Origin: Gammaproteobacteria bacterium
Lineage (GTDB): Bacteria > Pseudomonadota > Gammaproteobacteria > Steroidobacterales > UBA11654
Direction: 5' to 3'
Length of the DNA: 39,651 bases
Assembly: GCA_029941465.1 (NCBI GenBank)
Contig: JAPYQN010000001.1
Coordinates: 129,708-169,358 of the forward strand
How positions within the stretch are numbered: position 1 is the first letter of the stretch; each line of letters opens with the position of its first letter. Under the pieces are notes generated by a model. That model did not search any database and had not been told where the DNA came from. It saw only the letters and a list, made by a program, of their open reading frames with translations. The position numbers and the translations under genes are program-made. Positions 1-39,651 of the stretch are shown piece by piece.

Positions 1-28
1 GATACTCTACCAACTGAGCTAAACGCCC
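1..28 (-). tRNA. partial tRNA (5' acceptor strand and D-arm only; isotype not determinable, Lys-like 5' end)
   Basis: Minus strand reads GGGCGTTTAGCTCAGTTGGTAGAGTATC: 7-nt acceptor, TA, D-stem GCTC/GAGT and AGTTGGTA D-loop. The anticodon lies outside the window. Confidence 0.85.
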
Positions 29-127
29 CAGACTTTAAAATGTAATATTACACTCTTGTCTGGGTAATTTCTTCAACCTATTCAATTCACCAGACAATAG
101 AGACTTAGAGTTATATATAACTAAATA

Positions 128-538
128 CTAATCAATAAAAACTGTGGGTTTTTCATCTTTTTTAGCAGCTCTTATAACTAAAGTCTCAGTACACTGATCA
201 TCACCGAATTTTGGCTCGTCAGCATCAAAACCTCCGTGCTTCCACATTGAAGGTTCAAACCAGTAAGAGCCATCAGAGTAAGTTTTCCATTGACCTGATA
301 CGTTAGAGGTACCTTTCCCACTAAGGATATAAACTAGTGTTCCTACAGGATGATAGTGTTTTTGATTATCACTATCTCCACAATTTTGGTATTTCTCAAC
401 ATACAAGTCCATCTCACCAGCTAAATCAAAGATCTCTGATGATACTAATCCACCGATACCTTGTGGCTCATCATGATGGGCTGCAAATAAGTTAAAACTT
501 AAAATAGTAATAACGACACCTAAAGTTAAATATTTCAT
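128..538 (-). CDS. exported cupin-domain protein
   Basis: N-terminal signal-like sequence MKYLTLGVVITILSFNLFAA; cupin-like HYHPVGTLVYILSGKG and later WKHGG. Confidence 0.7.
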   Translation of the reverse strand: MKYLTLGVVITILSFNLFAAHHDEPQGIGGLVSSEIFDLAGEMDLYVEKYQNCGDSDNQKHYHPVGTLVYILSGKGTSNVSGQWKTYSDGSYWFEPSMWKHGGFDADEPKFGDDQCTETLVIRAAKKDEKPTVFID

Positions 539-702
539 TATGTTCTCCTTAATACAATCAATTTTTACAATAACTCTTTATGATCTTATCTGCCATTAGT
601 GTTTTATTATTATCTTTAAAAGTGTTAGTATCTTTTTTAAATTTTTGTACGCTATTGGGCAAACGGATAATTTATAAAATTACAAAAAAAAGAGCAACAA
701 TT

Positions 703-3036
703 ATGAAAAAGCTAACTTTAACTTTCACCGCTATATTAATGACTTCATCGATCTTTGCACAACAAGGTATTGAAGAAATAATTGTTACAGCAAATAAACG
801 TGAACAAACAGTGCAAGATATTCCCATGAATATTTCTGTAATAACATCAAATGATATTACTGAGCGAGGCATATATAACCCCGAAGATTATCTTAGAACT
901 CTTGCGGGCGTTTCAACCCCAGGTGGCGATACATACTATACTATGAGAGGTTTAAACACTGGAACTGCTCAAGTTAATTCAGGCACCTCAAATACCTTTA
1001 TGAATGAAATATCTATGGGTATAACAAATATCTATGATGTTGAACGAATTGAGATCTTAAGAGGCCCTCAAGGGACTTTATACGGTTCTAACGCTGTTGG
1101 TGGAACAATTAGATATATCACAAATATGCCAAATTTTGATGGGCTTGAAGGTAATATTGCACTTGAATATTCAGATAAAAAGCTTGCTGAAGATTCAGGA
1201 TACGCCTATAACGCTATGGTTAATTTTCCAATCTCGGACACAATGGCGATGCGAGCTGTGGTTACTTCTGGGAAAAACCCTGGAATTTATCAAAACATTG
1301 CAACAAATCGACACGATATTGGCAATCAAGAAGATGATGAATACAGAGTAATGTTCAGATATGCAGACGGTCCCCTTGATCTTAACCTTATGGTAATGAA
1401 AAGAGAACGTTTTGACTGGGGTCAAAAAGAAAAAGGAAATGCTGACAAACCAGGGACTGCAGATATTGTTGATCCAAATTGTACCTATGACGACGCTTGG
1501 TATTATGGAGACACCTGTACAAGAGTCTATGCAACAGCTGGAGGAGATTTGACTGGCTATGATCCAGAACTAGCCTTTTATTCCTTCACTGATGAAACCG
1601 ATGATAATGAATCTACAACTGTGTCTTTAACTGCAGAATATGACTTTGGTGCTTTTACCGCCATGCTAGTGCTAGCGGACTATGACTTTAAAGATAGAGG
1701 TACATCTGACTGGTCAAGAATTGACACAGACGACCTTTTTCCTGATCCTCTTTATTACACTGGCGATTCTGAACGACAAACCCAAGAACTAAGACTCACC
1801 TCAAAAGGAGACGGGGCCATACAATGGACTCTTGGATATTTCAACACTGAATATGAGTCTGCTCCAAATAGCGTATTGGAATGGGAAGTAACAAATGCTG
1901 ATGGACTTGATTATCTTGGTTATATGGGTTTCTCATCACATAATGGTGGTTATGATCCTTCATCCTATGTTTCACCTTATGGTGATACATCATATAATGG
2001 CAACACTGGTCTCTTAGTCTATGGAAGTTATAGTTACTATGACTACGCAGAAGAACAAGCTTTCTACGGTTCTGTTGATTACACCGTGGGAGATTGGACA
2101 TTTACCTTAGGCATGAGGGACTTTGAATTAGCAGATGGGTTTAAATCCTCTGAATACGGAGTCTTCTATGAAGATCCTGACAACACAGGTTGCGATGGAA
2201 CTGAAGCTGTGGGTGTTACCTGTTCTGAGGAAAATGGTTCAGAATCAGATAATCGTTTCAAATACACAGTTACCTATGAAGTGAATGATGATTTGACTGT
2301 GTTTGCAGTCTCATCTGTTGGTTACAGATCAGGTGGTAATAATGCCGCTCTTCCTTACTTTTGTTCTAGTGATCCAGAAGCAGCTGGGTTTGAGAGACGT
2401 TACAAGTCTGATGAAGCAGAGAACACAGAAATTGGATTCAAAGCCAGAGGCGATGGATACAGCTTGAATGCAACATATTTCTGGATAGATTGGACTGGAA
2501 TTCAAGTCACTGTCAGACCTGCCTGTGGATGGAGCTTTACCTACAATGGTGGAGAAGCTGAAACATCAGGTTTAGAACTAGATTTCTCTATAAATCTAAC
2601 AGATACCCTTGCATTAGATTTCGCAGGAAGTTTTATCAGTGCTGAAATTGCTAATGATATTGCATCACTTAGTGCAGTTGCAGGCGATCGTCTACCTAAT
2701 ATTGCTGAAGAACAAATAGCTGTTGGGCTTTCATACTCATTTAATCTGGCATCACGACCTTCGTTTGCAAGAGTTGATATGAACTATTACGGAGATAGTT
2801 TTGCTACATTTAAAATGAGTGATGAAGACATGTCACCAAGTTACACTCAACTTAATCTTAACGTAGGTGTTGATCTGGATGAACAATCAAGGCTTCAACT
2901 CTCTATTAATAACTTAACGGATGTAAGAACTGAAGCATTTAGATTTTCAGCTGAATCACCAGGTTATAGAGCTAGAAACTATCTACAATGGATACCACCT
3001 AGAACCATAGGGATAACGTATTCAAGAAGCTTCTAG
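703..3036 (+). CDS. TonB-dependent outer membrane receptor
   Basis: Signal peptide MKKLTLTFTAILMTSSIFAQ, plug motif EEIIVTANKREQTVQDIPMNISVIT, ERIEILRGPQGTLYGSNAVGGTIRYIT, C-terminal aromatic beta-strand GITYSRSF. Start moved from 580 to the in-frame ATG at 703, just before the signal peptide. Confidence 0.93.
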   Translation: MKKLTLTFTAILMTSSIFAQQGIEEIIVTANKREQTVQDIPMNISVITSNDITERGIYNPEDYLRTLAGVSTPGGDTYYTMRGLNTGTAQVNSGTSNTFMNEISMGITNIYDVERIEILRGPQGTLYGSNAVGGTIRYITNMPNFDGLEGNIALEYSDKKLAEDSGYAYNAMVNFPISDTMAMRAVVTSGKNPGIYQNIATNRHDIGNQEDDEYRVMFRYADGPLDLNLMVMKRERFDWGQKEKGNADKPGTADIVDPNCTYDDAWYYGDTCTRVYATAGGDLTGYDPELAFYSFTDETDDNESTTVSLTAEYDFGAFTAMLVLADYDFKDRGTSDWSRIDTDDLFPDPLYYTGDSERQTQELRLTSKGDGAIQWTLGYFNTEYESAPNSVLEWEVTNADGLDYLGYMGFSSHNGGYDPSSYVSPYGDTSYNGNTGLLVYGSYSYYDYAEEQAFYGSVDYTVGDWTFTLGMRDFELADGFKSSEYGVFYEDPDNTGCDGTEAVGVTCSEENGSESDNRFKYTVTYEVNDDLTVFAVSSVGYRSGGNNAALPYFCSSDPEAAGFERRYKSDEAENTEIGFKARGDGYSLNATYFWIDWTGIQVTVRPACGWSFTYNGGEAETSGLELDFSINLTDTLALDFAGSFISAEIANDIASLSAVAGDRLPNIAEEQIAVGLSYSFNLASRPSFARVDMNYYGDSFATFKMSDEDMSPSYTQLNLNVGVDLDEQSRLQLSINNLTDVRTEAFRFSAESPGYRARNYLQWIPPRTIGITYSRSF

Positions 3037-3060
3037 ATTTTCTATTAAGGTAATATAAAA

Positions 3061-3088
3061 AAGCCCATTTCATAATGGGCTTTTTTTA
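3061..3088. terminator. bidirectional intrinsic terminator between convergent genes
   Basis: AAGCCCATT-TCAT-AATGGGCTT followed by T-tract, preceded by A-tract. Confidence 0.85.
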
Positions 3089-4345
3089 TTGTTTGATAAC
3101 AATTCCGTTATTCATCACGAATTCAACAGCTTCAAGACTTGTAATATCCTCAAGAGGATTGCCTTTTACACCTATAATATCTGCTTCAAAAGATTCTTTA
3201 ATTTTACCTATATTAGGTACCCCAAAAAGACTTGCAGTATTTATTGTGGCTGCTTGTATTGCTTGTAATGGAGTCATTCCCCATCGGACCATATACTTAA
3301 ATTGGCGTGCATTTTTACCATGGGGGTAAATCCCAGCATCAGTAGCAAACACTATCTTTGCATTAGCTTTAACTGCTTTCTGAAAATTTTCTCTTTGTTT
3401 TTTACCCACTTGTCGCTCTTTATTTAATGAATACTCAGGAATACCTTGTTTAGCCCCTTCACCTAGAATGAAATCAGAAACATATACATCCATTGATAGG
3501 AATACTCCTTTTGTCTTAGCTAATTCGATTGTTTCTTCGTCGATTAAGCTTGCGTGTTCAACAGAATCAACGCCAGCGAGTATTGCTGCCTTGATCCCAT
3601 CAAGGCCATGAGCATGAGCAGCAACTTTCATATCTCTATTGTGTGCCTCATCAACAATAGCTTCCATTTCATCAGCCGTGTACTGAGTTGTTCCTAAATT
3701 TGTGTTCTTTGACAGCACTCCTCCGGTAGCACAAAACTTTATTAAATCAGCTCCGTATTTTCTATTTTCTCTCACCTTCTTCCTTATCTCCCATGGGCCG
3801 TCAGCGACACCGTCATCTCCGTGTTTGAAATCATAGGGTAGGGTATTATTATCACAGTGCCCACCTGTAATACCCAAAGGAGGTCCAGAGACAAGTAGTG
3901 TTGGCCCCAAGACTGCTAGCTTAGCAATTGCTTGTTTTAAGGCGACATCAGAATAGTTACTAGCTCCCACATTCCTAACTGTTGTAAAACCTGCCATAAG
4001 AGTATCTTGGGCATTCTTGACACCATATATTGTTGACAAATAAGACGACTCAGATAGTCTCTCCATACCCTTAAGTTCAGTGTTGCCAATTAAATGAACA
4101 TGAGCATCCATCAAACCTGGAAGCAAGGTTAAATCCGGTAGATTAATTACCTTGAGATCCTCTGAGGCTTTAAAAGAATTAGAGATAGCCATGATTTTGC
4201 CATCGGTAACCAAGACTTTTGATTGAATTAATTTACCTGTTTCAACATCTAAGATTTGTTTAGGATTAAGTAGATAGCTATCAGCAGATCCAATGATAGG
4301 TATAGCTGTAATTAAAAAACTTATTAGACATATTAGTGCTCTCAT
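3086..4345 (-). CDS. amidohydrolase family protein (imidazolonepropionase/prolidase-like), exported
   Basis: LLPGLMDAHVHLIG metal-binding motif, AAHAHGLDGIKAAILAGVDSVEHAS, FATDAGIYPHG; N-terminal signal-like sequence. Confidence 0.88.
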   Translation of the reverse strand: MRALICLISFLITAIPIIGSADSYLLNPKQILDVETGKLIQSKVLVTDGKIMAISNSFKASEDLKVINLPDLTLLPGLMDAHVHLIGNTELKGMERLSESSYLSTIYGVKNAQDTLMAGFTTVRNVGASNYSDVALKQAIAKLAVLGPTLLVSGPPLGITGGHCDNNTLPYDFKHGDDGVADGPWEIRKKVRENRKYGADLIKFCATGGVLSKNTNLGTTQYTADEMEAIVDEAHNRDMKVAAHAHGLDGIKAAILAGVDSVEHASLIDEETIELAKTKGVFLSMDVYVSDFILGEGAKQGIPEYSLNKERQVGKKQRENFQKAVKANAKIVFATDAGIYPHGKNARQFKYMVRWGMTPLQAIQAATINTASLFGVPNIGKIKESFEADIIGVKGNPLEDITSLEAVEFVMNNGIVIKQ

Positions 4346-4381
4346 TATTTTGCCTCGAATTATTTGTGTAGTTGATATGGG

Positions 4382-5326
4382 TTAATCATTAGAACATATT
4401 ATATTCATATCCTTGTCCAATGATTTTGGAAAATACCTCTCAAGTAATGACCATAACGTTGCAGCGGTAGCAATATCAGCAATACCATCGCTTTTCCATG
4501 GCCTAAAGTGTTGTTGAAAGGCTCTGATAACATAAAAACTTTGCTTATCCATAGTTGATGTAATATCTATGTTATAACCGTAACGTTTTAAGCCGCATTG
4601 AATCTGTTGAATTGATGGTGCTTCATTATTGTTAAATTCACGCCAGTATCTGTCTAGTGTTGGATTATCGTACCAAGCACCAATCCCATTTTGGTGCAAC
4701 AACTGCCAGGGAAATTTAGGCCCTGGGTCAGATTTTCTTTCAGGAGCAATATCTGAGTGTCCAAATATATAAGTGGGTTTAATTTCCTCATTTGCATCTA
4801 TTATTTGCTTAACTAGTTTAATCAATAGTTTTATTTGTAATGGATCATAATCATAAAAACTGCATATGTAATTTGATGCGTAATCAAGATTTTTATTTTG
4901 GTCTTCATAAAAACATTCTGAGGTATTAACCAATTCAATTCCTATGGATTGGTCATTAATATTAGTTCGCTGCTCCCATTGACTCTCTCCTGCATGCCAC
5001 GCTCTATCATTTTCATTGACGAGTTGGTAAACCAGTAAATTATCTTCAGGGTAACTCTTGTCTTTACTTTCGGGTATTAAGTAATGTGAACTGACACCGT
5101 ACTGTGGTTTAGTCAGAACTTTCAATGAGTTTTCCCAATCAAGAGAGGTGTAGTGAATGACTATAAACCTAACTCTGGTACTAAAATTATCAGACTGATA
5201 TTCATCAATTGTAACAAGCTCTATATCCTTACTTACAAGGTTATTTTCACTGCTCCAATTAGCGGTTGAATAAACAGTAGAGATTATTAAGAAAATAATT
5301 AAGAGAGAAATATTTTTATAATTCAT
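4382..5326 (-). CDS. N-acetylmuramoyl-L-alanine amidase (AmiD-like, Amidase_2 plus C-terminal peptidoglycan-binding-like region)
   Basis: RFIVIHYTS, VSSHYLI, RAWHAGESQWEQRTNINDQSIGIELVN, FGHSDIAPERKSDPGPKFPW; C-terminal IQCGLKRYGYNID...QQHFRP. Confidence 0.85.
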   Translation of the reverse strand: MNYKNISLLIIFLIISTVYSTANWSSENNLVSKDIELVTIDEYQSDNFSTRVRFIVIHYTSLDWENSLKVLTKPQYGVSSHYLIPESKDKSYPEDNLLVYQLVNENDRAWHAGESQWEQRTNINDQSIGIELVNTSECFYEDQNKNLDYASNYICSFYDYDPLQIKLLIKLVKQIIDANEEIKPTYIFGHSDIAPERKSDPGPKFPWQLLHQNGIGAWYDNPTLDRYWREFNNNEAPSIQQIQCGLKRYGYNIDITSTMDKQSFYVIRAFQQHFRPWKSDGIADIATAATLWSLLERYFPKSLDKDMNIICSND

Positions 5327-5335
5327 TAAATTCTT

Positions 5336-5977
5336 CTACATCAACACTGAGGTTACATATTGAACCATTTCGAATATTGGCTTAAGCAATCCAAAAAACA
5401 AAAGACCTAATACTATAAAAATTCCAAAGGGCTCGATGGTATCTATTAACCGTCCATATTTCTCATTGACCAATGATCGCAATACTCGACCACCGTCTAA
5501 TGGTGGTATTGGAAGTAAATTAAATATCATTAAAACTAGGTTAATAAAAATACCAGTTTGACACATAAGAAAAATGAATTGATCTAAAACACTAGGTGCT
5601 GAAGAAGTGCTGATCATAAGGCTGAATAACAACCAAAGTAAAGACCATAACAGAGTCATAAATAAATTAGACAATGGACCAGCCAAGGCCACAAAGAACA
5701 TTGCTCTTCTTGGTCTTAAAAAATTATTAGGATTAATGGGTACTGGTTTTGCCCAGCCAAACACCAAACCCCCTAAATAAACTAATAGCGCTGGAAGAAT
5801 AATGGTTCCAACTGGGTCAATATGTGCAATTGGATTAAGAGTTAGCCGCCCTTGACGATAAGCCGTAGAGTCACCAAATCCTTTAGCAACATACCCATGA
5901 GCTACCTCATGAACTGTAATAGCAAATACTAGAGGTACTATAATAGCTATTATTTGCAAAATAATTTCTATCGACAT
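5336..5977 (-). CDS. site-2 protease family (M50) membrane metalloprotease
   Basis: HEVAHGYVAKGFGDSTAYRQGRLTLNPIAHIDPVGTIILP (HExxH-type) and NLLPIPPLDGGRVL. Confidence 0.9.
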   Translation of the reverse strand: MSIEIILQIIAIIVPLVFAITVHEVAHGYVAKGFGDSTAYRQGRLTLNPIAHIDPVGTIILPALLVYLGGLVFGWAKPVPINPNNFLRPRRAMFFVALAGPLSNLFMTLLWSLLWLLFSLMISTSSAPSVLDQFIFLMCQTGIFINLVLMIFNLLPIPPLDGGRVLRSLVNEKYGRLIDTIEPFGIFIVLGLLFFGLLKPIFEMVQYVTSVLM

Positions 5978-5983
5978 AAAGAT

Positions 5984-7222
5984 TTATTGTGTCAACGGGT
6001 ATTGTTTATTTATTGGCAGTAAGATTGCAATAAAAACAACACTAAATAACGACTGATAAAAGAATATTTTTGAAGCCAATAAATTGGGATCAATCACACC
6101 ATATATAAACATCAATGCGGTTATTAATGATCTGATGAGTTCAATTTGGTATCCCCATTTCTTATTCTCAATAATGTTTGTAACTAGAGTAGTGGAAATT
6201 ATAAGCATCGTGGCTAATAAAAGAGTCTGCAGGTAAGGTTGATCAGCTATTGTGAAAATAATTACTGTTGAAATAGAGCTATTAATAACAAATTGCAAGG
6301 AAGTAAAAATCTTCGATACTTTATCAACTTCAGGGTTAAACTTAACAAAATTATCTAAATCATTTGATGTGTGTGGAAATTTTTCATACACATCTTCAGG
6401 TCTCCATCCAGTGCTAGAAAACCAAACTTTAATTTTATTTCTCAGTGATTTAGTATGAATGGTATCTCTGATCATTTGATGATAAATTTCTAAATTTGCC
6501 CAAATAGGGTTCCAACTTTTAAGAGGTTTTACAGTTCCATATATAGGTTTCAAATAATCTCTTTCAGGAATAAATGTGCCAAATAATCGATCCCAAATAA
6601 TAAAAACACCCCCATAATTTGCATCAATATATTCAGGATTTTGTGCGTGATGTATCCTATGATTTGATGGTGTTATAAATATTTGCTCTAAAATACCCAA
6701 TGATCTTATATGCTCAGTGTGAACCCAAAATTGATAAAGTAAATTGATAGCCGCGACAGTGAAAAAGACTTCGCCAGGTATTCCAACCATAAATAAAGGG
6801 ACATAGAATATCCACTTCCAGATCCACCCAGAACTTGTCTGCCTTAATGCGGTACTTAAGTTAAACTCTTCACCTTGATGATGAACAACATGTGATGCCC
6901 ATAGCACTTTTACTTCATGGCTCATCCTATGCATCCAATAATAACAAAGATCATAAAAAAGAAAGGCTATCACCCATGTAATCCAACTACCCTTTGGCAT
7001 TAATTGCATGTTGAGATTGGTTGCGACGTAAGTCCAAACTATACCTTGAACTCCTAAATTCAAGAGAGGAGGGAGTCGACTGATTAAGCCTAAAGATATT
7101 GCAGCAATGGAATCATTTAATCGATAATTATTTGTGCCCTTAATAAGACCAAAAAGAAATTCAATACCGATCATTGCAAAGAAGACCGGAACGGCATAAG
7201 TAATGTATATTGAACTGTCCAT
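5984..7222 (-). CDS. sterol desaturase / fatty acid hydroxylase superfamily membrane protein
   Basis: Histidine motifs WMHRMSHEVKVLWASHVVHHQ and NHRIHHAQNPEYIDANYGGVFIIWDRLFGTF. Confidence 0.88.
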   Translation of the reverse strand: MDSSIYITYAVPVFFAMIGIEFLFGLIKGTNNYRLNDSIAAISLGLISRLPPLLNLGVQGIVWTYVATNLNMQLMPKGSWITWVIAFLFYDLCYYWMHRMSHEVKVLWASHVVHHQGEEFNLSTALRQTSSGWIWKWIFYVPLFMVGIPGEVFFTVAAINLLYQFWVHTEHIRSLGILEQIFITPSNHRIHHAQNPEYIDANYGGVFIIWDRLFGTFIPERDYLKPIYGTVKPLKSWNPIWANLEIYHQMIRDTIHTKSLRNKIKVWFSSTGWRPEDVYEKFPHTSNDLDNFVKFNPEVDKVSKIFTSLQFVINSSISTVIIFTIADQPYLQTLLLATMLIISTTLVTNIIENKKWGYQIELIRSLITALMFIYGVIDPNLLASKIFFYQSLFSVVFIAILLPINKQYPLTQ

Positions 7223-7259
7223 AGCTTAGTGTTTAAAAGATACCATATGATTAATCACA

Positions 7260-8075
7260 TTATTCTACTACAGAATACAGTTGTCTATTTTTAGCAACTT
7301 TTTTATTCTCATTGAGTTTAATTAGATGAGCCTCCAGTGACCACTTAGCTATAGGATGAAGAATAGCTGAAACATCATCATAAACCTCGATGATGAGTTC
7401 ATCGATAGTACTCGGACCAATTTTATTGAGCTTCTCAAGGACTTTTCTCTCTCTCCCTAATCTATGCTCTATAGTGGCATCAATAATCTTAATTGGATCG
7501 TGAATCAGCTCTCCATGTCCTGGGGCAATTTTACTAATGTTATATTCTCTCAGTAAATTAAGTGAGTGAAGGTATTCAGTCATGTTTCCATCAGGTGGAG
7601 CTATAACCACTGTTGATCCTTGCATGATGTGATCACCTGTAAATAAAATATTTTCTTCTTTAAGCAAATAACACAAGTGATTAGAAGCATGGCCGGGTGT
7701 GTGTATAACTTCCAATGTGTATTCGTTCGTCTGAATAAAATCACCGTGAGAGATTTCCTGATCAATATCAATAGGCTCATCTCTTTCTAGAGACGATTCA
7801 GTAGTTAATCCTAAGATAGGAACACCTAGTTTTTCTTTCAAGATGCTAGCACCAGGTGAATGATCAGGGTGCGTGTGGGTAATTATAATCTGTTTCAGAT
7901 AACTTCCCGAAATGGAAATAAGATCATCAATATGATCAATCAGTGCTGGCCCTGGGTCAATAATTGATATTTCTTGATCTCCCAGAAGGTAAGAATTAGT
8001 CCCTGGGCCAGTAAACATATTAGAATTACTTGCAGTTATGCGTCTGACTACGGGTGATAATCTAATGGTTTTCAT
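7260..8075 (-). CDS. MBL-fold metallo-hydrolase (LACTB2-like)
   Basis: ITHTHPDHSPGA (HxHxDH), HTPGHASNHLCYLL, FTGDHIMQGS, APGHGELI. Start placed at the ATG of MKTIRLSPVVRR (8075), overlapping the NUDIX ORF by 14 nt. Confidence 0.85.
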   Translation of the reverse strand: MKTIRLSPVVRRITASNSNMFTGPGTNSYLLGDQEISIIDPGPALIDHIDDLISISGSYLKQIIITHTHPDHSPGASILKEKLGVPILGLTTESSLERDEPIDIDQEISHGDFIQTNEYTLEVIHTPGHASNHLCYLLKEENILFTGDHIMQGSTVVIAPPDGNMTEYLHSLNLLREYNISKIAPGHGELIHDPIKIIDATIEHRLGRERKVLEKLNKIGPSTIDELIIEVYDDVSAILHPIAKWSLEAHLIKLNENKKVAKNRQLYSVVE

Positions 8076-8904
8076 AACCAGTATCTCCAGGTAACAGACC
8101 CACAAGTTTACCTTTTTCGAAAAAAAACTTTGGTTCAATAGTAAGAATATCACTTGGGAGTATCGATTCCTTATCTTCCAATATTGATAAAGTTGACGGG
8201 TAGCCTGCTATTGCTTCTAAATTTTTTATGGTGGGCATAATGATTGGGAAAGTACCTTGTTTATAGTCATTAAGGGCTTTTTCAATTTTAATCCATAAAC
8301 TATCGACAGCTTCATAACCGTCATGAATTGCTTCTTGATCATTAGATATACTAGTAATAAAGAACCTTGTACTGTATCTACGACTTTCAATTTTAGGAGT
8401 GACCCAATGAGACAAATAAAGAATTCTATCTATAGCTAGTCGTAAATTTAATTTTTTTAGTATTTCTATAAAAAATATACTGTCATCATTTAGCTGGCGT
8501 CTTAAATCATTTAATATAATTTTTTCACCCAAACTTGGCTTAAATAAATGTCCATTCTCTCTATAGGCTAACAGGATCCCAGATTCTTCAAAACATTCTC
8601 TGACACATGCGACCCAATAACCCAATCCCCCTTCATTGAGATTCAATATGCTTGATGCCTCTTTATCATCTAAGCCCTGACAATAATCTAAAATATTATT
8701 TTTTGAGTCTTCATTATCGACTTTTCCACCTGGGAAAACCCAGGCTCCCCCAAAATTAGATTTGTTAGCCCTTTTAATCATAAATACTTCAGCAACGCTA
8801 TTTGCATCCCTAATCAATATAATTGTTGCTGCTGACTCCAGTTTACTTTTAGGAGAATCTGAATCAGCAAACCGATGATTGATACTATATTTGCTATTAT
8901 TCAT
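8062..8904 (-). CDS. NUDIX hydrolase
   Basis: WVFPGGKVDNEDSKNN...RECFEESGILLA Nudix-box-like sequence with an insertion. Confidence 0.82.
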   Translation of the reverse strand: MNNSKYSINHRFADSDSPKSKLESAATIILIRDANSVAEVFMIKRANKSNFGGAWVFPGGKVDNEDSKNNILDYCQGLDDKEASSILNLNEGGLGYWVACVRECFEESGILLAYRENGHLFKPSLGEKIILNDLRRQLNDDSIFFIEILKKLNLRLAIDRILYLSHWVTPKIESRRYSTRFFITSISNDQEAIHDGYEAVDSLWIKIEKALNDYKQGTFPIIMPTIKNLEAIAGYPSTLSILEDKESILPSDILTIEPKFFFEKGKLVGLLPGDTGYENH

Positions 8905-8925
8905 AGACTATATGCTGTTATAGAA

Positions 8926-10098
8926 TTAATGGGTTTCAGTTAATTGATCCATGATCAATTTCTTAACAGGCCAGAAATTATTTCCAAATCTAAGTGCAAG
9001 TCGCCTTATCAGTTTAGCTGTGACTCGCTCACTATTATAAAGATCAACAAGCACATTGGTCCCATAATAGAGCGGTCGAGTAATCAATTGGTGTTTCTGA
9101 TTATATTCTTTCAAAACATCTTTTGAATAATAAGGTGTATTATTAACCTGAGCAGTCTTAATAATGTTTGCAAGATTATAGCTGCCTCTAAGACCCAAAT
9201 TAAAACCGTGAGCAGTTACCGGGTGCATGCCAACAGCTGCATCGCCAACTAAAACAAAACGTTCAGAATGAAAATAATCTGCATGTGATGCATACAAAGG
9301 ATAAGAAAACTTTTCACCACAAACTGTCATATCACCTAATCGATTATTAAAACGACTCTGTATATCTTGATTAAAATCCTTATCTGTCATTTTCATAATT
9401 TCCGTAGATTTATCAGAGCTGATTGTAATAACCACTGAGCAATAATTGCCTACCATAGGCAATATGGCCAGAGTTCTTCCATAATGAAAACATTCATAAG
9501 CAGTATTATTGTGAGTTTTCTCATGCTTCATTTTGCAGACTATAACCGTCTTACCAAAATCTTTAACTTCAGAAGGAATACCCATTTGTCTTCTGGATCC
9601 TGATAATCTTCCGTCCGCAGCAACAATCATGTCAGCATTTATTATCTCACCACTATCAAGTGTTACTATCGTACCTGTGTCATTAATACTAAATTCTTTG
9701 ACTTTGGTTTCTGTCATACAGTGAACATTTTTAAGATTCTGTATGGTTTTGTAAGCTGCAGCTTTTATCAATCGGTTTGGAATTAAATGGCCTAAAGTCA
9801 CTTGATCAGTTTCTTGGTGACTAAAATGCAGAGAGTAGGGTGACAGCCCATTTAAAACTTTTGCTTCTTTTATCAATGAAATGGATTCTTCATCAATTAA
9901 GTTCCAAGAACCAAGCTCACTTAGTATTTTCTTTGAGAGATGAGTTATAGCAACCTCACGACCATCATCAAGTGGTGAAGATAACAACGTTTTTGTCTGT
10001 TGATCAACAATACATATTGTTAAATCCAATGATGACAATGCCTTGGCTAAAGAAAGGCCTACAGGTCCTGAACCTATAATAATAATGTCGTAATTCAT
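8926..10098 (-). CDS. ubiM: UbiH/UbiF/COQ6-family FAD monooxygenase (UbiM-like)
   Basis: DIIIIGSGPVGLSLAKAL, DGREVAITH, VAADGRLSGSR, FVLVGDAAVGMHPVTAHGFNLGL. The DGREVAITH and LGHLIPNRLIKAAAY strings resemble UbiM; subfamily uncertain. Confidence 0.75.
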   Translation of the reverse strand: MNYDIIIIGSGPVGLSLAKALSSLDLTICIVDQQTKTLLSSPLDDGREVAITHLSKKILSELGSWNLIDEESISLIKEAKVLNGLSPYSLHFSHQETDQVTLGHLIPNRLIKAAAYKTIQNLKNVHCMTETKVKEFSINDTGTIVTLDSGEIINADMIVAADGRLSGSRRQMGIPSEVKDFGKTVIVCKMKHEKTHNNTAYECFHYGRTLAILPMVGNYCSVVITISSDKSTEIMKMTDKDFNQDIQSRFNNRLGDMTVCGEKFSYPLYASHADYFHSERFVLVGDAAVGMHPVTAHGFNLGLRGSYNLANIIKTAQVNNTPYYSKDVLKEYNQKHQLITRPLYYGTNVLVDLYNSERVTAKLIRRLALRFGNNFWPVKKLIMDQLTETH

Positions 10099-10173
10099 AA
10101 AGTCATCTTTCTGATGTCATAATTTAACTTAGTAATTATAATGTCCTTAATATTATATTTTTCATTTATTTAT

Positions 10174-10467
10174 ATGAATAAGTTTAAGAACATTTCAGTT
10201 GAAGAAGCCAAAGAACTAATTAGAGCAGATCACTATCTAATTGATATTAGAGATGAGGAAAGTTTTTCAAATTCACATATTGGAGGTGCATTGAATTTAA
10301 GCAATGTAAATATAGATGAATTTATTAAAAATTCGAAACCAAATAAGGTGACTATTATTTATTGCTATAAAGGTATTTCAAGTCAAGATGCTGCTCACTA
10401 TTTATCATCGCAGGGTTTCAAAGATGTTTACAGTGTTGATGGTGGATTCGAAGAGTGGAAAAAATGA
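10174..10467 (+). CDS. rhodanese-like sulfurtransferase (GlpE-like)
   Basis: DIRDEESFSNSHIGGALNL, active-site loop IIYCYKGISSQDAA, GFKDVYSVDGGFEEWKK. Start probably at ATG 10174 rather than 10141. Confidence 0.88.
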   Translation: MNKFKNISVEEAKELIRADHYLIDIRDEESFSNSHIGGALNLSNVNIDEFIKNSKPNKVTIIYCYKGISSQDAAHYLSSQGFKDVYSVDGGFEEWKK

Positions 10468-10490
10468 TTACTAGGTAATCGCTCATAATT

Positions 10491-10952
10491 ATGTCAATAG
10501 ATTCAAGTAATATTATTAAACCCTTTGTTGAAAAAAAAGGCGGTCTCATGCCTGCATTGCATGCTCTACAACATCATTTAGGATTTATCAGCAAAGATAA
10601 TATTGCAGAATTAGCCATTGCTTTTAATTGCTCTCAAGCTGAAGTCATTGATGTAATAACGTTCTATGATGATTTTAGATTAGTGCCCATTGGTAAAAAC
10701 ATAATTAAAATCTGTCAAGCTGAAGCATGTCAAAGCCAGAATTGTAAACAATTACTCAGTGATCTTACTTCATATTTTAGTCTAGAGATGGGTGAAACTA
10801 GTGATGATTTAAACGTTACATTAAAAGAAGTTTTTTGTTTGGGTAACTGTGCAGTAGGCCCATCGGTAATGATTAACGATACGGTCATAGGCGAAGCAAC
10901 AACTGAAAAGATTATCAGTCACTTAAAAAACGATGCCACACAGAAATTATGA
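10491..10952 (+). CDS. fdsG: NAD-dependent formate dehydrogenase gamma subunit (NuoE-like, 2Fe-2S)
   Basis: Thioredoxin-like 2Fe-2S pattern KICQAEACQSQNC...EVFCLGNCAVGPSVMIND; overlaps the next subunit by 4 nt. Confidence 0.85.
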   Translation: MSIDSSNIIKPFVEKKGGLMPALHALQHHLGFISKDNIAELAIAFNCSQAEVIDVITFYDDFRLVPIGKNIIKICQAEACQSQNCKQLLSDLTSYFSLEMGETSDDLNVTLKEVFCLGNCAVGPSVMINDTVIGEATTEKIISHLKNDATQKL

Positions 10953-12481
10953 ATGAAGTGATTAAAATTTTCATTCCAAACGAAACTTCAGCAAACTCTG
11001 TTGGAGCAAACTTACTGTATCAAGTTATCAGTGAACTGATTAATGATGAGAATGTAGAAATCATTAGAAATGGATCTTGGGGAGCATTTTGGCTTGAACC
11101 TTTTATTGAAATAGAAAAGGATGGAATCAGAAAGGGAGCTAGCTATAGGAATATAAATTTATCTCACTTGAACACTATTGAAGAATTCTTTTTGGATTTT
11201 GAAAAAAGAAACCCTTTTGATATCAATGAAATTGATTTTATAAGAAAACAAAATAGGATTGTCTTTTCAAGAATAGGTCATGAAGACCCCTTGAATATTG
11301 AACATTATATAAACACCAAAGGCTATCAGCCTTTATTAACAGCCTTAGAACTTGGTCCTCAAAAAATAATCAACCAAATCAAAGCATCTGGTCTTAATGG
11401 ACGAGGAGGAGCTGCTTTTCCAACTGGAATTAAAATGCAAACTGTATTTGACCAAAACAGTTCAGTTAAATACCTGGCTTGCAATGCTGATGAAGGGGAT
11501 GGCGGGACTTTCTCAGATCGATTGATTATGGAATCAGACCCTTTCGCTTTGATTGAAGGTATGACCATAGCAGCCTATGCAGTGGGTGCTTCAAAAGGCT
11601 ATATATACTTAAGATCAGAATACCCATTGGCAAAAGACTTTCTGATTCGAGCTATAGATATAGCATTGGATAATAATTATCTGGGAAATAATATACAGAA
11701 TTCAGATTTTAACTTTGATATTGAGTTGAGAATTGGAGCTGGCTCTTATGTTTGTGGTGAGGAAACCGCTATGATGGAAAGCATTGAAGGTCGAAGAGGC
11801 TTGGTTCGATCAAAACCACCATTACCAGCTATCAATGGCCTATTTAAACAACCCACACTAATAAATAATGTAGTGACTCTTGCTACTATCCCGGCGCTTT
11901 TATTGAGTGATCAATCGGATTTTTCACAAATCGGCTCGAATAAGTCAATTGGAACCATGCCCTTTCAATTGAGCGGTAATGTAAAGCATGGCGGACTTAT
12001 TGAAACTAGATTTGATATATCACTCAATGAGATTATTGAAGATTTTGGTTCTGGAACAAAATCAGGAGAACCAATACACGCAATACAAATTGGTGGTCCT
12101 TTGGGAATTTACTTATCATCCAGTATGCTGGATACAACATTAACTATCGAGTCACTTCAAGAACTCAAAGGATCTGTAGGACATGGTGGTATTATCGTAT
12201 TTGATAATTCTGTAGATATGGCTGAACAAGCAAAATTTGCTATGGAATTTTGTGTAAAAGAATCCTGTGGCAAATGCACACCTTGCAGAATTGGCTCAGT
12301 TAGAGGGGTTGAGATTATTGAACGATTGCAAAAAAATAAAACATCAAAAGATGATGCCACTCTACTCCATGACTTGTGTGAAACTCTGGAATCTACTTCA
12401 TTATGTGCCATGGGAGGAATGACGCCAAATCCAATTCATTCTATAATTGAATTCTTTCCAAATGAATTGATTGAAAAATGA
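10949..12481 (+). CDS. fdsB: NAD-dependent formate dehydrogenase beta subunit (NuoF-like; FMN, NADH, 4Fe-4S)
   Basis: GLNGRGGAAFPTGIKM, CNADEGDGGTFSDR, GAGSYVCGEETAMMESIEGRRG, ESCGKCTPCRIGS. Confidence 0.9.
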   Translation: MNEVIKIFIPNETSANSVGANLLYQVISELINDENVEIIRNGSWGAFWLEPFIEIEKDGIRKGASYRNINLSHLNTIEEFFLDFEKRNPFDINEIDFIRKQNRIVFSRIGHEDPLNIEHYINTKGYQPLLTALELGPQKIINQIKASGLNGRGGAAFPTGIKMQTVFDQNSSVKYLACNADEGDGGTFSDRLIMESDPFALIEGMTIAAYAVGASKGYIYLRSEYPLAKDFLIRAIDIALDNNYLGNNIQNSDFNFDIELRIGAGSYVCGEETAMMESIEGRRGLVRSKPPLPAINGLFKQPTLINNVVTLATIPALLLSDQSDFSQIGSNKSIGTMPFQLSGNVKHGGLIETRFDISLNEIIEDFGSGTKSGEPIHAIQIGGPLGIYLSSSMLDTTLTIESLQELKGSVGHGGIIVFDNSVDMAEQAKFAMEFCVKESCGKCTPCRIGSVRGVEIIERLQKNKTSKDDATLLHDLCETLESTSLCAMGGMTPNPIHSIIEFFPNELIEK

Positions 12482-15336
12482 CTTTATTAAAAGAAAAAAA
12501 TTACGGTACGCCAAAAGTAATTTCTGAAAATACTGTTACTGGGTATATAGATGGCATTGAAATATCGGTTCCTGAAGGCACATCCATTATGAGGGCAGCT
12601 TCAATGGTTGGAATTGATATACCGAGTTTATGTGCGTCAGACAATATTGATGCATTTGGTTCTTGCAGACTATGTATTGTGGATTTCGAAGGTAGGAAAG
12701 GTATTGGCTATCCATCCTCTTGCACATCACCACTCAATAATGGAATGAAAGTCATAACCAAAAATGATCACTTAGAAACTTTGAGAAAAGATTTATTAGA
12801 AATGTACATTTCTGATCATCCACTCGATTGTAATACATGCTCATCAGATGGTGACTGCGATCTTCAAACTCAGGCGGATAATCATCATCTACTAAAGAAT
12901 AATCATTTAGTGCCTTCCAAATATAGCTTTGAAGATAGTTGCAATCATTTAGGGGCTGATGTGGATGTTTCAAATCCTTATTTCAACTTTGATCCCGAAA
13001 AATGCATTGTTTGCTCTCGTTGTGTTAGAGCTTGCAATGAAGTTCAAGGCACTTTTGCACTATCTTTAGAATCAAGGGGTTTTGAATCAAAAATTAAACC
13101 CGGTATTTCAGAAAACTTTTTCGATTCTGAATGCGTTTCATGCGGAGCTTGTGTGCAAGCCTGTCCTACAGGAAGCTTGATAGAGAAATCTATAGTAGAA
13201 AAAGGCATGCCCGATGAAACCGTTCTAACAACATGTGCTTATTGTGGTGTTGGATGTTCATTTAAAGCTGAAATAAAAAACAATGATGTTGTCAGAATGG
13301 TTCCATACAAAGATGGCAAAGCCAACAAAGGACACAGTTGCATCAAAGGAAGGTTTGCGTGGGGCTATGCAAAACATCAAGACAGAATCACTAAGCCAAT
13401 GATTCGAGATGAAATAATAGATAATTGGAAAGAAGTAGACTGGGATGAAGCCATTCAATTTACAGCGAAACGCTTTAAAGATATCCAGAACCAATATGGT
13501 ATTAATTCTATTGGTGGAATTACTTCTGCTAGAACCACTAATGAAGAAGCCTATATTGTGCAAAAACTAATAAGAACTGCATTTGGAAACAACAATGTTG
13601 ATACTTGTGCCAGAGTTTGTCATTCACCTACTGGTTACGGTTTAAAACAAACATTCGGAACATCCGCTGGAACGCAAAACTTTGACAGTGTGCAAAGTGC
13701 TGATGTCATCATGATTATTGGCGCTAATCCTACAGTAGGGCATCCTGTTTTTGCATCACAAATGAAAAAAAGAATAAGAGCAGGTGCAAAATTAATTGTA
13801 ATCGATCCAAGAAAAACAGACATCGTAGAATCACCTCATATAAAAGCAGATTTTCACCTACCAATATTACCAGGCTCTAATGTTCCACTGATAAATGCAT
13901 TTTCTCATGTGGCTGTTCATGAAAATTTAATTGATCATGACTACATTAAAAACAGATGCGAAGAAACAGCATTCAATGATTGGATTGAATTTATAAAAGA
14001 TGATTCAAATTCTCCTGAAGCAGCAGAAAAACCAACTGGTGTTAATGCTGATATCATCCGAAAAGCAGCACGTCTTTATGCTTCAGGTGATAAAAGTGCA
14101 ATCTATTATGGATTAGGTGTTACAGAACATTCACAAGGCTCAACAATGGTGATGGGAATGGCAAATCTAGCTATGGCCACTGGTAATGTTGGTTATATTG
14201 GAGCTGGAGTGAATCCATTGAGAGGTCAAAATAATGTTCAAGGCTCATGCGATATGGGTTCTTTTCCACATGAACTCCCTGGTTACCGTCCCATTACAGA
14301 TGATGATGCAAGATCAGTGTTTGAAAAGAAATGGAATGTTAAAATTCAAAAAGAAGCAGGGTTAAGATCTGTCAACATGTTTGATGCAGCTGTCGGTGGT
14401 GAATTTAAAGGCATATACATACAAGGCGAAGATTTTGTCCAGTCTGAACCGAATACTCAACATATAGAAGAAGCTTTTCGATCTATGGAATGTGTTGTTA
14501 TTCAGGATTTGTTTTTAACTGAAACAGCAAACTTTGCTCATGTCTTCTTACCAGCAACCTCGTTTTTAGAAAAAAATGGAACATTTACTAATGCTGAGAG
14601 AAGAATCAATAGAGTCAGACCTGTAATGAAACCTCTTACAGGAAAACATGAGTGGGAAATCACACAAGAATTGGCTAACGCTATGGGTTATGAGATGAGT
14701 TTTAAGTCTTCTGAAGAAATTTTAGAAGAGATAGCTGAACTAACACCTACCTTTACTGGCGTGTCATTCAAAAAACTAGATGAAATTGGGAGTGTTCAGT
14801 GGCCTTGTAATGAGTCTGCTCCATTAGGAACTCCAATAATGCATGTGGATGAGTTTGTTCGTGGAAAAGGGCAATTTATGATCACTGACTATGTGCCTAC
14901 TACTGAAATTGCAAATCGAAAATTTCCATTGCTACTTACAACTGGGAGAAATCTTGTTCAATATAATGTAGGGACACAAACTAGGAGAACACATAATAAT
15001 CTATGGTCCAATGAAGATGTGTTGGAAATACATCCTGCTGATGCTTCTGCCAGAGGCATTAATAATGATTCATTAGTTCTTCTCAGAAGCAGAAAAGGAG
15101 AAACCACATTAAAAGCAATTGTTACTGAAAAAATACCAGCAGGAGTTGTGTATACTACATTCCATAACCCAGAAACTGGTACTAATGTTGTAACAACAGA
15201 AAACAGTGATTGGGCTACTGATTGTCCAGAGTATAAAGTTACAGCTGTAGAAATTGAACCTGCAAATCATCGATCTAAATGGCAAAAAAATAAGAAAAAT
15301 GATACGAATCAACTTGGACTAATTATAAACACTTAA
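12478..15336 (+). CDS. fdsA: NAD-dependent formate dehydrogenase alpha subunit (molybdopterin, catalytic Cys)
   Basis: N-terminal 2Fe-2S (CASDNIDAFGSCRLC), 4Fe-4S motifs, TCAYCGVGCSF, CARVCHSPTGYGLKQTFGTSAGTQNF, C-terminal molybdopterin dinucleotide-binding region. Confidence 0.92.
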   Translation: MTLLKEKNYGTPKVISENTVTGYIDGIEISVPEGTSIMRAASMVGIDIPSLCASDNIDAFGSCRLCIVDFEGRKGIGYPSSCTSPLNNGMKVITKNDHLETLRKDLLEMYISDHPLDCNTCSSDGDCDLQTQADNHHLLKNNHLVPSKYSFEDSCNHLGADVDVSNPYFNFDPEKCIVCSRCVRACNEVQGTFALSLESRGFESKIKPGISENFFDSECVSCGACVQACPTGSLIEKSIVEKGMPDETVLTTCAYCGVGCSFKAEIKNNDVVRMVPYKDGKANKGHSCIKGRFAWGYAKHQDRITKPMIRDEIIDNWKEVDWDEAIQFTAKRFKDIQNQYGINSIGGITSARTTNEEAYIVQKLIRTAFGNNNVDTCARVCHSPTGYGLKQTFGTSAGTQNFDSVQSADVIMIIGANPTVGHPVFASQMKKRIRAGAKLIVIDPRKTDIVESPHIKADFHLPILPGSNVPLINAFSHVAVHENLIDHDYIKNRCEETAFNDWIEFIKDDSNSPEAAEKPTGVNADIIRKAARLYASGDKSAIYYGLGVTEHSQGSTMVMGMANLAMATGNVGYIGAGVNPLRGQNNVQGSCDMGSFPHELPGYRPITDDDARSVFEKKWNVKIQKEAGLRSVNMFDAAVGGEFKGIYIQGEDFVQSEPNTQHIEEAFRSMECVVIQDLFLTETANFAHVFLPATSFLEKNGTFTNAERRINRVRPVMKPLTGKHEWEITQELANAMGYEMSFKSSEEILEEIAELTPTFTGVSFKKLDEIGSVQWPCNESAPLGTPIMHVDEFVRGKGQFMITDYVPTTEIANRKFPLLLTTGRNLVQYNVGTQTRRTHNNLWSNEDVLEIHPADASARGINNDSLVLLRSRKGETTLKAIVTEKIPAGVVYTTFHNPETGTNVVTTENSDWATDCPEYKVTAVEIEPANHRSKWQKNKKNDTNQLGLIINT

Positions 15337-15342
15337 GAAAAC

Positions 15343-17259
15343 ATGCTATCTATAACTTTACCCGATGGATCAAAACAGGATTTACTGAAAGGATCAACTG
15401 GCCTAGATTTAGCTAAAATAATAGGTCCAGGCTTAGCTAAAAGCGCAATAGCAATATCTATTGATGGTGTTCAAAAAGATTTGGAAGATACAATTGAACA
15501 GGATAGCTCAGTATCAATAATCACTATTGATTCTGACGAAGGCTTGGAAATTATGCGTCATACTATTGCAGCTCAAGTTCTTGCAGCTGCTATAAAAACT
15601 CGTTATCCAGACTCACAATTAGCGATTGGCCCTACCATAGATAATGGTTTTTATTATGATGTGTTCACTGATAAAGCTATTTCATCGGAAGACTTGGTAG
15701 TTATTGAAAAAGAAATGCAGAAGGTTATTGAAAACAAATCAGTAATAAAGAAAACCCTCCATTCTAAAAAAGAAGTCGTTAAGTTTTTTAAAAGCAATAA
15801 CGAAGACTATAAGCTAAAAATTATTGATGAGGCAGAACAAGATAATAATTTCCAAATTTACACAAATGAAGACAGTAAATTTATTGATCTTTGTTTAGGT
15901 CCTCACTTACCAAATCTAAGTTTCATAGGCCCATTTAAATTAACAAAAGTATCTGGTGCCTACTGGCAAGGTGATTCTAGTAATGAAATGTTAACAAGAA
16001 TATATGGAACAGCATGGAGAACTCAAAAAGAACTTGATAACTATCTTGCTCAAATTGAAGAAGCTGAAAAAAGAGATCATAGAAAAATTGGAAAAGATTT
16101 AGATTTATTTAGCATCCAAGAAGAGGCAGGAGGAGGCCTTGTCTTTTGGCATCCTAATGGTGCTAGAGTCAGAAATATTATTGAAAATTACTGGAAACAA
16201 GAACATCAAAATGCAAATTATGAACTTCTTTATACCCCGCATATTGCTCTTGATACACTTTGGCAAACCTCAGGACACACTGATTTTTATGAAGAATCAA
16301 TGTACAAACCCATAGATGATGAAAATCAATTTTATCGTTTAAAACCTATGAATTGTCCATTTCACGTTTTAGTTTATAAAAATACCCTCAGATCCTATAG
16401 AGATTTACCCATTAGATGGGCAGAACTAGGAACAGTATATAGACATGAAATGACAGGGGCTCTTCATGGATTGATGAGAGTTAGAGGATTTACCCAGGAT
16501 GATTCCCACATTTTCTGCTCAGAAGATCAAATTGAGAAAGAAATAAAAGATATTCTTGATCTTGCTCTAAAAATGTTAAAAACATTTACTTTTGAAGAAT
16601 TTGAAATCCATCTTGCAACTAGACCAGAAAAATTTGTTGGTAGTGAAGATATATGGGATAAGGCCACAGACTCTTTAATCAAAGCACTGGAATCAAAAGA
16701 ATTAGATTATAAAACAGACATTGGTGGTGGAGCATTTTATGGGCCAAAAATTGATATTAAGATAAAAGATGCTATTGGAAGACTTTGGCAGTGTTCAACA
16801 ATTCAATTAGATTTCAATCTACCAGAACGATTCAACATGAACTATATTGGTAGTGATGGTAAGAAGTATCATCCGATTATGATCCATAGGGCATTATTAG
16901 GATCAATTGAAAGATTTTTTGGTATTTTGGTTGAACACTTTGCAGGAAAATTCCCTCTTTGGCTTGCTCCAACACAAATTTGTGTCATGTCAATCAATCA
17001 AAAACAACATAAATACGCACAAAGCATATGTGATGAAATTAAAAAAAATGGCTTTAGAGTCGAAATTGACTTGAGAAACGAAAAAATAGGCTCTAAAATT
17101 CGCGATCACACTTTAAAAAAGGTACCGTATCTAATAATTTTAGGGGATCGTGAGTTCAGTAGTGAAGAAATCACTGTAAGAACTCAAAAGGGTGATGATC
17201 TCGGTAATATGGAACTTAAAACGTTCTTAAGAAATATTGAAAAAGAACTAGTTATATAA
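15343..17259 (+). CDS. thrS: threonyl-tRNA synthetase
   Basis: TGS domain start, TIDNGFYYDV, MNCPFHVLVYK, RELGTVYRHE-like ELGTVYRHEMTGALHGLMRVRGFTQDDSHIFC, HRALLGSIERFFGILVEH. Confidence 0.98.
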   Translation: MLSITLPDGSKQDLLKGSTGLDLAKIIGPGLAKSAIAISIDGVQKDLEDTIEQDSSVSIITIDSDEGLEIMRHTIAAQVLAAAIKTRYPDSQLAIGPTIDNGFYYDVFTDKAISSEDLVVIEKEMQKVIENKSVIKKTLHSKKEVVKFFKSNNEDYKLKIIDEAEQDNNFQIYTNEDSKFIDLCLGPHLPNLSFIGPFKLTKVSGAYWQGDSSNEMLTRIYGTAWRTQKELDNYLAQIEEAEKRDHRKIGKDLDLFSIQEEAGGGLVFWHPNGARVRNIIENYWKQEHQNANYELLYTPHIALDTLWQTSGHTDFYEESMYKPIDDENQFYRLKPMNCPFHVLVYKNTLRSYRDLPIRWAELGTVYRHEMTGALHGLMRVRGFTQDDSHIFCSEDQIEKEIKDILDLALKMLKTFTFEEFEIHLATRPEKFVGSEDIWDKATDSLIKALESKELDYKTDIGGGAFYGPKIDIKIKDAIGRLWQCSTIQLDFNLPERFNMNYIGSDGKKYHPIMIHRALLGSIERFFGILVEHFAGKFPLWLAPTQICVMSINQKQHKYAQSICDEIKKNGFRVEIDLRNEKIGSKIRDHTLKKVPYLIILGDREFSSEEITVRTQKGDDLGNMELKTFLRNIEKELVI

Positions 17260-17269
17260 GGAGGAAACT

Positions 17270-17788
17270 ATCGCTGCAAAAAAAAGGGTTCGGAAGAATA
17301 AGCAAATAAAAGCTTCAGAAGTAAGATTGATTGATGAAGATGGCACACAACTTGGCATTCTAAACATTAAAGAAGCAATTGAATTAGCCACAAATAAGGG
17401 CATGGATGTAGTTGAAGTATCACCGAACACAGAACCGCCAGTTTGTAGAATCTTGGATTATGGTAAATTCTTATTCGAACAAAAAAAGAAGACACAGGGC
17501 GCTAAAAAGAAACAAAAGTCTATCCAAGTAAAAGAAATTAAATTCAGACCCTTGATTGAAATAGGTGACTATGAAGTTAAGTTAAATAAAATTAGGGCTT
17601 TTTTAGAACAAGGCAATAAAGTAAAAGTATCACTAAGATACAGAGGGAGAGAAATGAGACACGTTGAATTAGGTCACAACCTATTAAAACGTGTAGTTGA
17701 TGACATAGAATCAATAGCAGCTATCGAACAAGATGCAGAATTTGAAGGCAGACAACTTGTCATGGTCGTTGCACCAAAACATAACTAA
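17270..17788 (+). CDS. infC: translation initiation factor IF-3, proposed ATC start codon
   Basis: The frame extends upstream of the ATG at 17327 to give (M)AAKKRVRKNKQIKASEVRLIDEDGTQLG, a typical IF-3 N-terminus. SD AAGGAGG at 17258-17264, 5-nt spacer, ATC at 17270. Confidence 0.9.
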   Translation: MAAKKRVRKNKQIKASEVRLIDEDGTQLGILNIKEAIELATNKGMDVVEVSPNTEPPVCRILDYGKFLFEQKKKTQGAKKKQKSIQVKEIKFRPLIEIGDYEVKLNKIRAFLEQGNKVKVSLRYRGREMRHVELGHNLLKRVVDDIESIAAIEQDAEFEGRQLVMVVAPKHN

Positions 17789-17801
17789 ATAAAGAATAAT
17801 A

Positions 17802-17999
17802 ATGCCAAAATTAAAAACAAATAGAGGGGCTGCAAAAAGGTTTAAAAAAACTGGAAGCGGTAAATATAAAAAAAGTTCATCGCATATGAACCACATATTA
17901 ACTAAAAAAAGCAGTAAAAGAAAAAGACATCTTAGATCTTCTTCTCTTATTGCAGATGCGGATGTAAAGAGCGTAAAAAAACTCTTACCCTATAGTTAA
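17802..17999 (+). CDS. rpmI: 50S ribosomal protein bL35
   Basis: [45 protein letters not shown]. Confidence 0.97.
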
Positions 18000-18013
18000 A
18001 TTAAGGAAAAAAA

Positions 18014-18376
18014 ATGGCTAGAGTAAAAAGAGGCGTTACCTCAAAAACAAAACATAAAAAAGTACTGAAGAAAACTAAAGGTCAGTACGGTGCTAGAAGT
18101 CGCCTGATTAAGGTCGCTAAACAGGCAGCAACTAAAGCTGGTCAATATGCCTACAGAGACAGAAGAAAAAAGAAAGGTCATTTCAGATCCTTATGGATAA
18201 TTCGAATTAATGCAGCAGCTAGGTTGTCTGACCTATCTTATAGTAAATTCATGAACGGTTTAAAATCTGCCAATATAGAGATAGATAGGAAAATTCTGGC
18301 TGATCTTGCTGTCAATGATTTAGAGGCATTTAAAGCACTCTCAGAAAAGGCTAAAGCAGCTTTAGAGAATTCTTAA
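18014..18376 (+). CDS. rplT: 50S ribosomal protein bL20
   Basis: [38 protein letters not shown]...[24 protein letters not shown]. Confidence 0.98.
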
Positions 18377-18377
18377 T

Positions 18378-19364
18378 ATGACTGACCGTTTGTCAGATCT
18401 ATCTAAACGAGCTCTCAAAGACATTAGAAACAGTTCCACTCTAGAAGAACTTGATTCTGTTAGAGTTCAGTATTTAGGAAAAAAAGGAAGTGTCAGTATT
18501 CAACTGAAAAAGCTTTCAGATCTTGATCCAAGTGATCGCCCTAGAATTGGAAAAGAAGTCAATAAACTTAAAAAGTTAGTTGATCAAGAAATTACTAATA
18601 AGAAAAATTCACTCAATGATGAGAAAATTAAATCCAATATTGAAGACTCTTCTCTAGATGTCACAATGCCTGGAAGAACATCAATAATTGGCAATCCACA
18701 CCCAGTCTCTTCCACGTTAAATGAAATTGAAAAAATATTTTTAAATGCAGGCTTTCTTGTTGAAGATGGCCCAGAAATAGAGGATGAGTATCATAATTTT
18801 ACAGCTTTAAATATTCCAGAAAATCATCCTGCCAGAGCTATGCATGATACTTTTTATTTTAATACACAGTATTTACTTAGAACCCATACATCACCTATTC
18901 AGATAAGATCTATGGAAAAATACGGTGTACCCATACGTGTAATTGCACCTGGTAAGGTCTATCGAAGAGATTCAGATATTACGCACACGCCTATGTTTCA
19001 TCAAATTGAAGGCCTAGTAATTGATAAAGATATTAACTTTACCCATCTTAAAGGGATTCTACATGACTTTATAAATACATTTTTTGAAGATGATATGAAA
19101 TTGAGATTTAGGCCTTCTTATTTCCCTTTTACAGAACCTTCAGCTGAAGTAGATTTATTATCAAAAGACAATCATTGGCTCGAAATTCTTGGGTGCGGTA
19201 TGGTCCACCCAAAGGTATTAACTAATCTAGGGATAGATAATGAAACATTCAATGGGTATGCATTTGGTATGGGCGTAGAAAGGCTTGCAATGCTTAAATA
19301 TGGGATCAATGATATCCGGCTTTTTTATGAAAACGATTTAAACTTTTTAAACCAATTTAAATAA
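18378..19364 (+). CDS. pheS: phenylalanyl-tRNA synthetase alpha subunit
   Basis: MPGRTSIIGNPHPVSSTLNEIEKIF, HPARAMHDTFYF, LRTHTSPIQIR, GKVYRRDSDITHTPMFHQIEGL, GYAFGMGVERLAMLKYGI. Confidence 0.98.
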   Translation: MTDRLSDLSKRALKDIRNSSTLEELDSVRVQYLGKKGSVSIQLKKLSDLDPSDRPRIGKEVNKLKKLVDQEITNKKNSLNDEKIKSNIEDSSLDVTMPGRTSIIGNPHPVSSTLNEIEKIFLNAGFLVEDGPEIEDEYHNFTALNIPENHPARAMHDTFYFNTQYLLRTHTSPIQIRSMEKYGVPIRVIAPGKVYRRDSDITHTPMFHQIEGLVIDKDINFTHLKGILHDFINTFFEDDMKLRFRPSYFPFTEPSAEVDLLSKDNHWLEILGCGMVHPKVLTNLGIDNETFNGYAFGMGVERLAMLKYGINDIRLFYENDLNFLNQFK

Positions 19365-19367
19365 TTT

Positions 19368-21410
19368 ATGAAACTTCCAGTTGAATGGCTTAAGGAGCAC
19401 AATAAAAAGGATACTGATGTTCATAATCTTATCCATAAGTTAACTCTTGCTGGTATTGAATGTAAATTAATTAATCATAATAATAAACCGGTTATTGATT
19501 TCTCGTTAACACCCAACCGTGCTGATTGTTTTAGTCTCAAAGGAATTTTGCAAGAAATTGCAGCAATCGATAATAAAAAATTAAAAAAGCTCAAGACTCA
19601 AACCTCAAAGATTAACCATAACCAAACCCTCCCAGTAGAAATTGAGTCAACTCAGGATTGTCCTGTGTTTATCACTCGAGTTATTAAAGATTTTGACAAT
19701 AAAATTAGCTCACCACAATGGCTTAAAGATCGACTTGAACTATGTGGGTTCAAATCAGTTAATTTAGTCGTGGATATCGCTAACTATGTGATGCTAGAAA
19801 CTGGCCAACCCCTTCATACATATGACTTTGATAGCGTAGACTCAAAGATTATTGTTCGTAGAGCTAAAAACAAAGAATTAATTAAAATTCTTGATGGAAG
19901 CAGTAAAATCTTAAATAAAGATTTTCTTGTTATTGCAGATAAAGATAAAACACTAGGTATAGCGGGCATTATGGGAAGTGAAGCATCAGGTATCTCTGAA
20001 ACAACCACTTCCATACTTTTAGAATCTGCATACTTTAATTTTGAAACAATTATGGGAAAATCACGCTTACTTAATTTATACAGTGAAGCTAGTTTAAGAT
20101 TTGAAAGAGGAGTAGACCCCAATATTCAATCTCATGCAGTGGAACGATTTACAGAATTGTTAAACCAGGAAGCAGGTGGTAATAACGGTCCAATTAAACA
20201 AACATTAAGTAATAAAGATAAGCCAGAGAATAAGTTTATTTTTCTTAGAAAAAACCAAATAAGAAAAACTTTAGGTGTAACTATCCCAAATAAATCTATT
20301 GTCAATATCCTTAAAAGATTAAACATGGAGCTGCAAGAAAAAGACTTTGGTTATGAAGGATGGAGTGTAAAGGCGCCAAGTTACCGTTTTGATCTTCAAG
20401 ATGAATGCGATTTAATTGAAGAAATAGCGAGAATTTATGGATATGAAAAAATACCTGAATCCACAGAAAAGCAAAATATAAATCTTCAGTTAAGCTCCTT
20501 GAGAGTAGAAAAGAAAAATAAGATTAGTAACCTTCTCTGCAACTTTGGCTATTCAGAAGTTGTTAACTACAGTTTTGTTAGTCCAGCAATGAATTTACTA
20601 TCAAAAAAATCATACTCTGATGCCTTAGATATACAAAACCCTTTGTCTATTGATATGTCTGTTATGCGAAACTCATTGTGGCCAGGTCTAATGACTAATC
20701 TTTCACATAATATAAAAAGACAACAAAATGATATTTGTTTATTTGAGATTGGAAAAGTCTTCTCTTCTCATAAAAAAATACCAGATGAAAAGCTTGTAAT
20801 ATCAGGACTTGCCTATGGAAATAGACACAATGAGCAATGGGGCGAGACAACTAAATCCGTTGATTTCTATGATGTTAAAGGACATCTAGAGGATATATTT
20901 AATCAATTTCAAATAACTGGAAATATTTCATTTAAAAAAATTAAGCATAATATGCTGTGTCCTGGTAAAAGTGCTTCAATTCAACTTAGAAATAAAACAA
21001 TAGGCTTCATTGGTGAACTAAATCCAGAATTATCTGATGAGCTTAAACTGGACTCAAACCCAGTTATGTTTGAGTTAGATTATGATGCCCTTAAAATGAA
21101 TAAACAGATTAACCATATTCCCACTAAATATTTTCCATATTCTAGAAGAGATCTTTCTATATTAATGGATATTGATATGGAAATTAAATCCATAATAAAA
21201 ATGATAGATGCTCTTAAAATCAAAGACTTAAGTAAAATAATTATTTTTGATGTGTACATGGGTGATAAGATGTCTGCTGATAAAAAAAGTGTCGCTCTAG
21301 GGTTGATTTTTCAATCAAAATCACGCACCCTAAAAGATGATGAGATCGATAAATATATGCTGAAAATAAATCAACTTATACTCAAAGAAATGAATCTAAT
21401 AATAAGATAA
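19368..21410 (+). CDS. pheT: phenylalanyl-tRNA synthetase beta subunit, apparently lacking the N-terminal tRNA-binding (OB-fold) domain
   Basis: [12 protein letters not shown]...AGIECKLI runs almost directly into [17 protein letters not shown]3/B4, B5 and C-terminal FDX-ACB ([15 protein letters not shown]) regions present; 680 aa against about 795 aa in E. coli. Confidence 0.95.
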
Positions 21411-21709
21411 TGACCTTAACAAAATCAGACATCGTTGAAGACTTAAACAATGAAATAGGTCTTAATAAAAGAGAAGCTAAAGAATTAGTAGACTCTCTAT
21501 TTAATAATATAAAAAATAAATTAGAGAAAGGCCATGAAGTTAAGCTTTCAGGTTTTGGTAATTTCCAACTAAAAAATAAATCACCCAGACCTGGTAGAAA
21601 TCCACGAACTGGTGAAGATGTTGAAATAACAGCACGAAAGGTTGTTACATTTAAATCAGGTCAGAAATTAAAGGAAGCAGTCAAGACTTTATCAAGTGAT
21701 TCAGAATAA
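21410..21709 (+). CDS. ihfA: integration host factor alpha subunit
   Basis: [28 protein letters not shown]...[43 protein letters not shown]; located just after pheT. Confidence 0.96.
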
Positions 21710-22037
21710 CCCTCAACTTCCCTCAATACCTACAAAAAGATATTTTACTATTAGTGAAGCTAGCGATCTGTGTAAAGTAGAGGCTCATGTATTAAGATAT
21801 TGGGAACAGGAATTTACACAACTAAAACCCATAAAAAGACGGGGAAATAGAAGATACTATCAAAGACATGACGTCCTCCTTATAAGACAAATCAAAGAAT
21901 TACTCTATGATAGTGGATACACTATTAAAGGAGCAAAACAGAAACTAACACATGATGAAACTGAAAAAGTTTCAAAACAATCAACATTAAGTGATGTTAG
22001 ATCTGATCTTGAAGCAATCATTGATATCTTAGATTAA
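21696..22037 (+). CDS. MerR-family transcriptional regulator (conserved ihfA neighbour)
   Basis: [50 protein letters not shown] start overlapping the end of ihfA. Confidence 0.9.
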
Positions 22038-22047
22038 TATTTTTCTA

Positions 22048-22121
22048 CGGGGCGTGGCGCAGCCTGGTAGCGCACCTGAATGGGGTTCAGGGGGTCAGAG
22101 GTTCAAATCCTCTCGTCCCGA
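22048..22121 (+). tRNA. tRNA-Pro(GGG), CCA not encoded
   Basis: CGGGGCG-TG-GCGC AGCCTGGTA GCGC-A-CCTGA ATGGGGT TCAGG-GGGTC-AGAGG TTCAAAT CCTCT-CGTCCCG-A; anticodon GGG; followed by ATATTT. Confidence 0.96.
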
Positions 22122-22129
22122 TATTTTCT

Positions 22130-22588
22130 TTAGTTCTTTGTATGTCCGTTAATGACTCTAGATATTTGTCGCCTAGAATAACCTGTATCTGCAGCTATAG
22201 CATCTATAGACCAATTCATTTTATTAAGCTCCAAAACTCTCAAATGCCTATTCTTAACTGTTTTAGTTCTTTTATTAGTAACTTTCAGAAGTTTCTCTAT
22301 AGAGTCAACTAAAATATCACTATAATTTTGATCCCTAGCCGTAGAACAGTGATCCCATAACATTATAAGGTTATAACAAGCATCTTCAGCATCATCTCTC
22401 CTTAAAGCCTCACGAAGAAAATGCGTTCTAAAAATAATATGACATGCTTCTTTTAAGTCTTCATCAATGGATTCTTTATTGAGGTAATTTTGGATAGCTT
22501 TAAGCTCTGCTTGCAAACCAAAACTAGCTAAGGTTAGACCTGCTTTAAATTCTAATTCTCTAATTACATTGTCTACAATATTGTTCAA
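22130..22588 (-). CDS. hypothetical protein with C-terminal helix-turn-helix-like region
   Basis: Complete ORF; C-terminal NKMNWSIDAIAADTGYSRRQISRVINGH resembles a HTH; no family recognised for the first ~100 aa. Confidence 0.65.
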   Translation of the reverse strand: MNNIVDNVIRELEFKAGLTLASFGLQAELKAIQNYLNKESIDEDLKEACHIIFRTHFLREALRRDDAEDACYNLIMLWDHCSTARDQNYSDILVDSIEKLLKVTNKRTKTVKNRHLRVLELNKMNWSIDAIAADTGYSRRQISRVINGHTKN

Positions 22589-22659
22589 AATATAAATACT
22601 GTCTATTCTTTTTCCGTTAACATTATAATTATTTAAGAATTTTTAAGATAAAAATACAA

Positions 22660-23691
22660 ATGAAAAGTGAAAATGCATATCTAATCCTTCTGGGTATAAT
22701 CACCATATTATTCTCAACACTGTTGTTTGACTATTTCATTCCTATTTTCTGGGCAGTCATTTTTTCAATACTTTTCTCCCCAATGCACAATGTCATAAAC
22801 CGATATATAAATAGACCTTCGCTCTCAAGTTGTTTAACTCTAATTGGTATCTTATGCATAGTCATCTTACCTAGTTTTTTTATTCTTGCTGCAATCACAA
22901 ATGAAATTTATCAAATACTTTCAAATATAGAATCAGGTCAATATGATATTCAGTCCTTCACAAAATCAGCCATAAGTATATTACCGCTCCTTGAGCAAAC
23001 AATAGATAAATTAGGCCTAAATATTGAAATGATTGGTAAGCAATTAAATGACTTTGCCTATGGTGTTGCTCAATTTTCCTACTCTGCCGTAATAAGAGCT
23101 AGTGAAAATATTGTTAATTTTGTTATCTCATTGTTGGTAATGGTTTACCTACTATTCTTTTTTCTAAGGGATGGTACAACTATTTTAGATGCCTGCATAG
23201 AAGCATTCCCATTGGAGGATCAGCATGAAAAATTTCTTTTAGATCAATTTAACCATGTTACAAAAGCAACCATTAAAGGTACTTTTTTAGTTGCATTATC
23301 ACAAGGTTTTCTTGGGTTTATAATCCTAACCCTGCTAAATGTTCAGGGCGCTGCATTGTGGGGCTTTATTATGGCTCTTTTTAGTATTTTACCTGGTATT
23401 GGAACTGCTATCGTATGGTTACCTATTGCTCTAGTACTCTTTTATAAGGGATTATGGTTCGAAGCTTCAATCTTAATATTTTCAGGTTTCTTTATAATTG
23501 GTATTGTTGATAACTTACTGAGGCCTTATTTAATCAGCAAAGAAACTAAATTACCTGATTATCTAGTATTGCTAACCACCATTGGAGGAATCAGTTTATT
23601 TGGAATATCTGGGTTTGTATTAGGGCCAATTATTGCAGCACTTTTTATTTCGTTATGGTCATTAATGAAAAAGATGAATGCACAGCCATAG
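22660..23691 (+). CDS. AI-2E family transporter / PerM-like permease
   Basis: Polytopic; FLRDGTTILDACIEAFPLEDQHEKFLLDQF...GTFLVALSQGFLGFIILTLLNVQGAALWGFIMALFSILPGIGTAIVWLP, DNLLRPYLISKETKLPDYLVLLTTIGGISLFGISGFVLGPIIAAL. Confidence 0.92.
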   Translation: MKSENAYLILLGIITILFSTLLFDYFIPIFWAVIFSILFSPMHNVINRYINRPSLSSCLTLIGILCIVILPSFFILAAITNEIYQILSNIESGQYDIQSFTKSAISILPLLEQTIDKLGLNIEMIGKQLNDFAYGVAQFSYSAVIRASENIVNFVISLLVMVYLLFFFLRDGTTILDACIEAFPLEDQHEKFLLDQFNHVTKATIKGTFLVALSQGFLGFIILTLLNVQGAALWGFIMALFSILPGIGTAIVWLPIALVLFYKGLWFEASILIFSGFFIIGIVDNLLRPYLISKETKLPDYLVLLTTIGGISLFGISGFVLGPIIAALFISLWSLMKKMNAQP

Positions 23692-23706
23692 CATACACAT
23701 ATAAAG

Positions 23707-25122
23707 ATGCCTCTAAATTTAAATCACTTTTTAAAGGAATTTGAAATAATAGTTGGTACCAATAACTGCATCTCTGATCAATCAAAGATAAAAGATTATC
23801 TTGAAGACTGGAGAGGGCAAATCAGAGGTTCTACCCCCCTAATACTATTTCCAAAAGCTTTAGATGAGGTTCAAAAAATTGTTTCACTTTGTTTTCTTAA
23901 CGATATCAAAATTGTAAGTCAGGGTGGAAACACGAGCTTATGTGGAGCTAATCTTCCTCAATCAAGCAAACATCAAATAGAAATTGTTTTGAATACTTCA
24001 AAATTAAATAAATTCTTGAGTTTTGATCCATACAATCAATCAATCATTGTAGAATCAGGCTGCATTCTTCAGAATATCCAAGAAATAGCAGATGACAATG
24101 ATCTATTTTTTCCTTTGAGTCTTAGTGCTGAAGGGTCATGCCAAATTGGTGGCAATGCTTCAACCAACGCTGGAGGAGTTAATGTTCTGAAATATGGCAT
24201 GACGAGGGATCAAGTTATGGGGATTGAAGTTGTGCTTCCTGATGGTTCTATTTTTTCAGATCTAAAATCATTAAAAAAAGATAATACTGGCTATGATTTA
24301 AAACAACTCTTTATTGGCGCTGAAGGAACATTAGGGGTAATTACAAAAGTGAGTCTAAAACTTGCATCTAAGCCAAAAAATACGGTGACATGCATGGTTG
24401 CCGTTAAATCTGTTGAAGATGCTATCAATCTTTTACAAAACACAAAAATAGCTTTCAGAGACAACGTCTCAGCGTTTGAATTCATGAGTGACACATGCAT
24501 TCAAGCTATAGAAAAATATTTGAATCATATGAAATTACCCCTCGGATCTAATCACTCATGGCAGATTATTTTTGAAATCATTAACCAGGAAGAACAAGAT
24601 ATTATTAATTTCCTTGGAAATCATATTGAATCAGGTCAAATTATTGATGGATTAATTGCTAACTCTGAAAAAGAAAAGAATGAAATATGGTTAGTTAGAC
24701 ATAGTATTTCAGAGGCTGAAAAACTATCCGGCAATGGTATTCATCATGATATTTCAATACCTATCAAGCGAATTCCTGAATTTCTTAAAATGGCAAAACC
24801 GGCTATGAAAAAAATAGTAGGCTCATCAATTGTTTATACCTTTGGTCATCTGGGAGATGGAAATCTTCATTTTACTAAAACACAACCTGAGACTATGTCT
24901 GAAAGTGATTTTTTAGATAAAACCCATGAAATCAATCGTAGCGTACATGATACTGCAGAAACTTTAGGCGGTTCATTTAGCGCTGAACACGGAATCGGAT
25001 CAAAACTGATGGATGATTTGGTTCATTTTTCTGATCCTGTAAAGATTCAACTAATGCAAACCATTAAAAAATCTGTGGATCCAAAAAATATAATGAACCC
25101 CAATAAGCTGATTAAAATCTAA
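23707..25122 (+). CDS. FAD-binding oxidoreductase, GlcD / D-2-hydroxyglutarate dehydrogenase-like
   Basis: PLILFPKALDEVQKIVSLC, SQGGNTSLCGANLP, GGNASTNAGGVNVLKYGMTRDQVMGIEVVLPDG, TYTFGHLGDGNLHF-like YTFGHLGDGNLHF, AEHGIGSKLMDDL, DPKNIMNPNKL. Confidence 0.92.
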   Translation: MPLNLNHFLKEFEIIVGTNNCISDQSKIKDYLEDWRGQIRGSTPLILFPKALDEVQKIVSLCFLNDIKIVSQGGNTSLCGANLPQSSKHQIEIVLNTSKLNKFLSFDPYNQSIIVESGCILQNIQEIADDNDLFFPLSLSAEGSCQIGGNASTNAGGVNVLKYGMTRDQVMGIEVVLPDGSIFSDLKSLKKDNTGYDLKQLFIGAEGTLGVITKVSLKLASKPKNTVTCMVAVKSVEDAINLLQNTKIAFRDNVSAFEFMSDTCIQAIEKYLNHMKLPLGSNHSWQIIFEIINQEEQDIINFLGNHIESGQIIDGLIANSEKEKNEIWLVRHSISEAEKLSGNGIHHDISIPIKRIPEFLKMAKPAMKKIVGSSIVYTFGHLGDGNLHFTKTQPETMSESDFLDKTHEINRSVHDTAETLGGSFSAEHGIGSKLMDDLVHFSDPVKIQLMQTIKKSVDPKNIMNPNKLIKI

Positions 25123-25273
25123 ACCTTAAATGAGTAATCTTTGCTTGGATCCTTAAATGCTAGATCATTAACTTCTTTTAGAATCTGATTCATAACAGTT
25201 TGATTTAAAAACTGGGAATGACTAAAAAACCAGTTCTTCTATAATTATTAAGTTGGGAGTCAGAGAGTTGCAT
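25119..25273 (-). pseudogene. truncated, frameshifted 5' fragment resembling phytanoyl-CoA dioxygenase (PhyH) family
   Basis: ATG overlaps the hisE stop (TAATG). Frame 1: [22 protein letters not shown]; a one-base shift in the T5 run continues FLNQTVMNQILKEVNDLAFKDPSKDYSFKV*. Composite resembles the PhyH N-terminus (LT.EQ...Y...GFLVIPGFLS...V..L..EVD.L). Confidence 0.55.
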
Positions 25274-25578
25274 TATTTTTCCTTATGTCTATTCGCCAAT
25301 TCACTTGAAATCTCATTTAAGCTTAGATCGGAAGACTGAAGCAATACCAACATGTGATAAATTAGATCAGATGCTTCCCAAATAATATCATCACTTGAAG
25401 AGTTATCGTCTAAGTAAGCGACTGCAAGTTCACCACTTTCTTCAATTAACTTCTTGGCAATTAATTTTCGACCACCATCTAAAAGGGTGTTTGTATAACT
25501 TCCTGTGATTGGATTATTAATCCTTTCTTGAATTATTTCTTCTAGTTGAAAAATAAAATTATCTGAAATACTGTTCAT
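25273..25578 (-). CDS. hisE: phosphoribosyl-ATP pyrophosphatase (stand-alone HisE)
   Basis: [24 protein letters not shown]...[16 protein letters not shown]; overlaps the hisF end (ATGA). Confidence 0.93.
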
Positions 25579-26342
25579 AGTCTTACCTCTATTTTATTAT
25601 CTTTCAGGTGTGTTTTTAAATCAGATATTTTGATGATATCTTTATGAAAAACTGAAGCTGCCAAGGCGCCACTAACATCACTTTTTAAAAAAACATCAAC
25701 AAAATGATCAATTGTTCCTGCACCACCTGAAGCAATGAGCGGAACATCTGAAAATCTCTTCATCTCCGAAAGTTGTAAAATATCATAACCTTTCCTAACG
25801 CCATCCTGATTTATGCAATTTAGGACAATTTCACCTGCACCTCTATCTTGAACCTCTTTTAACCATTCAGCTGTGAGTTTACCGGTTTGTTTTGTTTTAT
25901 CGGGATCTCCTGTATAGCTATAGACATAATATTGATCATTCATTTGGCAACTATCTATACCAACAACTACACATTGACTACCAAATTTATCCGCGAGAGT
26001 ATTGATTAATTTAGGTTGGTTGATCGCAGGTGTATTAATTGAAATTTTATCAGCACCAAAGTTAAGTATTTCTTCTGCGTCTACTATTGATTTAATGCCG
26101 CCAGCAACGCAAAAGGGTATATTGATATGTCTTGCAACTTCGTTGACCCATGAACGATCAACACGCCTACCTTCAGGACTAGCAGTTATATCATAAAAGA
26201 CAATTTCATCTGCCCCCTGATGGCTATATTTACTAGCTAAATCAATGATGTCTCCAACAACTTTATGATTTCTGAATTTAACTCCTTTAACCACCATGCC
26301 ATCTTTAACATCTAGACAAGATATTATTCTTCTTGTAAGAAT
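25575..26342 (-). CDS. hisF: imidazole glycerol phosphate synthase cyclase subunit, proposed ATT start
   Basis: Frame extends 15 codons upstream of the ATG at 26297: [28 protein letters not shown], matching MLAKRIIPCLDVKDGxVVKG of HisF and including the conserved catalytic Asp; SD AAGGAG 8 nt upstream of ATT; overlaps the hisA 3' end. Confidence 0.92.
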
Positions 26343-27061
26343 TTTTTTATCTCCTTATCTGTGATTTTTTGTTCTAAAAGTGATTTTCCAGCAACAGCAG
26401 CATACATTGATAGGTCTCTTAGTTTTTGAAGATCGTTTAAACTACTTATGCCACCTGAACAAATAATTTTAGAATCTACAGAATGTTCCATGCACTGCTC
26501 ATAAAGGGCTAGATTAGGCCCTAGTAATGTTCCGTCTTTATTGATGTCAGTTATTAGAAAGTGAAAGAATCCACTATTATTAAATTTATTTAGCATTGAC
26601 CATAAATCTAAATCAGTCTGTTTTTGCCAACCATCTATCATCACCATTGGCATGTTATTATCAATAGAGATATCTAAAGCAATGATCACTCTTGATCTAT
26701 CATCCACATCAAGGCATTCGATAAATTCATCAAATTTTGTTATGGCAAAACTTCCTATCACAAGTTGCGTCAGGTCAGATTTTATCCATTTTCTTATAAG
26801 CTCTGGGTTTCTAATGCCACCTCCCATTTGAATTTTTAAATCAATGCAATTTAAGAGATTTTCTATTATCTCAGTATTAGTATTGACACCATCTTTTGAA
26901 CCATTCAAATCCACTAGGTGAAGATTGGTGCAGCCTAATTTTTGATAATGCTTTGCAAGTTCAATTGGATCTAAATCGTAATACGTCACTTCATCAAAAT
27001 TACCTTGATAAAGTCGTACACATTTCTGATTCAGAAGATCAATTGCAGGAATTAATTTCAT
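26324..27061 (-). CDS. hisA: ProFAR isomerase HisA
   Basis: [54 protein letters not shown]. Confidence 0.96.
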
Positions 27062-27066
27062 AGTAT

Positions 27067-27663
27067 TTATAGGTCAGTAAAGTTCCTTAAAATAATAGAT
27101 CCCTGTTCACCTGATTTTTCTGGGTGGAACTGTGTACCAATAAAATTATCTTTTTGTATTATTGCAGAGAATTTTTCTGAGTAAGTGGTTGATGCTATGG
27201 TTTCACTGCATAAAGGGACATAGTAACTATGCACAAAGTAGAAATGTGTCTCGTTATTAATACCGGTGGTTAGATTAGATGGAGACTCTAACTCAATTGT
27301 ATTCCAACCCATATGAGGAACAGGATAATCCTCTTCGATTTTAAACAATTTGCAGCCATCATTAAAAATGCCAAGACAACTAGTATCGTTTTCTTCGGAG
27401 TATTCCATAAAAATCTGCATTCCAAGACAAATACCTAATGTTGGTTGCGAGAGATCAATCACTGTTTCAATAATTTCTTGTTGAGATAGTTTATTCATGG
27501 CATTTTTTGCCGCACCAACGCCTGGCAAAATAACATGTGAAGAATTCCTTATTTGACTAACCTCATTGGTAACGATGAAGTTTATATTAATGCGATCCAA
27601 TGCAAATTTTAATGATGCAAGATTAGATCCAATACAATTAATGATAGCAACTTGTTTTTTCAT
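27067..27663 (-). CDS. hisH: imidazole glycerol phosphate synthase glutaminase subunit
   Basis: VILPGVGAAKNAM, LGICLGMQIF catalytic Cys, VPHMGWNTIE, GTQFHPEKSG. Confidence 0.97.
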   Translation of the reverse strand: MKKQVAIINCIGSNLASLKFALDRININFIVTNEVSQIRNSSHVILPGVGAAKNAMNKLSQQEIIETVIDLSQPTLGICLGMQIFMEYSEENDTSCLGIFNDGCKLFKIEEDYPVPHMGWNTIELESPSNLTTGINNETHFYFVHSYYVPLCSETIASTTYSEKFSAIIQKDNFIGTQFHPEKSGEQGSIILRNFTDL

Positions 27664-27665
27664 TG

Positions 27666-28745
27666 TTATAACAAACCCTTTGTGGTGGGTAAATCTCCAC
27701 TGTCAGTTTGCTTGATAGCTTGTGATAAGGCTCTTCCAACAGATTTAAAGCAAGCTTCAGCTTTGTGATGATCGTCCTCACCAGTTATTGATATATGAAT
27801 ATTAGCTTTCATACTCTGACTAAGAGTATAGAAAAAATGAGTAATAAGTTCAGTTGGCAGATCACCAATCTTTTCTCTATTGAATTCACCTTCAAACTTA
27901 AAGTAAGGTCTTCCTGATAAATCTATAGCCACCATAGCAAGAGCATCATCCATTGGGAGTGTGAATCCATATCGACCAATCCCAACTTTATTACTGAGTG
28001 CCTTATATAAGGCATCACCTATAGTAATTGAAACATCCTCAATTGTATGGTGTTCATCAATATGTAAATCGCCCTTGCATTCAACCTCCATGGATATATT
28101 GGAATGTTTAGCCAGTTGTTCAAGCATATGATCAAAAAATCCAATTCCTGTATTAATCTTAATTGGTGTCGAAGCAGATAAGTTGACACGTGTAAGAATT
28201 TCAGTTTCATTTGACTTTCTTAAAACCTCTGCCTGTCGGTCAACGTTAAGAATTGTATTCACTATCTTGTCCCATGCGTCATCTTTATAAGGATCTATCC
28301 TGATTCCTTGAATTTTCATCTTTTCAGCAAGCAACATATCTGCCTCTCGATCACCAATAACATATGATCTAGCTGTATCAATATTTTCATGGGTCAGGAA
28401 CTTAGTAAGAAGACCCGTTTTAGGTTTTCTGCAGTCGCACTGATCCTCAGCTAAATGAGGACAAATCAGAATTTCTCGAAAGTCTATTTCTTGAGTTGAG
28501 AATAAATCAAGAATGAATGATTGGCATTTATCAAATGCTTCTTGAGGAAACGAATCAGTGCCAAGACCATCTTGATTAGATACTATGACTAATTGGTAGC
28601 CATAATTATTGAGTTTCTTTAATGAAGATATCACTTTAGGAACTAACCTAATTTTAGATAAATCATCAACCTGATAATCTTCTGGCTCATAAATAATTGT
28701 TCCATCACGGTCTAAAAAGATAACTTTTAATGCCTGATCACTCAT
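27666..28745 (-). CDS. hisB: bifunctional histidinol-phosphatase / imidazoleglycerol-phosphate dehydratase
   Basis: HAD domain FLDRDGTIIYEP...CPHLAEDQCDCRKPKTGLL fused to IGPD TGIGFFDHMLEQLAKHS, DEHHTIEDV, ITGEDDHHKAEACFKSVGRAL. Confidence 0.97.
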   Translation of the reverse strand: MSDQALKVIFLDRDGTIIYEPEDYQVDDLSKIRLVPKVISSLKKLNNYGYQLVIVSNQDGLGTDSFPQEAFDKCQSFILDLFSTQEIDFREILICPHLAEDQCDCRKPKTGLLTKFLTHENIDTARSYVIGDREADMLLAEKMKIQGIRIDPYKDDAWDKIVNTILNVDRQAEVLRKSNETEILTRVNLSASTPIKINTGIGFFDHMLEQLAKHSNISMEVECKGDLHIDEHHTIEDVSITIGDALYKALSNKVGIGRYGFTLPMDDALAMVAIDLSGRPYFKFEGEFNREKIGDLPTELITHFFYTLSQSMKANIHISITGEDDHHKAEACFKSVGRALSQAIKQTDSGDLPTTKGLL

Positions 28746-29796
28746 TTTTCAGTCCATTGATTAATTGTTGATTTTGATGCTGGTCACCAACTGTAATCCG
28801 AACACAATTCTCTAAAGTAGGGTGATAACTCATATCTCTAAGAAGAAAACCTGATTCTCTAGCTATATTACAAAATTTCACTGCATCACTGACTCTAACT
28901 AACAAAAAATTAGTTTCAGAAGGAAATACCTTGCTGACATAATCCAATCTTAATAAGTTGTCCTTAAGTATTTGTCTTTCTTGAATAGTTTTTTCTATAT
29001 TTTCTTGTGATCGCTTAATGCCTAGATTTGTTAAAGCATCTAAGACAGATTTTTCAGCTGGCTTTGAAAAAGAATAGGGCGGCATCACACGCATAATAAA
29101 TTGACATATCTCTGGCTTAGCAATTAACATGCCACATCTTGATCCTGCTAAACCAAAAGCTTTAGAGAGTGTCCTAAGCACCACTACGTTATCAAAGTCT
29201 TGAAGAATATCTTGGTAAATATTTAAATCACTAAATTCTGCATAAGCACCATCTAAAACCACCAAACCTGAATCAGAAACTTCTTGGCATACGGAGTAGA
29301 TTGCTTCCTTTTCAAATGGATGCCCGGTTGGATTAGACGGAGAACAAATAAAAGTTAGTTTTGATTTATTTGAAACAGTCTTTTGAAGTAATTCAATATC
29401 AATAGCATATTGATGGTCACTCATTAAATGAACTGGAGTTACCTTAATACCTTGGATTGCAGCATAAAACTGATACATTTCAAAAGTTGGAGGAAAGATA
29501 ATGATCTCATCTACACCAGGAGAACAGAATGTACGGATCAAAAGATCTATGGCTTCAGTGCTTCCACGAGTAACCACACAGCAATCTTCATTGATATTTA
29601 AGTAATCGGCAATTCTTTTTCTGATTTCATCAGGTCTCGCGTCTGGGTATAGATTTAATGTATTCGATGCAGCAAAATCTGTAACCGTATAAGGACTCTC
29701 ATTTGCATTCAATCTAATTTTATTTTTAACTTTTTTCGCAGGCACGTAAGGTTTTAGAGCTAAGACCTCGGATCTGACTAAATTTTTAATTTTCAT
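28738..29796 (-). CDS. hisC: histidinol-phosphate aminotransferase
   Basis: KIRLNANESPY, GSTEAIDLLIRTFC, FICSPSNPTGHPF, VLRTLSKAFGLAGSRCGMLIA. Confidence 0.96.
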   Translation of the reverse strand: MKIKNLVRSEVLALKPYVPAKKVKNKIRLNANESPYTVTDFAASNTLNLYPDARPDEIRKRIADYLNINEDCCVVTRGSTEAIDLLIRTFCSPGVDEIIIFPPTFEMYQFYAAIQGIKVTPVHLMSDHQYAIDIELLQKTVSNKSKLTFICSPSNPTGHPFEKEAIYSVCQEVSDSGLVVLDGAYAEFSDLNIYQDILQDFDNVVVLRTLSKAFGLAGSRCGMLIAKPEICQFIMRVMPPYSFSKPAEKSVLDALTNLGIKRSQENIEKTIQERQILKDNLLRLDYVSKVFPSETNFLLVRVSDAVKFCNIARESGFLLRDMSYHPTLENCVRITVGDQHQNQQLINGLKNE

Positions 29797-31088
29797 TTAT
29801 CCATCCTCACTTCGACTGCTCTTGCATGTGCTTCTAAGCCTTCGGCTCTAGCTAAATTAATGATGTCATTTGACATTAATCGTAAACCTTCTTCTGAGAG
29901 TTTCTGCACAGAGATTGCTTTTCTGAAACTATCTACAGAAAGTCCACTATATGAGTTTGCAAAACCTGAAGTTGGAAGCACATGATTAGTGCCACTGCAA
30001 TAATCGCCAGCCGACTCTGGACTCCATTCTCCTAAAAAGATAGATCCTGCAGATTCTATAACATCTAACCATCTCTCTGCAGATTTCATAGAAACGATTA
30101 AATGTTCTGGCGAATAGTTATTAGAAATATTGAAGGCACATTTAATATCTTTCACATAAATAAACTTTGAATTTTTTAATGATTTCTCTGCAGTTTCTCT
30201 TGTGGAAATAAACTCTAAGGCGTTGTTAATTTCAATTCTGACCTTATCAAGAAATCCTTTATCATCACTTAGTAAAATAACTTGTGAATCAATTCCATGT
30301 TCTGCCTGTGACAATAGGTCAAACGCTACGAATATCGGATCTGTATAACCATCACTAATGATCAAAACCTCTGTTGGTCCAGCTGGCATATCAATTGCAA
30401 CGGGTATATTCAAAGTTGATATCAGCTGTTTAGCAGTGGTAACCCAACTATTCCCAGGCCCAAAGATTTTATCTACTTTAGGTATAGTTTCAGTCCCGTA
30501 AGCCATTGCAGCAATTGATTGAGCTCCACCAACTTTATAAATTTTATCAATGCCACATAAAGCTGCAGCCGTGACAATAACATCATTAACCAAACCCTCT
30601 TCATTAGGAGGTGAAACAACAATCCTTTCTTTATTCCCTGCCAGTATTGATGGCACACCGAGCATGGTGACAGTAGAAGGAAGTGGGTTATTGCCTGCTG
30701 GTATATACAATCCAACTGAGTCAATGGGTCGGTAAATTGTTTGACATTGAACACCTGGATTAATATCAATGGGATCTTTTTCTAAACCCATTGTGTATTC
30801 ATGAAATTTTTTTATGTTTAATATTGCATTATTTATTGAATCTTTTAATACATCTGAGGTTCTATTTACCGCTTTATTAATTTCATCATCAGTCATCATG
30901 AAGTTATCAATTTCAATATTGTCATATAGCAATGTATATTGTCGAAGTGCATCATCGCCATTACTTTTGATGTTTTGAAAGATTTCTATGACAGTGTTTT
31001 TTTGATCATCTAAATTACAAATAACAGGTCTTTTTAAAGTTGATTCCTGTTCATCAGGCGATAATGTATCCCAATTTATTATGCTCAT
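29793..31088 (-). CDS. hisD: histidinol dehydrogenase
   Basis: IYRPIDSVGLYIPAGNNPLPSTVTMLGVPSILAGN, VGGAQSIAAMAYGTETIPKVDKIFGPGNSWVTTAK, DMPAGPTEVLII, SAGDYCSGTNHVLPTSG. Start MSIINW preferred over the upstream ATG at 31094. Confidence 0.97.
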   Translation of the reverse strand: MSIINWDTLSPDEQESTLKRPVICNLDDQKNTVIEIFQNIKSNGDDALRQYTLLYDNIEIDNFMMTDDEINKAVNRTSDVLKDSINNAILNIKKFHEYTMGLEKDPIDINPGVQCQTIYRPIDSVGLYIPAGNNPLPSTVTMLGVPSILAGNKERIVVSPPNEEGLVNDVIVTAAALCGIDKIYKVGGAQSIAAMAYGTETIPKVDKIFGPGNSWVTTAKQLISTLNIPVAIDMPAGPTEVLIISDGYTDPIFVAFDLLSQAEHGIDSQVILLSDDKGFLDKVRIEINNALEFISTRETAEKSLKNSKFIYVKDIKCAFNISNNYSPEHLIVSMKSAERWLDVIESAGSIFLGEWSPESAGDYCSGTNHVLPTSGFANSYSGLSVDSFRKAISVQKLSEEGLRLMSNDIINLARAEGLEAHARAVEVRMDK

Positions 31089-31099
31089 GCACATCTATT

Positions 31100-31996
31100 T
31101 CACATCAACATTTTTTCAAGTGGAACGACTAAAATTGAAGATGCTCCAATTTTTTTTAACCCTTCTAAGGTTTCCCAAAACACTGTTTCTTTACAAACAA
31201 CATGAACAGCAACGGTGGTATTAGTGCCCTCAAGTGGCAATACTGTAGGTGCTTCAGTTCCAGGCAATAGCTCAGTTATCTTTTGAAGGGAATCCTTAGG
31301 TGCATGCATCATAATATACTTGCTCTCACTGACTTGTATAACGCCATTAATTCTTTCAATTAGTTTTTTAATCCAAGCTTCTTTAGAATCGCTTAAAACC
31401 TGAGTTGAGCGTAGAACAGTGGCCACGCTATCTAAAACTACCTCACCTTGAATTAGATTATGAACCTTTAAAGTATTTCCAGTAGAAACTAAGTCACAAA
31501 TTGCCTCTGCCTTTCCTAAGCTTGGTGCCAGTTCAACTGCCCCAGAAAATTGAGTAACATAAACATTCAATCCTTTTTCTTTTAGAAATTTTTTAACAAT
31601 ATTTGGATAACTTGTTGCAATTGTTTTACCTTCAAGATCATAAATAGATCGATAGGAACTGGATTCAGGGTAAGCAAAAGTCAAGCGGCATTGACCAAAA
31701 TTCAAGTTTTCTTCAAAACTAAATAAGCAACCCTGTTTACTATTATCCATGGCTATTTTTTTTTCTAGGGCAACATTCTTTCCAACGATCCCCAAGCTAC
31801 ATAAATTCTCTTGAATTAAATCAGGAATATCATCGTCTCTTACAAACATAAGATCAATCGGCATATTTTCTCCATAACCAATCAATTGATTCTTGGCTTG
31901 ACTAAAAATTAACCCACATTTCTGAAGTAGTGTAGTGCTATGTTCAGTCAGTCTCCCAGATTTTTGTATCGCTATTTTTATCCTTGTCTCTGACAT
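31100..31996 (-). CDS. hisG: ATP phosphoribosyltransferase, long form
   Basis: KIAIQKSGRLTEHSTTLLQKCGL, DLMFVRDDDIPDL, IATSYPNIVKKFL, AEAICDLVSTGNTL, C-terminal regulatory domain (298 aa). Confidence 0.96.
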   Translation of the reverse strand: MSETRIKIAIQKSGRLTEHSTTLLQKCGLIFSQAKNQLIGYGENMPIDLMFVRDDDIPDLIQENLCSLGIVGKNVALEKKIAMDNSKQGCLFSFEENLNFGQCRLTFAYPESSSYRSIYDLEGKTIATSYPNIVKKFLKEKGLNVYVTQFSGAVELAPSLGKAEAICDLVSTGNTLKVHNLIQGEVVLDSVATVLRSTQVLSDSKEAWIKKLIERINGVIQVSESKYIMMHAPKDSLQKITELLPGTEAPTVLPLEGTNTTVAVHVVCKETVFWETLEGLKKIGASSILVVPLEKMLM

Positions 31997-32298
31997 TATT
32001 TAATCCTTTTTAATGCAAGCGCATAACCGTCTGAACCGTCATATAAGAATCTAGCAACACGACCAATAGTTGTGACACTAACGCCAGTCATAGAGTTGAT
32101 TTCTCTATAGGTATAACCTTGATTAAGAAATTCAGCTACTAGCCATCTGTCTTTGATTGATTGAAGTTCAGCAGGTGTAAAAATATCACCAAAAAATGCA
32201 CGATGTTCATCAAGATTTCTCAATGACATAATCGCTTTATATAGCCTTTCTTCAGCTGCTGTCTCTTCTTTATTCGTTAAAACTCTATCTAATTTCAT
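31996..32298 (-). CDS. TrpR/YerC-like DNA-binding regulator, first gene of the his cluster
   Basis: LDEHRAFFGDIFTPAELQSIKDRWLVAEFLNQGYTYREINSMTGVSVTTIGRVARFLYDGSDGY, a TrpR-superfamily YerC/YecD pattern; last base overlaps the hisG start. Confidence 0.88.
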   Translation of the reverse strand: MKLDRVLTNKEETAAEERLYKAIMSLRNLDEHRAFFGDIFTPAELQSIKDRWLVAEFLNQGYTYREINSMTGVSVTTIGRVARFLYDGSDGYALALKRIK

Positions 32299-32312
32299 AA
32301 TTTATATAGTAT

Positions 32313-32332
32313 TGTATTAATGTGTTAATACA
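32313..32332. promoter_or_regulatory. perfect palindromic operator candidate TGTATTAA-TGTG-TTAATACA
   Basis: 8-bp arms with a 4-nt centre, 14 bp upstream of the TrpR-like start codon, overlapping the -10/+1 region of the predicted promoter. Confidence 0.7.
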
Positions 32333-32361
32333 TTATATATTAATTATTATCGATAATTCAA
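32332..32361 (-). promoter_or_regulatory. predicted sigma70 promoter of the his operon
   Basis: Minus strand TTGAAT (32361-32356), 18-nt spacer, TATAAT (32337-32332), located between leuB and the TrpR-like gene. Confidence 0.65.
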
Positions 32362-32383
32362 CAAGTAATAGAAGAGGGTGTGT

Positions 32384-33442
32384 TTATGAAGAAATTTTAG
32401 ATGCTATAGCGTTGCCCATAGCTACGGTGCTAACAAAATTTTCTTTGGATAAATCTACGGTAAAAATTCCATCGTCAAGGACTGATTCAACTGCATTATC
32501 TATTGCTGAGGCCTCTTCTTTTAGACCTAATGAATGACGTAATAACATAGATGCTGACAGTATGATTCCACATGGATTAGCTAGTTCCTTACCTTGTATA
32601 TCTGGTGCAGAGCCATGGATAGGCTCATAAACCCCAAAGTTATCATCACTCATAGATGCAGACGGTATCATGCCTATAGAGCCAGTTAACAAAGACGCTT
32701 CATCAGTAAGGATATCTCCAAACAAGTTATCAGCTAAAACCACATCAAAATCCTCTGGCCTTGTTAATAAATGCATAGTAGCTGCATCTGCTAACATGTG
32801 TTCAAGTTCAATGTTCTTATAGTTAGTTTCAAGATAGTCAGTTGTAACACTTCTCCATAATTGGGAAGTTGCCATTACATTAGCCTTATCAACTGAGGTA
32901 ATTTTCCCTCTTCGCTGTTGTGCAAGATTAGCTGCAACCTTGGTAATACGCTGGATCTCAGAGGTTGAATATTCACAAACATCTTTTGCATAATCATCCA
33001 GTCTTACTTTATCTCCAAAATAAATACCGCCAATCAATTCCCGAACAAACATAATATCAATGTCATCTAAGTAGTCGTTTTTTATTGGAGAACAATTAAT
33101 TAATTGAGGGTAAGTCCTGATGTGTCTTAGATTAGCATAAACACCTAAGTCAGATCTCATATCGAGGAGACCTTTTTCAGGTCTAGTTTTAGCTGTTGGA
33201 TCACTCCATTTAGGGCCTCCAACAGCCCCTAGAAGAACAGCATCAGCCTGCTTACATAGATCCTGTGTTTCTTGGGGGTAAGGTGAGCCTGTTTTATCAA
33301 TGGCGATTCCACCAAAAAGAGCATGATTTAGAGCAAAGCTATGGCCAAACTCTTTTTCAATGGCTTTTAGAATTTTAACAGCTTCATTGGTAACCTCAGG
33401 ACCAATTCCATCACCAGGTAATAACGTTATTTCACTTTTCAT
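32384..33442 (-). CDS. leuB: 3-isopropylmalate dehydrogenase
   Basis: LLPGDGIGPEVTNEAVKIL, LLGAVGGPKWSD, RPEKGLLDMRSDLGVYANLRH, FVRELIGGIYFG, PIHGSAPDIQGKELANPCGIILSASMLLRHSLG. Confidence 0.97.
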   Translation of the reverse strand: MKSEITLLPGDGIGPEVTNEAVKILKAIEKEFGHSFALNHALFGGIAIDKTGSPYPQETQDLCKQADAVLLGAVGGPKWSDPTAKTRPEKGLLDMRSDLGVYANLRHIRTYPQLINCSPIKNDYLDDIDIMFVRELIGGIYFGDKVRLDDYAKDVCEYSTSEIQRITKVAANLAQQRRGKITSVDKANVMATSQLWRSVTTDYLETNYKNIELEHMLADAATMHLLTRPEDFDVVLADNLFGDILTDEASLLTGSIGMIPSASMSDDNFGVYEPIHGSAPDIQGKELANPCGIILSASMLLRHSLGLKEEASAIDNAVESVLDDGIFTVDLSKENFVSTVAMGNAIASKISS

Positions 33443-34011
33443 TGTGCATTTTCATATTTAGTAATTTCTAGTTCTTGACTTATTATGTATCCAAGTTGAT
33501 CAATGCCATTTATTAAACAATATCTAGAAAATGATTCCATAGGGAAACTACATGATTTGCCTGTTTCTGTTTCTAATTTAAGACTTTCTAGATCAACTGC
33601 TACTTCGATACCTTCATTGTCTAATAGCGTTTTATGCATATCTTCGGAGACAGTAATTGGAATTAAACCATTCTTTAATGAATTATTTTTAAAGATATCT
33701 GCAAATGAGGTGCTGATAATTGCTTTAAACCCAAAGTCTACTAGAGCCCAGGGAGCATGTTCTCTTGATGATCCGCATCCAAAATTATTCCCTGCAACAA
33801 GAATAGAAGATTTTTTAGCCTCAGGCTTATTGAGAAAAAAGTCCTCTATGGGGTTTCCAAATTTATCAAACCTCCAATCATAAAACAAACAATCACCAAT
33901 CCCTTCTTTTGAAGGGAGAGTAAGAAACCGTGCTGGAACTATTTGGTCTGTATCAATGTCTTCATTGGCTAAATTGATTGTTGACGAACTAAATTTTAAG
34001 ATTTTCTCCAT
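33439..34011 (-). CDS. leuD: 3-isopropylmalate dehydratase small subunit
   Basis: NEDIDTDQIVPARFL, ILVAGNNFGCGSSREHAPWALVDFGFKAIISTSFADIFKNNSLKNGLIPI. Confidence 0.97.
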   Translation of the reverse strand: MEKILKFSSSTINLANEDIDTDQIVPARFLTLPSKEGIGDCLFYDWRFDKFGNPIEDFFLNKPEAKKSSILVAGNNFGCGSSREHAPWALVDFGFKAIISTSFADIFKNNSLKNGLIPITVSEDMHKTLLDNEGIEVAVDLESLKLETETGKSCSFPMESFSRYCLINGIDQLGYIISQELEITKYENAQ

Positions 34012-34014
34012 AGA

Positions 34015-35430
34015 TTATTGATCCTCATATATTCTTGGGTCCTGAACAAAACCCGATATAGCTGATGCAGCGGCTGTTTTTGGGCTAGCCAATATAGTTC
34101 TTGAGCCTTTTCCTTGTCGACCTTCAAAATTTCTATTGCTGGTACTTATAGCTAATTGACCTTCACCAACTGTGTCTCCATTCATTCCTAAACACATTGA
34201 ACAACCAGATTCTCTCCATTCTGCACCTGCTTTTTTAAAAATTTGATCAAGGGCTAAGTTTTCAGCTTCAGCTTTAACAGCTTGTGAACCTGGAACAACC
34301 AAAGTTCTGACATTACTAGCAACTTTCCTATCCTTTAATATATCAGCAGCATCTTGTAAATCTGACAATCGTGAATTTGTACAACTACCAATGAAAACCA
34401 CATCTATTGGTTTTTCTAGAAGCGGCTTACCTGATTCAACTTTCATGTAATTCAGTGCCTGTTTAAAACTTTGATTACCATTATGGTGAGGTACTTCTGC
34501 ATCTATAGACATAACCATTCCGGGATTAGTCCCAAAGGTTACCATGGGTTTTAATGCATCAATATCAATGTCAACTTCTTTATCAAAAACAGCTCCTACA
34601 TCTGTCACTAAGTTTGACCATTTGTTAACAGCTTGTACCCAGTGATCCCCTTTAGGTGACATGGGTTTATTTTCCAGATACTCAAATGTTGATTGATCAG
34701 GAGCAAACATTCCTGCACGTGCACCTCCTTCGATACTCATATTACAAATTGTCATTCGTTGTTCCAATGACAGAGAAGAGACCGTGTTGCCTCGATACTC
34801 AATAACATGTCCAGTGCCTCCATCTACTCCTATGTCTCCTATAATTTTAAGAATAATATCTTTAGCACAAACTCCACTATTAAGGGTGCCAGATAAATTA
34901 ACTGAGAGTGTTTTAGGTTTTCTTTGAAGAAGACATTGAGTTGCAAGAACATGTGCTACTTCTGTAGTTCCAATACCAAAAGCTAGAGCACCAAAAGCAC
35001 CGTGGGTGCTTGTATGACTATCACCACAAACCATTGTCCTCCCAGGTTGAGTTGCTCCTAATTCTGGCCCTATAACATGAACAATACCTCTTCGATCACT
35101 ATCGAAACCATACAATTCTATACCGAAATCATTGCAATTTTTGACCATGTTACGAATTTGTTCAGCAGGTCCTTTTTCTGAAACAATATCAAGATCTCTT
35201 AAACTAGTGACAGGCACAGTAGGAGTAGAATGATCCATCGTTGCCAAAACTTTTTTTGGGTTCCTAACTTTAAGGTTGTTTTCTCTTAAAAGAGTAAATG
35301 CTTGAGGTGTTGTTACCTCATGGATCAAATGCAGATCAATATAGATTAAAGCCGGGGTGTCAGGAGTCTCAGGAACGACAACATGTTGTTCCCATATTTT
35401 TTCAAAAAGGGTTTTAGGTCTCCTACTCAA
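34015..35430 (-). CDS. leuC: 3-isopropylmalate dehydratase large subunit
   Basis: TLFEKIWEQHVV, LIYIDLHLIHEVTTPQAF, VCGDSHTSTHGAFGALAFGIGTTEVAHVLATQ, FIGSCTNSRLSDL, CSMCLGMN. Confidence 0.98.
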   Translation of the reverse strand: MSRRPKTLFEKIWEQHVVVPETPDTPALIYIDLHLIHEVTTPQAFTLLRENNLKVRNPKKVLATMDHSTPTVPVTSLRDLDIVSEKGPAEQIRNMVKNCNDFGIELYGFDSDRRGIVHVIGPELGATQPGRTMVCGDSHTSTHGAFGALAFGIGTTEVAHVLATQCLLQRKPKTLSVNLSGTLNSGVCAKDIILKIIGDIGVDGGTGHVIEYRGNTVSSLSLEQRMTICNMSIEGGARAGMFAPDQSTFEYLENKPMSPKGDHWVQAVNKWSNLVTDVGAVFDKEVDIDIDALKPMVTFGTNPGMVMSIDAEVPHHNGNQSFKQALNYMKVESGKPLLEKPIDVVFIGSCTNSRLSDLQDAADILKDRKVASNVRTLVVPGSQAVKAEAENLALDQIFKKAGAEWRESGCSMCLGMNGDTVGEGQLAISTSNRNFEGRQGKGSRTILASPKTAAASAISGFVQDPRIYEDQ

Positions 35431-36352
35431 CGTTATCTAGCCAACCCCATTGATCAACAGTAGATCCATCAAATAATCCAAAAAAAGTTTTCTGAATCTT
35501 TTCAGTAATTGGGCCCCTTGTTCCAGTACCAATCTGAATTCTATCTACAGTTTTAATCGGAGTTATCTCAACAGCGGTACCAGTAAAAAATAATTCATCA
35601 GCAACATAAAGTTCTTCTCTTGTAATTTCTCTTTCTATAACAGTGTGCCCCAATGTTTCAGCAATTTTTATTACAGCATCTCTAGTGATTCCATCAAGGA
35701 TGGATGAACTGAGAGGAGGGGTATAGATTGTATTGTCCTTAACAATAAAAATATTTTCTCCAGCTCCTTCGCTAACCATTCCATTTGAATCTAAACAAAT
35801 TCCTTCGTCAAAACCATTTTGCTTGGCTTCAATAGCGACAAGTGTTGCAGATAAATAGTTGCCTGAAGCTTTTGCCATAACCGGTATAGTATTGGGTGCA
35901 ATTTTATTCCAAGAAGAAACACATACATCTACGCCACTCTCTAAACCTTCTTTTCCAAGATAGGCTCCCCATTCCCATGCTGCAACAACCACCTCTATAT
36001 CATCATCTAGAGACGCATGCAGACCAAGATCATGGAATCCTCTAAAAGCAATCGGTCGAATATATGCACCATTGTTTAATTCATTAGAAACAACAACAGT
36101 TCGACATGCATCCATTATTTGGTTTAAATCAAATGCCATATTCATTCTGTATATTTTTGCAGAATTAAATAATCGCTTAATATGATCTTCTAATCTAAAG
36201 ATCCTAGTACCGTTATTTGTAGAGTAGGCTCTGATCCCCTCAAATACTGCTGCACCGTAATGCAATGCATAACTTAAAACATGGATTTGAGCTTCCTCCC
36301 AAGGAACAAGCTTGTTATTAAACCAGATGTGTTTGGTTGGTTTTAGCGGCAT
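35423..36352 (-). CDS. ilvE: branched-chain amino acid aminotransferase
   Basis: IWFNNKLVPWEEAQIHVLSYALHYGAAVFEGIRAYST, YIRPIAFRG, KASGNYLSATLVAIEAKQNGFDEGICLDSNGMVSEGAGENIFIV. Confidence 0.96.
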   Translation of the reverse strand: MPLKPTKHIWFNNKLVPWEEAQIHVLSYALHYGAAVFEGIRAYSTNNGTRIFRLEDHIKRLFNSAKIYRMNMAFDLNQIMDACRTVVVSNELNNGAYIRPIAFRGFHDLGLHASLDDDIEVVVAAWEWGAYLGKEGLESGVDVCVSSWNKIAPNTIPVMAKASGNYLSATLVAIEAKQNGFDEGICLDSNGMVSEGAGENIFIVKDNTIYTPPLSSSILDGITRDAVIKIAETLGHTVIEREITREELYVADELFFTGTAVEITPIKTVDRIQIGTGTRGPITEKIQKTFFGLFDGSTVDQWGWLDNVE

Positions 36353-36360
36353 ATCTTCCT

Positions 36361-37896
36361 CTAATGTCTATTTCTATTTCTTTCTATTCTGTTTATAACT
36401 TCAAGATAAGCTAAAGCGCCTGACTCTATTATATCTGTACTGATCCCATGCCCTCTAAAGTCTTGTCCTTCATAGCTCACAGTAACAGTAACTTCACCTT
36501 GTGCGTCTTCGCCGACACTAACACTATGAATCTCAAAGTTGGTTAATTCAAGATTGTATCCGGTTATTTCCTCAATGGCATTAAAAACTGATTCAATTGG
36601 TCCACTAGAAGGTTGTTCCGCTGTCGATACTTCATGTGTAGATCCATCAAAATGTTTAAGCTTTAACTCTGCACAAGCACCCCAAGAAGATCCTGATGAT
36701 GTTTCTAAATCAATAAGTTCCCAAGTGCTTAGTGTTCCCCCATCTGCACTAAGAACAATTGCCTCTATATCACTATCAAATATATCTTTTTTTCTATCTG
36801 CAAGTTTCTTAAACTCCCCGAATGCAGGATCTAAGTCTTCATTGCTTAATTCATAACCTAACTCTTTTACTCTGTCGAGAAATGCATGTCTTCCACTGTG
36901 TTTACCCAGCACTAGATTTGAACGGCCGATGCCTACATCCTGTGGTTTCATAATTTCATAAGTAGAAGCGTGTCTCAACATCCCATGCTGATGAATGCCT
37001 GCTTCATGGGAAAAAGCATTATCCCCAACAATAGCTTTGTTTCTTGGCACATGCATGCCAGTAATGGTTGATACTAATCTACTTGTCGGATAAAGCTTCG
37101 TGCTGTCAATTGACGTGTAAAAATCAAAATACTCTTTCCTTGTTCTTATTGCCATACAAACTTCTTCAAGTGAAGTATTCCCGGCTCGTTCACCAATACC
37201 ATTGATAGTACATTCTACTTGTTGTGCACCAGATTCTAATGCAGCCAAACTATTAGCAACTGATAGGCCAAGATCATCATGACAATGGACACTAAAAATC
37301 ACGTCTTCAGCATTATTACAATTAGTGATTAGATGTTTAAATAATTCACCAAATTCATAAGGTATGGTGTAACCAACTGTATCAGGGATATTAATCGTTG
37401 TGGCTCCAGCTTCAATTGCTGCATTAACAACCTCAGTTAAAAAATCATGATCAGTTCTTGAAGCATCTTCAGGTGAAAACTCAACATTCTCACAATACTC
37501 TTTAGCCATTTTTACACCATTATAAGCTGCCTTGATAACCTCATCTTTAGCCATATTCAATTTATGCTTAAGATGTATCTCACTGGTTGCAACAAATACG
37601 TGGATTCTTCCATTAGGACTTACTTCTAATGCTTGTTGAGCCTTTTCTATATCTCCCTCATTACAACGAGCTAAGCAACATATAGTTGGACCTTCAATTT
37701 CACTTGCAATTGCTTTAACTGATTCAAAATCACCTGGAGATGCTGCTGCAAAACCTGCTTCTATAACATTCACATTCAAATCTTTCAGTGCATGTGCAAT
37801 TTTTAACTTCTCACCCAAAGTCATACTGCACCCTGGAGCCTGTTCACCGTCTCTCAAGGTTGTATCAAATATAATTATCTCTTTTGATTTATTCAT
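36361..37896 (-). CDS. leuA: 2-isopropylmalate synthase
   Basis: IIIFDTTLRDGEQAPGCSM, HCHDDLGLSVANSLAALESGAQQVECTINGIGERAGNTSLEEV, AFSHEAGIHQHGMLRHASTYEIM, C-terminal LeuA regulatory domain. Confidence 0.97.
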   Translation of the reverse strand: MNKSKEIIIFDTTLRDGEQAPGCSMTLGEKLKIAHALKDLNVNVIEAGFAAASPGDFESVKAIASEIEGPTICCLARCNEGDIEKAQQALEVSPNGRIHVFVATSEIHLKHKLNMAKDEVIKAAYNGVKMAKEYCENVEFSPEDASRTDHDFLTEVVNAAIEAGATTINIPDTVGYTIPYEFGELFKHLITNCNNAEDVIFSVHCHDDLGLSVANSLAALESGAQQVECTINGIGERAGNTSLEEVCMAIRTRKEYFDFYTSIDSTKLYPTSRLVSTITGMHVPRNKAIVGDNAFSHEAGIHQHGMLRHASTYEIMKPQDVGIGRSNLVLGKHSGRHAFLDRVKELGYELSNEDLDPAFGEFKKLADRKKDIFDSDIEAIVLSADGGTLSTWELIDLETSSGSSWGACAELKLKHFDGSTHEVSTAEQPSSGPIESVFNAIEEITGYNLELTNFEIHSVSVGEDAQGEVTVTVSYEGQDFRGHGISTDIIESGALAYLEVINRIERNRNRH

Positions 37897-37912
37897 AAGG
37901 AATTACCTACTT

Positions 37913-38959
<1,047 letters not shown>

Positions 38960-38971
38960 TCAGATCTTGTT

Positions 38972-39000
38972 AAAAAAAAACCCCGCTTTTCTGCGGGGCT
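38972..39000 (-). terminator. intrinsic terminator / attenuator in the ilvC-leu leader
   Basis: Minus strand AGCCCCGC-AGAAAA-GCGGGG followed by T9, between the leader ORF and ilvC. An upstream complement of its 5' arm (GTGGGGCT, 39036-39043) can form an antiterminator. Confidence 0.85.
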
Positions 39001-39026
39001 CTTTTAAATTAAACTTTTATAAAAAT

Positions 39027-39146
39027 CTATAAGTTAGCCCCACTAGCATCTATTTCTAGCAGAATTAGTAGCTCTAAGGCTAAATAGAGTGACTTATTCC
39101 CTCTAAATTGATCGTTGTTTTTTCTATTCATGTGGCAAATGGTCAT
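39027..39146 (-). CDS. putative ilv/leu leader peptide (39 aa, or 34 aa from ATG at 39131)
   Basis: MTICHMNRKNNDQFRGNKSLYLALELLILLEIDASGANL*: 7 Leu and 2 Ile codons within 13 codons, stop 27 nt upstream of the attenuator stem. Not in the supplied ORF track. Confidence 0.75.
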   Translation of the reverse strand: MTICHMNRKNNDQFRGNKSLYLALELLILLEIDASGANL

Positions 39147-39334
39147 AGAAGTATGTGTTTTTGTCAACATTTATTAAATAAATAATTATTTTGGAACACT
39201 AAGAGTAAATCGTTAAAGACAAAAAAATGATGAAATTAAATTAATTTTTTAGTTTTGTCCCAAGCAGATGACTTTTTACTATATATAGATTATTGATTGT
39301 GAATTTTACATTGTAAATTTTTTATGTATAACCC

Positions 39335-39362
39335 TTGGAGTATTTTTTGATTATGCTATTAT
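39335..39362 (+). promoter_or_regulatory. predicted promoter for the DUF3450-like gene
   Basis: TTGGAG (39335-39340), 16-nt spacer, TATTAT (39357-39362). Confidence 0.4.
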
Positions 39363-39428
39363 CAAATGCTGCAATGGGCTAGGGGTAAAGCCTTAATAAA
39401 AAATCTATAACATCTGAGGGGATTGTAT

Positions 39429-39651
39429 ATGAAAAATTTTCATAGATTAACTGGCAAGATTCTAATTGGTGGGGTGATACTAATTACACTGCCGATGATT
39501 CTTCCTGCTGAAACTTTGAGTCAAGTTCTCAATGGTCAAAACGAAAGAACTTTGCTTGCTCAAGAATCACAACAAAGAGTTGAAAAAGTAGCAGACCAAA
39601 CAAGAAAAATGGAAGATAAATACAGGGCTGCTTTGAAAGAAATAAATGGTC
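39429..39651 (+). CDS. DUF3450-like periplasmic protein, 5' part (runs off window)
   Basis: MKNFHRLTGKILIGGVILITLPMILPAETLSQVLNGQNERTLLAQESQQRVEKVADQTRKMEDKYRAALKEING...: signal peptide plus coiled-coil as in DUF3450 proteins; GAGGGG upstream. Open to the window end. Confidence 0.65.
   Translation, partial: MKNFHRLTGKILIGGVILITLPMILPAETLSQVLNGQNERTLLAQESQQRVEKVADQTRKMEDKYRAALKEING

Follow-up and report, generated by a model that had tools for sequence, protein, structure and literature searches.

The leu and ilv operons are subject to ribosome-mediated attenuation, and the leader of the enterobacterial ilvGMEDA operon carries Ile, Val and Leu codons. Like that system, the leader described here would exert ribosome-mediated control over branched-chain genes, but unlike in ilvGMEDA it is Leu alone that is enriched. 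The enterobacterial leu attenuator (leuL; Rfam Leu_leader, RF00512) shares with it a Leu-rich leader peptide with control codons leaning to CUA, an antiterminator and a terminator, and the control of leu genes. The present operon differs in opening with ilvC and including ilvE, and its leader probably has a leaderless start and shows no conserved pairing between RNA segments 1 and 2. The ilvB-OMG motif, a proposed attenuator, likewise has an upstream frame rich in branched-chain codons (PMC10272879), but it sits before ilvB, whereas the present leader precedes ilvC. Leaders without a ribosome binding site have been described in hosts of other classes or phyla. The trpL leader mRNA of Sinorhizobium meliloti is leaderless (PMC7298713), as are leuL1, leuL2, trpL1 and ilvL of Streptomyces lividans (PMC8079986), and the ilvBNC leader of Corynebacterium glutamicum is described as having no ribosome binding site in the title of a reference given in PMC4046766. 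As far as these sources go, the shared trait is an mRNA that begins at or near the start codon without such a site. LeuL1 of S. lividans has no typical terminator (PMC8079986), whereas the present leader has a strong one. Leaderless attenuator leaders are thus already known in Sinorhizobium and Actinobacteria, and the probable leaderless start is the main unusual feature of this locus. A literature search returned no paper dealing with attenuation in SAR86, and none describing an ilvC-leuA attenuator in Gammaproteobacteria; the main survey of proteobacterial attenuators, by Vitreschak et al. (2004; cited in PMC1262725), may cover part of this ground. No Rfam family matched the leader at the gathering score, and no attenuator family fitted it at a permissive E-value (Leu_leader, RF00512, reached 19.7 bits against a cut-off of 50). 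Twenty leaders from other families of the order also gave no Rfam match at E 0.01.

The leader lies upstream of ilvC in the analysed stretch of DNA (39,651 nt, hereafter the window) and very probably acts as a ribosome-mediated, Leu-sensing transcription attenuator of ilvC-leuA-ilvE-leuC-leuD-leuB, with what would be a leaderless start (Table 1). The ORF, its Leu run, the alternative pairings, the terminator, the promoter spacing and the operon order come from the sequence and its comparison with relatives; the leaderless start, ribosome stalling and the response to leucine are what we infer. Operon genes were identified by NCBIfam. Gaps or overlaps between the six genes do not exceed 16 nt, and no terminator-like site with a stem of more than 5 pairs was found on the coding strand from ilvC to leuB. 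The family set comprised 11 genomes of two genera, with G010 representing the other genus, and ilvC was found in all of them. Gene order from ilvC to leuB is identical in the 11 genomes, which bears out the proposal of the sequence-only reading that one attenuator heads a combined operon. After leuB there is an 85-nt gap, a yerC-type gene and then his genes; this continuation is shared by the genus, but the 16 kb read in G010 contained neither yerC nor his genes. The yerC-type gene (nt 31996–32298) is TrpR-related, lies between leuB and hisG in all genus members, and possibly links the leu and his operons.

Table 1. Features of the leader region and the operon downstream (positions are those of the window).
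Feature	Position (nt)	Strand	Basis or remark
-35 hexamer TTGACA of leader promoter	39162–39167	-	identical in 10 family genomes; common to 42 regions of the order
-10 element GACCAT (nAnnAT), 17-nt spacer	39139–39144	-	A, A and T at positions 2, 5 and 6 kept in 37, 38 and 37 of 42 regions
Predicted transcription start (A of the leader ATG or the adjacent nucleotide)	39131–39132	-	inferred from -35/-10 spacing
Probably leaderless leader ORF of 34 codons and a TAG stop	39027–39131	-	same start in 10 family genomes
Leu/Ile control codons, 7 Leu and 2 Ile within 13 codons	39051–39089	-	sequence
Segment 1, TTAGCC, pairing with GGCTAA (39039–39034) in this genome only	39078–39083	-	MFE fold
Segment 2, GTGGGGCT, antiterminator 5' arm, in the ORF ahead of the stop	39036–39043	-	pairs with segment 3 in 11/11
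Segment 3, AGCCCCGC, antiterminator 3' arm and terminator 5' arm	38993–39000	-	sequence and family comparison
Segment 4, GCGGGG (38986–38981), and U9 tract (38980–38972), terminator	38972–38986	-	GCGGGGTTTTTT invariant in family
ilvC, ketol-acid reductoisomerase, SAR86-like copy	37913–38944	-	NF004017, 548.9 bits; tree
leuA, 2-isopropylmalate synthase	36361–37896	-	TIGR00973, 685 bits
ilvE, branched-chain transaminase	35423–36352	-	TIGR01122, 426 bits
leuC, isopropylmalate dehydratase large subunit	34015–35430	-	TIGR00170, 625 bits
leuD, isopropylmalate dehydratase small subunit	33439–34011	-	TIGR00171, 195 bits
leuB, 3-isopropylmalate dehydrogenase	32384–33442	-	TIGR00169, 446 bits

Read from ATG 39131, the leader peptide has 34 residues, MNRKNNDQFRGNKSLYLALELLILLEIDASGANL, and the frame closes with a TAG at nt 39029–39027 of the minus strand. 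The Leu/Ile run reported earlier (39089–39051) does hold 7 Leu and 2 Ile codons among its 13, and 8 Leu occur among the last 22 codons of the leader (P = 5e-4 at the local Leu frequency). In one relative (G002) the leader is cut by a contig end, with the Leu run kept, leaving ten complete family leaders. Each of these is a short ORF rich in end-product codons, with 5–8 Leu in the last 22 codons, while the remainder of the peptide diverges. Pooled over the ten, the last 22 codons contain 64 Leu in 220 codons, compared with 9.2% in the genes of the window. Terminator and segment 2 are found upstream of ilvC in 11/11 genomes and the Leu-rich leader in 10/10 complete cases, so that none of these relatives keeps the terminator and loses the frame, a loss that the sequence-only reading had named as telling against attenuation. 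Codons CTA and CTG together supply 62% of the leader Leu codons versus 20% in window genes (P = 1e-12, Fisher, over ten related leaders with kinship ignored), and this enrichment could in part be an effect of RNA pairing. In E. coli, CUA followed by CUG have been argued to be the most responsive Leu control codons, and UUA or UUG to make poor ones (PMC1183508).

All four RNA segments quoted in the sequence-only reading, together with the nine T, were recovered at their minus-strand coordinates. An intrinsic terminator precedes the first structural gene, and the fold of the leader RNA is 3.9 sd more stable than those of dinucleotide shuffles, none of 200 being as stable. The antiterminator (2:3) forms in all 11 family genomes, with energies of -16 to -24 kcal/mol (20 °C) that are similar to those of the terminator (3:4), which likewise folds in 11/11 (20 °C). 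The two structures would compete in every member, and the 5' arm of the antiterminator is the part that a ribosome at the stop codon would mask. The family alignment also answers the suggestion that covariation be sought: 2:3 pairing is present in 11/11 genomes and two pairs show two-sided changes. The pair beside GGGG/CCCC is C-G in eight genomes and U-A in three (G007, and G003 with G004), which represent two separate lineages, and the pair two places on the other side of GGGG/CCCC is G-C in three and A-U in two family genomes. Changes in segment 3 preserve a G-U or A-U pair with segment 4. The GGGG stands 2–3 codons ahead of the stop throughout the family. Among 73 leaders with a terminator, the 2:3 pairing of a leader with its own partner scored -20.3 versus -17.7 for swapped segments (sd 0.34), and none of 20,000 permutations was as good, a test that ignores relatedness and base composition. 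The proposed 1:2 pairing (TTAGCC with GGCTAA), a candidate protector hairpin that would block 2:3 in an untranslated leader, is strong in G000, the window's genome, but the pairing partner is not kept in relatives.

The predicted promoter would place the transcription start at the start codon or beside it. In ten family genomes the leader ATG sits 35, 36 or 37 nt past the first T of an invariant TTGACA. Across the order, 122 regions upstream of ilvC were compared; their in-frame ATGs peak 35–37 nt after TTGACA, with a second group at 53–59 nt, and out-of-frame ATGs lie no more than 27 nt from TTGACA, save a few in one frame. The leaderless spacing, defined as an ATG 35–39 nt after TTGACA, was found in 42 regions from six families (f1, f2, f4, f7, f11 and f15), the choice of start being less secure in f11. 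Within this set, a -10 element of the form nAnnAT follows TTGACA after 17 nt, its positions 2 (A), 5 (A) and 6 (T) are kept in 37, 38 and 37 regions respectively, and a Shine-Dalgarno sequence ahead of the start was seen in none of the 42. Since TTGACA lies 35–37 nt before the ATG and a Shine-Dalgarno sequence is absent, the leader mRNA is probably leaderless, beginning at or next to ATG 39131, as judged from promoter geometry. A consensus promoter scan did not report the leader promoter because its -10 element, GACCAT, is weak. The combined promoter and ATG pattern occurs twice in the window's own genome, at the leader and at the promoter of a tRNA operon, with no occurrence of a reversed-pattern control. 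The tRNA operon promoter (L292:1495–1545, minus strand) reads TTGACA-N17-GAAAAT, the same unusual form, which suggests that TTGACA-N17-GAnnAT is a strong promoter type in this genome.

Under the proposed mechanism, RNA polymerase would begin with the A of ATG 39131, or with the nucleotide beside it, and a ribosome would load on the leaderless mRNA. With ample Leu-tRNA, it would reach the stop at 39029 and cover segment 2, upon which the 3:4 terminator would form and transcription would end at the U tract. When Leu-tRNA is scarce, the ribosome would stall in the Leu run with segment 2 free about 13 nt ahead, and 2:3 would form before segment 4 is made, allowing read-through into ilvC.

Four other readings of the locus were considered. 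The sequence-only reading started the leader at ATG 39146 (39 aa), which would leave the attenuator as it is but move the transcription start upstream. This frame is open in G000, G007, G001 and G010, and the ATGs 53–59 nt after TTGACA in families f11 and f6 imply a short 5' UTR there. However, the counterpart of ATG 39146 is out of frame in G009, G006, G005 and G008, whereas the 39131-type ATG is kept in all ten; furthermore, ATG 39146 is located upstream of the -10 element, between the two promoter hexamers, and it has no preceding Shine-Dalgarno sequence, any more than ATG 39131 does. This version is thus quite improbable, and the leader almost certainly starts at ATG 39131 rather than at 39146, judging from the family comparison. 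A GC-rich hairpin with a U run can also stand alone, as an example on contig 3 of the same genome does without a leader, and the hairpin before ilvC might be an ordinary terminator of upstream transcription, the Leu-rich ORF being a chance, untranslated frame. Such a coincidence is barely credible given that the Leu frame, the 2:3 pairing and the stop spacing are all conserved in the family and found again across the order.

If the hairpin does belong to an attenuator, it might sense several branched-chain amino acids (Leu with Ile or Val), in the manner of enterobacterial ilvGMEDA. Ile codons adjoin the Leu run (two in G000) and Val codons occur beside it in some relatives, but per 22 leader codons Ile (1–3) and Val (0–2) stay near their backgrounds of 9% and 6%, and Leu is the only residue enriched in every family leader. 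Multiple sensing is accordingly unlikely. As regards the earlier suggestion that Leu and possibly Ile are sensed, the comparison supports leucine as the residue to which the attenuator would respond; Ile sensing is unsupported because Leu alone is consistently enriched. Action in trans, of the kind reported for rnTrpL and peTrpL of S. meliloti (PMC7298713), is highly improbable for the leader peptide and for the leader RNA left by termination. A small leaderless mRNA would build up once transcription has terminated, as it does in S. meliloti (PMC7298713), but peptide conservation, even between members of the family, is confined to the Leu run and to the codons that segment 2 fixes. A Leu-sensing attenuator acting on its own operon from a probably leaderless start therefore remains the preferred reading.

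Throughout the order, ilvC is commonly preceded by a candidate Leu attenuator and usually followed by leuA. A Leu-rich frame is present in 95 of the 122 regions, and at least 5 Leu in 8 codons occur in 58% of the 122 versus 1.4% of first-order Markov shuffles. In L213, L219, L229, L236, L259, L277 and others (families f11 and f6), the same Leu attenuator is accompanied by ATGs that in many cases lie 53–59 nt after TTGACA, or by none in the leaderless position; one attenuator thus seems to occur within the order both with and without a leadered mRNA. The peptide ends in a recurring RCG motif in L213, L219, L225, L229 and others. These residues are imposed by CGGTGCGGG, an RNA segment that pairs with CCCCGCACCG, so that a constraint on the RNA shows up in the peptide. 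Elsewhere in the window's genome, ilvN (L128:822–1316, minus strand) and ilvB (L128:1483–3285, plus strand) are divergent and do not form ilvBN. The regions preceding ilvB in eight other family genomes (L129–L136) look alike and share a conserved block in the gap ahead of that gene. Inspection of the region before ilvB revealed no Leu ORF that, together with a terminator, would resemble an attenuator. The second genomic match to the leader, on contig 3, proved to be just a similar terminator hairpin.

The ilvC gene below the attenuator probably has a different history from its neighbours. In a tree of 55 IlvC sequences, the genus groups with SAR86-labelled and other marine copies (support 100/99), and G010 falls with the ilvC-leuA type of the order in a separate clade (100/100). 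Named records with IlvC 80–82% identical belong to the SAR86 cluster or to other gammaproteobacteria, and in those SAR86 genomes ilvC directly follows an ilvN-type frame, with no attenuator. By comparison, the LeuA proteins of the window and of G010 share 77% identity, and LeuA sequences within the family are closer to one another than to those elsewhere in the order. The attenuator is common to both genera. The most economical account has a SAR86-type gene taking over the position of the native ilvC, where it would have come under the ancestral attenuator. Two observations point to this direction of transfer: the position of the SAR86 ilvC after an ilvN-type frame, and the order-type ilvC of G010, which has a long branch.

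Taken at the level of the order, it is likely that ilvC-leuA operons are controlled by a Leu attenuator that is leaderless in several families and leadered in others, and that the genus captured a SAR86-type ilvC. Leucine attenuation would thereby extend to streamlined, mostly uncultured marine Gammaproteobacteria, for which the literature search found no attenuator study. The 122 regions provide a large comparative set for testing a leaderless start inside an attenuator; such a start, if true, would mean that the first ribosome is coupled to RNA polymerase from the opening nucleotide of the transcript. The locus also indicates that a regulatory RNA can persist through the exchange of its target gene for a foreign copy, and therefore that the attenuator, not the enzyme, may be the stable part of the operon.
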